64,000 bases of DNA from Flavobacteriales bacterium (GTDB lineage Bacteria; Bacteroidota; Bacteroidia; Flavobacteriales_F; PHOS-HE28): positions 1-64,000 of the forward strand of contig JAGFIV010000132.1 of the NCBI GenBank assembly GCA_024103275.1, read 5' to 3'. Each line of letters starts with the position of its first letter. The stretch's first letter is position 1. Shown piece after piece: positions 1-64,000 of this stretch. The notes under the pieces were generated by a model that saw nothing but the letters and a program-made list of their open reading frames with translations, made no database searches and was not told the origin of the DNA. Made by a program: the position numbers and the translations under genes.

Positions 1-46
<46 letters not shown>

Positions 47-52
47 ACGAGC

Positions 53-82
53 AAGCCGCCCCGACAGGGGCGGCTTTGTTTT
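53..82 (+). terminator. Intrinsic terminator of tRNA-Ser
   Basis: A 10-bp stem (AAGCCGCCCC pairing with GGGGCGGCTT) around a GACA loop is followed by TTTGTTTT, seven bases after the tRNA CCA end. Confidence 0.85.
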
Positions 83-83
83 G

Positions 84-430
84 CCCGGGAGGCCCGAGCT
101 TGCCCGCGCCGCTCCAGGCAGAACGAATCCAACAAGGCGTACCTTGTTGAAGCTTGTTCGACAGGTATCCCCATCGTGGACATCCAAGTCCACGGCATAC
201 TTTTCCCGTTGGGTCCGGCGTTGTTTCGTGCCACCTGTAACCCGGATTATACAGTAGGGTTCGTTGCGAGGGTCGAAAGGGCACTGGCAGCAAGGCTTTC
301 GTGGAGGAAGAATAGCTTATGCTATTCTGACGAAAGGCAAGCCAGTGAAACGCTTGCTGCCGCAGCGATTTCGGGCCGTAGTAGAAATCCTACCGCATAT
401 TCCGGGTCCTGCATTCGCCCACCCCTGATG
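84..430. other. Intergenic stretch with no recognisable gene
   Basis: No reading frame here resembles a protein family. It separates the tRNA-Ser terminator from the decayed MFS gene. It may hold that gene's former promoter and 5' end, but nothing specific could be identified. Confidence 0.5.
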
Positions 431-1348
431 GCTACCGTTCAACCTGTGTCGCGCGGCACGGCACCGGTGACCCGCGGCGGCCTGCTGCTGCTGGCCGTCG
501 GTGGCGGCCTTGTTCGGCGGCACACTCTTGCTGGGCATCGCCATCGCGTGCGGCAACGTGCTGCTTCCCGGCCTGGTGAAGGAGTATTTCCGTCCGCACT
601 TCGGGCTGATGGCCAGTTTGTATTCGAGCCTGCTGAGCATGGGGACCGCGGCGGCGGGCATCAGCATTCCGCTGGCCGTGAGACTGCCCGGGGGCTGGCG
701 CGGCTCACTGGCCTGCCGGGCCGCGTGGGCCTTTCCTGCACTGTTGGCGTGATTACCGCAACTGTGGTGTTCACATCCGGGCGAAGGCGGCAATGGCGGC
801 AATGGCGGTCGCTGCGGCACCTGGGGCGCTCACGCCTGGCGTGGAACGTGGCCCTGTTCATGGGCCTGCAATCGTTCGCGTTCCATGTGGTGCTGGCCTG
901 GCTGCCCGACATGCTCCAAGGGCGCGGCTTGGGCGCGGCACAGGCCGGATGGATGCTGTCGCTGACGCGGATTACCAGCGTGGCAGGTTCCCTGCTCATT
1001 CCCGTGTAGGCCACGCGCAAGGCTGGCCAGCGGGGTATCATGGCCTTCCTCTTGGTGGTGGAATTCGTATCGCTGCTGGGCCTGATGGTGCCCGGCATGG
1101 GCCCCGTCCGGCTGTGGGTGGCGCTGTTGGGCGTCAACCTGGGCGGCGCTTTCAGCCTGGCACTGTACATGATCGGCGTGCGGGCGGCCGACACGGCCAC
1201 GGCCAACGGACTTTCGGGGCTGGTGCAGGGCATCGGCTACATCGTGGCCGCCGCCGGGCCCCTCGTGGCGGGCGGCCTGTTCGACCTGACCGGCAATTGG
1301 ACCGATGTGCTGGCGCTGCTGGCCGCAGTCCCGTGCCGCCGCCTGTAG
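430..1348 (+). pseudogene. Decayed MFS transporter (CynX/NimT-like)
   Basis: Pieces of one major-facilitator protein lie in different frames. Bases 501-752 encode a segment containing GNVLLPGLVKEYF and GLMASLYSSLLSMG, typical of the CynX/cyanate-permease branch of the MFS. A second piece in another frame (about 838-1009) encodes WNVALFMGLQSFAFHVVLAWL and ends at a TAG at 1007-1009. The same frame continues directly after this stop with ATRKAGQRGIMAFLLVVEF, as expected if a Trp codon became TAG. The last piece ends at 1348, before the final helices. The first two to three helices are also missing, and a nonamer repeat (779-815) sits between the two halves. Substrate cannot be told. The gene is inactive by frameshifts, an internal stop and truncation. 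Confidence 0.8.
779..815 (+). repeat. GGCAATGGC-type nonamer repeat inside the broken MFS gene
   Basis: Four consecutive 9-base units (GGCGAAGGC, GGCAATGGC, GGCAATGGC, GGTCGCTGC) lie at the junction between the N- and C-terminal halves of the decayed transporter. The unit resembles the nonamers at 4042-4100 and the complement of the array at 18384-18545. Confidence 0.65.
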
Positions 1349-1436
1349 GCAGGGTTGGGCGCAGGGCGCGATGTGGTGATCTTGGCAACATAAGGCCGAA
1401 AGGTGCACCGGCAGGGCCCGCGCGGCCAACGATGTT

Positions 1437-1455
1437 TTAGGTTGGTCTAATGATA
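1437..1455 (+). promoter_or_regulatory. Candidate MntR/DtxR operator
   Basis: TTAGGTTGGTCTAATGATA matches the classic 19-base DtxR/IdeR box at about 13 of 19 positions, with an intact TTAGGTT left half and central CTAA. It lies 23 bases before the mntR start and just upstream of that gene's -7 box, so bound metallo-repressor would block transcription of mntR-mntH (autoregulation inferred). Confidence 0.6.
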
Positions 1456-1465
1456 TTTTTCATCG

Positions 1466-1473
1466 TACTTTTG
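1466..1473 (+). promoter_or_regulatory. -7 box (TACTTTTG) of mntR-mntH
   Basis: An exact TAnnTTTG Bacteroidota -7 element ends four bases before the mntR ATG, implying a leaderless or nearly leaderless transcript. Confidence 0.65.
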
Positions 1474-1477
1474 CCCG

Positions 1478-2155
1478 ATGCTTAGCCGCAGCGAGGAAGA
1501 CCATATCAAAGCGATCCATGCCCTTGTGCAGGACGGCGGGAAGGCCGGCACCAAGGACCTTGCGGAAAAGCTGGGCATCAAGGCCAGTAGTGTAACGGTG
1601 ATGGTACAGCGGCTGGCCGAAAAGGGCCTGGCGAAACACGAACCTTACTACGGCGTGGAGTTGACGGCCAAAGGCAAGGCCGAGGCCCTGAAGCTGGTTC
1701 GCAAGCACCGCCTTTGGGAGACGTTCCTTGTGGAACACCTCCGTTTCGGATGGGACCAGGTGCATGAGCTAGCTGAACAGCTGGAGCATGTGCGCAGCGC
1801 GGAACTCACCGACCGCCTGGCGCAATTCCTCGGCGATCCGGACTTCGACCCGCACGGGGACCCCATACCCGATCGCCAAGGACGCCTGCCCGACCGCCGG
1901 ACAGAGGTGCTCCTGGACTGCCTGCCGGGCACCCACGTGCGCCTGGCCGCCGTGAAGGACGGCACCGACGGGCTGTACCAGCTGCTGGACCGCAAAGGCA
2001 TCGCCATCGGGCAGTCCTTCACCGTGGCGGGCAGCCAGCCGTTTGACGGCAGCATGGAACTCAGTGGCAAGGACGGGCAGCGCATATCGCTGTCGGCCAA
2101 GGTGGCAGCGCACCTGCTGGTGGAAGTGACGGGGCCCAAGGGCCGCAAGGGTTGA
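1478..2155 (+). CDS. mntR: DtxR/MntR-family metal-dependent repressor
   Basis: A 225-residue regulator expected to sense Mn(II) or Fe(II) and repress metal uptake. Residues 1-65 form the winged helix (recognition region ASSVTVMVQRLAEKG), residues 66-140 the dimerisation and metal-binding domain, and residues 150-222 a FeoA/SH3-like domain, as in long DtxR-type regulators of Bacteroidota. By alignment with Bacillus MntR the metal ligands D8, H77, E100, E103 and H104 are present, but the second Glu of helix 1 (E11 in Bacillus) is Lys here, so the binuclear site may differ. It lies four bases upstream of the NRAMP gene, forming a two-gene manganese operon. A DtxR-like box precedes it. The family call is firm; the preferred metal is inferred from the neighbour. 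Confidence 0.92.
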   Translation: MLSRSEEDHIKAIHALVQDGGKAGTKDLAEKLGIKASSVTVMVQRLAEKGLAKHEPYYGVELTAKGKAEALKLVRKHRLWETFLVEHLRFGWDQVHELAEQLEHVRSAELTDRLAQFLGDPDFDPHGDPIPDRQGRLPDRRTEVLLDCLPGTHVRLAAVKDGTDGLYQLLDRKGIAIGQSFTVAGSQPFDGSMELSGKDGQRISLSAKVAAHLLVEVTGPKGRKG

Positions 2156-2159
2156 GGCC

Positions 2160-4025
2160 ATGCACGATACCCGTTCGCTCGGCGATGCCCATTCCAGCGT
2201 GGCGCTACCCAAGGCGAAGGGCTGGAAGCGCATCCTGGCTTTCCTCGGCCCCGCCTACCTGGTGAGCGTGGGCTACATGGACCCGGGCAACTGGGCCACG
2301 GACATCGCCGGGGGCAGCGCCTTCGGCTATCAATTGATCTGGGTGCTGCTGATGAGCAACCTGATGGCCCTGCTGCTGCAAAGCCTCAGCGCAAGGCTGG
2401 GCATCGTGCGCGGCCTGGACCTGGCACAGGCCAGCCGCCACACCTACCCGGGCATCGTGAACATCCCGCTCTACGTATTGGCCGAGGTGGCCATCGCGGC
2501 CATGGACCTGGCCGAGGTGATCGGAATGGCCATCGGCCTGCACCTGCTCACGGGCCTGCCCGTGATCTGGGGCGTGCTCATCTCGGCCTTGGACACCTTG
2601 CTGGTATTGCTGCTGCTGAACAAGGGCGTGCGGATCATGGAAGCCTTCATCGTGGCCTTGGTGAGCCTGATCGGCGGTGCCTTCCTGCTCGAAATGTTCA
2701 TCGTCAAGCCCGATATCGCGGAGGTGGCCTCCGGGCTGATCCCCTCCACGCTGAATGACAAGGCGCTGTACATCGCCATCGGCATCATCGGTGCCACGGT
2801 GATGCCGCACAACCTGTACCTGCACAGCTCGCTGGTTCAGACACGTCGTTTCGAGCGCGATGAGAAAGGCATGCGCGAGGCCATCCGATTCAATTTCTTC
2901 GACACCGCCTTCGCGCTGAACCTGGCCTTCCTGGTGAACGCCGCGATCCTCATCCTGGCCGCCGCCGCCTTCCACACGGCAGGCCATTTCGAGGTGGCCG
3001 AGATCGACCAGGCACACGAACTGTTGGGCGAACTCTTTGGCAACATGGCCCCGGCCCTCTTCGCCATCGCGCTGATCGGTGCCGGCCAAAGCAGCACCGT
3101 CACCGGTACCCTGGCGGGCCAGATCGTGATGGAAGGCTACCTCAACCTGCGCATCCGGCCATGGCTACGGAGGCTGATCACCCGGCTGGTGGCCATCGTG
3201 CCGGCCGTGATCAGCATCCTCTACTTCGGCCCCGAATCGTTGGGCGAATTGCTGGTGTTCAGCCAAGTGGTGCTAAGCCTGCAGCTGGGCTTCGCGGTGA
3301 TCCCGCTGATCCACTTCACCAGCGACAAGGTGCGCATGGGCAAACTGGCCATCAAGCCGCTGGTGCAGGTGCTGGCCTGGGCCGTGGCCCTGGTGATCGT
3401 GGTGCTGAACGGCAAGCTGGTGGTGGATGAGATCCGGGGCTGGCTGGCCGCTGACGGCCCCCACGTGGCGTGGGTGAAGTACCTGGCCATCCCGGTGGCG
3501 GTCCTGGCCGCGATGCTGCTGCTCTACATCACGGTAAAGCCGTTCTTTGCGAGACTGAGGCCGGCCAAGCGACATATCGATGCCACCACGCCCGAGCTGC
3601 GCATCCAGGCACGGCAGGCGCCCAAGCGCGTGGCCGTCACGGTGGAGTTCCGCCCGCTGGACGAGCGCGTGCTGAACACGGCCATCGCGCAGGGGGGAAA
3701 GGAAGCCGGGTACGTGCTGATCCATATCACCGAAAGCGCCGCCGCCCGTTATTTGGGCGCCCTCACCACCGACCGCGAGGCCGTGGACGACGCCAACAAC
3801 CTGGAACGCTACGCCGAAAAGCTACGGGCTGCCGGATACCACGCACAAGCCGTGGTGGGCCATGGCAGCCCCACGGTGGCCATACCCAGATTGGTGAAGG
3901 CCAGCGGCGCCGACCTGCTGGTGATGGGCTCCCACGGCCACCGCGGCCTGAAAGACCTGCTGCTGGGCGCCACCGTGGATGCCGTGCGCCACCGGGTGAA
4001 CGTACCGGTGTTGGTGGTGAAGTGA
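2160..4025 (+). CDS. mntH: NRAMP Mn2+/Fe2+:H+ symporter with C-terminal UspA domain
   Basis: Residues 1-460 are an NRAMP divalent-metal transporter of the inner membrane with about eleven helices. The two metal-binding motifs are intact: D41-P-G-N44 in helix 1 and M215-P-H-N218 in helix 6. Residues from about 488 to 621 form a universal-stress-protein domain ending with the nucleotide-binding pattern [20 protein letters not shown]. The 621-residue length is explained by this fusion, since plain MntH is about 420 residues. The Usp domain may sense ATP or energy state at the cytoplasmic face (inference). The gene follows mntR by four bases, supporting manganese as the substrate and repression through the operator upstream of mntR. 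Confidence 0.93.
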
Positions 4026-4041
4026 AAAAGGGTCGTGGAGC

Positions 4042-4100
4042 AATGGAGGTAACGCAGGCAATGCGGATGAAAGGGAGCAAAGGCAGCAATGGCCGAGGCC
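4042..4100 (+). repeat. Degenerate nonamer repeat (GGyAAnGnn)
   Basis: Between the NRAMP and antiporter genes, successive 9-base units such as GGTAACGCA, GGCAATGCG, GAGCAAAGG and CAGCAATGG follow each other in register. They resemble the unit in the MFS pseudogene and the complement of the array near 18.4 kb. Confidence 0.4.
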
Positions 4101-4229
4101 CCTCAGGTCAAGAAGGTCCATCCTGTTCCGGCGGGCAAGCCTGAGCATCTACATTTACCGCCTAAGGCCTTTTAACGCGAATGTTCCGTTGACCGGTGTT
4201 TTGCATCCTTGCACGATGATAACCCGCCC

Positions 4230-6416
4230 ATGAGAGAATACTTGGACTCCGTGATGCACCACTTCCAGCTTCCGCTGGAAAACCCGGTGCTGATCTTCTC
4301 GCTGATCCTGGCCATCATCCTGCTGTCGCCCATCCTGCTCAAGCGGCTGAACATCCCGGGCATCATCGGGTTGATCATCTCCGGGGTGATCATCGGCCCC
4401 TTCGGCCTGCATGTGCTGGACAAAAGCTCGGCGGTGGACCTTTTCTCCACCATCGGCCTGCTGTACATCATGTTCATCGCCGGCCTGGAACTGGACCTCA
4501 ACGAGTTCAAGGCCAACCGCAACAAGAGCCTGGTCTTCGGCCTGTTCACCTTTTCGATCCCGCTGGCCGTGGGCTACCCGGTGATGCACTACCTGCTGGG
4601 CTACGACTTCAATGCCAGCTTCCTCACCGCCAGCATGTTCGCCACGCACACCTTGGTGGCCTACCCCATCGTCAGCCGCCTGGGCGTATCCAAGAACCAG
4701 GCGGTGGCCGTCACCGTGGGCGGCACCATCCTCACCGACACGGCCGTGCTGATCATCTTGGCGGTAATCGTGGGCAACAGCCAGGGCACCTTGGACGGTG
4801 ATTTCTGGATCCGCCTGGGCATCTCCCTGGTCATCTTCCTGGCCATCATGTTCCTGCTGATCCCGCGCATCACCAAGTGGTTCTTCAGCAAGATGGAGAA
4901 CGAGAAGCACAGCCATTACATTTTCGTGCTCACCGTGGTGTTCTTCGCGGCCTTCCTGGCCGAAATGTCCGGCGTGGAGGCCATCATCGGCGCGTTCGTG
5001 GCCGGCCTGGCGCTAAACAAGCTGATCCCCCATTCCTCGGCCCTGATGAACCGCATCGAGTTCATCGGCAACTCGCTCTTCATCCCCTTCTTCCTGATCA
5101 GCGTGGGCATGCTGGTGGACGTGCGCGTGCTCACCCACGGCACCTCCGCCTTGATCGTCGCCGGGGCGCTCACGGTGGTGGCCATCACCGGCAAGTGGCT
5201 GGCCGCATGGCTCACCCAGCACGTATTCAAGTACACCAACGCGCAACGCGGCATCATCTTCGGCCTCAGCGGCGCGCATGCAGCCGCGACCCTGGCCGTG
5301 ATCCTGGTGGGCTACCGCGAAGGGATCCTCGATGACAGCATCCTCAACGGCACCATCGTGCTGATCCTGATCACCTGCATGGTGGCCTCGTTCGCCACCG
5401 AGAAGGCCGCCAAACGGATCATCGTGGAAACGCCGGATGACGGCAGCGACCTGCTCCCGGCCCCAGGCCAGTTCAGCGAACACATCCTCGTACCCAGCCC
5501 GGCCACCGCCATGATGGACAAGCTGATCGAGTTCGCCATCTACATCAAGGACAAACGCTCGCCGCACCCCATATCGGTACTCACCGTGGTGAGCAACAAT
5601 TCGGAGGCCGAGGCCAACATCCTGAAGGCGCGCAACAAGCTGGACACCTATGTGAAGCAGGCGGCGGCATCAGAGACCAAGCTGAAGGTGGTGACCACCA
5701 TCGACCACAACGTGGCCAGCGGCATCGTGCGCATGTCGCGCGAGGTGATGGCGGACATCATCGTGCTGGGCTGGCCCAGCAAGGCCGGCTTCTTCGACCG
5801 CTACCTGAGCGACAAGCTGGAGGTGATCCTGCAGAACGTGGACAAGACGGTCTTCGTGGGCCATTTCGAGAAACCCCTGGTGGAGCACAAGCGGATCGTG
5901 TGCGCCGTACCACCCCTGGCGGAGTATGAAAAAGGCTTCGAGGTGTGGCTGGCCAAGGTGGCCCAGCTGGCCCAGGAGCTCACCGTACCCCTGGTGGTAC
6001 ACTGCAACGCCGCCACGGGCAAGGCCGTGATGAAGTGCGTGGAACGGCTGAAGACCACCGCGCCGCTCTCCCTCGTGCCGTTCGAGGAATGGGAGGACTT
6101 CCTGATCCTCTCGCGCAGCGTGCGCGAGAATGACGTGTTCATCCTCGTGTCGGCGCGAAAGGGGGCGGCCTCCTACATCAACGAACTGGACAAGGTGCCG
6201 CCCAAGCTGGAGAAGTATTTCGCCACCAACAACCGGATGGTGATCTATCCGCAGCAGTACAGCGACTACCAGGGCATCGAGGACTACTCCGGCATCTCCG
6301 CCGAACCGCTGCACATCGGCATCGATGCCGTGCAGAAGATCGGCAAGACCATCGGCGGGCTCTTCAGGAAAGACAACCCCGAGCCAGTGCCGGAGGAAAA
6401 CCAGGAGCGGCCGTGA
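4230..6416 (+). CDS. CPA2-family cation:proton antiporter with tandem Usp-like C-terminus
   Basis: A monovalent cation (Na+ or K+):H+ antiporter of the KefB/NapA type in the inner membrane. Residues 1-390 hold about twelve helices with family hallmarks: PGIIGLIISGVIIGPFG near the N-terminus, LYIMFIAGLELDL, a helix-5 LTDTAVL segment and a GxFVAGLAL segment. Residues 400-720 form two Usp-like nucleotide-binding folds (one begins SEHILVPSP, the other HKRIVCAVP) in place of a KTN/TrkA domain. The ATG at 4230 is preferred; an in-frame TTG at 4209 would add seven residues. Its stop overlaps the next gene (GTGA), suggesting coupling. The ion transported cannot be told from sequence. It is the second transporter in a row with an attached Usp fold. 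Confidence 0.9.
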   Translation: MREYLDSVMHHFQLPLENPVLIFSLILAIILLSPILLKRLNIPGIIGLIISGVIIGPFGLHVLDKSSAVDLFSTIGLLYIMFIAGLELDLNEFKANRNKSLVFGLFTFSIPLAVGYPVMHYLLGYDFNASFLTASMFATHTLVAYPIVSRLGVSKNQAVAVTVGGTILTDTAVLIILAVIVGNSQGTLDGDFWIRLGISLVIFLAIMFLLIPRITKWFFSKMENEKHSHYIFVLTVVFFAAFLAEMSGVEAIIGAFVAGLALNKLIPHSSALMNRIEFIGNSLFIPFFLISVGMLVDVRVLTHGTSALIVAGALTVVAITGKWLAAWLTQHVFKYTNAQRGIIFGLSGAHAAATLAVILVGYREGILDDSILNGTIVLILITCMVASFATEKAAKRIIVETPDDGSDLLPAPGQFSEHILVPSPATAMMDKLIEFAIYIKDKRSPHPISVLTVVSNNSEAEANILKARNKLDTYVKQAAASETKLKVVTTIDHNVASGIVRMSREVMADIIVLGWPSKAGFFDRYLSDKLEVILQNVDKTVFVGHFEKPLVEHKRIVCAVPPLAEYEKGFEVWLAKVAQLAQELTVPLVVHCNAATGKAVMKCVERLKTTAPLSLVPFEEWEDFLILSRSVRENDVFILVSARKGAASYINELDKVPPKLEKYFATNNRMVIYPQQYSDYQGIEDYSGISAEPLHIGIDAVQKIGKTIGGLFRKDNPEPVPEENQERP

Positions 6417-7252
6417 TCCACACCGGGCGCATACAGGAGCTGACGATCCTGCGCAGGACCGACGCAGGGCTGTACCTGGGCGATGGCCAGGCGAACGAGG
6501 TGCTGCTGCCCAACAAGTACGTGCCGGGGCATTTCAACTTCGGCGACCCCATCCGCGTGTTCGTGTACCGCGACAGCGAGGACCGGCAGGTGGCCACCAC
6601 CCTGCCGACCCAGTTCGCACTCGGCGCGTTCGCACCACTGCATGTGTCGGCGGTCACCCGCAACGGTGCCTTCATGGACATCGGCCTGGAAAAGGACCTG
6701 CTGATACCCTTCGCCGAACAAGAGCGCAAGTTGGAGCAAGGGCGCAGGTACGTGGTGTTCATGGGGCTGGATGAAAAGACCGACCGCCTCTATGGCAGCA
6801 CGCGCATCGAACGGCACCTGGACAACTCGGCGCTGACGGTGGCCCGTGGCGATGAAGTGGAGCTGCTGGTGTATGGCCGCGGCGACCTGGGCTGGAACGT
6901 GATCGTGAACGGCCGACACCAAGGGCTGCTGCATCATGGCGAGGTCTTCCGCCCCATCGCCGTGGGCGACCGCATCCGGGGGTTTGTGAAGCAGGTACGC
7001 CCCGACCACAAGCTGGACATCACCTTGCAGGCCCTGGGCTACCGCCAATACAATGACGCCAACGCGGAACTGCTCGCCAAGAAGATCCAGCAGCATGGCG
7101 GCTTCCTGCCGCTGACGGACAAAAGCGCGCCCGAGGAGGTGCAGCGCGAGATCGGCATCAGCAAGAAGGCCTTCAAGCAGGCGTTGGGCGCGCTGTACAA
7201 GGCACGCATGGTGCGTCTGGACAACGACGGCATCACCTGGCTGGACCAATAA
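6413..7252 (+). CDS. CvfB/YitL-like S1-domain RNA-binding protein
   Basis: A 279-residue cytoplasmic protein of the CvfB family. The N-terminal segment (IQELTILRRTDAGLYLG), a central S1 fold with SAVTRNGAFMDIGLEKDLLIP, a further S1 repeat (GDRIRGFVKQVRPDHKLDI) and a C-terminal winged helix (IGISKKAFKQALGALYK) follow the CvfB order. Family members bind RNA and affect virulence-factor expression in staphylococci; the role in Bacteroidota is unknown. The start is a GTG overlapping the antiporter stop by four bases, so the two are probably translationally coupled. Confidence 0.88.
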   Translation: MIHTGRIQELTILRRTDAGLYLGDGQANEVLLPNKYVPGHFNFGDPIRVFVYRDSEDRQVATTLPTQFALGAFAPLHVSAVTRNGAFMDIGLEKDLLIPFAEQERKLEQGRRYVVFMGLDEKTDRLYGSTRIERHLDNSALTVARGDEVELLVYGRGDLGWNVIVNGRHQGLLHHGEVFRPIAVGDRIRGFVKQVRPDHKLDITLQALGYRQYNDANAELLAKKIQQHGGFLPLTDKSAPEEVQREIGISKKAFKQALGALYKARMVRLDNDGITWLDQ

Positions 7253-7256
7253 AACG

Positions 7257-7276
7257 CGGCCCCGCTGCGCGGGCCG
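7257..7276 (+). terminator. Weak terminator-like hairpin after the CvfB-like gene
   Basis: CGGCCC pairs with GGGCCG across a GC-rich loop just after the stop codon. The following tract (TTCCCGTT) is poor in T, so termination is uncertain. Confidence 0.35.
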
Positions 7277-7299
7277 TTCCCGTTCCGCATCTTCGCACC

Positions 7300-7749
7300 A
7301 TGGCAGCCCCGGTGATGCCCGAGATCAAGAACCGCCGCGCGGCGTTCGACTATGCCTTCCTCGAGCATTTCGAATGCGGCATCGTGCTCGCGGGCAGCGA
7401 GGTGAAGAGCCTGCGGCAAGGACAGGCCAGCCTCGCGGAGGCCTTCTGCACGTTCATCGGCGACGAGCTTTTCCTGCGAAACATGACCATCCAGCCGTAC
7501 GACAAGGCCAAGAGCTTCGGCCATGAGCCCGTACGGGACCGCAAACTCCTGCTGCACCGCAAGGAACTCAGGAAGTTGCAGCGCAAACTGAAGGACCAAG
7601 GGATGACCGTGGTGCCGGTGCGGGCCTTCTTCGCCGGGAACGGGATGGTGAAGGTGGAGATCGCCCTGGCCAAAGGGAAGAAGACCTACGACAAGCGCGA
7701 AAGCCTGAAGGCGAAGGACCTGAAACGCGAAATGGACCGCGGGAGATGA
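7300..7749 (+). CDS. smpB: SsrA-binding protein SmpB
   Basis: A 149-residue tmRNA-binding protein that brings SsrA to stalled ribosomes for trans-translation. Visible family motifs are KNRRAAFDYAFLEHFECGIVL, GSEVKSLRQGQASL, HEPVRDRKLLLHRKEL and the basic tail GKKTYDKRESLKAKD, which folds into the decoding centre. An alternative start is M6 at 7315. A CATCTTCG element, close to the -7 consensus, ends five bases before the ATG. The stop overlaps the next gene by four bases (ATGA). Confidence 0.97.
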   Translation: MAAPVMPEIKNRRAAFDYAFLEHFECGIVLAGSEVKSLRQGQASLAEAFCTFIGDELFLRNMTIQPYDKAKSFGHEPVRDRKLLLHRKELRKLQRKLKDQGMTVVPVRAFFAGNGMVKVEIALAKGKKTYDKRESLKAKDLKREMDRGR

Positions 7750-9719
7750 CCGGTGCCCCTTGGCGACCACGGCTGGAAACAGCTGCCGGAAGCAGCCTGC
7801 CCGGCGACCGCATGCAACGCATGGCCCTGCTGGCGCTGCTGCTGCTCGCCTCGGTCCTGCGGTTTTGGGACCTGCCGCACATCCCATACACGCACGACGA
7901 GATCAGTGCATTGGTCCGCATCCATCCTTCGCTGGGGGAAACGATACGGACGGGGGTGGTGGCCTTGGATACGCATCCCCCCGGGGTGCAGGTGTTCGAG
8001 TGGGCCTGGACCCGGCTGTTCGGCATGGGCGAGGCCGCCGTGAAGCTGCCCTTCATCCTGCTGTCCATCGCCGCGTTGTTCTTCCTGTACCGTTTTGCCT
8101 CCGCCTGGGCCGGAAGCCAAGTGGCGCTGGTGGTCACCGCATTGTTGGCCACGCTGCAGTACACCGTCATGTACGGGCAGATCGCCCGTCCGTATGCCTT
8201 CGGATTCTTCACCACGGCGTTAATGGCCGACCAGCTCACGCGCTACCTCGGCTCAGGAAGGCGAACGGCCCTGGCCGGCTTCGCCGCAGCGGCGGTGCTC
8301 TCGGCCTATACGCACCACTTCGCCCTGATGCTGGCGGCATTCATGGCGATCACCGGTCTGCTCCTGGTGGCAAGCATCCACCGCAAGCCGTACCTGGCAG
8401 CCTGTGCCGTGGCAGCCGTACTTTACCTTCCCAACATCCCCATCTTCCTCCGGCAACTGGGCCAAAAAGGTCTAGAGGGATGGCTGGCCGCGCCCACCCC
8501 TTCCTGGATCCCCGATTACCTGTGGTGGCTGGCACACTGCACGTGGACCTTTGGCGCCATTTGGGCCGTGTTGATCCTGGGATCGCTTGCGCTGAAGATC
8601 CGCCACCGGGACACCATCGCGCCGCTTTGGACCATCACCCTGCTGTGGGGGCTGGGTCCATTGGCGGTGGGCTACGCCTATTCGGCCTGGCGGGCCCCGG
8701 TGCTGCAGTACTCCATGCTCATCTTCTCTTTCCCCTTCCTGGTGCTGGGCCTCCTGGCCGGCCTGCGGCACATGCCGTCGCGTTGGCTCCTCCCGGTCCT
8801 GGCCCTCGTGGCATGCGCTTCCACCATCACCCTGGTGCAGGTCCGCAAGCACTACGACACCTTCTACCGCTCGCGCTACGTGGCCATCACGGATGGCATC
8901 ATGCAAGCATCCACGATCCCAGGCCGCCTGGCCCTGGTGGACACGCCTGACGAAGCAATCCAATTCCTCCTGCGGCAACGGCATGTCGGGCCGCCCACCG
9001 CACCGTACATCAACCTCAGGGGACATTCCGCCGCCTGGGTGGACAGCCTGCTCGCTTCCGTGGATGCCTCCGAAGTGTTCCTCGGCCTAACCCCGGGCAC
9101 GGTGCCCGAGCGGGCCGCCCAGATGCAAGCCGCATTCCCCTTTATGACCGAACGGCACGACATGGTGGAGGGCCAAACTTTCGTCTTCCGGGCCGACCCC
9201 GCCGCTGGCAGCGTGGAGGATAGCGGATGGAACAGCCGCGTGACGCCCCAGGCCATAAAGGGCGAGGACTGGACGGTGGACACCGATATTCCCCTGTGGC
9301 ACGATACCACTTCGGCATACGGCATCCCGGCATGGGACCTCACCGGCCGCGAATACGGCATCCTGCTGGACGTGCCCGTGTACAAGGTCACCCAAGCAGA
9401 CAATGCGGTGATCGAAGCCCGCCTGGACATCATCCATGCCTCGGGTACCGGCCTCAACCTGGTGACGGAGCTGAAAGCCGGCGAGGAGTCGACTTTCTAT
9501 CGCAGCCAAGCTTGCTTCCGGGAGAGTGGCCCCCTCGTGTCCGCCATTCCCTTGGCGGACCTGCCCGGCCATGGCCGTGGCCAACGCCTTCGCGTGTATG
9601 TCTGGAACATGGGCGGTGCCACCGCACACATCAGCTCAGTGGAGGTGAAGATCCGCGAAGGCAACCCATGGTTGTACGGCCTCGTGGAACCGTTGAAGGG
9701 ACCGTTGGTGTTCCGTTGA
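7746..9719 (+). CDS. GT39/ArnT-like membrane glycosyltransferase
   Basis: A 657-residue inner-membrane protein with roughly eleven helices in residues 25-365 and an extracytoplasmic C-terminal domain. A short THDE motif between helices 1 and 2 is the acidic catalytic loop expected of GT-C enzymes that use polyprenyl-phosphate sugars (PMT/ArnT type), and YGQIARPYAF is also typical. The C-terminal 250 residues look like a beta-rich periplasmic module. The acceptor could be a lipid, glycan or protein and cannot be told. The ATG overlaps the smpB stop; M23 (MQRMALL, at 7812) immediately before the first helix is an alternative start. Confidence 0.75.
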   Translation: MTGAPWRPRLETAAGSSLPGDRMQRMALLALLLLASVLRFWDLPHIPYTHDEISALVRIHPSLGETIRTGVVALDTHPPGVQVFEWAWTRLFGMGEAAVKLPFILLSIAALFFLYRFASAWAGSQVALVVTALLATLQYTVMYGQIARPYAFGFFTTALMADQLTRYLGSGRRTALAGFAAAAVLSAYTHHFALMLAAFMAITGLLLVASIHRKPYLAACAVAAVLYLPNIPIFLRQLGQKGLEGWLAAPTPSWIPDYLWWLAHCTWTFGAIWAVLILGSLALKIRHRDTIAPLWTITLLWGLGPLAVGYAYSAWRAPVLQYSMLIFSFPFLVLGLLAGLRHMPSRWLLPVLALVACASTITLVQVRKHYDTFYRSRYVAITDGIMQASTIPGRLALVDTPDEAIQFLLRQRHVGPPTAPYINLRGHSAAWVDSLLASVDASEVFLGLTPGTVPERAAQMQAAFPFMTERHDMVEGQTFVFRADPAAGSVEDSGWNSRVTPQAIKGEDWTVDTDIPLWHDTTSAYGIPAWDLTGREYGILLDVPVYKVTQADNAVIEARLDIIHASGTGLNLVTELKAGEESTFYRSQACFRESGPLVSAIPLADLPGHGRGQRLRVYVWNMGGATAHISSVEVKIREGNPWLYGLVEPLKGPLVFR

Positions 9720-9796
9720 GCATGCATCATGGGCGCGTGGAAGGATTCCGGCACCCTATGCACAAGCTCCGGCCCCTTGGGCTATCTTGCTTCGCC

Positions 9797-10252
9797 ATGT
9801 CCAACCTGCGGGACCAATTCCACACCTGCCTGCTCCATGCCGCTGCCGCACTGGGCCGCGCACTTACACGCATGGCCGACGAGCACTTCGGCCGTGTGGG
9901 CCTCTCCCCCACCATGGCTTTCATCCTGCTCTCCACCAAGGAGGCCCAAGGGATAAGCCTTACGGAACTGGCCATCATCCATCGCCTCGACCGCTCCACC
10001 ATCTCGCGTGCCGTGGACAAGCTGGCCGCCGATCAATTCGTGGAGCGGAGCGGAGAGGGCCGTGACGTCCGTGTATTCCTCACACCCAAGGGTACCAGGA
10101 AGGCCGCCGACGCGATGGCCGCGTGGAAGAAAGTGCAACTGGACTACACCCTGCTCCTCAGCCAAGGTGAATCACAGTTCCTGGCGGAACGGGTGGCACG
10201 GGCGGATAATGTGCTGCGGGAAAACGGGTTGGGGGCAATGGAGCGGAGCTGA
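9797..10252 (+). CDS. MarR-family transcriptional regulator
   Basis: A 151-residue winged-helix regulator. The helix-turn-helix is ISLTELAIIHRLDRSTISRAVDKL, followed by the wing (RSGEGRDVRVFLTPKGT) and a C-terminal dimerisation helix. The ATG at 9797 is chosen because the domain begins there; upstream in-frame codons overlap the previous gene. MarR proteins usually repress a neighbouring efflux or stress gene in response to small aromatic ligands, but no obvious target sits beside it, so the ligand and target are unknown. Confidence 0.88.
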   Translation: MSNLRDQFHTCLLHAAAALGRALTRMADEHFGRVGLSPTMAFILLSTKEAQGISLTELAIIHRLDRSTISRAVDKLAADQFVERSGEGRDVRVFLTPKGTRKAADAMAAWKKVQLDYTLLLSQGESQFLAERVARADNVLRENGLGAMERS

Positions 10253-10472
10253 AGCGGCCCTACCGTGCAGCTGATTCGTGCGTGTACATGCACGGGTTGC
10301 TCAGGCTACCTCATCACACCCATCCCGCCCCTTTCATCCACAATCGTCCAACAACAGGACCCATCAGCCATTCCTCCATCCAAGCATGCGCTATTGGGAA
10401 GGAGCCCAAAAAAAGCCTCCCAACCCGTGTATGCACACGCATGGATCGGGTTTTACCTGAGTAACGCCAACG

Positions 10473-10502
10473 AAAAAAGGGCCCCACTCCCGGAGCCCCT
10501 TC
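10473..10502 (-). terminator. Terminator of the DUF3078 gene
   Basis: On the minus strand AAGGGGCTCC pairs (one bulge) with GGGGCCCTT and is followed by TTTTTT, 20 bases past the stop codon. Confidence 0.7.
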
Positions 10503-10522
10503 TCACCTCTCCGCCAGTCCGA

Positions 10523-11494
10523 TCAGAGCTTGATCGTGATACCCAGGCCGATGGCCTCCTTGAACTGTGTTCCCTTGCCTGCGTACATCAGATCGGTATC
10601 CTCCCACTTTTTCATGATCTGCGTTTTGTCGTCATAGATCAGCATGGTGCTGAGCGTGGCCGCAAACCAGTTGTTCACCTTGAACGTGAAGAGGGTTTCC
10701 CAGTTCACCACGATATTCTGCGGGTTCTTCAGGTAATTGCTGAAGAAATCCGCGCGGGTAAGGAAGTTGATGTTCGTGGCCAGATCCTGGGTGTACATCA
10801 GCTTGACGAAGCCACCGAATTCGAACAGGCTGTTCTTGCCGTTCGTGAGTTTGTTCCCTGCGGTGTCGTACGTGGCCGGATCCACGCCGAAGGCCCCTCC
10901 GTCGGCCAGCCCTTGGTCGTTCACGAACGTGATCTTCGCCGTGGCCGGTGAGATGAAGGCACTGAAGTGGTCGTTCGGCTTGTAATCCATGCCGATACCC
11001 AGCACCAGGTAGCCTGGGGCCATGAAGTCCGAGATGCGATTCCCTTCGGCATCCTTGCCATCGGTGAACTGTGTACGGAACTGGGCCAAGGCGGCCAGGT
11101 ACCAGGCCTTATTGAGTTCGTAGCCATACTTGGTGTTCAATTCCAGGCGGTCATCGGTCTTCACGGGATCTTGCTTCTCCTGGGACAACAGGCCATACGC
11201 CAGCGCGATCGAGTTGTCCCAGGCGTGGCGTCCCTTCTTCCGGTTGGCGAATCCATTGAAGAGCCCTACCCCGCTCACGGAACTGAAACCACCGGCAGAC
11301 CAGTTCGTCAAGCTCACCTGGCTCATGTTCAATTGCAGTGTGCCGCCCTTGGTCCACAGCTTGCCTGTGGTATCCGCCGGTGTCTTGGCTTGCATGGCCT
11401 TGACGTTTGCGTCGCGTTCCTTCTTATCCTCCTGGGCCTGTGCCACACCGGCGGTCACAACCAGCAGGGCCATGGTAAAGAGGGTCTTTTTCAT
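10523..11494 (-). CDS. DUF3078 outer-membrane beta-barrel protein
   Basis: A 323-residue exported protein with a clear signal peptide (MKKTLFTMALLVVTAGVAQA). It belongs to the DUF3078 family of Bacteroidota: an LNMSQVSLTNWSAGGFSSVSG segment near the N-terminus, then alternating aromatic strands ending in GLGITIKL, as expected of an outer-membrane barrel. Function is unknown. The start at 11494 is chosen for the signal peptide; an upstream in-frame ATG would add 27 non-homologous residues. It stands alone, with its own terminator. Confidence 0.85.
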   Translation of the reverse strand: MKKTLFTMALLVVTAGVAQAQEDKKERDANVKAMQAKTPADTTGKLWTKGGTLQLNMSQVSLTNWSAGGFSSVSGVGLFNGFANRKKGRHAWDNSIALAYGLLSQEKQDPVKTDDRLELNTKYGYELNKAWYLAALAQFRTQFTDGKDAEGNRISDFMAPGYLVLGIGMDYKPNDHFSAFISPATAKITFVNDQGLADGGAFGVDPATYDTAGNKLTNGKNSLFEFGGFVKLMYTQDLATNINFLTRADFFSNYLKNPQNIVVNWETLFTFKVNNWFAATLSTMLIYDDKTQIMKKWEDTDLMYAGKGTQFKEAIGLGITIKL

Positions 11495-11659
11495 TCTTGC
11501 TTCTCGGGTTAAAATGGCCTTTCGGCCTTGGTTTGGGGATTCATAAAGCTCATCGGGGGCGGTGGCTTCGCTCAATTGCGCTCCGGCCGCAGGGGGGCGG
11601 CCGATCCCTGAACGTCAAGCTGCTGCACGCATGGCCTGCACACGTCCGGGTTGTGATCG

Positions 11660-11734
11660 TGGGCGTTACTGGATTCGAACCAGTGACCCCTACCCTGTCA
11701 AGGTAGTGCTCTGAACCAACTGAGCTAAACGCCC
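11660..11734 (-). tRNA. tRNA-Val(GAC)
   Basis: A complete cloverleaf on the minus strand: acceptor GGGCGTT with AACGCCC, D arm AGCTCAGTTGGTTCAGAGC, anticodon loop TTGACAG (anticodon GAC), T arm CTGGTTCGAATCCAG. The CCA is not encoded. Confidence 0.93.
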
Positions 11735-11879
11735 GGAAAAAGGAAGTCCTTCTCTTGGAAGGGCCGCAAATGTAATTCTTTGCGCCATCTTATCGGGAAC
11801 GGAACCGGGGTGAATCCCGCCGTGCCGGAATCCTCCCGGGAACTGCCCTTCCCGGCGTGCACTTTGCGAGCTTTGCCCC

Positions 11880-12932
11880 ATGTCGCGCAGGTGGCTGTTT
11901 CATTTCGCCCTTTTGGTGATGGTGGGGCGGGTGACGGCCCAAACATTTACGCACCGGTCCGGCGGTACCGCTGTCAAGGGCTTCGACACGGCCTATGTAC
12001 ATGACTACTCACACCTCTACACCGGACGTCTATACCTCAGCACCAAGTTCAACCAGCTGGGGCTGGCCGGCGCAAGGGGCCTGCGGATCACTTACAGGCC
12101 CAACAACAGGTACAACATCGGCGCGGGCCTCAGCTACCGTTCGGTCACGCTGAACATCGGCGTGGGCATCCCGGGCCTGAACCGCGACCAGGACAAACGC
12201 GGCACCACGCGCTATCTGGACGCCCAGGCGAACATCTATACCAAGCGCAGTGCGACGAACTTGTTTCTGCAAGGATTCCAATGCTTTTACATGTCCTCCC
12301 ATACCAAGGATGAATTGGGGTGGAACCAGGAAACCGCATTCCCCACCCGGCCCGACATCCGCGAGTACAACCTCGGGATCAGCAGGGTGCACATCTTCAA
12401 CCACGACCGGTTCAGCTACCGGGCGGCATTCAACCAGGATGCCTGGCAACGCAAAAGCCAAGGGTCGTTGCTGGCCGGCTGGTATCTCACCTACTTCCGC
12501 CTGCAGGCCGACTCTTCGCTGGTGCCGGTGCGCCTGGCCACGGCCTTCAAGCCGGGCTTGCACCTGGTACGGGGCGGGTTCACCGACCTGGGTGCCAGCA
12601 TCGGCTATGCCTATACCCTGGTGGTACAGACACATTTCTTCCTCACGGGTTCCATGGTGCTGGGCGGTGGCATCAGCGCGCAACGGGCCACCACAGCGGA
12701 GAAGAAGCACGAGAACGCGAAGACCGACTTCGGGCTGGGGTGGCATGCGCAGATGAGGGCCGCCATCGGATACAACAGCGAACGGTATTGCGTAGGCATG
12801 TCGTTCAACCAGGAGAACATCGGCTATCTGATGGAGGAACGCGACCTGTTCCGTTGGGGGGTCGGCAACATCCGGGTGAACTTGGCAAGGCGTCTCGGCC
12901 GGAAGGACGCATACCACCCTGGGGAACCGTAG
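11880..12932 (+). CDS. DUF4421 outer-membrane protein
   Basis: A 350-residue exported protein with signal peptide (residues 1-20, cleavage after VTA). It fits the DUF4421 family of Bacteroidota: an early FDTAYVHDYSHLYTGRLYLS segment, then a series of amphipathic strands (LRITYRPNNRYNIGAGLSY, FSYRAAFNQDAWQRKSQGS) indicating an outer-membrane barrel. Function is unknown. A GAGCTTTG element close to the -7 box ends five bases before the ATG, so the leader must be very short. No operon partner is visible; the next gene is convergent. Confidence 0.75.
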   Translation: MSRRWLFHFALLVMVGRVTAQTFTHRSGGTAVKGFDTAYVHDYSHLYTGRLYLSTKFNQLGLAGARGLRITYRPNNRYNIGAGLSYRSVTLNIGVGIPGLNRDQDKRGTTRYLDAQANIYTKRSATNLFLQGFQCFYMSSHTKDELGWNQETAFPTRPDIREYNLGISRVHIFNHDRFSYRAAFNQDAWQRKSQGSLLAGWYLTYFRLQADSSLVPVRLATAFKPGLHLVRGGFTDLGASIGYAYTLVVQTHFFLTGSMVLGGGISAQRATTAEKKHENAKTDFGLGWHAQMRAAIGYNSERYCVGMSFNQENIGYLMEERDLFRWGVGNIRVNLARRLGRKDAYHPGEP

Positions 12933-12968
12933 TCACCGTGCCCGTATCTGTGGAGATCCCACCCCATG

Positions 12969-13352
12969 CTACCGCGTTGGCGGCATGTTCGTGCCCGGCG
13001 GGTTCCCAGGCTCCAGTCGGGGTGATCGGCGGTTCAGCACCTTCCATTTGTCGTACTGCCCACCCGTGAGGAAACCCCGGATGTCCAGTTCCCGTGCATG
13101 GTGGAGCTTGATGTATGACTTGTGCTCCGGTTTCGCGCCCAATGCCTGGAATTTCCGGTCCCATTCGGCGTTGCGCGGTTTCCAGTCGGATCGTTGCTGG
13201 TCGCTCATGCCGATCACCTGGCCCACGCTGTCCGTGAGCGAGATCCAATGCCTCCCGTCGGCGTGGTCGTGCGGCACTCCTTCTTGGGCAAGTACCTGCA
13301 TGGCCACACCCGACATGCAGGAAAGGAAAAAAATCCGGAGGTCCATGGTCAT
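12969..13352 (-). CDS. Small secreted protein of unknown function
   Basis: About 127 residues, beginning MTMDLRIFFLSCMSGVAMQVLAQ, which reads as a signal peptide. The mature part is hydrophilic with KFQALGAKPEHKSYIKLHHARELD and GFLTGGQYDKWKVLNRR, a helical layout resembling small Spy/CpxP-like periplasmic proteins (a resemblance only). It lies 37 bases downstream of typA on the same strand and may be co-transcribed with it. Confidence 0.6.
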   Translation of the reverse strand: MTMDLRIFFLSCMSGVAMQVLAQEGVPHDHADGRHWISLTDSVGQVIGMSDQQRSDWKPRNAEWDRKFQALGAKPEHKSYIKLHHARELDIRGFLTGGQYDKWKVLNRRSPRLEPGNPPGTNMPPTR

Positions 13353-13389
13353 GTGTTTGGGCAGTAGCCGCCAAAACACGTGCCGGGCC

Positions 13390-15207
13390 TCACGCCTCCT
13401 GCATCTTGCGCGCAGCTTTCTTCCGGTCGTTCTCGTCCAACAGGATCTTGCGCATGCGCAGGTTCTTCGGCGTCACCTCCAGGTATTCATCCGCAGTGAT
13501 GTATTCCATGGCCTCCTCCAGGCTGAAACGAACGGGGGGGGCAATGCTGGTCTTTTCATCGCTGCCGCTGGCGCGCATGTTGGTGAGCTTCTTCACACGG
13601 ATCACATTCACCGCAAGCTCTTCGCCGGGCTTGGGGCTCTCCCCGATCACTTGGCCGGCATATACCTCTTCACCAGGGGCGATGAAGAATTTGCCGCGGT
13701 CCTGCAATTTGTCGATGGCGTAAGCGATGGCCGTACCGGTCTCGGCGCTGACGATGCAGCCCGGGCGTGCCGCGGCAATGGTGCCCTTGTACGGCTCGTA
13801 TCCCTTGAATCGGTGCGCGATGATGGCCTCGCCCTCGGTGGCCGTGAGCAGGGCATTGCGCAGGCCGATGATGCCCCGAGCAGGGATGTTGAACTCCAGC
13901 ACGGCCCGGTCGCCCTTCTGCTCGATGTTGGCGATCTCGCCCTTGCGCCGTGTCACATGGTCGATCACGCGGCTGCTGAACGGCTCGGGCACCTGCACGG
14001 TGAGCGTTTCTATGGGTTCGTGCCGCTGCCCGTCGATCTCCTTGTACAGCACTTGGGGCTGGCCCAACTGGAACTCGTACCCCTCGCGGCGCATGGTCTC
14101 CACCAGGATGCTCAGGTGGAGGATGCCCCGGCCGTATACGAGCAGCCGGTCCGGGCTGTCGGTCTCCTCCAGGCGCATGGCCAAGTTCTTCTCGATCTCC
14201 TTGTACAGGCGGTCCCGCACGTGGCGGCTCGTCACGTACTGGCCCTCGCGGCCGAAGAAGGGCGAGTTGTTGATGGTGAAGAGCATGCTCATGGTGGGCT
14301 CGTCCACCTTGAATTTGGGCAGGCCCTCCGGATTCTCCGCATCGGCCACGGTGTCACCGATATCGAAGTTTTCCAAGCCCATGATGGCCACGATCTCGCC
14401 GCAGCCGACCGGATCCTTCACCTTCACCTTGCCCAGCCCCTCGAACGTCATCAGTTCCTTCACGTGTCCCTTGATGCTGCTGCCGTCATTCTTCACCAGG
14501 GTGACCTGCTGGCCCGGCCTGATGCCGCCGCGTGAGATGCGCCCCACGGCGATACGGCCTTGGAAGCTGCTGTAGTCCAGGCTGGTGATGCGCATCTGCA
14601 AGGTGCCCTCCACCTTTTGGGGAGCGGGTATCTTTTCCAGGATCACGTCCAACAGGTAGCTGATGTCCTGGGTGGGGGTCCTCCAGTCCGGTCCCATCCA
14701 GCCACCCTTGCCGCTGCCGTATACCACGGGGAAGTCCAGCTGGTCCTCGGTGGCACCCAGCTCGAACATCAGGTCGAACACGGCCTCGTGTACCTCTTCC
14801 GGCGTGCAGTTGGGCTTGTCCACCTTGTTGATCACCACCACGGGCTTCAACCCCATTTCAATCGCCTTGCCCAACACGAACCGTGTTTGGGGCATGGGCC
14901 CTTCGAAGGCGTCCACCAGCAGGATCACCCCGTCAGCCATGTTGAGCACCCGCTCCACCTCGCCGCCGAAGTCGCTGTGGCCCGGCGTGTCGATCACGTT
15001 GATCTTCACCCCTTTGTAGCGTACACTGACATTCTTGCTCAGGATGGTGATGCCCCGCTCGCGCTCCAGGTCATTGTTGTCCAGCAGCAGGTCCGCATGC
15101 TCCTCGTTTTCGCGAAAGAGCTGGCACTGGTGCAGGATGCGGTCCACGAGCGTGGTCTTGCCGTGGTCCACGTGGGCGATGATGGCGATGTTGCGCAGGT
15201 CGGTCAT
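13390..15207 (-). CDS. typA: Ribosome-associated GTPase TypA/BipA
   Basis: A 605-residue translational GTPase of the EF-G superfamily. G motifs are present: HVDHGKTT (G1), RGITILSKN (G2), [16 protein letters not shown] (G3) and NKVDKP (G4), followed by EF-Tu-like domain 2, EF-G domains III and V, and the BipA-specific C-terminal domain ([20 protein letters not shown] and later). It binds 70S ribosomes and assists 50S assembly and stress adaptation. The start at 15207 ([16 protein letters not shown]) matches the family; upstream in-frame codons are not conserved. A TACCTTTG box lies 32 bases upstream. Confidence 0.97.
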
Positions 15208-15238
15208 GGGAAAGGGTAAAGCCTTGTAAAAAAGCGGG

Positions 15239-15246
15239 CAAAGGTA
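15239..15246 (-). promoter_or_regulatory. -7 box (TACCTTTG) of typA
   Basis: An exact TAnnTTTG element on the minus strand, 31 bases before the typA ATG. Confidence 0.6.
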
Positions 15247-15418
15247 CGGCGATCGCGCCCCGGTCCCGACGGTCGTCAAGCGGAAAGACGGCACCGGCAC
15301 CCATTTGCCAAGGAATCCTACAACCCGCCCGCATGAAACATTTCTTCACACGGGGCCGCCGCCCATCCCCTCCAGGCTATGATAACTTCGGGTCAACGCG
15401 AATGGAATTGACAGGAAA

Positions 15419-16423
15419 ATGAAGACCAAGAAGACATACGGACCGGTGGCCATGGCGGTTTGCCTGCTTGCCACGGCCTGCTCCGTGCCCGCACAAAACC
15501 GGGTGCGGATCGAGATTGAACAGACCACCAATGGCAAGACCGACAAGGTGGTGAAGGAATTCACGGCACCGACCCAGGAGGCGCTGCATGACAGCCTGAT
15601 GGCCTTGGGCAGCACGTTCAACGCCATGGGCAAACCCTTGCTGGGCGTGAGCCTGGAGGCCACGCCGCAAAGCCACGATGGATCCGGGGTGCGCGTGGCA
15701 CACGTGGCCAAGGGATCTCCGGCGGAGAAGGCCGGCCTGCACGAAGGTGACCGCATCACGGCCATCGGTGGCCAAAGCGTGCAATCGCCGCAGGATGTGA
15801 TGGCCATTGTCCAGGCCCACAGGCCGGGCGACAAACTGGAGGTCGCGTATGACCGCAATGAAGAGGCCGCCACGGCGGATGTGACGTTGGCATCCCGCGA
15901 GGGCAACGGCTTGGCACAAGGCACGGGGCAGGTACCGTTTGGCAGCAACTGGGGCCAATGGTTCGGCGAGGCCGTCCCCGGTGGTGAAAAAGCCTTCCTG
16001 GGCGTGCGCCCCGCGCAGGAGCAGGAGGGCCACGGCGCGGACATCGGCAGCGTGGAACCGGGCTCCCCGGCCGCCGAAATGGGCATCAAGGCGGGTGACC
16101 GCATCACGGGCCTCAATGACGTGGCCGTGGCCGGGTTCAACGACCTGGCCGATGCCGTGGCCGACCACGCGCCGGGCGACACGGTGACCGTGATGGTGCA
16201 GCGCGATGGAAAGCACCTCGAACTGAAGGGCAACCTGGGGAAGCATGAAGGCGACATGGCAGCCATCGGACCCTTCCGGGGCATGCCCTTCTTCGGGGAT
16301 CACGGCGGCCAGGACATGGGCAAGTCCCTGCAGGACCAGATCAACCGCATGCAGGAGCAGATGGACCAGTTGTGGAAGCGGCTGGAAAAGGAGGGGGATA
16401 ACGGCCCGGCCGACCTGCAGTGA
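15419..16423 (+). CDS. Exported double-PDZ protein without a protease domain
   Basis: A 334-residue envelope protein. An N-terminal signal ends LLATACS, compatible with a lipobox. Two PDZ domains follow: one near residues 75-150 (LLGVSLEA, SPAEKAGLHEGDRITAIGG) and one near 195-270 (FLGVRPAQ, SPAAEMGIKAGDRITGLND). A C-terminal helix (QDQINRMQEQMDQLWKRLEK) may be a coiled coil. There is no trypsin-like or other catalytic domain, so it is probably a scaffold or an adaptor for a partner protease such as the HtrA at 61.5 kb (speculative). The next gene starts 32 bases later and may be co-expressed. Confidence 0.8.
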   Translation: MKTKKTYGPVAMAVCLLATACSVPAQNRVRIEIEQTTNGKTDKVVKEFTAPTQEALHDSLMALGSTFNAMGKPLLGVSLEATPQSHDGSGVRVAHVAKGSPAEKAGLHEGDRITAIGGQSVQSPQDVMAIVQAHRPGDKLEVAYDRNEEAATADVTLASREGNGLAQGTGQVPFGSNWGQWFGEAVPGGEKAFLGVRPAQEQEGHGADIGSVEPGSPAAEMGIKAGDRITGLNDVAVAGFNDLADAVADHAPGDTVTVMVQRDGKHLELKGNLGKHEGDMAAIGPFRGMPFFGDHGGQDMGKSLQDQINRMQEQMDQLWKRLEKEGDNGPADLQ

Positions 16424-16443
16424 TCGCGGCACGGGAGGTGCGG

Positions 16444-16451
16444 TATTTTCG
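16444..16451 (+). promoter_or_regulatory. -7-like box (TATTTTCG)
   Basis: Ends four bases before the ATG at 16456; one position differs from TAnnTTTG. It suggests a leaderless transcript for the lipoprotein gene. Confidence 0.5.
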
Positions 16452-16455
16452 GCCC

Positions 16456-17367
16456 ATGCTGAAATGGACGCCGTGCCTGCTGCTGGCCCTGGCCACCTTG
16501 GCCGCGTGTACCACCGCACCTGAAACAACGGAGGAAGGGCCCGAAGATCCGATCTGGGAGGGCGAAGTGCGGATCCTGCCGAACGATACCGCGTTCATGC
16601 CTTGCGGTACCCACCGGGCTTATCGGCTCACCGGCCCCGGCCTGGACAGCTTGTCACGCCGTTATGCATGGCTGAAAACAGTCCAAGGGCAATGGATCAA
16701 GACCTGGTGTTCCGGCCATTTGGCCGCCCCCCGGCCGGGTGGCGGCGACACCGTGCTGGTGGCCACGGCCTACCGCCACATGGATGCTGAGGTGCTGTGT
16801 CCGCCCGTACCGGTGGACAGTCTGGCCGGCACTTATGAGGCCCGTTCAGAGGCGATCGGCGGCCAGCATGTGGAACGCCTCGATCTCATGCCAGGCGGCC
16901 GGGCGTTGATCATCACCACCCGGCCCGGGCTTTATGCCGAGGTGGACGGCCGATGGGGCCTGGACGCCGATGGTGACATCCGGTTCATGGAAACGGATCA
17001 TCGCTTCGGATTCTATTACGGGTGGAGGAATGGCATGCTCGAACGATCCCTGCCCAACCAAGGGAGCGTGGTAGCGTACCGCCGCATCGGACCCGCCGAC
17101 CCGATGGCCGGTGCCCCCGGCCGCACCGCCCGCTGGCTTGCCGCCGTGTCCGAAAGCGTCGGGCGGCCCCTGCAGGCCGTGGGCCTGCAACCGTCCATGC
17201 CCTTGGACAGCCTCTTCCCCGACACCGCGGCCCGGTCCGCCTTGCGACGGTCCGCCGCCGATACGCTCGGCTTCAATGACCACCAGTTGGCCACCACTTG
17301 GCGGACCGCCACCACCGTGCACGATGTGGCAAAACTGATGCGGATACGCATGCAGGCCGCCCGATAG
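16456..17367 (+). CDS. Lipoprotein of unknown function (NlpE-like segments)
   Basis: A 303-residue lipoprotein. The signal LLLALATLAAC carries a clear lipobox with acylated Cys. The mature part has a segment (VRILPNDTAFMPCGTHRAYRLTG) and a second one (LAGTYEARSEAIGGQHVERLDLMPGG) that resemble the small beta-barrel modules of NlpE/copper-homeostasis lipoproteins; this is pattern recognition only. The C-terminal 100 residues are not recognised. A GTG at 16420 overlapping the previous stop would remove the signal peptide from the N-terminus, so 16456 is preferred. Confidence 0.7.
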   Translation: MLKWTPCLLLALATLAACTTAPETTEEGPEDPIWEGEVRILPNDTAFMPCGTHRAYRLTGPGLDSLSRRYAWLKTVQGQWIKTWCSGHLAAPRPGGGDTVLVATAYRHMDAEVLCPPVPVDSLAGTYEARSEAIGGQHVERLDLMPGGRALIITTRPGLYAEVDGRWGLDADGDIRFMETDHRFGFYYGWRNGMLERSLPNQGSVVAYRRIGPADPMAGAPGRTARWLAAVSESVGRPLQAVGLQPSMPLDSLFPDTAARSALRRSAADTLGFNDHQLATTWRTATTVHDVAKLMRIRMQAAR

Positions 17368-17370
17368 CAT

Positions 17371-17378
17371 TACCTTCG
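17371..17378 (+). promoter_or_regulatory. -7 box (TACCTTCG) of tRNA-Arg
   Basis: The recurrent TACCTTCG variant lies 18 bases before the tRNA-Arg 5' end. Confidence 0.55.
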
Positions 17379-17396
17379 CGCCCGCTCCGAGCGAAC

Positions 17397-17470
17397 GGCC
17401 CCGTAGTTCAATTGGATAGAATGACAGATTCCGGTTCTGTTGGTTCCAGGTTCGAGTCCTGGCGGGGTCA
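17397..17470 (+). tRNA. tRNA-Arg(CCG)
   Basis: A complete cloverleaf: acceptor GGCCCCG with CGGGGTC, D arm AGTTCAATTGGATAGAAT, anticodon loop TTCCGGT (anticodon CCG), T arm CCAGGTTCGAGTCCTGG, discriminator A. The CCA is not encoded. Confidence 0.93.
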
Positions 17471-17475
17471 CTGAA

Positions 17476-17508
17476 AAAGGGGTGGACATCAGGTCCGCCC
17501 CTTTTTTC
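17476..17508 (+). terminator. Terminator of tRNA-Arg
   Basis: An AAGGGGTGGAC / GTCCGCCCCTT stem followed by TTTT, six bases past the tRNA. Confidence 0.8.
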
Positions 17509-17603
17509 GTTGGTGTGCACGCAAGCAGTAGGATGCCCCGGTATGGCCGTTGCTGCAGCATTCAACCTGCACACCCGGGTCCCGCGCGGCCTTGTCAGTC
17601 TGA

Positions 17604-18308
17604 TCAATGGATGATCTGCAGGCCCCGTACGGTCATCCCTTCCGGCATGGCTGCCACCACGGTGTAGTATCCGTCGCGGAGGCCGTGGACATCCAATGTG
17701 TTCAGTCCAGGCCGGATAAGTTCCCGGTATACCGTGCGACCTGAGACATCCGTGATGCGCACCTCGGTCTGCGCCAAGATTCCTTCGGGCAGCCTGAGGT
17801 TCAACAGGTCCTTCGCGGGGTTGGGGTACATCGCGAGGCCATCGGCCTGCCTCCCGTCGATGCCGGCCGTTCCGCCGCTGGTGACGGCCCATTGCCACGA
17901 GGCGCCCATCAAGTTGTCGGTGGCGCAGCAGTTGGTGGCGTTGGAGGTCATCTCCATGAACAGCATGCCGCTGTTGCCGACGAATCCCAGGTCAGTCAGG
18001 TCCATGCTGGAGGGGCTTGAGGGGTTCGCGAAAAGCAGAGGTGCCATTCCGTCTGCACCGTCATGGATCCGCAATTGGTCATTGGGGCTGGCTTCGATGG
18101 TGCCCGAGAAGAAGTGGACCCTGACCGGGGCGCCGCAGGCACTCACCCAATACCAGGTGTGGTCGTCATTGTTCGTGTAGCAGTACAAACCGAACACCGT
18201 GTCGCCGTCGCAGGGTACCACGATGGTGTCCTGTGCCTGGAGTGCCGTACTGGCGGAAAACAGGGTAACGGCGATGAACAAATTGCGGAAGTGTTTGAAC
18301 TGTTCCAT
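17604..18308 (-). CDS. T9SS-sorted secreted protein with CUB-like domain
   Basis: A 234-residue exported protein. Signal peptide at residues 1-25 (FIAVTLFSASTALQAQ), then a Cys-containing beta domain (DTIVVPCDGDTVFGLYCYTN, VRVHFFSGTIEASPNDQLRIHDG) resembling CUB-type domains, and a type A T9SS C-terminal sorting domain starting MYPNPAKDLLNLRLPEG and ending VVAAMPEGMTVRGLQIIH. It should be exported by the type IX system and anchored or released at the cell surface. The start at 18308 is chosen for the signal peptide. The upstream region is the nonamer satellite, shared with the divergent S4 gene. Confidence 0.85.
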   Translation of the reverse strand: MEQFKHFRNLFIAVTLFSASTALQAQDTIVVPCDGDTVFGLYCYTNNDDHTWYWVSACGAPVRVHFFSGTIEASPNDQLRIHDGADGMAPLLFANPSSPSSMDLTDLGFVGNSGMLFMEMTSNATNCCATDNLMGASWQWAVTSGGTAGIDGRQADGLAMYPNPAKDLLNLRLPEGILAQTEVRITDVSGRTVYRELIRPGLNTLDVHGLRDGYYTVVAAMPEGMTVRGLQIIH

Positions 18309-18383
18309 GGAGAGTGGAGTGAAGACCGACGATGGTAAAGGTAGCTTGGCCAGCAACCTTGGTCATCCTAGCCACCCTTATCG

Positions 18384-18545
18384 TCCTTACCACCTTACCA
18401 TCCTTACCATCCTTACCATCCTTACCATCCTTACCATCCTTACCATCCTTCCCATCCTTACCATCCTTACCATCCTTACCATCCTTACCTCCCTTACCTC
18501 CCTTACCATCTTTACCATCTTTACCACCCTTCCCATTTTTTACCT
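18384..18545. repeat. CCTTACCAT nonamer satellite (about 16 units)
   Basis: Nine-base units CCTTACCAT repeat with few changes (CCTTCCCAT, CCTTACCTC, CTTTACCAT) across about 160 bases. The array fills the divergent promoter region between the T9SS gene (start 18308) and the Hsp15-like gene (start 18583). Because 9 is a multiple of 3, long open frames (a GKD repeat on the minus strand) arise by chance and are not considered genes. Confidence 0.9.
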
Positions 18546-18582
18546 TCCCGAACTTCCTTCCCCCACCAGAAACCACCACACC

Positions 18583-18954
18583 ATGCGCCTCGACAAATTC
18601 CTCTGGTGCGTGCGGCTGTGCAAGACACGCAGCCTGGCCGCGGATGAATGCAAGCGCGGCCATGTGCAGGTGAACGGGCGCGAAGGCAAGGCCGCGGCGG
18701 AGGTGAAGCCCGGCGACCGGGTGGCCGTGCGACAGGCACCGATCTGGCGCGTGTTTGAGGTGAAGGCGTTGCCGGCGGCACGTGTGGGGGCGAAGCTCGT
18801 TCCGGAGCTGGTGCAGGATGTAACGCCATGGGAGGACCTGGAAAAGCAGGAGATCGCCCGTAAGGTGCGCGTGGCCAGCCGCGAGCCGGGAACTGGGCGC
18901 CCCACCAAGAAGGATCGGCGGGACATGGAGCGGTTCAGTAGTGGAAGGGAATAG
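18583..18954 (+). CDS. S4-domain RNA-binding protein (Hsp15-like)
   Basis: A 123-residue protein of the HslR/Hsp15 family. The S4 fold covers residues 1-60 (MRLDKFLWCVRLCKTRSLAADECKRGHVQVNG), followed by a basic tail (GRPTKKDRRDMERF). Hsp15 binds free 50S subunits carrying nascent peptidyl-tRNA and helps rescue them. The start is set by the conserved MRLDKFLW. The 5' flank is almost entirely nonamer satellite, so repeat number may affect promoter spacing. Confidence 0.9.
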   Translation: MRLDKFLWCVRLCKTRSLAADECKRGHVQVNGREGKAAAEVKPGDRVAVRQAPIWRVFEVKALPAARVGAKLVPELVQDVTPWEDLEKQEIARKVRVASREPGTGRPTKKDRRDMERFSSGRE

Positions 18955-19040
18955 TTCGTCGTGGCGTAGGACGTAGGGCGGCTCACGACCCCTCCTCCCT
19001 ACAAACCACGAACTACGCCCTGAAACCTACCTTCACCCCA

Positions 19041-19391
19041 ATGAAACTCATCATCCGCATCCTGCTCTCCACCATCGCCGTGCTGGTGGCCGACCTGCTG
19101 CTCTCCGGTGTGCACGCCCCGGACTTCAAGACGGGCCTGCTGGTGGCCGTGGTGCTGGGCCTGCTCAACGGCTTCGTGCGGCCCTTGCTGGTGCTGCTCA
19201 CCTTGCCGGTCACCGTGCTCACCCTGGGCCTGTTCGTGCTGGTGATCAACGCCGCCATGGTGCTGCTGGCCGCGCGCATCGTGCCGGGCTTCACCGTTGA
19301 TGGCTTCTGGTGGGCATTGGCCTTCAGCGTGGTGATGTGGGCCGTGCAAGGCCTGCTGCTGGCGCTGGACGGCGGAAGCAGGGAGCAGTAG
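19041..19391 (+). CDS. Four-helix membrane protein (phage-holin superfamily IV / YvlD-like)
   Basis: A 116-residue integral membrane protein with four predicted helices and the family's LLNGFVRPLLVLLTLPVTVLTLG stretch and a late GFWWALAFSVVMW segment. These bacterial proteins carry a holin-superfamily label but are chromosomal and have no shown lytic role. A TACCTTCA element ends close to the ATG. It converges on the AIM24 gene nine bases away. Confidence 0.8.
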   Translation: MKLIIRILLSTIAVLVADLLLSGVHAPDFKTGLLVAVVLGLLNGFVRPLLVLLTLPVTVLTLGLFVLVINAAMVLLAARIVPGFTVDGFWWALAFSVVMWAVQGLLLALDGGSREQ

Positions 19392-19399
19392 GAACCGGT

Positions 19400-20197
19400 T
19401 TACCGCCCGTCGATCAAGCGGCCCAGCCCACCCAGGATGCTTCCTTCCTCCCGGCTTGAACCGCCATGTCGGGGTGCCGAAGCAACAATGTTGTCCGCCA
19501 GGCGGCTGAACGGCAGCGACTGGATCCACACATGGCCCGGCCCGCGCAACGTGGCGAAGAAGAGGCCCTCGCCGCCGAACAGCGTATTGCGGATGCCGCC
19601 CACGAACTGGATGTCGTAGTCCACGCCGCCGGTCATGCCCATCAGGCAACCGGTGTCCACGCGCAGCACCTCGCCGGCCTGCAGGTCGCGCTGTACCAGC
19701 ATGCCGCCTGCGTTCACGTACACCATGCCGTCGCCTTCCAGGCTTTGCATGATGAAGCCTTCACCCCCGAACAGGCCGGTACCGATCTTCTTGTTGAAGG
19801 CCACGCCGATGTTCACCCCCTTGGCGGCGCAGAGGAAGGAGTTTTTCTGCACGATCAGCCTGCCGCCGTAATCCCGCAGGTCCAACGCCAGGATCTTTCC
19901 CGGTATGGGCGCCGCGAACCACGCCGTGCGCCGGCCCGTGGTGCGGTTGGTGTACGTGGTCATGAAGAGGCTCTCGCCGGTGAGCACCCGCTTGCCCGCG
20001 CTGAGCATCTTGTCCAGGAAGCCTTGCGATTGCCCGCGGCCGTCGCCGAAGATGGTCTCCATCACGATGCCGTCGTCCAGCATCATCATGGTGCCGGCCT
20101 CGGCCACCACGGTCTCATGCGGGTCCAGGGTGATCTCCACGCATTGGATGTCATCGCCCGTGATGCGGTGGTCGATCTCGTGTGCACTGCGGTCCAT
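19400..20197 (-). CDS. AIM24 / TIGR00266-family protein
   Basis: A 265-residue cytoplasmic protein with a double beta-roll. Motifs: QCVEITLDPHETVVAEAGTMM, GEGFIMQSLEGDGMVYVNAGG, RVDTGCLMGMTGGVDYDIQF and GGEGLFFATLRGPG are typical of the TIGR00266/AIM24 family. The biochemical role in bacteria is unknown; the mitochondrial relative affects inner-membrane architecture. The start at 20197 (MDRSAHEID) excludes a non-conserved 18-residue extension. Confidence 0.88.
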   Translation of the reverse strand: MDRSAHEIDHRITGDDIQCVEITLDPHETVVAEAGTMMMLDDGIVMETIFGDGRGQSQGFLDKMLSAGKRVLTGESLFMTTYTNRTTGRRTAWFAAPIPGKILALDLRDYGGRLIVQKNSFLCAAKGVNIGVAFNKKIGTGLFGGEGFIMQSLEGDGMVYVNAGGMLVQRDLQAGEVLRVDTGCLMGMTGGVDYDIQFVGGIRNTLFGGEGLFFATLRGPGHVWIQSLPFSRLADNIVASAPRHGGSSREEGSILGGLGRLIDGR

Positions 20198-20300
20198 CGT
20201 CGTTCGGTGTTGGGGGCGGCACAAAGTTGCGGCGTAGCGTTGGAAGCGCATCAGCCGCTACGTCCCTTCATCCGTAATTTGGTCCGCTTCACACGCATCC

Positions 20301-22400
20301 ATGCCCATTACTTCCCCACGGACCCGGAAACCAGAGCCGAGCCTCGGACATGCCACCCTGCTGAAAGCCTGGGAGCTGATGTGCACCGCCAAGGCGATGA
20401 CCGACATCTACGAGGAGCACTTCAAGTTCACCAGCAAGTACGTGCACGCCACCAGCCGTGGGCACGAAGCGATCCAGCTCGCCCTGGGCCTGCAACTGAA
20501 GCCGCAGGACTGGGTGGCGCCCTACTACCGCGACGACAGCATCCTGCTCGGCATCGGCATGCGGCCCTACGAACTGATGCTGCAACTGATGGCCAAGCGC
20601 GACGATCCCTTCAGCGGCGGCCGCTCCTACTACTGCCACCCCAGCCTGGACCGGGACGACATGCCGAAGATCCCGCACCAGAGCAGCGCCACCGGCATGC
20701 AGGCCATCCCCACCACGGGCCTGGCTATGGGCGTGCAGTACCGCGAGATCATGGGCCTGGGGCCCGACCACGGCGCCGAAAAGCCCGTGGTGGTCTGCTC
20801 CATCGGCGATGCCGCCATGACCGAAGGCGAAGTGGCCGAGGCGCTGCACATGGCCGTGCTGAAGAAGCTGCCGATCATCTACCTGGTGCAGGACAATGAA
20901 TGGGACATCAGCGCCACGGCCGATGAGATCCGCGTGAACGACGCCGCCCACTACGCCCGCGGCTTCCAGGGCCTGGAGGTGCGGCAGGTCGATGGCACCG
21001 ACTTCCCGGCCTGCCACGCGGTGCTGGAGGACGTGATCGCCACGGTGCGCAAGGAGCGACGCCCCTTCCTCGTCCACGCCAAGGTGCCCTTGCTGAACCA
21101 CCACACCAGCGGCGTGCGCATGGACTTCTACCGCAGCGCGGAGAACCTGGCCGAGCACCGCAAGCGCGACCCGCAGCCGCGCTTTTTCCAGCAACTGCTG
21201 GACCTCGGCATCCAGCGTCAGGGCTTGAAAGAGCTGGAGAAAAAGGCCATTGAGCGCGTGAAGGCAGACTTCGAGGAGGCCCGTGCTGCTGAGGACCCGC
21301 GGCCGGAGGACCTCTACACGCACAAGTTCGCCCCCACGCCGGTCACCGAGGAAACCGGCGAGCGCGCCCCGGCGGACAAGCAACCCACGCTAATGGTGGA
21401 TTGTGCATTGTTCGCCATCCGCGAGCTGATGCAGGAGGACAAGCGCTGCCTGCTCTACGGGCAGGACGTGGGCGCGCGCCTCGGCGGCGTGTTCCGCGAG
21501 GCCGCCACGCTGGGCCGCGACTTCGGCGACCACCGCGTGTTCAACACCCCGATCCAGGAGGCCTTCATCGTGGGCAGCACCGTGGGCATGAGCGCCGTCG
21601 GCCTGAAGCCCATCGTGGAGGTGCAGTTCGCCGATTACATCTGGCCGGGGCTGAACCAGCTCTTCACCGAAGTGGCGCGCAGCAACTACCTCAGCAACGG
21701 CAAATGGCCCGTGGGCATGGTGCTGCGCGTGCCCACGGGCGCGTACGGCGCGGGCGGCCCTTACCACAGCAGCAGCGTGGAAAGCGTGCTGTGCAACATC
21801 AAGGGCATCAAGGTGGCCTACCCCAGCACCGGCGCCGACCTCAAGGGCCTGATGAAGGCCGCCTACCACGACCCCAACCCCGTGGTGATGCTGGAGCACA
21901 AAGGCCTGTACTGGAGCAAGATCCCCGGCACGGAGGAGGCGCGCACCATCGAGCCCGCCGCCGACTACATCATTCCCTTCGGGAAGGCGCGCACGGTGCT
22001 GCAGGCGGAAGCAGCGCAGATGGCCAAGGGCGAAGCGGCGGTGGTGGTCACCTACGGCATGGGCGTGTACTGGGCCAAGACCGCGGCCAAGGCCCATCCG
22101 GGGCGCATCACCATCATCGACCTGCGCACGCTGGTGCCCTGGGACGAGGAAGCCGTAATGGAGGCCGTGCGCAGCCACGGGCGTTGCCTGGTGGTCACCG
22201 AGGAATCGTTGACCAACTCCTTCGCCCAGGCGCTGGCCGGGCAGATCGCCAATGCCTGCTTCGACAAGCTGGACGCCCCCGTGCGCTTCGTCGGCTCTGC
22301 GGACATGCCTGCCATCCCGCTGAACAGCACACTGGAGGCCACCATGATCCCAAATGCCGAAAAAGTGGGTGCGGCGTTAAGTGAGCTGCTGGCTTTTTGA
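20301..22400 (+). CDS. 2-oxoisovalerate dehydrogenase E1, fused alpha and beta subunits
   Basis: A 699-residue TPP-dependent dehydrogenase E1. The alpha part (residues 15-330) has HATSRGHEAIQLALGL, the TPP motif GDAAMTEGEVAEAL through NEWDIS, and LNHHTSGVRMDFYRS. The beta part (residues 355-695) has LLYGQDVGARLGGVFREA, RVFNTPIQEAFIVG, EVQFADYIWPGLNQL and the C-terminal transketolase fold. This fused arrangement is usual in Bacteroidota. It decarboxylates branched-chain (or pyruvate-like) 2-oxoacids and passes the acyl group to E2 lipoyl domains; E2 and E3 are not nearby. Substrate preference is inferred from the family. Confidence 0.9.
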   Translation: MPITSPRTRKPEPSLGHATLLKAWELMCTAKAMTDIYEEHFKFTSKYVHATSRGHEAIQLALGLQLKPQDWVAPYYRDDSILLGIGMRPYELMLQLMAKRDDPFSGGRSYYCHPSLDRDDMPKIPHQSSATGMQAIPTTGLAMGVQYREIMGLGPDHGAEKPVVVCSIGDAAMTEGEVAEALHMAVLKKLPIIYLVQDNEWDISATADEIRVNDAAHYARGFQGLEVRQVDGTDFPACHAVLEDVIATVRKERRPFLVHAKVPLLNHHTSGVRMDFYRSAENLAEHRKRDPQPRFFQQLLDLGIQRQGLKELEKKAIERVKADFEEARAAEDPRPEDLYTHKFAPTPVTEETGERAPADKQPTLMVDCALFAIRELMQEDKRCLLYGQDVGARLGGVFREAATLGRDFGDHRVFNTPIQEAFIVGSTVGMSAVGLKPIVEVQFADYIWPGLNQLFTEVARSNYLSNGKWPVGMVLRVPTGAYGAGGPYHSSSVESVLCNIKGIKVAYPSTGADLKGLMKAAYHDPNPVVMLEHKGLYWSKIPGTEEARTIEPAADYIIPFGKARTVLQAEAAQMAKGEAAVVVTYGMGVYWAKTAAKAHPGRITIIDLRTLVPWDEEAVMEAVRSHGRCLVVTEESLTNSFAQALAGQIANACFDKLDAPVRFVGSADMPAIPLNSTLEATMIPNAEKVGAALSELLAF

Positions 22401-22505
22401 GCGACGCTTCGACGAACATTGTCCAGTGGGCTAGCCAACAGCCCACACGATTGCCCGGATGCGTTGAACTGGCTTCCCGTTCGAACATTCGTGCTTTCGT
22501 TGTTC

Positions 22506-22513
22506 TACCTTCG
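22506..22513 (+). promoter_or_regulatory. -7 box (TACCTTCG) upstream of small lipoprotein
   Basis: The recurrent variant lies 58 bases before the ATG at 22572. Confidence 0.5.
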
Positions 22514-22571
22514 TAGGTGAAAGGCGGGGAATTGAAAGCCTGCTCATTGTCGAACCCAAAAATCATCCTCC

Positions 22572-22997
22572 ATGAAAGCGACCTTCTTCATCGGTACGGC
22601 CATGCTGATCCTTGCTGCGGCTTGCGGCCGATCATCGGGAACGGGCTCCATTGAAGGCGATTGGAAGATCGACAAGATCGACCCATCACCGGTCGCCGGA
22701 ATTTTGGCGAAGAACACCATCGACATCCGGGATGCCTTGGCCATTTATGCAATCGCCGACAAAGGCCAGGAGCTTTTGCCGAACATGATCTCGATCGACG
22801 GCGAAAAGATGGAGTTGAGAACACCTGCGGGGGACCGGGACGCGCTGGCGTATACCGTGGAGATCCACGACGGGAATGAATACCGTATGGAAACCCCGAA
22901 AGGCACCGTCACCATGAAACTTGCCCCTGCGGACAAGGCGACATTATCGGTGGAAGGCGTCACCTACCAATTGGAACGGTCGGGGCAGCGGGATTGA
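22572..22997 (+). CDS. Small lipoprotein of unknown function
   Basis: A 141-residue lipoprotein with signal MKATFFIGTAMLILAAAC and a lipobox Cys at 18. The mature part is a short beta-rich domain (IEGDWKIDKIDPS, NMISIDGEKMELRTPAGDRD, MKLAPADKATLSVEGVTYQLER) of the lipocalin-like type common in Bacteroidota lipoproteins. No specific ligand can be assigned. The gene has its own -7 box. Confidence 0.75.
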   Translation: MKATFFIGTAMLILAAACGRSSGTGSIEGDWKIDKIDPSPVAGILAKNTIDIRDALAIYAIADKGQELLPNMISIDGEKMELRTPAGDRDALAYTVEIHDGNEYRMETPKGTVTMKLAPADKATLSVEGVTYQLERSGQRD

Positions 22998-23064
22998 GAT
23001 CCGCCGGCAAGCGCCGGAACGAACAGATAGGTGAAGGGTACCATTCCGGCCACAGCCACATACC

Positions 23065-23739
23065 GTGGAGGAGCATCACATCACCGTGCCGCGCACCGCG
23101 CGCTACCACACGCTGGGCCAGGCCGCCACGGCGCGGGAGCTGTGGATGGTGCTGCACGGCTACGGCCAGTTGGCGCGCTTCTTCCTGCGTCCGTTTGAAG
23201 GTCTGGAGAACGGACGGTTGATTGCAGCGCCCGAGGGACTCTCTCGCTTCTACACCGATGAAGCCCACAGCCGCGTGGGCGCCACCTGGATGACGCGCGA
23301 GGACCGCGAGGCGGAGATCCGCGACCAGGCCAGCTACCTGGACGCGCTCGCCGAACACCTCCTGGCCCAATGCCCGCCGAATACACCGCTGCATGTGTTG
23401 GGCTTTTCCCAGGGCGTGGCCACGGTGTGCCGCTGGGCCATGGCACCGGCCTTCCCCATCCAGCGCATGGTGTTGTGGGCGGGCTCCATGGCGACGGAAC
23501 TGAAGGTCCCGCAATTGGCGGCATGCTGGAAGAACACCAAGCTGGTGTTGGTCCGTGGCAGGCAGGACCACTTGGTCGGCCAAGAGGAACTTGAACGGAG
23601 CGAAGCCCGGTTGCGCGAGGCCCGGGTCAACTTCCGGACCATCCATTTCCCGGGAGGGCACGCCCTGGACAGGGTAATGTTGAGGCAGGTGATGAATGAT
23701 GATCCACCGGCACCGGGCCCACGGTATCCTTCCGAATAG
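23065..23739 (+). CDS. Alpha/beta hydrolase (phospholipase/carboxylesterase type)
   Basis: A 224-residue serine hydrolase of the carboxylesterase family (YpfH/Ybcc-like). The oxyanion loop VLHGYGQ is near residue 30, the nucleophile elbow G-F-S-Q-G near 115, and the catalytic His lies in FPGGHALD near 205; an Asp in RGRQDHLV is the likely third residue. It probably cleaves short acyl or thioester bonds; the substrate is unknown. The start is a GTG at 23065. A stretch of 261 bases without a recognised gene follows. Confidence 0.85.
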   Translation: MEEHHITVPRTARYHTLGQAATARELWMVLHGYGQLARFFLRPFEGLENGRLIAAPEGLSRFYTDEAHSRVGATWMTREDREAEIRDQASYLDALAEHLLAQCPPNTPLHVLGFSQGVATVCRWAMAPAFPIQRMVLWAGSMATELKVPQLAACWKNTKLVLVRGRQDHLVGQEELERSEARLREARVNFRTIHFPGGHALDRVMLRQVMNDDPPAPGPRYPSE

Positions 23740-24000
23740 TCCGTCAACTGATGCGGGTACACGGATGTGCATCCTCCCCGCATGGGCCTCCCGGTGTGGC
23801 AGAAACCATCTCCAAAGTTCCGGGCCGGTTGCCATGGGGACCATGTCACACGGAATTGTCATCGGCACCACTCCCCTTCAGTCAGCGGACGCGCGGAGCG
23901 GACCACGGGGCACCTTGAGGTTCAGCGTGCCACATGCACCCCGGCGAGTGGCCCACCGCGGCTTCGATCTGCTGCTGCACCCAAGCGGGTCCCGGCGGGA

Positions 24001-25908
24001 TCAGAAAATGTGCGTCGGCTTCGACTCCTTCCAGCCCAGCATCTCGTCGATGGTGCGCACGCTTACGCTGTGGTAGTTGGGTCGCGCCTTAGCATAGATC
24101 TCCATGGCTGCCTCGCGTCCCTTATCCGAAGTCAATAGTGCTTGGTAGAGCGGCACCAGGAACTTCCGGCGGCCAACGGTGGTGAGGAATCCCTCCAAGG
24201 TACCAAAGGCCTTGGTGTAGCCGTTCCTCGCGCACTGCTCCAACCAGGCCGCCTGGATCTCCGCATTCCCCGACTTGGAGAAATGGAACGTGTTGTCCAA
24301 CTCATCCATCTCACGCCCCGAAAGCCCTTGTGGCAGGTGCCTCAGGAAATGGATCCACTGGAAGGTGTTCCATCCCTGGGTGTCCAGGTCCTTCGCCGGT
24401 GTTCCTTTGGCCGGTGCCCCCTTCGACCAACGGGACAGCTGGGCATCCACTTCGGCAAACTTCTCGGAGGAGGGCACGATGGCATCGGCTGGCAGGCCGG
24501 GCTTGTCGATCCACGCCGCCAGGTCGAGGTCCACCCGTTCAGGCCCCAGCAGTTCCTTGCGGATGTAGGTGGTGAACGTGTCCGTGGTGATGCTGCGGAA
24601 AGCGAAGTGGTCGAAATAGTTCCGCAGGAAGGCATCGAACCTCGGCCGGCCCACTTTGCTTTCGATCAGGCGCAGCAAGGCATAGCCCTTCTCGTAGGCG
24701 ATGTCCGTCATGCCATCGTCGGGGTCGCGGCCCGCCAGGTCCAAGCGCAGGGCACTGTCCTCGGGGTGTTTGCCGGAATCGATCTCCGCGATGGTCTGCA
24801 ACAGGTCCTGGTAGCCCAGTACGCTGGTCATGTCATTATAGTCCTTCCCGTAGAGGGCCTCGGTGATGCGATGTTCGAAATACACGGTGAACCCTTCATT
24901 CAACCAGAAATCATTCCAGGTGGCATTGGTGACCAGGTTGCCGCTCCAGCTATGCGCCAGCTCATGGGCGATCAGGCTCGTCAAGGACCTGTCCCCCGCG
25001 ATGATGGTGGGCGTGGCAAAGGTGAGGCACGGGTTTTCCATGCCACCAAAAGGGAAGCTGGGCGGCAGGATGATCACATCATACCGGCCCCACCGGTAAG
25101 GGCCGTACAGCTTTTCAGCCACCTCCACCATCTTTTCCATGTCCGCCAGTTCCCATGCGGCGGTATCCACCATGCCGCGTTCGGCATATACCCCGGTGCG
25201 CTTGCCTGTGGCCTTGAAGCCCAGGTCTCCCACCGCCAAGGCGATCAGGTAGGACGGGATGGCCTTGTCCATCCTGAAGCGGTAGGATCCGTCGCTGCTG
25301 CGTTCCTGCGGATTGGTGGCGCTCATCACGGCCATCAGCTCCGGCGGCACCGTTACATGCGCATCATAGGTGATCCGGATCCCCGGGCTGTCCTGGATGG
25401 GGATCCAGGAGCGTGTAAGGATGGCCTCACCCTGGGTGAACAGGAAGGGGTGTTTCTTGTCACCTGTCTGCTCCGGACGCAGCCATTGCAATGCCTTTGC
25501 ATTCGGACCGGTGGCGTATTTAATGGTCACCTTGTCAGCCCCCGGCGGCAGGGCTACTTGCAACGCTTGGCCCAGTATGCCCGGGGCACCCATGGTGAAC
25601 GGCGCAGGACTGCCGTCGCCCAGGGAAACGCCCTCGATGGTCAGCCCGTAGGTATCGAATACCACGCTGTCCCCTCCCTGCCGCTTGAGTTCGTATGTGG
25701 CCGTGCCATTGATCTGCTGCTTGGCCATATCCACGTGGATATCGAGGCTCAGGTGGGTGGCGGCCGCCTCCTCGGGGCGGGCATGACTGTGCGGGTCCAT
25801 GACGTATATGGTTCGTTGGCCCGCACCCATTGCCGGGCCGCTCGCGGGTTGGCACCCCATGCCCAACAGGCAGACACAGGTAAGCGCGGGGAAATGATCG
25901 AGACGCAT
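24001..25908 (-). CDS. M1-family zinc metallopeptidase, lipoprotein
   Basis: A 635-residue aminopeptidase related to leukotriene-A4 hydrolase. Exopeptidase motif GGMEN is at 288-292 and the zinc site is H315-E-L-A-H319 with E338 (WLNEGF). A lipobox in the N-terminus (CLLGMGC, Cys 19) suggests anchoring in the envelope with peptidase activity on exported or imported peptides. The C-terminal helical domain matches the LTA4H-type fold (FLRHLPQGLSGREMDELDN). Start at 25908; an upstream ATG would add 12 residues ahead of the signal. A TACTTTTG box precedes it. Confidence 0.93.
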   Translation of the reverse strand: MRLDHFPALTCVCLLGMGCQPASGPAMGAGQRTIYVMDPHSHARPEEAAATHLSLDIHVDMAKQQINGTATYELKRQGGDSVVFDTYGLTIEGVSLGDGSPAPFTMGAPGILGQALQVALPPGADKVTIKYATGPNAKALQWLRPEQTGDKKHPFLFTQGEAILTRSWIPIQDSPGIRITYDAHVTVPPELMAVMSATNPQERSSDGSYRFRMDKAIPSYLIALAVGDLGFKATGKRTGVYAERGMVDTAAWELADMEKMVEVAEKLYGPYRWGRYDVIILPPSFPFGGMENPCLTFATPTIIAGDRSLTSLIAHELAHSWSGNLVTNATWNDFWLNEGFTVYFEHRITEALYGKDYNDMTSVLGYQDLLQTIAEIDSGKHPEDSALRLDLAGRDPDDGMTDIAYEKGYALLRLIESKVGRPRFDAFLRNYFDHFAFRSITTDTFTTYIRKELLGPERVDLDLAAWIDKPGLPADAIVPSSEKFAEVDAQLSRWSKGAPAKGTPAKDLDTQGWNTFQWIHFLRHLPQGLSGREMDELDNTFHFSKSGNAEIQAAWLEQCARNGYTKAFGTLEGFLTTVGRRKFLVPLYQALLTSDKGREAAMEIYAKARPNYHSVSVRTIDEMLGWKESKPTHIF

Positions 25909-25922
25909 CAATTGGAAGGAGC

Positions 25923-25930
25923 CAAAAGTA
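25923..25930 (-). promoter_or_regulatory. -7 box (TACTTTTG) of the M1 peptidase gene
   Basis: An exact TAnnTTTG element 14 bases before the ATG on the minus strand. Confidence 0.6.
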
Positions 25931-26129
25931 GAAACGTATTCCAACGTGTCTACGGGATTTTACGGACCAGCTCCTCCATGGGCGAGGATGCATGGTTGCC
26001 AACAAGAAATACCGGTGCAGTCCACACGGAAAAATTGATCGGCCCACAGCGAACTCGGGTTGTCATGCGGGTCCACGGGAAAGTTGGCCCATGCCTTGCC
26101 GCCGTTCACTCCGGTTCATTTGGACTTCT

Positions 26130-26137
26130 TACCTTCG
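26130..26137 (+). promoter_or_regulatory. -7 box (TACCTTCG) of the tRNA-Pro locus
   Basis: Located 12 bases before the 5' tRNA-Pro remnant, the position expected if that remnant was once the promoter-proximal tRNA gene. Confidence 0.55.
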
Positions 26138-26148
26138 CGGCCCACAAT

Positions 26149-26200
26149 CGGGGTGTAGCGCAGCCCGGTAGCGCATCCCGCCTGGGGGCGGGATGGTCGC
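26149..26200 (+). pseudogene. Truncated tRNA-Pro copy (5' half)
   Basis: CGGGGTGTAGCGCAGCCCGG through GGTCGC is identical to the intact tRNA-Pro 76 bases downstream except in the anticodon arm, where the stem is TCCCG/CGGGA with an eight-base loop. After GGTCGC the T arm and 3' acceptor strand are absent (the sequence reads AGCGAAATGCGG), so this copy cannot fold into a tRNA. Confidence 0.75.
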
Positions 26201-26224
26201 AGCGAAATGCGGGACAAGGGAACT

Positions 26225-26652
<428 letters not shown>

Positions 26653-26672
26653 AATGCCCGTTTGACGGCTTT

Positions 26673-26777
26673 TCAGAAAAGCAGGAAAATGACCCAAACC
26701 AGGAACATCAACGCCAGCAGACCGAGGAAATGCGAGCAGTCCCCACAAAAGTTGATGATGCGCCGAACAAGATCCAT
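26673..26777 (-). CDS. Possible 34-residue single-helix membrane peptide
   Basis: An unbroken ATG-to-TGA frame encodes a basic N-terminus (MDLVRRIINFCGDCSH) and one hydrophobic helix (FLGLLALMFLVWVIFLLF). A purine-rich GGGAGGAATGAG lies about 20 bases upstream. Small single-helix peptides are common in Bacteroidota, but length and composition alone do not prove this one is expressed. It sits between a tRNA remnant and a TonB-receptor remnant. Confidence 0.3.
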   Translation of the reverse strand: MDLVRRIINFCGDCSHFLGLLALMFLVWVIFLLF

Positions 26778-26922
26778 GGATGGTCAACCCTCAAAGCTCA
26801 TTCCTCCCAAGCATACTCACAATACCTGGAAATGGGTATTTCCCGCATGGCTCCTGCCTGGCCTCCACGCAACCCTGTTCGCCGAAAGTCAGGGAGCAAC
26901 GCAGGTCCATTTCGCGCGCCCA

Positions 26923-27160
26923 ATGACCCTGTGGCCAGGGCACTCCCGCTTTTGCGCCTCCTCCCCTTCCAGGTGATACCAAGGCTTTTTCCACACAGGC
27001 CCACTTTACCGTCAGCGGCTACGTCACCGCCAGTGCCACGGACCAATCCCGGATCGGTGCGGGCATCTTCATACTGGCCCCCGTGAAAGATGCGTCCAGC
27101 ACCAACTACAGGTTCCGCCACGCTGGACCAAGGCACATCACCCGCGATGCGCACGGAACA
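26923..27160 (+). pseudogene. Broken copy of a TonB-dependent receptor 5' end
   Basis: After an ATG at 26923, ALPLLRLLPFQVIP resembles the signal peptide of the receptor at 28304. In a shifted frame from 27002, HFTVSGYVTASAT and RIGAGIFI match its RFTVSGYVTDSAT and LIGAGVFI. A 25-base block encoding TVSGYVT is identical in both copies. DNA similarity continues through CCACGCTGGACCAAGGCAC. The rest of the gene is absent. This is a truncated, frameshifted duplicate of the receptor's start. Confidence 0.7.
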
Positions 27161-27214
27161 TGAATATCCCCATAGGGCACGCGGGGGCCGTTCCGCCGAA
27201 GCCCCCTGCCCCCG

Positions 27215-27664
27215 CTACTGCTTCTCGCCGTACCCGTGGTGAACGCACACGTCCCCGCTGGTCTGGTAAAAGAGGTGTGTGCCGCTGAAAGCGCCACTGC
27301 CGCTCATGTTGTACGGGCCGCTCACGTTCTGCGAAGGGTAGGAGAAGGAGTTGTTGGAGAAAATGGCATAGTATCCCGTGCCGTCATTCCATAGGTTGTT
27401 GAACCAGAGCGTGTTCGAAACCGTGTCGCCCGTGGTGATGCTGATCACGTAGGTCTCGAAGGGCGGGTTGCAGGGTGTGCCCATCAGCCACAGGGAATCC
27501 GTTACCAGCCAATTGCCGGTGTAGGCCGCGCGGGGATCCGTGGGCGTGGTGCCCTGGCTTCCCGAAGGGGAGCTGGGCTCGTCATCATCCTTCTTGCAGG
27601 CGGTGAAGGTGATGGCCAGCCCGAGGGCGGCGAAGAGCAGGGTGCGGGTGACAGGGGCTTTCAA
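27215..27664 (-). CDS. Lipoprotein of unknown function
   Basis: A 149-residue lipoprotein. The signal KAPVTRTLLFAALGLAITFTAC ends at a lipobox Cys followed by KKDDDEPSS, the acidic/Ser linker usual after the lipidated Cys in Bacteroidota. The mature domain (YTGNWLVTDSLWLMGTPCNPP, SGSGAFSGTHLFYQTSGDVC) looks like a small beta-barrel with two Cys that may pair. The start is probably the TTG at 27664; upstream in-frame sequence does not look coding. No homologous family is recognised with confidence. Confidence 0.6.
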   Translation of the reverse strand: MKAPVTRTLLFAALGLAITFTACKKDDDEPSSPSGSQGTTPTDPRAAYTGNWLVTDSLWLMGTPCNPPFETYVISITTGDTVSNTLWFNNLWNDGTGYYAIFSNNSFSYPSQNVSGPYNMSGSGAFSGTHLFYQTSGDVCVHHGYGEKQ

Positions 27665-28039
27665 GGTTTGGGGTGTTGGGCTGTTGTGCTTCGAGCTTGG
27701 AGACTTTTCCCTCACCGTCCATCCCGCATGTTCTCCATCTCGGGAACTTGCGGAAATCCGAAGGGCTTGGTGCCATCGGCTCCTTGTCGGGTGCGGACAA
27801 TCATCGCGTTGAATGTCCGGGGAACGAGTGAGGGAAAGGAAGCCGAAGTGTCTCCGCGGCGGCCTTCGCAAGGCTTCGGTAGTTGACATGGAAGCCCCTG
27901 CGGGAGGAGAAACGCCCCATACACCCATCGCACATGTGTCCAAAACACATCGCCACCCAATGAACCTTGCTGCATCATCCGGGTCCGGTCAAGCCATTGG
28001 CTCCCCAAGATGCCAGATCCCGCGGGAATACCACCAGGC
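27665..28039. other. Intergenic region with no recognisable gene
   Basis: Several overlapping open frames exist here, but none has domain-like sequence or a plausible start. The region leads into the 23-bp repeat and the TonB receptor promoter. Confidence 0.5.
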
Positions 28040-28140
28040 ACATGGACGCTTCCGTATCCAGCATTTGGACGCTTGCATACCCAGCACATAGACGCTTGCA
28101 TACCCAGCATATAGACGCCAGCGTACCCAGCAAATCGACG
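28040..28140. repeat. 23-bp tandem repeat, four units plus a partial
   Basis: Units begin at 28040, 28063, 28086 and 28109 and share GACGC and TACCCAGC (first unit TATCCAGC); a partial fifth starts at 28132. Units two and three are nearly identical. The length is not a multiple of three, so the repeat is not coding. It ends 160 bases before the TonB receptor ATG. Confidence 0.85.
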
Positions 28141-28281
28141 CTATCATTACTTCCCATTGGCCGGGGCCCGCAACTTGGCCGTGCCGCTGGCATGGCTTTG
28201 GGAGAACTGAAACGGACCTGAAGGCTCATCACGGCCCTGCGCCGCTCGTGTAGCACTGCACCGCCCCGGCGGAACGCCCCA

Positions 28282-28289
28282 TAGCTTCG
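28282..28289 (+). promoter_or_regulatory. -7-like box (TAGCTTCG) of the TonB receptor
   Basis: Lies 14 bases before the ATG. A similar CATTTCGCG element precedes the broken duplicate at 26923. Confidence 0.45.
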
Positions 28290-28303
28290 CGCCGCCTTCA
28301 ACG

Positions 28304-30712
28304 ATGTCTTTCCGGCACGCGCTTCCCCTCCTGCTCTTCCTATTGATCGCTCCGGCCTTGTCGGCCCAGCGTTTTACCGTCAGCGGCTACGTCACCGATT
28401 CCGCCACGGGCGAGGCCCTGATCGGTGCCGGTGTTTTCATCCGGGAACTCGGCAAGGGCGTGCCCACGAACAACTATGGCTACTGGTCCGCCACCTTGGA
28501 ACAAGGCACTTACACGCTGGTGGTGCGCTACATCGGCTATGCCGACCTGGAGCGCCGCGTGACGCTGGACCGGGACCGCAAGGTGGACCTGAAGCTGGCT
28601 CCGACGGCGCAACTGATGAAGCCCGTGGAGGTGGAGGCCAAGCGCGGCGAGGGCAACACCGAAAGCACGGCCATGGGGCGCATGGACGTGGACGTGCAGA
28701 AACTGCAGACGCTGCCCGCGCTGCTGGGCGAGGTGGACATCCTGAAGACCATCCAATACCTGCCCGGCGTGAAGAGCAACGGCGAGGGCAACAGCGGCTT
28801 CTACGTGCGCGGCGGCGGCCCGGACCAGAACCTGGTCCTGCTGGACGAGGCCACGGTGTACAACGCCAGCCACCTCTTCGGCTTCTTCAGCGTGTTCAAT
28901 GCGGACGCGGTGAAGAACATCGAGCTGATCAAGGGCGGCATGCCCGCGCAGTACGGCGGCCGCACCAGCAGCGTGCTGGACATCACCATGAAGGACGGCA
29001 ACGACAAGGAATTCCACGGGCAGGGCGGCATCGGCCTGATCAGCAGCCGCCTCACGCTGGAAGGGCCGATCATCAAGGAGAAGAGCTCGTTCATCGTCAG
29101 CGCGCGGCGCACCTACATCGATGTGCTGGCCAAGCCCTTCATGAACCCCGAGGGCACCTTCGCCGGCAGCAGCTACTACTTCTACGACATCAACGCCAAG
29201 GCCAACTACCGGCTCAGCGACAAGGACCGCTTCTACCTCAGCGGCTATTTCGGCCGCGACGTGTTCAACCTCACCGGCCAGCAGGCGGGCAGCCCCAACT
29301 TCAAGATCCCCTGGGGCAACGCCACGGTGAGCGGCCGCTGGAACCACGTCTTCGGCCCCAAGCTCTTCCTCAACACCACCGCGGTGTTCAGCAACTACAA
29401 CTTCTCGTTCAGCGGGTCGCAGGACCAGTTCGGCTTCAGCCTCAAGAGCGGCATCCGCGACCATGGGCTTAAGGTGGACTTCAACCAGTACCCCAACATC
29501 CGCCACAACCTGCGCTACGGCCTGCAATACACCTATCACGTATACACGCCCAGCACCGTGGCGGTGAACAGCGCCGACGTGGACTTCAACATCGACACGC
29601 CCAGCAAGTTGAACGCCCACGAGGCCGGCCTGTACGTGCAGGACGACTTCGACATCACCGACCGCCTGCGGCTGAACGCCGGCCTGCGCTTCAGCTGGTT
29701 CGCCCACGTGGGCGCCTACCACGAGTACCTCACCGACGCGGCGGGCAACACCATCGGCACGCACGACTACGCGCCCGGCAAGGTGATCCGCCAGTACAAC
29801 GGCCTGGAGCCGCGCGCCTCCATGCGCTACACGCTGGACAGCAGGAACAGCCTGAAGGCGAGCTTCAACCGCAACATGCAGTACGTCCACCTGGCCAGCT
29901 TCAGTTCCATCGGCCTGCCTACGGACACGTGGATCCCCAGCGGCAAGAAGGTGAAGCCGCAGGAGGCCCTGCAATACGCCGTGGGCTGGTTCCGCGATCT
30001 GAAGGACCGCACTTACGAGGGCAGCGTGGAGCTGTACTACAAGGACATGGCCAACCAGATCGAGTATGCCGAAGGCACCAGTCCCGAGGATGGCGGCAAT
30101 GCCAACTACGACCAGTTCCTGGTATTCGGAAAGGGCTGGAGCTACGGCGCCGAGTTCTTCCTGAAGCGCCGCCTGGGCAAGCTCACCGGTTGGGTGGGCT
30201 ACACCTGGAGCAAGACGATGCGCAAGTTCCCGGACATCGACGACGGCGAACCCTTCCCCAGCCGCTGGGACCGCCGGCACGACCTGAGCGTGGTGGCGGG
30301 CTACGAACTGAACGACCGCTGGACCTTCGGCGGCACGTTCGTATACAGCACCGGGCAAGCCACCACCCTGCCCGTGCAGCGCTACTTCATCGAGGGGCGG
30401 CTCGTGAGCCAGTTCACCAGCCGCAACGGCTTCCGCATGCCGCCCTACCACCGGCTGGACCTGGCCGCCACGTTGAAGAACAAGCCCACCAAGCAGGTGA
30501 CGGACAAGGTGACCGGCGAGGTGAGTACGGTGGACCGGAAGTACCGCAGCAGCTGGACCTTCTCCATCTACAATGTGTACAACCGGAAGAACCCGTACTT
30601 CATCTACTTCGCCACCGAAAGCGAAACGGGGCTGGCCGGCCTGCAGCTCACCGCACGCCAGGTCTCGCTCTTCTCCATCCTGCCGTCGGTGACGTGGAAT
30701 TTCGAGTTCTGA
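28304..30712 (+). CDS. TonB-dependent outer-membrane receptor with carboxypeptidase-regulatory-like N-terminal domain
   Basis: An 802-residue outer-membrane transporter. Signal peptide residues 1-22, then a CarboxypepD-reg-like beta-sandwich (FTVSGYVTDSATGEALIGAGV), the TonB plug (LPGVKSNGEGNSGFYVRGGGPDQNLVLLDEA spans it at about 150-180) and a 22-strand barrel ending in aromatic FSILPSVTWNFEF. It imports a large or chelated nutrient using TonB energy; no SusD partner is present. The DUF4249 lipoprotein 24 bases downstream is its usual companion, suggesting an outer-membrane complex. A truncated copy of its 5' end lies 1.3 kb upstream. Confidence 0.94.
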   Translation: MSFRHALPLLLFLLIAPALSAQRFTVSGYVTDSATGEALIGAGVFIRELGKGVPTNNYGYWSATLEQGTYTLVVRYIGYADLERRVTLDRDRKVDLKLAPTAQLMKPVEVEAKRGEGNTESTAMGRMDVDVQKLQTLPALLGEVDILKTIQYLPGVKSNGEGNSGFYVRGGGPDQNLVLLDEATVYNASHLFGFFSVFNADAVKNIELIKGGMPAQYGGRTSSVLDITMKDGNDKEFHGQGGIGLISSRLTLEGPIIKEKSSFIVSARRTYIDVLAKPFMNPEGTFAGSSYYFYDINAKANYRLSDKDRFYLSGYFGRDVFNLTGQQAGSPNFKIPWGNATVSGRWNHVFGPKLFLNTTAVFSNYNFSFSGSQDQFGFSLKSGIRDHGLKVDFNQYPNIRHNLRYGLQYTYHVYTPSTVAVNSADVDFNIDTPSKLNAHEAGLYVQDDFDITDRLRLNAGLRFSWFAHVGAYHEYLTDAAGNTIGTHDYAPGKVIRQYNGLEPRASMRYTLDSRNSLKASFNRNMQYVHLASFSSIGLPTDTWIPSGKKVKPQEALQYAVGWFRDLKDRTYEGSVELYYKDMANQIEYAEGTSPEDGGNANYDQFLVFGKGWSYGAEFFLKRRLGKLTGWVGYTWSKTMRKFPDIDDGEPFPSRWDRRHDLSVVAGYELNDRWTFGGTFVYSTGQATTLPVQRYFIEGRLVSQFTSRNGFRMPPYHRLDLAATLKNKPTKQVTDKVTGEVSTVDRKYRSSWTFSIYNVYNRKNPYFIYFATESETGLAGLQLTARQVSLFSILPSVTWNFEF

Positions 30713-30736
30713 TCTTGTTCAACACCACAGCACGAA

Positions 30737-31738
30737 ATGCCGATCAAGGTCCATAGCACGGTAAGCAGGAAGATGAAGGTCATGTCCTTGGCGGCCTTTT
30801 CCGTTATGATGCTTTTCTCCGCCTGCGAGAAGGACATCGAGGTGGACCTGCCGGACGTGCCGGAGCAGTTGGTGGTGGAAGGCAACATCGAGCCGGGCAA
30901 GCCGCCCTTCGTGATCCTCACCCGCACGCAATCCTTCTTCGCGCCCACGGACCTCAACAGCATCGCCGGCATGTTCGTCAGCGGGGCCACCGTCACCGTG
31001 TCCGTGGACGGCGACACGTGGACGCTGGACCAGGTGTGCAGCAACCTGCTCGACTCCACCACCCTCGCGCTGGCCGCCGAGGCCTCCGGCCTGAACCCGG
31101 ACCTGCTCGCCGCCGCCAACATCTGCATCTACACCAGCCTGGACCCCGCACAGGTGGGCATCACCGGCAAGACCTACCGCCTCAACATCAGCGCGGAGGG
31201 CAAGAGCCTTTCCGCCGTGAGCACCTTGCCCAACGCCGTGCCGCTGGATTCCGTCTGGTTCAAGCTGGCGCAGATCAACCCCGGCGACGATACCTTGGGC
31301 TTCGCCTGGGCGCGCATCAGCGACCCCGACACCATGGGCAACGGCTACCGCTGGGCCGCGCAACGGATCAACCACCGCGCCAATGGCGAAATGAAGGACC
31401 CCTACTACATCACACCGCTCGGCGGCACGTATGACGACAAGTACATCAACGGGCTCACCTTCGATTTCAACATGATCCGCGGGGCGCAGTTCTTCGCCGG
31501 CAACGAGGAGGACAACAATGCGGAACAGGGCTTTTTCAAAGTGGGCGACACCATCGCCGTGAAGGCCATGAGCATCGGCCGCCGCGAGTATGAATTCTAC
31601 AAGAGCTACGAAGCCAACGTGGCCGCGCTGGGCGACCTTTTCAGCACGCCGGCCAACGTGAAGGGCAACATCACCGGCGGGCTGGGCATCTGGTGCGCCC
31701 GCGGGGTGTATTTGGACACGATCATGTGCGCGCCGTAG
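30737..31738 (+). CDS. DUF4249 lipoprotein
   Basis: A 333-residue lipoprotein with lipobox in MMLFSAC. The mature sequence opens EKDIEVDLPDVPEQLVVEGNI, the DUF4249 hallmark, and continues with IgG-like strands. DUF4249 genes normally follow carboxypeptidase-regulatory TonB receptors of this type, and this one is 24 bases downstream, so it is probably a surface-exposed partner of the receptor. Function is unknown. The first two Met residues (1 and 13) are both possible starts; the second begins the signal more tightly. Confidence 0.88.
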   Translation: MPIKVHSTVSRKMKVMSLAAFSVMMLFSACEKDIEVDLPDVPEQLVVEGNIEPGKPPFVILTRTQSFFAPTDLNSIAGMFVSGATVTVSVDGDTWTLDQVCSNLLDSTTLALAAEASGLNPDLLAAANICIYTSLDPAQVGITGKTYRLNISAEGKSLSAVSTLPNAVPLDSVWFKLAQINPGDDTLGFAWARISDPDTMGNGYRWAAQRINHRANGEMKDPYYITPLGGTYDDKYINGLTFDFNMIRGAQFFAGNEEDNNAEQGFFKVGDTIAVKAMSIGRREYEFYKSYEANVAALGDLFSTPANVKGNITGGLGIWCARGVYLDTIMCAP

Positions 31739-31813
31739 GGGGTGTGGTCGGTCTTTGGTGCCGGGTCGGGGATCCGCGCGGATCGATCGTTCCCTCCGGC
31801 CGTCCCGCCTTCG

Positions 31814-31821
31814 TACCTTTG
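31814..31821 (+). promoter_or_regulatory. -7 box (TACCTTTG) of the toxin-antitoxin pair
   Basis: An exact TAnnTTTG element 35 bases before the antitoxin start. Confidence 0.6.
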
Positions 31822-31856
31822 ATGGACAACAATCCCGCTGCATGCGTACCGATGCG

Positions 31857-32078
31857 ATGAAATTGGAACTGATCGAGTGGCTGGCCCGGTTGAAGGACCC
31901 GGGCGTGCTAGGTTCCCTGTTGCAATGGAAGAAAGCGAACGAATCCCAGGATTGGTACCACGACCTGAGCGCCGAACAACGGGCATCCATCGAGCGGGGA
32001 CTTTCGGACGCTGCTGCTGGACGAGCAGTACCATCCGAGGAGGTCTGGAAGCGGCATGGCTGGCAGGCGGAAGGTTGA
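31857..32078 (+). CDS. Antitoxin of a ParE-type module
   Basis: A 73-residue protein with the pattern LELIEWLARLKDPGVLGSLLQWK, DWYHDLSAEQRASIERGLSDA and SEEVWKRHG, which is typical of small antitoxins paired with ParE/RelE toxins in Bacteroidota. The N-terminal helical half should bind DNA or dimerise, and the C-terminal half should cover the toxin. An ATG at 31842 would add five residues. It overlaps the toxin gene by 23 bases, so synthesis is coupled. Confidence 0.75.
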   Translation: MKLELIEWLARLKDPGVLGSLLQWKKANESQDWYHDLSAEQRASIERGLSDAAAGRAVPSEEVWKRHGWQAEG

Positions 32079-32352
32079 GTGGACCCCGGAGGCCATACGG
32101 CAAGCCGAAGCCATATTGACTTACGTAAGGGAAAGTTGGGGCGACCGGATCGCTGGGCGCTTCATTTCCTTGTTGAAGGGATTCGAGTTGCTCGTGCTTC
32201 AATTCCCCCATGGGTATCCGGCCTCGCCTGTACGACCTGAACTGCGGATGGCCACGATCCACAAGAACGTGAAGATCATTTATCGCGTGGATGCCGACCG
32301 CATCCTGGTCGTCACCGTACTGGACACGCGGGCGGCAAACACCGGCTGGTAG
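32056..32352 (+). CDS. ParE/RelE-superfamily toxin
   Basis: A 98-residue toxin. Family features are VEWTPEAIRQAEAILTYVRESWG, a central FPHGYPASPVRPELRMA strand segment and the closing KIIYRVDADRILVVTVLDTR strands. ParE members poison gyrase, while RelE members cleave mRNA on the ribosome; the sequence fits the ParE branch better (no RelE catalytic set can be read). It follows its antitoxin with a 23-base overlap. A chromosomal type II module, location possibly accessory. Confidence 0.82.
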   Translation: MAGRRKVEWTPEAIRQAEAILTYVRESWGDRIAGRFISLLKGFELLVLQFPHGYPASPVRPELRMATIHKNVKIIYRVDADRILVVTVLDTRAANTGW

Positions 32353-32413
32353 CCCCACGGGCAAGCAGGCGTTGAATGTGACCAATGTCGCCATGTGCAG
32401 TTCCGGCAACGGC

Positions 32414-32421
32414 TACCTTCG
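32414..32421 (+). promoter_or_regulatory. -7 box (TACCTTCG) of trxB
   Basis: Ends 12 bases before the ATG at 32434. Confidence 0.55.
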
Positions 32422-32433
32422 CGCCGCGAAACC

Positions 32434-33384
32434 ATGAGCCAAACACCTGAACTCCTCAAGTGCCTGATCATCGGATCCGGGCCTGCCGCCTATTCCGCAG
32501 CCATCTATGCCGCCCGTGCCGACCTGAAGCCCGTGGTCATCGAAGGGCCAAAACCCGGTGGACAGCTCACGGATACCACGGACGTCGACAACTACCCCGG
32601 CTATCCCGAGGGCCGCACAGGTCCGGAGATGATGGAGGACTTTAAGAAACAGGCCCTGCGCTTTGAAACCGACGTGCGGAGCGGCTGGGTGACCAAGGTG
32701 GATTTCACGGGTCCCGTGCATAAGCTATGGGTGGATGACCAGACGGAACTCCACGCGCAATCGGTGATCATCGCCACGGGGGCGAGTGCCAAATGGTTGG
32801 GACTCCCAAATGAAAAGCGGTTGCGCGACCTCGGGGGTGGCGTGTCTGCATGCGCGGTATGCGACGGCTTTTTTTATCGCGGCCAGACCGTGGCGTTGGT
32901 CGGTGCCGGGGACACCGCGGCCGAGGAGGCCACCTACCTGGCGAAGTTGTGCAAGAAAGTATACATGCTGGTGCGACGCGATGAATTCCGCGCCAGCCGT
33001 GCCATGGTGCACCGGGTGATGAACACGCCCAACATCGAGGTGCTATGGAATACCGAGGCCCGCGACGTGCTGGGCGGGCAGGCCGTGGAGGGCGTGGTGG
33101 TGGAGAACAACAAGACCGGCGAAAAGCGCACGCTTGACGTAACGGGCCTGTTCATCGCCATCGGGCATCAGCCCGCCACCGAGCTGTTCAAGGATTGGTT
33201 GGACCGGGACGCGAACGGGTACCTGAAACACGACCCCGACCGGACGAGCACCAAGGTTCCCGGCGTGTTCGTGGCCGGAGATTGCGCCGACCACGTCTAC
33301 CGCCAAGCCGTCACCAGCGCCGGCACCGGCTGCATGGCCGCGCTGGATGCCGAGCGCTGGCTGGCCGCGCAGGGGCTGCATTGA
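32434..33384 (+). CDS. trxB: Thioredoxin-disulfide reductase
   Basis: A 316-residue FAD/NADPH flavoenzyme that reduces thioredoxin. FAD-binding GSGPAAYSAAIYAARADL is at 14-31, the redox-active C140-A-V-C143 in CAVCDGFFYRG, the NADPH-binding GAGDTAAEEATYLAKL near 155, and the C-terminal FAD motif PGVFVAGDCADHVYRQA. Length is normal for low-molecular-weight TrxR. The ATG at 32434 matches the family; an upstream in-frame codon would add 13 residues. It has its own promoter and probably stands alone. Confidence 0.97.
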   Translation: MSQTPELLKCLIIGSGPAAYSAAIYAARADLKPVVIEGPKPGGQLTDTTDVDNYPGYPEGRTGPEMMEDFKKQALRFETDVRSGWVTKVDFTGPVHKLWVDDQTELHAQSVIIATGASAKWLGLPNEKRLRDLGGGVSACAVCDGFFYRGQTVALVGAGDTAAEEATYLAKLCKKVYMLVRRDEFRASRAMVHRVMNTPNIEVLWNTEARDVLGGQAVEGVVVENNKTGEKRTLDVTGLFIAIGHQPATELFKDWLDRDANGYLKHDPDRTSTKVPGVFVAGDCADHVYRQAVTSAGTGCMAALDAERWLAAQGLH

Positions 33385-33570
33385 AGAGGAGGCCTTTCGA
33401 CATCCTTGCCGGTGGTGGTACCTGCCGATCGGCGATGGAACGCCAACTGGGGTTATCTTGCTGTCCGGATCCATTTGCCAATGCGGTCGGCAACCCCTTG
33501 GCGGCCATCGCTCGTAGCCTCCTTCATCCGTACTTGTCTTCCTACATCGGGCCGGAATACCGGTGGTACC

Positions 33571-34212
33571 ATGAGCTACAAGAACATCCGGGAGATCTTC
33601 GCCCACAATGAGCAGTGGATCGGAGAGCAGCTCAAGGCCGATCCCGATTATTTCGTGAAGCTCTCCAAAAGGCAAGTGCCCAAGTATCTGTTCATCGGAT
33701 GTTCCGACAGCCGGATCTCCAGCGAGGCAATCATGTATGCCAAGCCCGGCGATGTCTTCATCCACCGCAACATCGCCAATGTCATACCCGTCAACGACCT
33801 GAACGTGTTGTCCGTGATCAACTATGCCGTCAACCACATCCGTGTCAAGCACATCGTGGTGTGCGGACATTACGGGTGCGGCGGCGTGAAAACTGCCCTG
33901 GAGCCGGGCAATATGGGCATCCTCAACCCATGGCTGGGCTACATCCGCGATGTGTACCGCCTGCACAAGAAGGAGCTCAACGCCATACGCTTGAAAGAGC
34001 AACGGTTCGACCGCCTGGTGGAACTGAACGTCCTGGAGCAGTGCATCAACCTCGTCAAGATCACCGACGTGCAGCGGGCGCTCGCGGAAAAAAGGATCCA
34101 GATCCATGGCTGGGTGTTCGACATGCACACCGGCAAGTTGATCGACCTGGGTTTCAAGACGCGGAAGGTGGCCAAGGAAATCACGGACATCTACAACATC
34201 CTGGGCCGGTAA
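33571..34212 (+). CDS. Beta-class carbonic anhydrase
   Basis: A 213-residue zinc enzyme interconverting CO2 and bicarbonate. Zinc ligands are C44 (with the D46-R48 dyad in GCSDSR), H100 and C103 in CGHYGCGG. The fold continues with INPWLGYIRDVYRLH-like helices and a C-terminal HGWVFDMHTGKLIDLG strand. The start at 33571 matches homologues; the long in-frame upstream extension is not conserved. No partner transporter is adjacent. Confidence 0.95.
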   Translation: MSYKNIREIFAHNEQWIGEQLKADPDYFVKLSKRQVPKYLFIGCSDSRISSEAIMYAKPGDVFIHRNIANVIPVNDLNVLSVINYAVNHIRVKHIVVCGHYGCGGVKTALEPGNMGILNPWLGYIRDVYRLHKKELNAIRLKEQRFDRLVELNVLEQCINLVKITDVQRALAEKRIQIHGWVFDMHTGKLIDLGFKTRKVAKEITDIYNILGR

Positions 34213-34304
34213 CCTCTTCCCGGGCACGGCGTCCGGCGATGCTTCCTGAACGGTACATGCTGGCCATTGATCCGCAAGCAGGGATGGGCGACGGCATGAA
34301 GGGG

Positions 34305-34312
34305 TACCTTTG
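34305..34312 (+). promoter_or_regulatory. -7 box (TACCTTTG) of the beta-helix T9SS gene
   Basis: An exact TAnnTTTG element 44 bases before the ATG at 34357. Confidence 0.55.
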
Positions 34313-34356
34313 GGGTTGATGTGGCAATCCGGCCCATCGCCATAGGCATACTACCC

Positions 34357-35853
34357 ATGAGATCCCCCGCCATCCCCTGCCTCGTCGCCGTCGCCGGCTT
34401 GGCTTTCGCCCCGACAGCACACGCCCAGTACACCACGCCCAACACCGGCCAGACCTACAGCCTGGATGACCTGGTGGCCCTTTCGGGCGGTGTGTTCACC
34501 GCCACATCCGACACCAGCTATTTGCAGAGTGCTGATTTCACGCTGGCCGCGAACGATACGCTGGTGGTGTACGACGATGTGACCTGGGCCGTGGCCACCG
34601 CGGCTTCCATCAGCATCGCCGGGACCTTCATCGCCACGCCGCCGGCGGGGGCGGTGCTCACCGCCGAGAACGAGACGCTGCACCACCAAGGCATCCGGTT
34701 TGAGCAGGGTTCGCATGTGGACCTGCAACGCGTCGCCATCACGCACGGTGGCGGCATCAAATGCCTGACGGCCGACCTGGTGCTGGACCACTGCACCATT
34801 TCCGACCAGCAATCCAATGCCACCACCGGGGCCGCACTGGAGCTGCCGAGCGGCAAGGTGTTCATCAGCCATGTGACGTTCGAGGGGAATGAGCACGCGG
34901 CCATCTCCTCCGCCGCCAATGGCCAGGCGGCACCGCAGATCACGGATTGCACGTTCCTGAACAACGGCTCGGCCAACACGAACCGCCCGCAGATCAACCT
35001 GGGGCCCTCCGGAACGGACACCACGCTGATCCGCAACAACACCGTGATCGGCGACCCGGCCCATACCATGGTCGGCGGCATCGCCTTCTCCTCGCTGCTG
35101 GGCGTGGAGGGCCATGTGGTGATCGACAGCAACCTGGTGCAGGACAACCGCTACGGTGTCACCATCACCGGCAACGGCATCACCGCGTTGATCACGAACA
35201 ACATCCTCATGGACAACAACACCCAGGGCGATCCCATGCTGGGCGGCAGCGGCATCAACCTGTACGGCGGCAACACCAACGTCACCATGGCCTACGGCAA
35301 CCGCATTTCCGGGAACCTGTGGGGCGTGACCCTGCAGAGCGCGGCCATCGCCAACTTCGGCGACACGGCCATCGCCACGTTCAACCCCGGCGGCAACTCC
35401 TTCGCCAACAACGGCAACGGCGGCGTGACCTATGCGCTGTACAACAACACGCCCAACCCGCTGCCGGCCATGAACAACTGCTGGGATTTCGAGCAGCCCA
35501 TGACCGACCCGGATTCCATCGCCACCGTGATCTTCGACGCGGCCGATGATGCCTCGCTCGGAGAAGTCTTCTATCAGCCCTTCTCCACCTGCGGCATCAC
35601 CACGGGCGTGGAGGCCGCGGAAGTCGCCGATGCCTTGACGGTCCATCCCAATCCCGCACACGGTGCGATCAACGTGGGTAGCATGCGTCCCATGGAGGGC
35701 TATGCACTCTTTGATGTACGCGGCCAGCTGGTTCAAAACGGGTCCTGGCCCAAGGATGGTCGGATCTCCATCAGCTCCCTGCGTACCGGCCTGTATCTGC
35801 TGAAGGCTTCCGGGAATGCGGCGGAGTACAGCACGCGGATCGTGGTGGAATAA
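34357..35853 (+). CDS. Secreted right-handed beta-helix protein with T9SS sorting domain
   Basis: A 498-residue exported protein. Signal peptide ends AFAPTAHAQ. Residues 90-400 show parallel beta-helix coils (FISHVTFEGNEHAAISS, VVIDSNLVQDNRYGVTITGNGI, ALITNNILMDNN, AYGNRISGNLWGVTL) as in PbH1-repeat proteins. The C-terminus is a type A sorting domain beginning LTVHPNPAHGAINVGS and ending AEYSTRIVVE. It should be a surface or released protein, perhaps a polysaccharide-binding or lyase-like fold; no catalytic residues can be named. The ATG at 34357 is chosen over the GTG at 34321 for the signal peptide. Confidence 0.85.
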   Translation: MRSPAIPCLVAVAGLAFAPTAHAQYTTPNTGQTYSLDDLVALSGGVFTATSDTSYLQSADFTLAANDTLVVYDDVTWAVATAASISIAGTFIATPPAGAVLTAENETLHHQGIRFEQGSHVDLQRVAITHGGGIKCLTADLVLDHCTISDQQSNATTGAALELPSGKVFISHVTFEGNEHAAISSAANGQAAPQITDCTFLNNGSANTNRPQINLGPSGTDTTLIRNNTVIGDPAHTMVGGIAFSSLLGVEGHVVIDSNLVQDNRYGVTITGNGITALITNNILMDNNTQGDPMLGGSGINLYGGNTNVTMAYGNRISGNLWGVTLQSAAIANFGDTAIATFNPGGNSFANNGNGGVTYALYNNTPNPLPAMNNCWDFEQPMTDPDSIATVIFDAADDASLGEVFYQPFSTCGITTGVEAAEVADALTVHPNPAHGAINVGSMRPMEGYALFDVRGQLVQNGSWPKDGRISISSLRTGLYLLKASGNAAEYSTRIVVE

Positions 35854-35982
35854 GCGACCGGCCCCTCCGATCGTCCTTGGTAGTCGGGCAGGGCAGCCCA
35901 TCGGTGCTGCATGTTCCGTAGCGCCCATGTTCCCGTGCGACAGCCACTACCTTCAGCCTCTACCCCGCGCGACACGCCCGCG

Positions 35983-38900
35983 ATGAAGCCCCTGACCCAT
36001 ACCCGATTTTCATTCCCGCGACTGCTGGCCATAGCGGCCGTGACCAGTGGCCTGGTCACCGGCCTCTCCGCACAGCTTCCGCCCGAGCTCCAGTTGCCCG
36101 AGGTGGTGGCCATCAACCGGATGCCCATGCGCAACAGCGCCTTCGCCTTCGAGAACCTGGCCACGGCACGCACGCGGGACCGGGAGCACTCGGCCAACTT
36201 CCTCTCCCTGAACGGCGCGTGGAAATTCAACTGGGTGCAGGATCCCGCGCAACGACCGGTCGACTTCTACAAGCCCGACTACGACGACAGCGCCTGGGAC
36301 GACTTCCGGATCCCTGCCAGCTGGGAGGTGAACGGCTACGGCCTGCCCATCTACGTGAACCAGCCGTACGACTTTGCCGGGCACAGCCTGCGCTACGGCA
36401 AGATGAATCCGCCGTACGACATCCCCGCGCACAACAACCCCGTGGGCTCATACCGCCGCACCGTGACCTTGCCCGCCGCCTTCAAGGGCAAGCAGGTCTT
36501 CCTGCACGTGGACGGCGCCAAGAGCTGCCTCTTCGTGTGGGTGAACGGCCGGCCGGTGGGCTACAGCGAGGACAGCAAGTTGGCCGCAGAGTTCGACATC
36601 ACGCCCTACCTGCATGAAGGGGAGAACCTCTTCGCCTTCCAGGTGTACCGCTGGAGCGATGCGAGCTACCTGGAATGCCAGGACATGTGGCGTTTCTCCG
36701 GCATCCAGCGCGATGTATTCCTCTACTGCACCAATTCGCTGAACATCCGCGACAGCAAGGTGACCGCCACCCTGGCCAGTGACCTCAGCACCGGCGTGCT
36801 GGACATCGATGCCGAAGTGGACAACTACAAATGGGAGCATGGTTACCTCAGCCGGCCGGACAGCTTCACGGTGCATGCGCAACTCGAGGATGCCCGTGGT
36901 GCCGTGGTGTACCGCGACAGCACAGCGGGTTTCCGCACGGTGGCCGGCCGCTTCCACACCAACGTGCGCTTCCATGCGGAACTGCCGCACGTACAAGCCT
37001 GGAGCGCGGAGACGCCCCATCTGTACACGCTCTTCCTCACGTTGAAGGACCGCGATGGCCAGGTACTGGAGGTGGTGCCGCAGCGCATCGGCTTCAAGCG
37101 CGTGGAGATCAAAGGCAGCGACCTGCTGGTGAACGGGAAGCGCGTATGGATCCTAGGCGTGAACCGCCACGAGCACCACCCGCGCACGGGCCACACCCTC
37201 ACGCATGCGGACATGCGCAAGGACCTGGAGATGATGAAGCAGCTCAACATCAACGCGGTCCGCAACTCGCACTACCCGCCTGACCCGTACTGGATGGAGC
37301 TTTGTGATGAATACGGCCTCTACGTGGTGGACGAGGCCAACATCGAGAGCCACGGCCTGGGCTACGACCTCAGCGTCACCATCTCCAACAAGCCGCGCTG
37401 GGAAGAGGCTCACCTGCAGCGGATCCATCGCATGTACGAGCGCGACAAGAACCACGCCTCGGTGATCGCCTGGTCGCTGGGCAATGAGGCGGGCGACGGG
37501 TACATCTTCCGCGAGGGCTACGCTTGGCTGAAGCAACGCACCGCGCTGCCCGTGCAGTACGAACGCGACCTGGACTATGACGATCCGGTGAAGACGCCGT
37601 ACTCCGAGATCTTCTGTCCGCAGTACATCAGCCCGGGCGACATGGAAGACTACGCCCGCAGCGATGCGCGCCTGCCCTTCATCCAGAGCGAGTACGCGCA
37701 CATCATGGGCAACAGCCTCGGCAACTTCAGCGACTATTGGCGGATCACCAAGGAGAACCCCAAGCTGCAGGGCGGCTTCATCTGGGAGTGGATCGATCAG
37801 GCCATCGACACCGTGAAGAACGGCCAACGCATCATGGCCTACGGCGGCGATTTCCCGCTGGAAGGCCCGGTGGACGAGAACCTCAGCGACAACAACTTCT
37901 GCATCAAGGGCGTGGTGGACGCCTACCGACGGCCCACGCCCATGGCCCGCGAGGTGAAGCAGGTGTACCAGCCGATCGACGCAGTGTGGCTGGGCGATCG
38001 GCGTGTGCGCATCCAAAACGGCCGCTTCTTCCGTGCACTGGACAACCTGGCCGTACGCTGGGTATTGCAGGCGAACGGCAAGGCCGTGGAAAGCGGGATC
38101 CTGGACCTGCCCGCCGTGCTGCCGCAGCAAAGCACGGAGCTCACCGTGCCTTATCGACACAAACTGGAAACCGGCAAGGACTATCAATTGAACCTGGCGT
38201 TCACGCTAAAAAGCGCGGAACCCTTCCTGCCCGCCGGACATGAACTCGCCTCGGCGCAATTCGAGCTGCGATCAGCGCCTGCTGCGGCCTTCACACCGCG
38301 AGCGGGTCCGCTGGAGGTAACACGTGACTCCGTACAGTGCACCGTACGCGGCAAGCACTTCAGCATACGCTTCGACCTGCGCACGGGCCTGCTGGACCGC
38401 TACGTGTGGAAGGGCAAGGAGCTGATCCACCAAGGCCCGGAGCCGGCGTTCTGGCGCGCGCCCACGGACAATGACATCGGGGCCGGCCTCAACAAGAGCC
38501 AGCGCGCATGGCGCAATGCATACGCTGAAGGTGAAGGCTTGACCACCGAAGTGGACTGTCCGCCCGGCGCGCCGTGCCACATCCGTTTCAGCAAGGCGCT
38601 TTTGGATGGTGATGCCCGTCACGTGCAGGTCTTCACGATTCATGGCGACGGCAGTGTGCTCGTGGAGAACCGCTTCACCGCTGTGAAGGGCGATCACCCG
38701 CTGCTGATGCGCGCCGGCAACGACCTGGTGCTGAGCAAGGACCTCCGCCAGCTCGAATGGTACGGCCGCGGGCCTGTGGAGGACTACGCGGACCGGCACG
38801 CCTACGCCTTCACCGGTATTTACCGGCAAACCGTGGATGAGCAGTATTACCCCTATGCGCGTCCGCAGGAAAGCGGCAACCACGGCGGCATGCGCTGGCT

Positions 38901-39180
38901 GCGTTTCAGCGACGGCAAGGGCACCACGCTCAGCATCCTCCGCGCCGACAGCCTGCTCAACTTCTCCGCCCTGCCCTACAGCCTGGACGACCTGGACCCC
39001 GGCCCCGAGAAGAAACAATACCACAGCGGCGAGCTGGTTCCGCGCAACGAGACCTACGTCCACCTGGACCTGCGCCAGACCGGCCTGGGCGGCATCGACA
39101 GCTGGGGCTCCTGGCCGTTGGAGAAATACCGCGTGCCCTTCAGGGACTATGCGTACAGCTATTGGATCAGGGTGCAGTGA
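35983..39180 (+). CDS. GH2 beta-galactosidase (LacZ type), exported
   Basis: A 1065-residue glycoside hydrolase family 2 enzyme. A signal peptide (AIAAVTSGLVTGLSAQ) precedes the sugar-binding domain (SLNGAWKFNWVQDP), two immunoglobulin-like domains, the TIM barrel and the C-terminal beta-galactosidase small-chain domain. Acid/base E502 is in GNEAGDG and nucleophile E570 in QSEYAHIMGNS, matching E461 and E537 of E. coli LacZ. The export signal suggests a periplasmic enzyme removing terminal beta-galactose from oligosaccharides. No SusC/SusD pair is adjacent, so it is not in a classical PUL. Confidence 0.94.
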   Translation: MKPLTHTRFSFPRLLAIAAVTSGLVTGLSAQLPPELQLPEVVAINRMPMRNSAFAFENLATARTRDREHSANFLSLNGAWKFNWVQDPAQRPVDFYKPDYDDSAWDDFRIPASWEVNGYGLPIYVNQPYDFAGHSLRYGKMNPPYDIPAHNNPVGSYRRTVTLPAAFKGKQVFLHVDGAKSCLFVWVNGRPVGYSEDSKLAAEFDITPYLHEGENLFAFQVYRWSDASYLECQDMWRFSGIQRDVFLYCTNSLNIRDSKVTATLASDLSTGVLDIDAEVDNYKWEHGYLSRPDSFTVHAQLEDARGAVVYRDSTAGFRTVAGRFHTNVRFHAELPHVQAWSAETPHLYTLFLTLKDRDGQVLEVVPQRIGFKRVEIKGSDLLVNGKRVWILGVNRHEHHPRTGHTLTHADMRKDLEMMKQLNINAVRNSHYPPDPYWMELCDEYGLYVVDEANIESHGLGYDLSVTISNKPRWEEAHLQRIHRMYERDKNHASVIAWSLGNEAGDGYIFREGYAWLKQRTALPVQYERDLDYDDPVKTPYSEIFCPQYISPGDMEDYARSDARLPFIQSEYAHIMGNSLGNFSDYWRITKENPKLQGGFIWEWIDQAIDTVKNGQRIMAYGGDFPLEGPVDENLSDNNFCIKGVVDAYRRPTPMAREVKQVYQPIDAVWLGDRRVRIQNGRFFRALDNLAVRWVLQANGKAVESGILDLPAVLPQQSTELTVPYRHKLETGKDYQLNLAFTLKSAEPFLPAGHELASAQFELRSAPAAAFTPRAGPLEVTRDSVQCTVRGKHFSIRFDLRTGLLDRYVWKGKELIHQGPEPAFWRAPTDNDIGAGLNKSQRAWRNAYAEGEGLTTEVDCPPGAPCHIRFSKALLDGDARHVQVFTIHGDGSVLVENRFTAVKGDHPLLMRAGNDLVLSKDLRQLEWYGRGPVEDYADRHAYAFTGIYRQTVDEQYYPYARPQESGNHGGMRWLRFSDGKGTTLSILRADSLLNFSALPYSLDDLDPGPEKKQYHSGELVPRNETYVHLDLRQTGLGGIDSWGSWPLEKYRVPFRDYAYSYWIRVQ

Positions 39181-39269
39181 CAAGCTCCAGCTTGAGGCGC
39201 GAGGCGTTTCGAGAACCGCATCAAAAGCTCGACAGGTCCCCGTTCGCATTTATGATCCAGCCATCCGGA

Positions 39270-40268
39270 TCAAGGCTGCGGCGTAGGCATTCCCGACCCC
39301 CGCACGCTGATCACATCATGCACCAGGAAGGCCAGCGCCTTGCCCACGATGCGCCCTTGTGACGGGGTGTTGGGTGCGGCCTCCGGGAGATGCACGTAAT
39401 GCACATGCCGTGGGCTGGCCATGACCTTCCGCAAGTAGGTGCGGGCATCCTCCAGCACCATGCCGCTGGGGCTGAAGGCGGAGCTGGGCATGTGGCGGAT
39501 CACGTCCATGTCCAGTTCCACGCATAGCGGTGTAGCCTCCTTGGCGAGGAAGGAATCAATGTCGTGCTGGAACAGGCCGGGCTGCATCATGTACTCGGCG
39601 AAAAAGGTGTGGTGTACACCATGGTCATCCATGAATCGCAGAATGGCCTCGCTGTTGCGGGCCCGGTGCAGGCCGAACACGGCATAGCGGCGAAGGTGTC
39701 CCTCGGTGATCGCATAACTGAAGGAATTGCCGCTATGCCTTCCCTCCAACGGGCGGCAATCGGCGTGCGGGTCCAGGTTGATCACGTCCACCGGGGCACC
39801 CTGTACCGCGGCAGCGGCCTTGATCAGCGGGTAGGCGTTGTTGTGCCCGCCACCGATCACGATGGGCACCTTGCCCGCCTCCAGCACGGGTAACACCGTC
39901 CGCAGCACGAATTCATCCAGCTCCTCCACCTGTTTCCGCAGCACCGCCTGGTCCAGATGCTCCACCGACAGGATGGGGTCGATGGTGCCGAGCACATGCA
40001 GGCTGCCCGGCCGGATGAATCGATTGGCCTGCAGGTTGAGGAAGTTGGGCAGGAAGGCATCGAAGGCATGGCGGGCACCGGCATAGCCGTTGTTGGCACG
40101 CGGGCCGATGTCCTCACGGATGCCAAGCAGCACGTAGCGGCAATCGGGATCGCGCCAATCGGCGGCCAGGACCTCCCCCAGCTTGGTCTCGTCTTTGCGC
40201 TTGGCCACCAGGCTGTCCAGCGCGGCCGGCGGAATGGTCCGGAAAGTGAAGTGCAACGTGTCGGGCAT
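39270..40268 (-). CDS. Ureohydrolase (arginase/formimidoylglutamase family)
   Basis: A 332-residue binuclear manganese hydrolase. Metal-binding motifs are GGGHNNAYP, INLDPHADCRPLEGRHSGN and ELDMDVIRHMPSSAFSPSG. Overall sequence resembles the formimidoylglutamase-like ureohydrolases of Bacteroidota more than arginase or agmatinase, but no hut genes are adjacent, so the substrate is uncertain. It is cytoplasmic, with no signal peptide. Confidence 0.85.
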   Translation of the reverse strand: MPDTLHFTFRTIPPAALDSLVAKRKDETKLGEVLAADWRDPDCRYVLLGIREDIGPRANNGYAGARHAFDAFLPNFLNLQANRFIRPGSLHVLGTIDPILSVEHLDQAVLRKQVEELDEFVLRTVLPVLEAGKVPIVIGGGHNNAYPLIKAAAAVQGAPVDVINLDPHADCRPLEGRHSGNSFSYAITEGHLRRYAVFGLHRARNSEAILRFMDDHGVHHTFFAEYMMQPGLFQHDIDSFLAKEATPLCVELDMDVIRHMPSSAFSPSGMVLEDARTYLRKVMASPRHVHYVHLPEAAPNTPSQGRIVGKALAFLVHDVISVRGSGMPTPQP

Positions 40269-40354
40269 GGCCGCAAAGTTCGTGCGCCGTTAGCGGCCAG
40301 CCATCCCGCCCGCCCCGGTAAGGGTTGATGCCGCGGGGCTGCCCGTCCATCGGG

Positions 40355-41302
40355 TCATTCGGCCATCCACCCGTGCATCCGCAGCCGGAAGCGCACGAGT
40401 TCCCGCTTGTGCATCGGTATGTCCCAATCGCCGTCGTAACCGATGTACGTGGGCACCAGCTCCCCTTCCACCACCTGGTTGTCCACCTGGATGGCGATGT
40501 CGAAATCCAGCACCAGTGAGGCGTGGGCAATGCGGTACTCGCGGGCGATCACCACCATGGTCCCCTGGTCGAACCAGGTGCGCATGGACTTGATCACGGT
40601 GGCATTCTCCTTCACCCGGGCCGTGCCCAGGCTGTCCTTGGCCGTGGCGGTGAACTCCCAGCACGTGTGCCCGTTCCGGAAGCTGGTCCCGATGCCGAAG
40701 TCATAGTACCTGGCCATCGCGGGGTCGAACAGGGCGAGCTTGTCGCCGATGAAGGGCACGCTGGCGATCTCCTGGCCGGGGTTGAACATGAAGCGTTTCA
40801 GCTCCTCCTTGTATGTGGCGATGCGGCCGCTTCCCCGCCCGCCTTGCGCGTAGGTGGCCACCGTGTTGTCCGCATGCCATCCGCCCTTGGGCCAGAACAG
40901 GTCGTCGTACAGCTCGGCCGTCAGGTAGCGCATCCGGCCCTTTCGGTCAAGGAGCCTGCCGGTGATCACCTCGCTGTCCACGGCCAGCATGGCCGCCGCG
41001 CCTTCCCGCAGCAACCGGCCCTTGCGGTACAGCGTAGCCCTTTCCTTCTCGCCCTTGTTCCTGACCGTCAACGTGCCTTCCACGGCGTGTGGCCAGAACC
41101 GCATGTTCAGGAAGGCATGCAGGAAGGTGGTGTCCTCCTTCACCTGCCGCATGAATCCTTCCAGGTCCAGCCCTTTGGCCCGGCCGTGGATCACCACGGG
41201 CCCCAGCTGGTACACGTTCTCCACGGAATCCGGTTCCGTTTGGGCCACCGTCGGCACCGTGGCCAGCATCGCCGGCAGGACGGCCCATGCCCACCGTCCC
41301 AT
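40355..41302 (-). CDS. Exported protein of unknown function
   Basis: A 315-residue protein with signal peptide (MGRWAWAVLPAMLATVPTVAQ). The mature protein is rich in beta strands with segments YQLGPVVIHGRAKGLDLEGFM, YRKGRLLREGAAAMLAVDSEV and WEFTATAKDSLGTARVKENATV; a carboxypeptidase-regulatory-like start (VVIHGR) is possible. It is the second gene of a two-gene unit whose stop and start codons share one base (TGATG). The pair occurs as a module of envelope proteins; its function is not known. Confidence 0.65.
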   Translation of the reverse strand: MGRWAWAVLPAMLATVPTVAQTEPDSVENVYQLGPVVIHGRAKGLDLEGFMRQVKEDTTFLHAFLNMRFWPHAVEGTLTVRNKGEKERATLYRKGRLLREGAAAMLAVDSEVITGRLLDRKGRMRYLTAELYDDLFWPKGGWHADNTVATYAQGGRGSGRIATYKEELKRFMFNPGQEIASVPFIGDKLALFDPAMARYYDFGIGTSFRNGHTCWEFTATAKDSLGTARVKENATVIKSMRTWFDQGTMVVIAREYRIAHASLVLDFDIAIQVDNQVVEGELVPTYIGYDGDWDIPMHKRELVRFRLRMHGWMAE

Positions 41303-42018
41303 CAGTGCTGGCGGGTCGGCCCCAGGCTGGTGTACAACTGGTATTTCTTCTTCACGTACATGAGGAAGTCATACTGCGAAAGGCCCTTGATCACCTCGTC
41401 CGGCACGTTGCAGAAGTCGATGAAGTCGTCAAAGCTCTCGTCGCTCAGGTTGATGATGCCGTAGTCCACGTACTGCTCCAGCAGTTCCCGCAGCAGCTCA
41501 CGCTTCCGGTCCTGGTTCTCCAGGTAGGCCACCTCCCGTTTGCTGCGCTCGCGCTTGCTGAATTCCTGGTACAGGAACGTGATCGGGCTCTCCAGCGCAT
41601 TGATCCCCGTTTCCCGGTAGTCCTTCTCGCTGTACCCCAACTTCTCGATGTCCGCCTGGATCTCCTTCAGCGTGCGCTTGGGCAGGATGGCCACCGGCTG
41701 CAGGTCCACGGTCCATGGCCGAAGCGTGATCCGCAGTTTCTGCAACTCGTCGTCCGGGAACTCCCCCAACGGCAACGTGCGGGTGACATAGCCGCCCGCA
41801 CCGATCAGCAGCGTGTCGCCCCGCTGGGCCCGTACGGTGAAACTGCCATCGCTGGCGGCAAAGGTGCCGGTACGGGTGCGCCGGTTCACGATCATCAGAT
41901 CGTAAAAGGTGCGTTCCCCATCGCCACCGCGGACGGTCCCTTTCACGGTCACTTCTTCCTGGGCGAACAAGGCGGAACAGGCCGACAACAGGGCCAACAA
42001 CAGCAGGGGGGGGCGCAT
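41302..42018 (-). CDS. Exported carboxypeptidase-regulatory-like domain protein
   Basis: A 238-residue protein. Signal MRPPLLLLALLSACSALFAQ, then a carboxypeptidase-regulatory-like beta-sandwich in residues 22-110 (EVTVKGTVRGGDGERTFYDL, TRTGTFAASDGSFTVRAQRGD), then a charged helical segment with many Arg/Lys/Glu (FLYQEFSKRERSKREVAYLE). It likely acts with the following gene, with which it shares one base. A TACTTTCG box ends six bases before the ATG at 42018. Confidence 0.72.
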   Translation of the reverse strand: MRPPLLLLALLSACSALFAQEEVTVKGTVRGGDGERTFYDLMIVNRRTRTGTFAASDGSFTVRAQRGDTLLIGAGGYVTRTLPLGEFPDDELQKLRITLRPWTVDLQPVAILPKRTLKEIQADIEKLGYSEKDYRETGINALESPITFLYQEFSKRERSKREVAYLENQDRKRELLRELLEQYVDYGIINLSDESFDDFIDFCNVPDEVIKGLSQYDFLMYVKKKYQLYTSLGPTRQH

Positions 42019-42024
42019 GGTCGG

Positions 42025-42032
42025 CGAAAGTA
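42025..42032 (-). promoter_or_regulatory. -7-like box (TACTTTCG)
   Basis: Ends six bases before the ATG at 42018 on the minus strand; suggests a leaderless transcript. Confidence 0.55.
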
Positions 42033-42094
42033 GCAAGGGACGTGCCGGGACGTGCCTTCCTGACCTCCATCATTCTTCCTCCCTCCCTCCGCCC

Positions 42095-42102
42095 TACTTT
42101 TG
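42095..42102 (+). promoter_or_regulatory. -7 box (TACTTTTG) of tpl-tnaA
   Basis: An exact TAnnTTTG element 41 bases before the tpl ATG. The start of transcription should fall at or just before the palindrome at 42109-42124. Confidence 0.6.
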
Positions 42103-42108
42103 CGCACC

Positions 42109-42124
42109 TATGACATAAATCATA
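42109..42124 (+). promoter_or_regulatory. Perfect TATGA-N6-TCATA palindrome (Crp/Fnr-type site)
   Basis: A 16-base perfect dyad with TGA-N6-TCA core lies between the -7 box and the tpl start, where a bound protein would act as a repressor. A Crp/Fnr-family gene is encoded just past tnaA. Binding by that protein is an inference. Confidence 0.55.
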
Positions 42125-42125
42125 A

Positions 42126-44902
<2,777 letters not shown>

Positions 44903-44913
44903 GGAAATTGCCA

Positions 44914-44953
44914 AGTCGCCGAGTCGCCAAATTGGCAAATTGGCAAATTTCGT
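44914..44953. repeat. Octamer tandem repeat between convergent genes
   Basis: Five 8-base units (AGTCGCCG, AGTCGCCA, AATTGGCA, AATTGGCA, AATTTCGT) lie in the 68-base gap between tnaA and the Crp/Fnr gene. The inverted GCCAAATTGGC could form a small hairpin acting on both converging transcripts. Confidence 0.55.
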
Positions 44954-44970
44954 CGCGCCTTGGCAGTGGC

Positions 44971-45666
44971 TCACGCCTTCACCAGCTTCTCCAGGGCCTT
45001 GGCCTTGCGCAGGCGCACTTCCTTGCCCACCAGCTCGATCAGGCCTTGTTGGTTCAATGCGGCCAGCGTGCGCACCACGGACTCGTAGGTGGTGCCGCTC
45101 ATGTTGGCGATGTCCTTGCGGGCCAAGGTGTGGGCCAGCTTGCGGGGATCCTCCTTGTCCATGCCGAACGTGTCGCGGCACACCAGCAGCACCTTCACCA
45201 CGCGCTGGGCCACGTCCATGTTCATCATGTCGCGCAGGTGTTGGTCCAGCAGGCGCATCTCCCCGGTGAAGTACAGCAGGAAGTGGTAACAGAACAGGCT
45301 GTTGGCCTTTAGCGTACTGAGGAAAAGCCGCATGGGGATCACGTTCACCACCGTGGGCGTAAGGGCGATGGCACTGGCCGAATAGATGGGCTCGTCGCCG
45401 ATCCCCCGGTGGCCCAACACTTCGCCGTTGCCTGCCAGGCGCGTGATGCGCTCCTTCCCCTTCCCCAGGTCGGCCACGATCTTCACGCAACCGCGATGCA
45501 CCATGTACATGCGGTCGGCCTTTTGCCCCGTTGTGAATATGGCCTGGCCCTTGCCTACCGTCACTTGCGTGTTCTTCTCGCGCAACAGCTCCTGCCATTC
45601 CGGGTAGCAATACAGGCGGATCAACTGGTCGAGGTTGATCAATGGGTCGGTTTCTTTTTCATCCAT
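44971..45666 (-). CDS. Crp/Fnr-family transcriptional regulator
   Basis: A 231-residue regulator. Residues 15-145 are a cyclic-nucleotide-binding-type beta roll (QAIFTTGQKADRMYMVHRGCVKIVADLG); the N-terminal Cys cluster of FNR is absent, so it is not a Fe-S O2 sensor of the FNR kind. The C-terminal winged helix (RKDIANMSGTTYESVVRTLAALNQQGLIEL) carries E and R in the recognition helix spaced as in FNR, where they read TGA/TCA half-sites. Such sites occur before tpl (42109) and between mbnP and norS-like genes (47686). The signal is unknown. Its TACTTTAG box ends eight bases before the ATG. Confidence 0.88.
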   Translation of the reverse strand: MDEKETDPLINLDQLIRLYCYPEWQELLREKNTQVTVGKGQAIFTTGQKADRMYMVHRGCVKIVADLGKGKERITRLAGNGEVLGHRGIGDEPIYSASAIALTPTVVNVIPMRLFLSTLKANSLFCYHFLLYFTGEMRLLDQHLRDMMNMDVAQRVVKVLLVCRDTFGMDKEDPRKLAHTLARKDIANMSGTTYESVVRTLAALNQQGLIELVGKEVRLRKAKALEKLVKA

Positions 45667-45673
45667 GGGCTGG

Positions 45674-45681
45674 CTAAAGTA
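45674..45681 (-). promoter_or_regulatory. -7-like box (TACTTTAG) of the Crp/Fnr gene
   Basis: One mismatch to TAnnTTTG, eight bases upstream of the start on the minus strand. Confidence 0.5.
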
Positions 45682-45833
45682 TGATGCCGGTCAAGTGCCG
45701 GGTGCAGCGGCCGCGTTATCGCGCCCTGCAGCAGGGGTTCGTCGGCCCCGGTTGTCCTGCACGCCGCACCACGCCGGAGGGCCGGGAAACAGGCGGAGGA
45801 GCATGGCGCGTGCGGCACCGGGGGCACCCCTCC

Positions 45834-46889
45834 CTAAAACGGGCTCGCCAGCGCCGTGTCGGTCACGAACGCCTCATCGGTGAGGGTGTGCAGGAAAGCC
45901 ACCAGATCGGCCTTCTGTTGGGCGGTCATGCCCAGGGTGATGCCCGTGCCGGGCTTGGTCATGATGGGGTCCAGGCTGGGGGAATGCTTCGCGCCGGCGC
46001 TGTAGAAATCCACCACCTCCTCCAGGGTCTGGAAGCGTCCGTCGTGCATGTACGGTGCCGTGAGCGCGATGTTCCGCAAAGTAGGTGTCTTGAAGGCACC
46101 CAGGTCCATGGGGTTGCCGGTCACCGCATAGCGGCCCACGCCCTGGCCGGCAAATACGCTGTCCAGCCCGATGTTGTGGAACCCGTTGTCCGTCATCAGC
46201 GGCATGGAATGGCAGTGGAAGCAGTCGCCGGCCTCGGTGAAGAATAGCTGGAACCCCCGCCATTCCCCGGGGGAAAGCGCCTCCTCATTTTTCAGGAAGC
46301 GGTCGAACTTGCTGTTGGCGGAGGTCAACCGCCGGAACCATTGGGCCATGGCCTTCTCCACCAGGGGCAACGTGACCTCGCAGGTGCCGAAGGCCTTGCG
46401 GAACAGCTCCGGGTATTCCGGATGGTTGCGCAGCACGCCCACGTCCAGCCGGAAAAACTCCTCCACCTCGTACCGCATCACATCCTCCAGGGTGGGGCCG
46501 GCCGATCCGTCCCAGAGGAAATGGGTGGCCCAGGCCAGGTTGCAATGCGACATCACGTTGGTGTTCCCGATGGCCGGCACACCGGGGTCGGGCACGGTAA
46601 ACGCATGCTCCTGGAAGTGGCAACTGGAGCAGGACTTGCCGGCCAGCGGACCGCTGGAGGAAAGCAGAGGGTCGTAGTACAGGCGGCGCCCCAGCTCAAT
46701 GCCCTCCACCGTCATCGGGTTGTCCGCCGGGATCACGGGATCGGGAAAGAAAGCGTGGTAATCCAGTTGGAATGGCGTGGCAGGGAATGCGCAGGGGTCC
46801 GGCATTTCCGCGGCCGGGTCCTTGCGGCATCCGGCCCAAACGGCCATGGCCGCCACGGCAATACCAAGGAGCGCGGCGCGGGACCTCAT
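45834..46889 (-). CDS. Di-heme MauG/MbnH-like enzyme (cytochrome c peroxidase family), lipoprotein
   Basis: A 351-residue exported c-type cytochrome. The lipobox (AVWAGC, Cys 21) anchors it in the envelope. Two covalent heme motifs are C87-S-S-C90-H91 and C223-F-H-C226-H227, with the family segments LWDGSAGPTLED and TLRNIALTAPYMHDGRFQTLEEVVDFY. The family covers peroxidases and the protein-modifying enzymes MauG and MbnH. The start overlaps the stop of an MbnP-like gene by four bases, the arrangement of mbnP-mbnH pairs in which MbnH oxidises a tryptophan of MbnP to kynurenine to build a copper site. That specific role is inferred from the neighbour. Confidence 0.88.
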   Translation of the reverse strand: MRSRAALLGIAVAAMAVWAGCRKDPAAEMPDPCAFPATPFQLDYHAFFPDPVIPADNPMTVEGIELGRRLYYDPLLSSSGPLAGKSCSSCHFQEHAFTVPDPGVPAIGNTNVMSHCNLAWATHFLWDGSAGPTLEDVMRYEVEEFFRLDVGVLRNHPEYPELFRKAFGTCEVTLPLVEKAMAQWFRRLTSANSKFDRFLKNEEALSPGEWRGFQLFFTEAGDCFHCHSMPLMTDNGFHNIGLDSVFAGQGVGRYAVTGNPMDLGAFKTPTLRNIALTAPYMHDGRFQTLEEVVDFYSAGAKHSPSLDPIMTKPGTGITLGMTAQQKADLVAFLHTLTDEAFVTDTALASPF

Positions 46890-47637
46890 GGAAGGAATTG
46901 GAAGGTGAAGGCGTTGGAGCAGTTATCGCGAAGCAACGCCATCAGCGAGTCGCTGCCCATGCTCTGGTTGCCCGTGGAGAGGTCATAGGTGTGCGGGTCG
47001 CGGAACACTTCGTTCAGGTTGAACACCAGCGCCAATTTCCCTTGGTCGATGCCCACGGTGAACGGTTGCGAAAGCTCACAATGGACCAGGTTCTGATCCT
47101 TGCCCAGGTGCATGGCGAAACCCGTAGGCTGGCCCTGGAGCAGGAAATGGCCCTCGAACTTCATGAAGTGGTAGCCACCGCCCATGGGGATGGGCCACGC
47201 CATGTTCACATGCTCCATGGCGGGCGGCAGGGCGTTGGTCTGGTTCAGCGCCGGCGGCAGGCCCAGGTCCACGCTGATACCGTCGTATCCGCCCGCGGGC
47301 ACCACGCCCAGGTCGAAGGTGTTGGGCCAGGCACCGTTGATGTACCACGGACCCGCCACCAAATGGTCGGCCGTTCCGCCAGCACCTTTCAGGACCAGGT
47401 TGCACAAGTAGTACTCCAAGCGGGTGACGCTGTACCGGTGCCCGCCTCATTGATGTACCGGATGCTGTCGTACGCCAGGGGCTCACCATCCACCCGGTGC
47501 GCCAATTCAAGGGATGTGCGGGACGGGGAAGGGGACGGCGCGGGCGGCGGGCCGGCCTCCTCCTTGCTGCACGAGCCGAGGACGGCCGCGAGAAGGGCTG
47601 CCGCCGCCAAGGGCCGCATTCGCCACGATCGGAGCAT
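46886..47637 (-). pseudogene. MbnP-like copper-binding lipoprotein, frameshifted
   Basis: Two minus-strand frames together make one MbnP-family protein. The N-terminal frame gives a lipoprotein signal (ALLAAVLGSC) and LELAHRVDGEPLAYDSIRYI; after about base 47435 the other frame continues VTRLEYYLCNLVLKGAGG and the family's conserved WPIPMGGGYHFMKFEGHF with the tryptophan near the GYxxMKxEG motif. Adding one G near 47430-47440 restores a continuous protein (reading AGTGYSVTRLEYYLC). It may be a true inactivation or a sequencing or assembly error. MbnP proteins bind copper after MbnH modification. Overlap with the MauG/MbnH gene supports coupling. Starts at 47637 and 47619 are both possible. 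Confidence 0.75.
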
Positions 47638-47685
47638 GTTGTGCGGAACTCGGTGCAAAAGGTAAGGGCCCCCATTTGTCCCGTT

Positions 47686-47701
47686 TCTGATTCTTGTCAT
47701 A
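47686..47701. promoter_or_regulatory. Imperfect Crp/Fnr-type dyad in the divergent mbnP / norS-like intergenic region
   Basis: TCTGA-TTCTTG-TCATA has the same TGA-N6-TCA core as the perfect site before tpl, with one outer base changed. It lies 49 bases upstream of the MbnP-like start and 112 bases upstream of the CuA-subunit start, so it could serve both units. Confidence 0.4.
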
Positions 47702-47812
47702 TCATTGCGGACCTAAGCATCCGTTTTTACCGTCGCCGGCATCCCGGACGTTTCCCAACTTGCGGGATGGCGCCGGCCCATCAAGTCCAAGCACAACCAA
47801 CCATCATCAAGA

Positions 47813-48355
47813 ATGACCGACCATAAGACGCTTTTATGGATCTTCCTGATAGCGGCGGTCCTGATCGCCGTTATTTTCATCGCCGTCTACCGATCGTCGC
47901 TCCAAGCGGCGGAGGACAGCCCGGGGCTGGAGAACCCCAAGCGGAAACGCTTCTTCTTCTTCGCCCTGTTGTTCGCGTTGCTGGTGATCCTGCTGGCGGT
48001 CACCCTCCCGAAATCCCCGTACTACATGCACGCCGACGAAACCCCGGCCGAGGTGGTGTATGTACGGGCCGAGCAGTACAGCTTCAACCTGTCCCGTACC
48101 GAGGAGCTTTCCTATGACGACATGGAACTGCCCGCCGGCAAGGTGATCGAGTTCCGCGTGCGGAGCAAGGATGTCAACCATGGGTTCGGCGTGTACAACG
48201 ACAAGTATGAACTGGTGACGCAAACGCAGGCCATGCCCGGCTATGTGAACCGGCTGCGCTGGGTGTTCGACGAACCGGGCACCTACCACATCCTATGCCT
48301 GGAGTACTGCGGCATGAGCCACCACATCATGAGCTCCTCATTCACTGTTAACTGA
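47813..48355 (+). CDS. CuA-containing subunit II of a heme-copper oxidoreductase (NorS-like)
   Basis: A 180-residue membrane-anchored copper protein with two N-terminal helices (residues 8-25 and 47-65) and a cupredoxin domain. All CuA ligands are present: H123 in VNHGFGVY and C162-L-E164-Y-C166-x3-H170-x2-M173. It accepts electrons from a periplasmic donor and passes them to subunit I, encoded eight bases downstream. It is short and lacks a cytochrome c extension. Because subunit I lacks the His-Tyr cofactor, this may be the CuA subunit of a NO reductase (norS in the norSY-senC set) rather than of an oxidase. Confidence 0.88.
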   Translation: MTDHKTLLWIFLIAAVLIAVIFIAVYRSSLQAAEDSPGLENPKRKRFFFFALLFALLVILLAVTLPKSPYYMHADETPAEVVYVRAEQYSFNLSRTEELSYDDMELPAGKVIEFRVRSKDVNHGFGVYNDKYELVTQTQAMPGYVNRLRWVFDEPGTYHILCLEYCGMSHHIMSSSFTVN

Positions 48356-48363
48356 TCCCATCC

Positions 48364-49809
48364 ATGGAAAACAGATCACTTAAAAAAGTCACCTCGGTCT
48401 GGATCATCACGATCCTGGTCCTTTTCCTTGCCTCGATCACCTTGGGCATCATCATGCGCTTCAACCAGGGCACGCAGTTGCACTTGAAGCCCAATACGTT
48501 CTATGCCACGCTGACCACCCATGGGGTCACCATGATCGGGATCTGGGCCGCCGCCGGCCTGGTGGCCATCAACTACCTCCTTTCCCGGTACGTGAAGACC
48601 TCGGCCGGGCTGAGCATCTTCGCCTTGGTGTTCACCGTGATCGGGGTGGTGATGCTTTGGATGTCCACCTTCGCGGGCAATTTCCACGCCGCCTGGACCT
48701 TCCTCTACCCCCTGCCCTTGGCCCCGTATGCCGCATGGAAGGCCTGGGCCACGAACCTCTTCCTGTGGAGCCTGGTCGTCTTTGGCGTAGGCTGGCTGGT
48801 TTGGTCCGTGGGGATGATGGCGCAGATCCTGAGGAATTATTCCATCACGGAGATCTTCGCCTGGCAGCATCTCACCGGAAAGGAGCCTGAAAAGAAGACC
48901 CCGCCGTTCATCCTGATCTCCTCGGTCTCCCTGATCGGGATCATCCTGTGCCTGTTGGCCGCCGTGGTCCTGCTGGTGTTCTTCTTCATGGAGATGTACA
49001 CCACCGGGGTGAAGAACGACGCGCTGCTGATGAAGAACCTCACTTATTTCTTCGGCCACACCCTGGCCAACGAGGCGCTTTACCTGGGCCTGGCGGCCGT
49101 ATACGAGCTGATGCCCGAGGTGGGCGGCCGCAAGAAATTCGGCACCACCTGGTACGTGGCCCTGGGCTGGAACTGCACCATGGTCTTCGTGCTCACCGCC
49201 TTCTTCCACCACATGTACATGGACTTCGTGCAGCCCGGCGGCTTCCAGATCGTGGGGCAGCTCGCTTCCTACTTCGCCAGCCTGCCGGCGGCCGCCGTCA
49301 CGGCCTTCAGCGTGGCCACACTGGTCTATCGGAACAGGATCAAGTGGTCGTTCACCAACCTGCTGTTCTTCATCGGCATCATCGGCTGGCTGATCGGCGG
49401 CGTGGGCGCGGTGATCGACTCCACCATCAGCAACAACATCATCCTGCACAACACGCTGTGGGTGCCCGCGCACTTCCATACATACAACGCCATGGGGAAC
49501 GTGCTGCTGTGCCTGGGCTTCTTCTGGTGGGCGGCCCATGATTTCTCCGGCACCCGGGACACCTTCCGGTCGCACTGGCCCACGCTCACGCTGCTGCTCA
49601 TCGGCGGCTTCGGCTTCGTGCTGATGTTCTACCTCGGCGGCGCCAGCTCCGTGCCCCGCCGCTATGCCGTCTACCCGGAGGGGATCGCCAACGGCGCGCC
49701 CCTCGCCACTGCGGCCGCATGGTTCGCCGTTGTGTACCTTGTGGGCATGCTGATGGTGTTCCTCACCATCATCCGCAGATGTACAAAAGCCTTCTCGCCG
49801 GCCTCCTAG
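48364..49809 (+). CDS. Heme-copper oxidoreductase subunit I lacking the active-site tyrosine (NorY-like)
   Basis: A 481-residue inner-membrane protein with about 12 helices. Metal ligands are all visible: H53 (TTHGVTM) and H372 for the low-spin heme, H370 (VPAHFHTYN) for the high-spin heme, and H232, H282 and H283 for the second metal. The helix VI segment is GHTLANEALYLG: the residue four after H232, the crosslinked Tyr in A- and B-type oxidases, is Asn236, followed by Glu237. The helix VII position used for Tyr in cbb3 oxidases is Val276. No His-Tyr cofactor is therefore possible at known positions, as in NO reductases. With CuA subunit and SCO in order, it resembles norSY-senC. An unusual oxidase cannot be excluded. 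Confidence 0.85.
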   Translation: MENRSLKKVTSVWIITILVLFLASITLGIIMRFNQGTQLHLKPNTFYATLTTHGVTMIGIWAAAGLVAINYLLSRYVKTSAGLSIFALVFTVIGVVMLWMSTFAGNFHAAWTFLYPLPLAPYAAWKAWATNLFLWSLVVFGVGWLVWSVGMMAQILRNYSITEIFAWQHLTGKEPEKKTPPFILISSVSLIGIILCLLAAVVLLVFFFMEMYTTGVKNDALLMKNLTYFFGHTLANEALYLGLAAVYELMPEVGGRKKFGTTWYVALGWNCTMVFVLTAFFHHMYMDFVQPGGFQIVGQLASYFASLPAAAVTAFSVATLVYRNRIKWSFTNLLFFIGIIGWLIGGVGAVIDSTISNNIILHNTLWVPAHFHTYNAMGNVLLCLGFFWWAAHDFSGTRDTFRSHWPTLTLLLIGGFGFVLMFYLGGASSVPRRYAVYPEGIANGAPLATAAAWFAVVYLVGMLMVFLTIIRRCTKAFSPAS

Positions 49810-50534
49810 CACTCACCCTCGCAGGCCCGGCCCATCCCGACGGCGGCGTGTACGACCTTTCCGAGGAGGAGGGGTTGTACACGCCGATCGCCGATGTGCC
49901 GCTGCACCTCGCATCAGATACCACCCAACTCTCGCGGCTCTATGCCCGGCAACCGGTGATGGTCGCCCTGGTCTTCACCCGGTGCACCGGCATTTGCAGC
50001 CCCTTCCTGCTGCGCCTGGCCGAGGACATGCGGGCCTTGGACCCCCGGGAGAAGTTCAAGGTGCTCGTGGTGAGCTTCGACCCGCGCGATACCCAGGCCG
50101 ACATGGACGGCTACGCGCGGCTGTTCCAACTGGGAGGGGATGATCGCTGGCTGTTTGCCACCACCCCACAGATCGAGGCCCTGACAAGCTCCGTGGGCTT
50201 CCGCCCCACTTGGGACAGCCTGAGCGGGCAATTCGACCACGAGGCCCTGCTGGTGGGCGTGAACGGCAATGGCTACATCATCCGCAAAATGGCGGGCATC
50301 CGCGAACGGAAGGACATCGCCTCGTTGATCAAGACGCTCACCGGTGAATTCATCCCCTCTTACCCCTTGCCCGGAGAGGACCGTCTGCTGTCCTGCTTCA
50401 CCTACGACCCGGTGACCGGTGTGCGCAAACCCTCCTACGGCCTGCTGATCCTGCTGGTCCCGGCGGCGATCACCTTCATCCTGATGTTGTGGATGGGCCT
50501 GGCCAGCCGGAAGTGGCGGCTGAAAAAGAGTTGA
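49779..50534 (+). CDS. senC: SCO1/SenC copper-delivery protein
   Basis: A 251-residue thioredoxin-fold copper chaperone or thiol reductase for CuA sites. A signal or anchor helix opens the protein, the copper motif is C69-T-G-I-C73 with H154 in QFDHEALLV, and a C-terminal helix (LLILLVPAAITFILMLWMGL) provides a second anchor. The start at 49779 lies within the end of the subunit I gene (31-base overlap), showing tight coupling. It should load copper into the CuA centre of the upstream subunit II. The gene order CuA subunit, subunit I, SenC is that of the norSY-senC cluster. Confidence 0.92.
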   Translation: MYKSLLAGLLALTLAGPAHPDGGVYDLSEEEGLYTPIADVPLHLASDTTQLSRLYARQPVMVALVFTRCTGICSPFLLRLAEDMRALDPREKFKVLVVSFDPRDTQADMDGYARLFQLGGDDRWLFATTPQIEALTSSVGFRPTWDSLSGQFDHEALLVGVNGNGYIIRKMAGIRERKDIASLIKTLTGEFIPSYPLPGEDRLLSCFTYDPVTGVRKPSYGLLILLVPAAITFILMLWMGLASRKWRLKKS

Positions 50535-50789
50535 TGCCGTTCCGGTTTCGACCATGCCCCGGCCTATCAGGCCAGGCGGTTGCGCGCACGCGCATCGCCA
50601 GTTCCAGGTCCCGATCGCCCTTTGGACGGATCTCAACCACGATCGGGCATGAAAAGCAAAGGGGGCCTGGCGTTGATCGGTGCCGCTCCACGACGCCCCG
50701 TTTCCCACCCCGCACATTGGGCAACCGGGTCCCGTCCATGGCCATCCACCCATGCACATAGGCCCGCAGCCCCTTGGCCCCAAATGGAG

Positions 50790-50818
50790 AAAGGCCCCGG
50801 TGCATCACCGGAGCCTTT
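50790..50818 (-). terminator. Terminator of rnpB
   Basis: On the minus strand AAAGGCTCCGGTG pairs with CACCGGGGCCTTT and is followed by a short T/C run, directly after the RNase P RNA. The 250 bases between it and senC hold no recognisable gene. Confidence 0.7.
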
Positions 50819-50826
50819 CACGATGG

Positions 50827-51311
50827 CCCGCGCATCTATAAGCCGGATCCTGTCCCCGCATGTCGCCATGCGGGGCTCCGTCATCTATCTGGGACCCACC
50901 TCACGGTGGGCCTCGATCAGCCTACCCGCCGGGATCGGACGGGCCGCCCTTATCCCGCCCGAAGGCGGGAACCCCGGCCTATTTGGCCTTTCAGCCCGTG
51001 GGGTTTACCAAGCTGCCCTGCTCACGCACGGCACTGGTGGGCTCTTACTTTGGGCGCCGAAGCGCCTATCCCGCACGGAGGCGGGCCCACCTTTTCACTT
51101 TTACCCGCCGAAGCCTTGGCGAAGGCGGACCTTGCCAAAGCTTCAGCCTAAGGCCTTTCGGCCTGCAGGCAACTTCCCTTTCTGCGGCACTTTCCGTAAC
51201 GCCACCGTTCCCGGCGGCGCCCCTTCCCGTTAGGAAGCACGGTGCCCTATGCTGCCCGGACTTTCCTCCCTCCGCGCCAAGGGCACGAAGAGCGACGGAG
51301 CGATGCGCGGG
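50827..51311 (-). ncRNA. rnpB: RNase P RNA (catalytic subunit)
   Basis: The ribozyme that matures tRNA 5' ends. The universal 5' signature GAGGAAAGTCCGGGC is read on the minus strand at about 51250-51266 and the 3' signature ACAGGATCCGGCTTAT at about 50837-50853. The ends pair perfectly (CCCGCGCATC with GATGCGCGGG), defining helix P1 and these borders. At about 485 bases it is longer than the usual type A RNA; the surplus includes GC-rich palindromes in a variable region, one of which (51106-51130) recurs at 53088. Exact mature ends are estimated from P1. Confidence 0.93.
51106..51130 (-). repeat. Dispersed 25-bp palindrome, copy inside rnpB
   Basis: CGCCGAAGC-ctTG-GCGAAGGCGGAC type element, identical at 22 of 25 positions to the copy at 53088-53112. 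It forms a hairpin and lies in a variable part of the RNase P RNA. Confidence 0.7.
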
Positions 51312-51345
51312 ATGTCAAGGAACGGAACACCGGTCCAACGGTGGA

Positions 51346-51936
51346 TCAGTGTTGCAAGATCTCGATCGCCGTGGCCCCGTGGCCGTAGCGCCGGGGATCG
51401 GCATCGTCGAACCGCAGGCCCGTGTAGAACTGCAACAGCTTGCGCACCTCTTCCCGCAGGATGCCCTCACCGACCCCGTGGATCACTATGACGTGTTTTT
51501 TGCGCTCCCGGATGGCCGTATTCAACCGGCGCTCGAAAAAATCCAGTTGGAAGCGCAATTTCTCGCCGTCGCTCAACCGCCCCTCGTCCTCCACCAGTTT
51601 GTCCAGGTGCAGGTCGATCTCCATCACCTGCGGATCCTCCGCCATCGCGTGCACCTTGCCGCCGTTCTGCATGGAGGCCCCTTGGCTTTTCCGCCGCTCC
51701 ACCCGTTCCGCCAAGCGGTCGTTCGATGCGCGCAGGCGTGCCTGGTGGTCGCTCACCGCCCTGCTGGGATCTCCCTCGTTCACCACCAGTTCCTTGGCCG
51801 GATACACCAGCTCGAAACCGTCATGCGTCCGCACCTTCACGCGGTCCTTGCCCACAAAGGCGAGCACCAGCCCTCCCCCTACGTCATTGAGGAAGGAAAC
51901 CGTGTCGCCCGGAACGATCTTTGCCTGAACGGACAT
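51346..51936 (-). CDS. DUF2027/Smr-domain protein
   Basis: A 196-residue protein. Residues 5-55 are a small beta-barrel (PGDTVSFLNDVGGGLVLAFVG), followed by a charged linker and a C-terminal Smr domain (residues 105-196: MEIDLHLDKL, VIVIHGVGEGILREEVRKLL). Smr domains of MutS2-type proteins nick branched DNA or act on mRNA at stalled ribosomes. This stand-alone form is common in Bacteroidota and its substrate is unknown. It diverges from the TonB-C gene with only 18 bases between the start codons. Confidence 0.85.
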   Translation of the reverse strand: MSVQAKIVPGDTVSFLNDVGGGLVLAFVGKDRVKVRTHDGFELVYPAKELVVNEGDPSRAVSDHQARLRASNDRLAERVERRKSQGASMQNGGKVHAMAEDPQVMEIDLHLDKLVEDEGRLSDGEKLRFQLDFFERRLNTAIRERKKHVIVIHGVGEGILREEVRKLLQFYTGLRFDDADPRRYGHGATAIEILQH

Positions 51937-51940
51937 TCCG

Positions 51941-51948
51941 CAAATTTA
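51941..51948 (-). promoter_or_regulatory. -7 box (TAAATTTG) of the Smr gene
   Basis: An exact TAnnTTTG element four bases before the Smr ATG, inside the 18-base divergent gap. Confidence 0.55.
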
Positions 51949-51954
51949 CGGAGC

Positions 51955-52719
51955 ATGTTGCGCATCTTTTCCCTTCCCTTTCCCCTCTTGGCACCGGTCC
52001 TCCTGGCCGCGCAAAGCTTTGTGGCGCCCGAACCCTATGGTGGCAAACAGGCCGTGAACTGGCTGCTCGAACAGGAACAGCATTTCCCGCAGGAAGCACT
52101 GGACGCCGGGTTGAACGGCGAGGTGACCGTGGCCTTCAAGGTGATGCCGGACGGAACGGCGCAAAATGTACGCGTGCAGATCCCCTTGGACCCGGCCTGT
52201 GATGCCGAGGCCGTCCGCCTGGCCCGGATGATCCGCTGGGTGCCGGCCTCGGTGGGTGGCACCGCCTTGGAAAAGGACCATTCCATCGCCATCCCTTTCA
52301 ACGCGAAACGCTATAGGAAACAACAGGCAAAGGGGCGGCACTGCCCGGCGCCTGAAGGTGTGTTGCCCAAGGACGACAGCTTCACCCTGTACGAGGACAG
52401 GCAGTTGGATTCATTGGCCCAACCGCGCATTCCCCACGGGCTGCGAGGGCTGCCCGCCTACCTGTCCGCCAACCTGCGCTATCCGCCCGAGGCCTTCCGG
52501 CTGGACATCCAGGGCAAGGTGACGATCGAGTTCGTGGTGGAAACCACCGGGAGCGTGAGCAACCTGCGCACCCTGAACTTCCTGGGCGGCGGTTGCGACG
52601 ACGAGGCCATGCGCCTCGCACGCACCATCTGCTGGCGACCCGCCATCAAGAACGGCCAATACGTGCGCAGCCCGATGAAGCTCGACATCCAGTTCCGGCT
52701 GGATCCTTCACGGAGGTGA
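51955..52719 (+). CDS. Exported protein with two TonB C-terminal-like domains
   Basis: A 254-residue protein with a signal peptide (MLRIFSLPFPLLAPVLLAAQ) and two copies of the TonB C-terminal fold: residues 40-118 (GLNGEVTVAFKVMPDGTAQNVRV, DAEAVRLARMIRWVPA) and residues 165-250 (DIQGKVTIEFVVETTGSVSNLR, DDEAMRLARTICWRPA). There is no TonB-like membrane anchor with Pro-rich linker, so it probably does not energise receptors by itself. The stop codon TGA is the first three bases of a heptamer satellite. Confidence 0.82.
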   Translation: MLRIFSLPFPLLAPVLLAAQSFVAPEPYGGKQAVNWLLEQEQHFPQEALDAGLNGEVTVAFKVMPDGTAQNVRVQIPLDPACDAEAVRLARMIRWVPASVGGTALEKDHSIAIPFNAKRYRKQQAKGRHCPAPEGVLPKDDSFTLYEDRQLDSLAQPRIPHGLRGLPAYLSANLRYPPEAFRLDIQGKVTIEFVVETTGSVSNLRTLNFLGGGCDDEAMRLARTICWRPAIKNGQYVRSPMKLDIQFRLDPSRR

Positions 52720-52771
52720 TTGGTGGCTGGTGATTGGTGGCTGGTGATTGGTGATTGGCGATTGGTGGTTG
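52717..52771. repeat. Heptamer satellite TGATTGG/TGGCTGG
   Basis: Eight successive 7-base units alternate TGATTGG and TGGCTGG variants, starting exactly at the stop codon of the TonB-C gene. Confidence 0.85.
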
Positions 52772-52877
52772 CAAATACCTTCTACCGATCCCGCCGATTG
52801 CACCGATGTACGGTGTGGAGGCACTGGATAACGTTCGACGCATTCATTCCCTGCCACCTGCTAACTGCTCCTGCCAA

Positions 52878-53085
52878 CTACAGACTGCGAACAATAGGCT
52901 ACAAGCCACGAGCTACAAGCCACAAGCCTTTGGCTGCGAGTCACGAGCCGTGGGCCACGAGCCATGAACTGAAAACTGAGAACTGACAACTGAGAACTGA
53001 CAACTGACAACTGACAACTGACAACTGAGAACTGAGAACTGAGAACTGAGAACTGAGAACTTCCCACTGCTAACTGCCAACTGGT
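52878..53085. repeat. Degenerate heptamer satellite, about 30 units
   Basis: Seven-base units run in register: CTACAGA, CTGCGAA, then CTACAAG and CCACGAG types to about 52968, then 13 units AACTGA(A/C/G) at 52967-53057, then AACTTCC, CACTGCT, AACTGCC, AACTGGT. The region 52720-53186 contains no gene; it holds only these arrays, the palindrome at 53088 and the NUDIX promoter. Confidence 0.85.
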
Positions 53086-53087
53086 CT

Positions 53088-53112
53088 CGCCGAAGCTTCA
53101 GCGAAGGCGGAC
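53088..53112 (+). repeat. Dispersed 25-bp palindrome, second copy
   Basis: CGCCGAAGC-ttCA-GCGAAGGCGGAC type hairpin, three differences from the copy inside rnpB. It directly follows the heptamer satellite. Confidence 0.7.
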
Positions 53113-53186
53113 TGCTCCTGCCCTCTGCCACCCGGCAACCCGCCCCTTTCCCCTTCTGCCAACTCCCCCATCCGCATCTTTGCCGC

Positions 53187-53747
53187 ATGAAGAAGCGCGG
53201 GCCGTGGACCACCTTGAGCGAACGGAAGGCCTATGAAACGCCGTGGATCGCCGTGAGCCACCACGAGGTGATCGATCCCGGCGGCAAGCAGGGCGTGTAC
53301 GGCGTGATCCACTTCAAGCACATCGCCGTGGGCATCATCCCGCTGGACGAGGAGCTGAACACGTGGATCGTGGGGCAGTACCGCTACCCGCTGGAAACAT
53401 ACAGCTGGGAGATCCCGGAAGGCGGTGGCAAGCGCGACATCCCGGCGGTGGAGAGCGCCAAGCGCGAGCTGCGCGAGGAGGTGGGCATCACGGCCGATCG
53501 TTGGACCGAGGTGCTGCAGATGGACCTGAGCAACAGCGCAAGCGACGAGCATGCGGTGATCTTCGTGGCACAGGGCCTTTCATTCCACGAACCTGAACCC
53601 GACCACGACGAAGAGCTGGAGCAACGCAAGCTGCCCTTCGATGAGCTCTATCAAATGGTGTTGCGCGGCGAGGTGCGCGACAGCCTTACCGTGGCCGCCG
53701 TGCTGAAGGTGAAGCTGATGCTGATGGAGGGAAAGCTTCCGGGTTGA
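53187..53747 (+). CDS. NUDIX hydrolase (ADP-ribose pyrophosphatase type)
   Basis: A 186-residue hydrolase of nucleoside diphosphates linked to other groups. The Nudix helix core RELREEVGI is intact (REx2EE, metal binding), preceded by SWEIPEGGGKRD as in Bacteroidota ADP-ribose pyrophosphatase-like proteins. The first Glu of the classical Nudix box is replaced by Ile, a variation that also appears in other GGG-type relatives. Substrate is likely ADP-ribose or a nucleotide sugar (inferred). A CATCTTTG box ends five bases before the ATG, and satellites fill the upstream region. Confidence 0.9.
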   Translation: MKKRGPWTTLSERKAYETPWIAVSHHEVIDPGGKQGVYGVIHFKHIAVGIIPLDEELNTWIVGQYRYPLETYSWEIPEGGGKRDIPAVESAKRELREEVGITADRWTEVLQMDLSNSASDEHAVIFVAQGLSFHEPEPDHDEELEQRKLPFDELYQMVLRGEVRDSLTVAAVLKVKLMLMEGKLPG

Positions 53748-53847
53748 CGGACATCAGCTTGTGACCGGCCGGCCTTTCCAAACTTGCTTGCAAGCCCCCG
53801 CCCAGGCGGGCCTTTAGCGACGGGGACACCACCAAACCCACCATCCG

Positions 53848-54231
53848 ATGGCGCTCAAGCATTTCCTCCTTTGGCTACCGATGATCGCCCTTGCCTTCGC
53901 CAATGCCGCCCTGCGCGAGTTGGTGCTGGTGAAGCACTTCAATCCCTTGCAAGCCCATCAGCTTTCCACCGTTACGCTCATCACGCTGTGTGCCGCCTAC
54001 GTATGTTCCGTATCGGGTGTGCTGGCCCTCCAGGATGCCCGGCAGGCATGGATCACTGGCCTGGCGTGGATGCTGCTTACGGTGGCTTTTGAATTCACGC
54101 TGGGCCGGCTGATGCACAAACCATGGAGCGTGCTGTTCGCCGACTACAATGTGCTCGCCGGGCGCATCTGGCCCTTGTTCCTGGTTTGCCTCATGGCCCT
54201 GCCTTACCTCTGCTGGAAGCTCCGGAGCTGA
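53848..54231 (+). CDS. Four-helix membrane protein of unknown function
   Basis: A 127-residue integral membrane protein with helices near residues 5-22, 40-60, 68-85 and 105-122, and a conserved-looking ALRELVLVKHFNPLQAHQLST loop between the first two. No family can be named with certainty. It has a free-standing position between the NUDIX gene and a small convergent gene. Confidence 0.65.
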   Translation: MALKHFLLWLPMIALAFANAALRELVLVKHFNPLQAHQLSTVTLITLCAAYVCSVSGVLALQDARQAWITGLAWMLLTVAFEFTLGRLMHKPWSVLFADYNVLAGRIWPLFLVCLMALPYLCWKLRS

Positions 54232-54279
54232 TCGCCTCCTGCCAGGTGGCAGCAGCTCACTCCCACTGGGTATCGCCGA

Positions 54280-54501
54280 TCAGACCTTGGTCAATGCGCT
54301 GCCCTTGTGCGCGGCGATATGGTCGGTCTTGTCGCTCTTGATCTCGTACTGGGGATCATCCGGCGTGGCGTGCCGCCTGTGCCCTTTATAGTCGAAGTCG
54401 GTCTCATGGACCTTGATGATCGTCCCCGAGACCAGGCCCGCCTCCGAGTTCCATTGCACGTGGTCGCCGATGCCGAATCGCCTTGCCTTCGTTGCTTCCA
54501 T
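54280..54501 (-). CDS. DUF2945 (HVA1 TUDOR-like) small protein
   Basis: A 73-residue protein beginning with GIGDHVQWNSEAGLVSGTII and ending EIKSDKTDHIAAHKGSALTKV, which is the whole DUF2945/hypervirulence-associated TUDOR-like domain. These stand-alone proteins are widespread in bacteria and have no established role. It lies 60 bases upstream of the sialidase gene on the same strand. Confidence 0.85.
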   Translation of the reverse strand: MEATKARRFGIGDHVQWNSEAGLVSGTIIKVHETDFDYKGHRRHATPDDPQYEIKSDKTDHIAAHKGSALTKV

Positions 54502-54561
54502 GTGGCATCCCGTTATTCATGGCGACAACAAGCGGACGGCCGGTCCGGTTCTACGAACGTC

Positions 54562-57066
54562 CTATTTCAAAACGACCATCCGGCGCGTCATGCCCAGCTG
54601 GCGGCCCTTCACTTCCACCACGTAACCGCCTGGCGCCAATCCACCTAGCTTGATCGATCGGCGGTGCGCACCCGCACTGAACGGCCCTTGGAACAAGGTG
54701 TCGACCACCTGGCCCTTGGCATCGATCAGGACTGCGGTCAGTTCATCGGCCTCCTGCAATTCAAACTGCACCGTGGCCTCCCCCTTCGCAGGGTTCGGCA
54801 TCACCTCCAGTGAAAGTGCTCCGTTCCCATCGGCCTCCTGGACCCAGGACGGCGCCTCCCAATGGTCCGCGCCGTTGGTGAGCCAATCCAGGCTGAAGCG
54901 CGCGAAGTAGAGTTGGTAGGTGTCGTATTCGCCGTTCTCATAGAAGCAGCCGATGGCGCCGTCGTCGAGCACCGTCAGGCTGGAGTAGGCGGAAAGGCCC
55001 GTGTAGATCGTTCGGGATACCGGCCACGTGGCGCCCTCATCATAACTCAGGAAGATGGTCAGGTTGCGGCGCACCGACGGGTCGGCGGCGATGGAGAACA
55101 GCAGGCGGCTTTGGTCGTAACCATCGAGCACGGAGGTGTAGCGGATCAGTTCGCCGTTGACGAACGGGTCGATCAGCTCCTGCTGGAAACTCGGGGAGCT
55201 CCAGGAATCACCGCCGTCCGTGGAGGTGACGATCCGCCTGCGGTCAGGGGTCTGATTGCGGATGTTCATCATCAGGTCGCCGTTGTCCAGCTCTGCGATC
55301 TTGGCCTCATCGCCCACGCTGGAGGCCATGGCAGGCTTGTAGTTCCAAGTGTATCCGCCGTCGTCGCTGTAGATCATGAAGTTGCTGATGGCGTTACCGG
55401 AAGTTTGCCGCACACCCACCGCGCCCACGATCCGGCCGCTGCGCAGCTGGCAGGCATTGCCCGAAGCGATCCACGCAGCTTGCCACGTCGGTGCATAGAT
55501 CTCCGACGTGTGCTCGGTGGGCGCACTCCATGTGATGCCGTTGTCCTGGCTGCGCGCCACCTGGAAGCGGATGGGGTTGGCGTGCGTGGACTGGAACAGG
55601 CCCACGTGTGAACCGAACAGGCAGAGCAGGTCGCCCGTGCTGCGGTCCATCACCAGCGCTGCATCGGCAGCGCCGGCCGAGCCGAAATCCGCGACGGTGA
55701 CGGGCTCCGACCAGGTATCCCCTTGATCGGTGCTGCGGCGCGCCACCAGGTCGATGTCGCCGGGCAGGTCGCCGGGACCGTTCCAGCGCTTGTCCGCCAC
55801 CGCCACCAAGGAGCCGTCCGCCGCGCGGATGATGGCGGGAATGCGCCAGTTGGCTGCCCCATAGTCGCCGCTGGAGAATAGCACCTTGTGTTCCAGCAGG
55901 ATCATGCGTTCATCATCGGTGGAAGTAATGGCGGGCGTGTAGTCCTGGCCTGTGCCGGTAACGGAAACCAGCTCGCCCTTGATCACATGGCCTTCCTGGG
56001 CATCGGCGGACACGGTGCAGGTGATCCAGAAATAGTTGTCGCCTTCCTGCAACTCCTGGAAGCCGCTGATCTGGATGGTCCCGGCCGCTGCCGGCGCCGT
56101 GCCGAACGGCATGTCGGTGGTCATGCGCGGGCTGCCGCCGGTGTAGAACACGTCCACGGATCCCAGGTCCGCCAGGTCGGTGGTGCCGTTGAGGTTGAAC
56201 GAAATGTCCGAAACCGTCAGCGGCATGTTCTGGCCGGTGGTGCTGATGCGGATGCCGATCACGCGCTCCGCCTGCTCGCCGATGCCCACCGGCACACTGG
56301 TGGCGATGACGTTGCTTCCCGTGAAGGCCATGTCCCCGCCCGGCATCACCACGGAGGCCCCGCCCAGTAGCGTGCCGGGGTGCGCACCAAGAACATCGGG
56401 CACGGTGGTGCCGTTCACGTTCTCAAAATCCCACGCGGCCACCAGGTCCGGCGTTGATCCATTCACGGTCGCCGTCATGTCCGCAGACACCTGGGCCGCG
56501 CTCAGCGCCGTTTGCCAAACGCGCACATCATCCATGGACCCGTTCAGGTGGAAATTGCCGTCCACATTCGCGCCCAGCAGCAGGGCCGTGGTGGTGGCGA
56601 AGCTTTCCGTGCCGATGGCCGTTGAGGCGTTGGTCTGTTCCAAGTTGCCGTCCACATAGATGCTGGCGCTGCCATTGGCCGCGTCCACCACCATGGCCAG
56701 ATGGTGCCAGGACCCATCGGTAACGGACGTGGTGCCGAAGGGCGGCCCGGCATTGGTGCCCGCCGTACTGCGCAGGTTGATGCCCAACGCGCCGGCACCG
56801 GACTGCGTGATCATCTCATAGCCGGCGCCGCTTCCCGCCTCCCGCTTGCTCACCACCCGGTAGTAGTCCGCGCTCTGTGCGGTCTTCATCCAAAGGGTGA
56901 TGGAGAAACTCTCCCCAGCATCGATGTCAAGCGCATCGTCATCGGCCACCTCCATGCGCCCGTCCACGCCGTTCAGGCTCAGCGCCATGCCGGACTGGGC
57001 CATGGCCGACGTGGTGGAAAGGAAGATGGTCACGGTGAAAAGCAGGCTGGCATATGCGGTATTCAT
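54562..57066 (-). CDS. Secreted sialidase (GH33-like) with LamG domain and T9SS sorting domain
   Basis: An 834-residue exported enzyme. After a signal peptide (FLSTTSAMAQ) comes a LamG/concanavalin-like domain (residues 30-215), a beta-sandwich (220-385), and a six-bladed propeller with sialidase signatures: the RIP arginine in NWRIPAII, the KRWNGPGDLPGDIDL acidic loop and Asp boxes such as STDQGDTWS, SDDGGYTWN, STDGGDSWS and SYDEGATWP. The C-terminus is a T9SS sorting domain (VMPNPAKGEATVQFEL to MTRRMVVLK). It should release sialic acid at the cell surface. No sialic acid uptake or catabolic genes are nearby. Confidence 0.88.
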   Translation of the reverse strand: MNTAYASLLFTVTIFLSTTSAMAQSGMALSLNGVDGRMEVADDDALDIDAGESFSITLWMKTAQSADYYRVVSKREAGSGAGYEMITQSGAGALGINLRSTAGTNAGPPFGTTSVTDGSWHHLAMVVDAANGSASIYVDGNLEQTNASTAIGTESFATTTALLLGANVDGNFHLNGSMDDVRVWQTALSAAQVSADMTATVNGSTPDLVAAWDFENVNGTTVPDVLGAHPGTLLGGASVVMPGGDMAFTGSNVIATSVPVGIGEQAERVIGIRISTTGQNMPLTVSDISFNLNGTTDLADLGSVDVFYTGGSPRMTTDMPFGTAPAAAGTIQISGFQELQEGDNYFWITCTVSADAQEGHVIKGELVSVTGTGQDYTPAITSTDDERMILLEHKVLFSSGDYGAANWRIPAIIRAADGSLVAVADKRWNGPGDLPGDIDLVARRSTDQGDTWSEPVTVADFGSAGAADAALVMDRSTGDLLCLFGSHVGLFQSTHANPIRFQVARSQDNGITWSAPTEHTSEIYAPTWQAAWIASGNACQLRSGRIVGAVGVRQTSGNAISNFMIYSDDGGYTWNYKPAMASSVGDEAKIAELDNGDLMMNIRNQTPDRRRIVTSTDGGDSWSSPSFQQELIDPFVNGELIRYTSVLDGYDQSRLLFSIAADPSVRRNLTIFLSYDEGATWPVSRTIYTGLSAYSSLTVLDDGAIGCFYENGEYDTYQLYFARFSLDWLTNGADHWEAPSWVQEADGNGALSLEVMPNPAKGEATVQFELQEADELTAVLIDAKGQVVDTLFQGPFSAGAHRRSIKLGGLAPGGYVVEVKGRQLGMTRRMVVLK

Positions 57067-57106
57067 CGTTGAACGATTGGTGCGGGCGGAAGCGGGCCTC
57101 CCTGCG

Positions 57107-57997
57107 TTAAAAATAGAGCCAATGGCCCCGCATGCCGCCGTTCCCGCGGAACTCCAGGGTTGGCGCAGGCATCTTCAGGGCATCCAGCAGGAAGAAGAAG
57201 GTGCGCAGGAACTTCTTCTTCGTCGGGACCCGCGAGAAGGCGATGTCCGGCGCGAGGTAGAACTGGCGGAACGAGCCGGGGTTGTGCCGGGCGTTGACCA
57301 TGCCCTCCGCGCCCATGCCCGCCGCGATGTTGAGCCAGGGCGGCAGTGCCTTCCAGCCGAACGCATGCGGGTTTGCGCTGAGCCACACCGTGCTGCCGTT
57401 GTAGTCCTTCAGCAAGCGCTCGGGCACGGTACTTCCCAGCACATCCGGGCGCAATGGCGCAAAGTCCGTGAGGTGCGCCGACCATTTCAGCAGCAGGCGC
57501 TGTTCCTTCCAGCCCAACTGCTGGCCGATGAAGAGCGCGGTGCCCGCGGTGTTGGCGCCCATGTCCCACCAGCTGAAGCCATAGGCCGAGGAATAGCCGT
57601 CGAGGTATTCGATGCCAGTGAGGTAGATGAGGCCCACCGAACCGCCCAACCACACCGACGTGCGTTGGTTGAACCCGGCCCAAGCGAACGCGGTATGGCC
57701 GGCGCGGCCCAACTGGTAGGCGCTGTGCGCATGGCCCAGCTTGTCCACCTGGTACCATTCGTCGCCGTCGTCGAAGGTGTGGAAGCCGGTGCGCTCATGG
57801 CCTTGGTACCACGCACGGTCCAGGCCGATGAGCGAACCCGCCATGCAGGCCGCCGTGCCACCCGCCACCAGCCACGCCCGTCCGGGGTCCAACTCGCGTT
57901 TGTAGGACGAATCCGGCGATTGGGCCTGGGCGGCAGCGGGGCACAGGGCGAGCAGAAATCCGATCACTGCCCTTGCCTGCTTGCATCCGCGCGCCAT
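57107..57997 (-). CDS. DUF2279 (YfiM-like) exported protein
   Basis: A 296-residue protein with signal peptide (FLLALCPAAAQAQ). The DUF2279 core covers the rest: GSLIGLDRAWYQGHERTGFHTF, DGDEWYQVDKLGHAHSAYQLGR, EYLDGYSSAYGFSWWDMGANTAGT. The DKxxH motif and several small hydrophobic stretches suggest a membrane-associated envelope protein; function unknown. The start at 57997 is chosen for the signal peptide. It is the last gene of a minus-strand run and lies 25 bases after the phosphohexomutase. Confidence 0.82.
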   Translation of the reverse strand: MARGCKQARAVIGFLLALCPAAAQAQSPDSSYKRELDPGRAWLVAGGTAACMAGSLIGLDRAWYQGHERTGFHTFDDGDEWYQVDKLGHAHSAYQLGRAGHTAFAWAGFNQRTSVWLGGSVGLIYLTGIEYLDGYSSAYGFSWWDMGANTAGTALFIGQQLGWKEQRLLLKWSAHLTDFAPLRPDVLGSTVPERLLKDYNGSTVWLSANPHAFGWKALPPWLNIAAGMGAEGMVNARHNPGSFRQFYLAPDIAFSRVPTKKKFLRTFFFLLDALKMPAPTLEFRGNGGMRGHWLYF

Positions 57998-58022
57998 GGC
58001 CTTCCGGCTTGCCCACACGGGA

Positions 58023-59429
58023 TCAGGCACCGATGGTGGTCCGGCACGCTTGCAGGATCTCCCGGGCGCGGTCCATGGTGGCACCGCCTGCATACAAGCG
58101 GAGCACGGGCTCTGTGCCGCTGGCGCGGATCATCAGCCATTCTTCGTCGTCGAAGAAGTACTTGTAGCCATCCAGCGTGTCCACCTTGCGCACCTCATGC
58201 GGCCCGAAGCCCTTGTAGGAGTCCGCCGCACAAGCCTTCAACACCTGCTGCTTCAGCGCCTCGGTGATGTGCAGATCATTCCGCTCATAGGCAAACGGCC
58301 CCACGATGGCATACACCTCCTGCACCAGGTCGTCCAGGCTCTTGCCGCTCTTGGCCATGAACTCCCAAATGGTGAGGCCCATCCAGATGCCGTCGCGCTC
58401 CGGGATGTGGCCCTTGATGGCGATACCGCCGCTCTCCTCGCCGCCCACCAGGATGTCCTCCGTGATCATGATGCCCGCGATCCACTTGAAGCCGATCTTG
58501 GTCACCTGGTACTCCAGACCGTAGTACTGGCACAGCTTTTCCACCTTGGGCGTGGTGCTGGTGGCCACCACCACCTTGCCTGTGAATTTCTTGTACTTCA
58601 CCAGGTAGTGGATCAACAGCAGGATGATGTGGTGCGAGTCCACGAACTCCCCTTTTGCGTTGTACAGCCCGATGCGGTCGGCATCGCCGTCGGTGGCCAG
58701 GCCGCAGTCCAGGTTCTTCTCCTTGATCAACTTGGAGAAGGGGATCAGGTTGCGGTGGATGGGCTCCGGCGCCTGGCCGTGGAAACCGGGGTTGTGGTCG
58801 CAGTGCAGCAGGGTGGTCTCGGGCAGTACCTGTGGGATCACGCGCTGGCCCGCGCCGTACATGGCATCGTAGCCCAGCTTCAGGCCGCTCTTGCGGATGG
58901 CCTCGAGGTCGAAGTGCTTCCGCACGTGCTCCACGTAGATGCCCTCCAGGTCAATGTCCATCAGCAGGCCGTCCGCCTTGGCCTTGGCCAGGTCGATGGC
59001 GGCCAGGTCCACGCCGTGCTGCTCGGGGATCAGGTCCTCCACCTCCTGCACTTGTTCGGGGATCAGCGGCCCGCCATGCGGTCCCTTGAGCTTGTAGCCG
59101 TTGTAGCTGGGCGGGTTGTGGCTGGCGGTGATGATCACCCCCATGCCGGAGGTGGTGCGCAAGGTGCCCAGCGACACCATCGGCGTGCTGACGAACCCCT
59201 TGGCCAGGTGGACCTTGATGCCGTGGTGTACCAGCACCTTCGCGGTGGTTTCCGCAAAGAGCTCACCGGCAAAACGGCAATCGTGCCCCACCACCACGCT
59301 GGTGCCTTGGGGGTATTTCCGCTTCAACCAGGAGGCCAGCCCAACGGTGACCCGCGCCACGTTCTCCACGGTGTATTCCTGTGCGATGATGGCACGCCAA
59401 CCGTCGGTGCCGAACTTGATCTTGCTCAT
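58023..59429 (-). CDS. Phosphohexomutase (phosphoglucomutase/phosphomannomutase family)
   Basis: A 468-residue alpha-D-phosphohexomutase that moves phosphate between C1 and C6 of glucose or mannose. The four domains are marked by TASHNPPSYNGYKLKG (phosphoserine loop), TDGDADRIG (Mg2+), GGEESGGIAIKGH (sugar binding) and RASGTEPVLRLY (phosphate binding). Length is normal. It supplies sugar-1-phosphates for envelope polysaccharides or glycogen; preference between glucose and mannose cannot be read. A TACTTTCG box lies 23 bases upstream. Confidence 0.93.
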   Translation of the reverse strand: MSKIKFGTDGWRAIIAQEYTVENVARVTVGLASWLKRKYPQGTSVVVGHDCRFAGELFAETTAKVLVHHGIKVHLAKGFVSTPMVSLGTLRTTSGMGVIITASHNPPSYNGYKLKGPHGGPLIPEQVQEVEDLIPEQHGVDLAAIDLAKAKADGLLMDIDLEGIYVEHVRKHFDLEAIRKSGLKLGYDAMYGAGQRVIPQVLPETTLLHCDHNPGFHGQAPEPIHRNLIPFSKLIKEKNLDCGLATDGDADRIGLYNAKGEFVDSHHIILLLIHYLVKYKKFTGKVVVATSTTPKVEKLCQYYGLEYQVTKIGFKWIAGIMITEDILVGGEESGGIAIKGHIPERDGIWMGLTIWEFMAKSGKSLDDLVQEVYAIVGPFAYERNDLHITEALKQQVLKACAADSYKGFGPHEVRKVDTLDGYKYFFDDEEWLMIRASGTEPVLRLYAGGATMDRAREILQACRTTIGA

Positions 59430-59452
59430 GGATTTCTCGAATGGTCAAGGTG

Positions 59453-59460
59453 CGAAAGTA
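59453..59460 (-). promoter_or_regulatory. -7-like box (TACTTTCG) of the phosphohexomutase gene
   Basis: One mismatch to TAnnTTTG, 23 bases before the ATG on the minus strand. Confidence 0.5.
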
Positions 59461-59520
59461 GGTCCGTTGACCCGGAACGGGCATGGATCCTCTTGGGCCC
59501 TGGGGACTGCCGAGCCCCGC

Positions 59521-60549
59521 TCAACGGAAGATCCTCCTTTTGTTCAGCGCCTGCTGGTAGCGCCGTGCATGCACCAGGTGTTGGGCATACGAGGTGCTGA
59601 AGTTGCTGTATCCGCTCAGGTCCTCCCGGGCGCAGAAGTACAGGTACTTCGTCTCCGCCGGGTGCAGCACGGCATCGATGAAGCGTGGCTCGGGCAGATT
59701 GATCGGGCCGGGCGGCAAGCCTGCGTACTTGTATGTGTTGTACGGCGAATCCGCGTCCTTGTGCGCATTCAGTACCCGCTGCGCACTGTCCAGGCCCAGG
59801 GCGTACAGCAAGGTGGGGTCCGCCTGCAAAGGCATGCCGATGCGCAGGCGGTTGAGGTAAACGCTTGCAATGGTGGGCGCGTCGCTGAACACCCCCGTTT
59901 CGGCCTGCACGATGCTCGCCAAGGTGCTCACCTCCCCTTGCGACAGGCCAAGCGCCTTGGCCGCCGCCTGCCGGTCGGCATTCCAGAAGCGTTTGTACTC
60001 CTTGGCGAAGCGGCCGATCAGCTCGTCAGGGGTCACCGTCCACCACACCTCGTAGGTGTTCGGCAGGAAGAGTGAAATGATGGTCTCCCGCTTGAAGCCC
60101 AGCCGCCGTATCGTGGCAGGATCGAGGATCGCATCGAGCACCTCCAGGGAATCCGCCTCGATGTAGGTGGCCAGCTTCCCCGCCAATTGCGGCAGGTTCC
60201 TGATGTTGGTGAAGGTGATCCGCACGGGGTCCTGCTCTCCGCTGCGCAGCTTGTTCACCAGGTTGTTCATCGACATCCCTTTCGGGACCACATACCGCCC
60301 CGGCCGGACACGCTCGCCGTATTGCTTCCGCTCGGCCACCCACCGGAACAAATGCTCATCCTTCACGATGGAATCCGCGCGGATGCTGTCCATCAATTGA
60401 TCAAAGTCCGCGCCCCGGGGCACCAGCAGCACCTTCTGCCGTTCCGCGAAACCGGTGGCCGGTCCATGCACCTTGCGCCAAGTGCGCCAGCCCAGGAACG
60501 CCGAGGCCCCCAGCACCAGCACGATCGTCACCGCCAAGGCTCGCTTCAT
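59521..60549 (-). CDS. mltG: Endolytic murein transglycosylase MltG
   Basis: A 342-residue inner-membrane lytic transglycosylase that terminates nascent peptidoglycan strands. One N-terminal helix (LAVTIVLVLGASAFLGW) is followed by a LysM-like subdomain and the YceG catalytic domain with FLPNTYEVWW, the catalytic Glu in IVQAETGV, SVYLNRLRIGMPLQADPT and TYKYAGLPPGPINLP. The start at 60549 overlaps the dapF stop by four bases (ATGA), coupling precursor synthesis and strand processing in cell-wall metabolism. Confidence 0.95.
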   Translation of the reverse strand: MKRALAVTIVLVLGASAFLGWRTWRKVHGPATGFAERQKVLLVPRGADFDQLMDSIRADSIVKDEHLFRWVAERKQYGERVRPGRYVVPKGMSMNNLVNKLRSGEQDPVRITFTNIRNLPQLAGKLATYIEADSLEVLDAILDPATIRRLGFKRETIISLFLPNTYEVWWTVTPDELIGRFAKEYKRFWNADRQAAAKALGLSQGEVSTLASIVQAETGVFSDAPTIASVYLNRLRIGMPLQADPTLLYALGLDSAQRVLNAHKDADSPYNTYKYAGLPPGPINLPEPRFIDAVLHPAETKYLYFCAREDLSGYSNFSTSYAQHLVHARRYQQALNKRRIFR

Positions 60550-61334
60550 GGGGCTGTCTCCACCGTGCCTTGGAACACCTCGGCCACCGGCCCTTGCAGG
60601 AAAATGTCGCTGAACCCGCCGTCCTGCCTGCGGGCCCGCACCCGGAGCCGCCCGCCGGGCGCGGTCACCGGGCATTCGTCCGGGCAAAGACCCCGCGCCA
60701 TGGCACTCAACGCCGCCGCCGTCACGCCGGTGCCGCAGCTCAATGTTTCCGCCTCCACGCCACGCTCGTAGGTCCGCATCTCCAATCGGCCGTCGTGCCA
60801 ACGGACAAAATTCACGTTCACCCCTTCCTTGGCGAAGCGCTCGCCGTACCGCCAGCGGTGCGCCTCCGGCACGATGTCCACGGCAGCGGGGTCGTCCACG
60901 TACACCACCAGATGGGGCGAACCGGTGTGGATGAAGTCCACGTGCGCTTCCAACCGCACGATGGCCTGCACATCCCGCATGGAGACCTCCACCCCGCCGT
61001 TGGCCCACCGCGCGGCATGTACCCCGTCGATGGCGGTAAACCGCGCCGCCTCCCGTCGGTCCAGCAGCGTGCTCCGGAAGGCGAACGCGCATCGGCTGCC
61101 GTTGCCGCAAAAGCTTCGGCTCCCGTCCGGGTTCAGGAACTCCATGTGGAAATCGGTACCGTGCATCCGCGCCGCCTGCAACAAGATCAAGCCGTCGCCA
61201 CCGATGCCAACATGGCGGTGGCAGAGCTTCCGCGCCAGGCTTTCCAAGTTCCCGGCCAGCCGCCCGTCACGGTCATCCACCAGGATGAAGTCATTTCCGG
61301 CACCGTGCCATTTGGAAAAGGAGAGCCTTGCCAT
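60546..61334 (-). CDS. dapF: Diaminopimelate epimerase
   Basis: A 262-residue PLP-independent racemase converting LL- to meso-diaminopimelate for lysine and peptidoglycan. The two catalytic cysteines lie in SRSFCGNGSRC (C76) and ETLSCGTGVTA, and the substrate-binding HGAGNDF opens the protein. Start at 61334 (MARLSFSKWHGAGNDF) fits homologues. A GATATTTG element, close to the -7 box, lies 4 bases upstream. It heads the dapF-mltG unit and is divergent from the HtrA gene. Confidence 0.95.
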   Translation of the reverse strand: MARLSFSKWHGAGNDFILVDDRDGRLAGNLESLARKLCHRHVGIGGDGLILLQAARMHGTDFHMEFLNPDGSRSFCGNGSRCAFAFRSTLLDRREAARFTAIDGVHAARWANGGVEVSMRDVQAIVRLEAHVDFIHTGSPHLVVYVDDPAAVDIVPEAHRWRYGERFAKEGVNVNFVRWHDGRLEMRTYERGVEAETLSCGTGVTAAALSAMARGLCPDECPVTAPGGRLRVRARRQDGGFSDIFLQGPVAEVFQGTVETAP

Positions 61335-61493
61335 TTCGTCAGCAAATATCGGCGCGGCACACTCTTCGCTGGGCAAGCGCGACCGGTGATCGCACCACGG
61401 ATCGGACGATCAACACACGTTAACAGCGTCAGCATGAACACCGGTGCCGAAATGGCGTTCGATGGCTGAACAAAAGCGAGAGATAGGGATACA

Positions 61494-62966
61494 ATGAGCA
61501 ACCGGGGCGGAAATTTGAAACGTGCATTGGGGTATATCGGAATGGCCGCATTGGGCGGCCTGTTGGCTTTGGGCGTCCACGACCGCATGGATGCCAGGCA
61601 ATCCGTGGGCATGGCGGACACCTTGGCGCCGGTGCCCACGCATTACGTGAACCAGCCCGTTCCCAACATGACCATGGTGGCGACGCCGGACTTCACCGAT
61701 GCGGCGGCGCACAGCGTGGATGCCGTGGTACACGTGACCACCGAGGCGACCGTGCAGCAGGCACCGATGTACAACTTTTTTTGGGGATACCAGCAACGGC
61801 CACCCCAACAGGTACGCGGTGCCGGCAGCGGCGTGATCATCAGCGATGACGGCTACATCGTGACCAACAACCACGTGGTGGAAGGCGCGGACAAGATCCA
61901 GGTACACCTCAACGACAAGCGCAAGTTCGAGGCTACCGTGATCGGCCGGGACCCCAGCACGGACATCGCCTTGATCAAGGTGGATGCGGAGAAACTGCCG
62001 ACCTTGGCCTTTGCCAACAGCGATGATGTGAAAGTAGGCCAATGGGTATTGGCCGTGGGCAACCCGATGAACCTGACCAGCACGGTGACCGCCGGCATCG
62101 TCAGTGCATTGGCGCGCAACATCAACATCCTGCAATACGATCCCGACCGGGATGTCTTCCCCATCGAAAGCTTCATCCAGACCGATGCGGCCGTAAACCC
62201 GGGCAACAGCGGCGGCGCCCTGGTGAACACCAATGGCGACCTGGTAGGCATCAACAGCGCCATTGCCAGCACCACCGGCAGCTATACCGGCTATTCGTTC
62301 GCCGTGCCGTCCAACATCGTCAGCAAGGTGACGCACGACCTGATGGAGTTCGGCCATGTGCGCCGGGCCTTCCTGGGGGTGACCATCAGCGACATCGACC
62401 AGGACATGGCCAAGAGCCTTGAGTTGAACCGCTTGAACGGCGTGTACGTGAAAGACGTGGTACCCAACGGCGCGGCCCGGAAGGCAGGCGTACAGAGCGG
62501 TGACGTGATCGTGAAGGTGGGTGCCATGCCGGTGAACAACGTGCCCGAACTGCAAGGCCAGATCAGCAAGTTCAGCCCTGGCGACAAGGTGGCCATCACA
62601 TTGGTGCACAAGGGGAATGAGGTGGTGAAGGAACTCACGCTCCTGGACCGCGCAGGCGACGATTCGGCCAGTCCCGCCGTCTCTGCCGAGGTAACCTCCC
62701 CTTCACTGGGTGCCGAACTGGCCCCCGCCGGCAAGGATGACCTGGCCGCCTTGAAGCTGGACAACGGCGTGAAGGTGGCCCGGCTGAACCCCGGGAAGCT
62801 GCGCAGCATCGGCATCCGTGAGGGCTTCATCATCACCAAGATCGACCAAGTGCCGATGCGGACCCCTCAGGACATCGTCAAGGCACTGAACGGCAAACGG
62901 GGCGGCGTACTGATCGAGGGCGTGTACCCGAACGGCAAACGGGCTTTTTACGGGCTTGGAGTGTAA
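61494..62966 (+). CDS. degP: HtrA/DegP-type periplasmic serine protease
   Basis: A 490-residue envelope protease-chaperone. An N-terminal signal or anchor helix (GYIGMAALGGLLALGV) is followed by the trypsin-like domain with catalytic triad H127 (VTNNHVVEG), D157 (STDIALIKV) and S239 (GNSGGALVN), then two PDZ domains (about residues 300-385 and 405-488; FLGVTISDIDQDMAKSLELN, IGIREGFIITKIDQV). It degrades misfolded envelope proteins. The position between dapF and the sigma factor does not suggest a special substrate. Confidence 0.95.
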   Translation: MSNRGGNLKRALGYIGMAALGGLLALGVHDRMDARQSVGMADTLAPVPTHYVNQPVPNMTMVATPDFTDAAAHSVDAVVHVTTEATVQQAPMYNFFWGYQQRPPQQVRGAGSGVIISDDGYIVTNNHVVEGADKIQVHLNDKRKFEATVIGRDPSTDIALIKVDAEKLPTLAFANSDDVKVGQWVLAVGNPMNLTSTVTAGIVSALARNINILQYDPDRDVFPIESFIQTDAAVNPGNSGGALVNTNGDLVGINSAIASTTGSYTGYSFAVPSNIVSKVTHDLMEFGHVRRAFLGVTISDIDQDMAKSLELNRLNGVYVKDVVPNGAARKAGVQSGDVIVKVGAMPVNNVPELQGQISKFSPGDKVAITLVHKGNEVVKELTLLDRAGDDSASPAVSAEVTSPSLGAELAPAGKDDLAALKLDNGVKVARLNPGKLRSIGIREGFIITKIDQVPMRTPQDIVKALNGKRGGVLIEGVYPNGKRAFYGLGV

Positions 62967-63042
62967 CTGGCGGCCATTCAACGGATTACATTATTCCGGA
63001 ACGACCGTGACGGCAGTCCTTGCCACGTGCAATGAGCCAGCT

Positions 63043-63050
63043 TACCTTCG
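63043..63050 (+). promoter_or_regulatory. -7 box (TACCTTCG) of the sigma-factor gene
   Basis: With a TTG about 20 bases upstream (63020), it gives a plausible Bacteroidota promoter and a leader of about 100 bases. The leader contains a GCCCCC-GAAG-GGGGC-like hairpin around 63070. Confidence 0.5.
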
Positions 63051-63155
63051 CAGCCTGATTGAACCCTTGCCCCCGAAGGGGCGTTTACTGAAGGGGTCCA
63101 AGGGACCAGGTGTCAACAAAACCAATAAATACCCCCCAGCGCCGTGACAAGCAGA

Positions 63156-64000
63156 ATGCGCCAACTCAAGATCACCAAGTCGATCACCAACAGGGAAAGC
63201 CAGTCCTTGGACAAGTACCTGCAGGAGATCGGCAAGGAGGGATTGATCAATGCCGAAATGGAGGTCGAGCTCGCCCGCAAGATCAAGAAGGGCGACAGTG
63301 CGGCGCTGGACAAGCTGGTGAAAGCCAACCTGCGCTTCGTGGTCTCCGTGGCCAAGCAATACCAGAACCAGGGTCTCAGCCTGCCCGACCTGATCAACGA
63401 GGGCAACCTGGGCCTGATCAAGGCGGCGCAACGGTTCGACGAAACCCGTGGATTCAAGTTCATCAGCTACGCCGTGTGGTGGATCCGCCAGAGCATCCTG
63501 CAGGCACTGGCGGAGCAGAGCCGCATCGTGCGCCTGCCGCTGAACCAAGTGGGGTCGCTCAACAAGATCAACAAGGCATTCGCCAAGCTGGAACAGGAAT
63601 ATGAGCGCCCGCCCAGCGCCGACGAACTAGCCGCCCTGCTGGAGCTGCCCCCCGAGAAGGTGGCGGACACCATGAAGGTCAGCGGCCGCCACATCAGCAT
63701 GGACGCTCCCTTCGTGGAAGGGGAAAGCAACAGCCTGCTGGACGTGCTGCCCAACAACGACAGCATGCCGGCCGACCGTACATTGATCAATGAGAGCCTG
63801 TCCAAGGAGATTGATCGCGCGCTGAGCACACTGACCGAAAGGGAACGGGACGTGGTGAAGCTCTTCTTCGGCATCAACATCAACCACGGCCTGACCTTGG
63901 AGGAGATCGGGGCGAAGTTCGACCTGACCCGCGAGCGCGTGCGCCAGATCAAGGAGAAGGCCATCCGGCGGCTGCGCCACACCAGCCGCAGCAAGTTGCT
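63156..64000 (+). CDS. rpoD: Housekeeping RNA polymerase sigma factor RpoD (runs off window)
   Basis: At least 281 residues of the short Bacteroidota-type group 1 sigma factor, which lacks region 1.1. Region 1.2 begins [22 protein letters not shown], region 2 has [35 protein letters not shown] and the -7 recognition helix with [17 protein letters not shown], region 3 has [15 protein letters not shown] and region 4.2 [28 protein letters not shown]. Homologues end about six residues after the window edge, so the gene is nearly complete. This factor reads the TAnnTTTG boxes found throughout the window. Confidence 0.97.

Follow-up and report, generated by a model that had tools for sequence, protein, structure and literature searches.

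In this study, we describe three consecutive forward-strand genes, norS, norY and senC, in a 64,000-nucleotide stretch of a Flavobacteriales contig (hereafter the window). The first, norS (47813-48355, +), encodes a CuA-bearing subunit II of 180 aa that matches COX2 (PF00116; 32.5 bits, cut-off 22) and has two N-terminal transmembrane helices by its hydropathy peaks (residues 7-25 and 47-65). It is followed by norY (48364-49809, +), which encodes a heme-copper subunit I of 481 aa with 12 transmembrane helices and six histidine ligands (COX1, 164 bits, cut-off 34.8), and by senC (49779-50534, +), which encodes an SCO-type copper chaperone (SCO1-SenC, PF02630; 31.8 bits, cut-off 22.8) carrying the CxxxC motif CTGIC and a histidine within DHEALL. 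All three frames are in the list of open reading frames, where the third opens at 49719. This start appears to be too early, and senC probably begins at the ATG at 49779, a choice favored by the resulting 31-nt overlap with norY, which is similar to that in most relatives; from this codon the protein opens with the signal-like sequence MYKSLLAGLLALTLAG. The overlap of the SCO/SenC gene with subunit I, pointed out in the first-pass annotation, therefore holds at 31 nt with the probable start. There is no sign of recent transfer or of mis-binning of the contig, as GC is 61.4% against 62.8% for the window and GC3 (84-90%) is like that of the neighboring genes.

The subunit I residues listed by the first-pass annotation are all present at the positions it gave: H53, H232, N236, E237, Y240, V276, H282, H283, H370 and H372. 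The active-site segment of helix VI, H232-TLA-N236-EAL-Y240, is encoded at 49057-49083 (+), and Asn236 occupies the site of the cross-linked tyrosine of A- and B-type oxidases, four residues after the histidine (H+4). This replacement is a family trait, the residue being Asn in 85 of 85 relatives in one alignment, which leaves out row L087 (an A-type ORF), and in 49 of 49 in a second alignment made of a diverse subset of the family. Invariant in the 49-row alignment are also the six histidine ligands, Y240, Y247, D287, D352 and the pair H362/N363, and the tyrosine at H+8 of helix VI is kept in 85/85. The alternative tyrosine site of cbb3 oxidases, six residues before the HH pair, is V276 in the window, as had been proposed, and Val or Ile throughout the 49 rows. 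Thus, NorY has neither the H+4 tyrosine of A- and B-type oxygen reductases nor the tyrosine of the C-type (cbb3) enzymes. Likewise, it has neither the H+4 glutamate of cNOR and qNOR (HYWVEGVWEV in L134 and HLWVEGFFEL in L133) nor the H+4 glutamine of the eNOR-like proteins L129-L131 (GHSSQQINV). A published table of active-site residues lists Asp for gNOR and N for sNOR, under which it names Silicibacter (PMC8756737 Table A4), the former genus name of Ruegeria pomeroyi; the window residue is Asn. In contrast, the proposal that Glu237 is the acidic residue typical of NO reductases fails, as it is glutamate in only 63/85 and 28/49 relatives and, lying at H+5 while the glutamate of cNOR and qNOR lies at H+4, it is not their counterpart. 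We have consequently dropped Glu237 as a hallmark of NO reductases. The position of Y240 (49081-49083) is that of the second conserved helix VI glutamate of cNOR (H+8). In NorS, the CuA ligands H123, C162, E164, C166, H170 and M173 do not vary across 21 homologues, confirming that the CuA site is complete.

An AlphaFold model of NorY, made from an alignment in which two plasmid-derived rows were left out, has a mean pLDDT of 92.1, a pTM of 0.93 and 12 transmembrane helices. Foldseek and VIA-align find the heme-copper oxidase fold over the full length of the protein (Z about 37, 18% identity). A structural model placing another tyrosine, for example Y240, within cross-linking distance of H232 had been named as an observation that would speak against a NO reductase. 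In the model, helix VI runs unbroken from residue 220 to 253, and Y240 would lie two turns below H232, eight residues away with a helix rise of about 12 Å (taken from helix geometry), which is twice the spacing of a real His-Tyr pair at H+4. Because the predicted helix is continuous, Y240 would be too far away to be the His-Tyr partner, and we have rejected it as the alternative cross-linking residue in spite of its invariance.

A scan of GTDB genomes recovered 80 related loci, mostly from Bacteroidota and also from Ignavibacteriota, Acidobacteriota, Methylomirabilota, Pseudomonadota and other phyla, with identities to the window protein reaching 69%. A plasmid search added R. pomeroyi DSS-3 (33.8%) and a Burkholderiales search added six loci, one of them from a genome with ammonia monooxygenase. 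Two maximum-likelihood trees, of 92 and 65 sequences, were built with A-, B- and C-type oxidases, qNOR and eNOR-like proteins, and the first also with cNOR references. Locus L015 was left out of the second tree; its row in the first, a neighboring qNOR ORF, fell among the qNORs. The Asn-bearing NorY proteins form one clade (SH-aLRT 100 in the first tree; bootstrap/SH-aLRT 100/100) that includes the R. pomeroyi protein, the Burkholderiales proteins, among them that of the genome with ammonia monooxygenase, and the protein of Candidatus Methylomirabilis, and that stands apart from the A-, B- and C-type oxygen reductases, from qNOR and from the eNOR-like proteins. The eNOR-like proteins L129-L131 group with the B-type oxidases in a different clade (100/99), and NorY is likewise separate from cNOR. 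Subunit I is therefore not inside an O2-reducing clade, the placement that would have spoken against the initial proposal, but monophyletic with the published sNORs at 100/100 among the reference families of these trees. Its nearest neighbors are mostly Bacteroidota proteins. On sequence grounds, NorY, NorS and SenC are a further representative of the already known sNOR family, within a Bacteroidota-rich subclade that lacks orf1.

The closest systems are the norSY-senC-orf1 cluster of ammonia-oxidizing Betaproteobacteria and that of the R. pomeroyi DSS-3 megaplasmid (SPO_RS20760-20745). They share with the window the CuA subunit, Asn at H+4, an adjacent SCO/SenC gene and the 100/100 clade; however, their NorY proteins are only 31-36% identical to that of the window and have Ala or Ser at the E237 site, their clusters include orf1 (a membrane protein of about 190 aa), and the R. 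pomeroyi cluster, unlike the window, adjoins an NsrR-like gene and a nitrite transporter. The sNOR of Candidatus Methylomirabilis (published as Damo_0801-0802; L057 in a related genome) belongs to the window's own subclade (100/100), shares the NE motif of helix VI and is about 52% identical to the window protein. Ca. Methylomirabilis oxyfera and lanthanidiphila have exactly one sNOR each, and in these NC10 hosts it occurs alongside qNOR, gNOR and putative NO dismutases but not NosZ (PMC6094997). Compared by description, qCuANOR type II of Bacillus azotoformans (BAZO_04705-04710), from a different phylum, resembles the window in its short subunit I with 12 transmembrane helices, its CuA subunit with two, Asn in place of Tyr and a nearby SenC (PMC3475470). 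The ba3 oxidase (B-type) of Thermus thermophilus has a similar CuA-fed heme-copper fold and the helix VI tyrosine at H+15 (Y247 in NorY), but it carries Tyr at H+4, has 13 transmembrane helices and falls in a separate clade.

A CuA subunit with all its ligands just upstream of subunit I and a SenC/SCO protein just downstream is the sNOR arrangement, and the NorS-NorY-SenC trio is adjacent in 74 of 95 loci, a recurrence far beyond chance, most exceptions being loci at the end of a contig or with an SCO copy so divergent that it did not cluster. The first-pass annotation had likened this gene order to that of ammonia oxidizers. The order is indeed present, but it is not diagnostic, because the plasmid locus L156, which encodes a Tyr-bearing B-type oxidase, has the CuA subunit, subunit I and SCO in the same order, and we have rejected it as proof of a NO reductase. 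Moreover, the ammonia-oxidizer cluster is norSY-senC-orf1 (PMC3764937), and orf1 is absent from the window and its subclade, being present in proteobacterial loci and in L005, L006, L007 and L177 only. The gene orf1 characterizes the nitrifier cluster and does not define the enzyme.

Genes near sNOR in relatives encode an Rrf2 regulator whose cysteines are conserved (15 loci), a NirC-like transporter for nitrite (8 loci) and DUF2249 proteins. For the Rrf2 regulator of R. pomeroyi, the top NCBIfam model is NsrR, a NO sensor, at 101 bits and below the cut-off of 182. The window locus has no adjacent Rrf2/NsrR-like, DUF2249 or NirC-like gene, and no FNR/DNR-type box is found between 46329 and 53743, including upstream of norS. 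Upstream of norS, a Crp/Fnr gene is present along with a divergent pair of MbnP-like and MbnH-like genes. The di-heme MbnH/MauG-like gene (45834-46889, -) stands beside the MbnP-like gene (46886-47700, -), divergent from the copper enzyme operon; the MbnP-like gene appears frameshifted, with a lipoprotein N-terminus (47389-47700) and a body (46886 to about 47450) in different frames, and could be a pseudogene or contain a sequencing error. We rejected this pair as part of the system, since relatives do not keep it next to sNOR. Farther upstream are two tandem genes for beta-eliminating lyases of the tryptophanase/tyrosine phenol-lyase type (42144-44902, +).

The genome (3.58 Mb, completeness 100%, contamination 1.7%) was surveyed for nirK, nirS and nosZ, as the first-pass annotation had advised. 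It encodes NirK (contig C16, 439 bits, cut-off 296) and a clade II NosZ (contig C124, 924 bits, cut-off 625), both on other contigs than sNOR and not clustered with it, while the profile search found no NirS. Neither cNOR nor qNOR was found, the PF00115 matches being an A-type oxidase, a cbb3-type oxidase and sNOR only; the same profile does recover qNOR and cNOR in other genomes. Therefore, with NirK and clade II NosZ but neither NirS nor cNOR/qNOR, sNOR is the only recognizable NO reductase of this genome. Among 296 genomes of the class, those with sNOR are enriched for nosZ (6/7 vs 100/289, p=0.009) and for nirK (4/7 vs 25/289, p=0.002), in a comparison that has small counts and non-independent lineages, and in which the seven sNOR genes include a broken one. 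Also in this class, a norY stretch with two in-frame stop codons (L178, G427:C13:86597-87388) is apparently a decaying copy. Within the genus, A- and C-type oxidases are near universal and sNOR is patchy, in 3 of 45 genomes from two different subclades. Two congeners (G002 and G022) have nirK and nosZ with neither sNOR nor a clear qNOR or cNOR, so that a missing NO reductase is tolerated in the genus, and the notion of sNOR as a general filler of this slot is unsupported.

Taken together, we think it probable (roughly 0.8) that the locus encodes an sNOR that reduces NO to N2O and links NirK to NosZ, with NorS and NorY as its subunits and SenC as its copper chaperone. The suggestion that it is a NO reductase of the norSY-senC type rather than an oxidase thus gains support from the 100/100 clade and from N236, NO turnover itself being what we infer, together with the electron donor, the physiological role of NO as substrate and the identity of the second metal. 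The donor, either a cytochrome c or a cupredoxin of the periplasm, would deliver electrons to CuA of NorS, from where they would pass to the low-spin heme of NorY (H53/H372) and on to the high-spin heme (H370) and the second metal (H232/H282/H283), at which two NO would be converted to N2O; SenC may assist copper loading. In the superfamily, the cross-linked tyrosine supplies an electron and a proton during O-O bond splitting. With Asn236 in its place, NorY would have no His-Tyr cofactor as internal donor for splitting O2, so that two-electron coupling of NO appears feasible and efficient O2 reduction is hard to reconcile with the site. Nitrite would then be reduced to NO by NirK and N2O to N2 by the clade II NosZ, with sNOR connecting the two.

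A protein that is an sNOR by descent might nevertheless work mainly as a high-affinity O2 reductase in microoxia, with another residue supplying the electron of the lost tyrosine. This has been proposed for the sNOR of Nitrosomonas europaea, which is induced under O2 limitation and lacks the NorB glutamates (PMC6967387), and it agrees with a predicted fold closest to oxidases and with histidine ligands and a CuA site that are all oxidase-like. However, the complete loss of the tyrosine among the 49 aligned relatives, with only Val or Ile at the cbb3 alternative, and a modeled helix VI that seems to offer no tyrosine within reach make this unlikely to us, the more so as the genome already has A-type and cbb3-type oxidases, sNOR co-occurs with nirK and nosZ, and NsrR-like genes accompany it in relatives. 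We consider it less likely still that the enzyme is not sNOR proper but belongs to another Asn-bearing or newer family of NO reductases, bNOR (CuANOR type I) or nNOR. The bNOR enzyme also has Asn for Tyr and a CuA subunit (PMC3475470), and neither it nor gNOR or nNOR was represented in our trees. But bNOR, which we know by description only, is ba3-like, with 13 transmembrane helices in subunit I and one in the CuA subunit (PMC3475470), as opposed to 12 in NorY and two in NorS, the numbers described for qCuANOR type II; moreover, NorY lies outside the clade of B-type and eNOR-like proteins and groups with R. pomeroyi and with Ca. Methylomirabilis, for which a single sNOR has been published.

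The sNOR reading leaves room for two uses of the same reaction. The enzyme may serve NO detoxification instead of respiration or denitrification, a role under which the Nitrosomonas sNOR has been filed (PMC3764937) and to which the NsrR-like and DUF2249 neighbors in relatives and the separation of the window sNOR from nosZ and nirK would be suited; nonetheless, supplying a CuA subunit with electrons from the periplasm is the wiring of a respiratory enzyme, and together with the nirK and nosZ of this genome it would complete the reduction of nitrite to N2, so that we regard detoxification as the less probable purpose. Our more speculative suggestion, which we offer with low confidence, is that the Bacteroidota-rich sNOR subclade conserves energy by coupling NO reduction to charge movement across the membrane while closing the nitrite-to-N2 chain. 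As part of this suggestion, the B-type proton-input path would be kept in part, in spite of the lost cross-linked tyrosine, through Y247 (at the helix VI position of Y248 in T. thermophilus ba3) and possibly T313. If true, an energy-conserving sNOR would complete the path from nitrite to N2 in organisms that are counted, by standard annotation, as having no NO reductase.

The prediction that such an enzyme is easily mis-annotated as cytochrome c oxidase agrees with one survey, according to which KEGG orthology labels sNOR coxA (PMC11388526). NCBIfam assigns no family to the window proteins, the best matches being oxidase models far below their cut-offs (CoxB, 85 bits, cut-off 148; CtaD/CoxA, 79 bits, cut-off 671). 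The interest of the locus lies in this annotation and in its genome context, since the sole NO reductase candidate of a genome with nirK and nosZ would be called coxA automatically, and recognizing sNOR gives a genome apparently without a NO reductase a candidate for the missing step. Such initiator-terminator genomes, with nirK and nosZ but apparently no NO reductase, are reported to account for 9% of Bacteroidota in a survey that did include sNOR references (PMC12569097). We found no purified sNOR in the literature searched, and the family has apparently never been purified; the present lineage would allow the disputed question of NO versus O2 to be tested with no other NO reductase to mask the result. 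As a further observation on heme-copper proteins, loci L124, L127 and L128 encode a divergent subunit I that resembles the C type, is about 480-640 aa long and scores 260-276 bits to ccoN (cut-off 583), and the same subunit is probably present in genus members G002, G010, G022, G028, G041 and G042. In L124 it keeps the tyrosine six residues before the HH pair, and it may represent an atypical relative of cbb3 in Bacteroidota.
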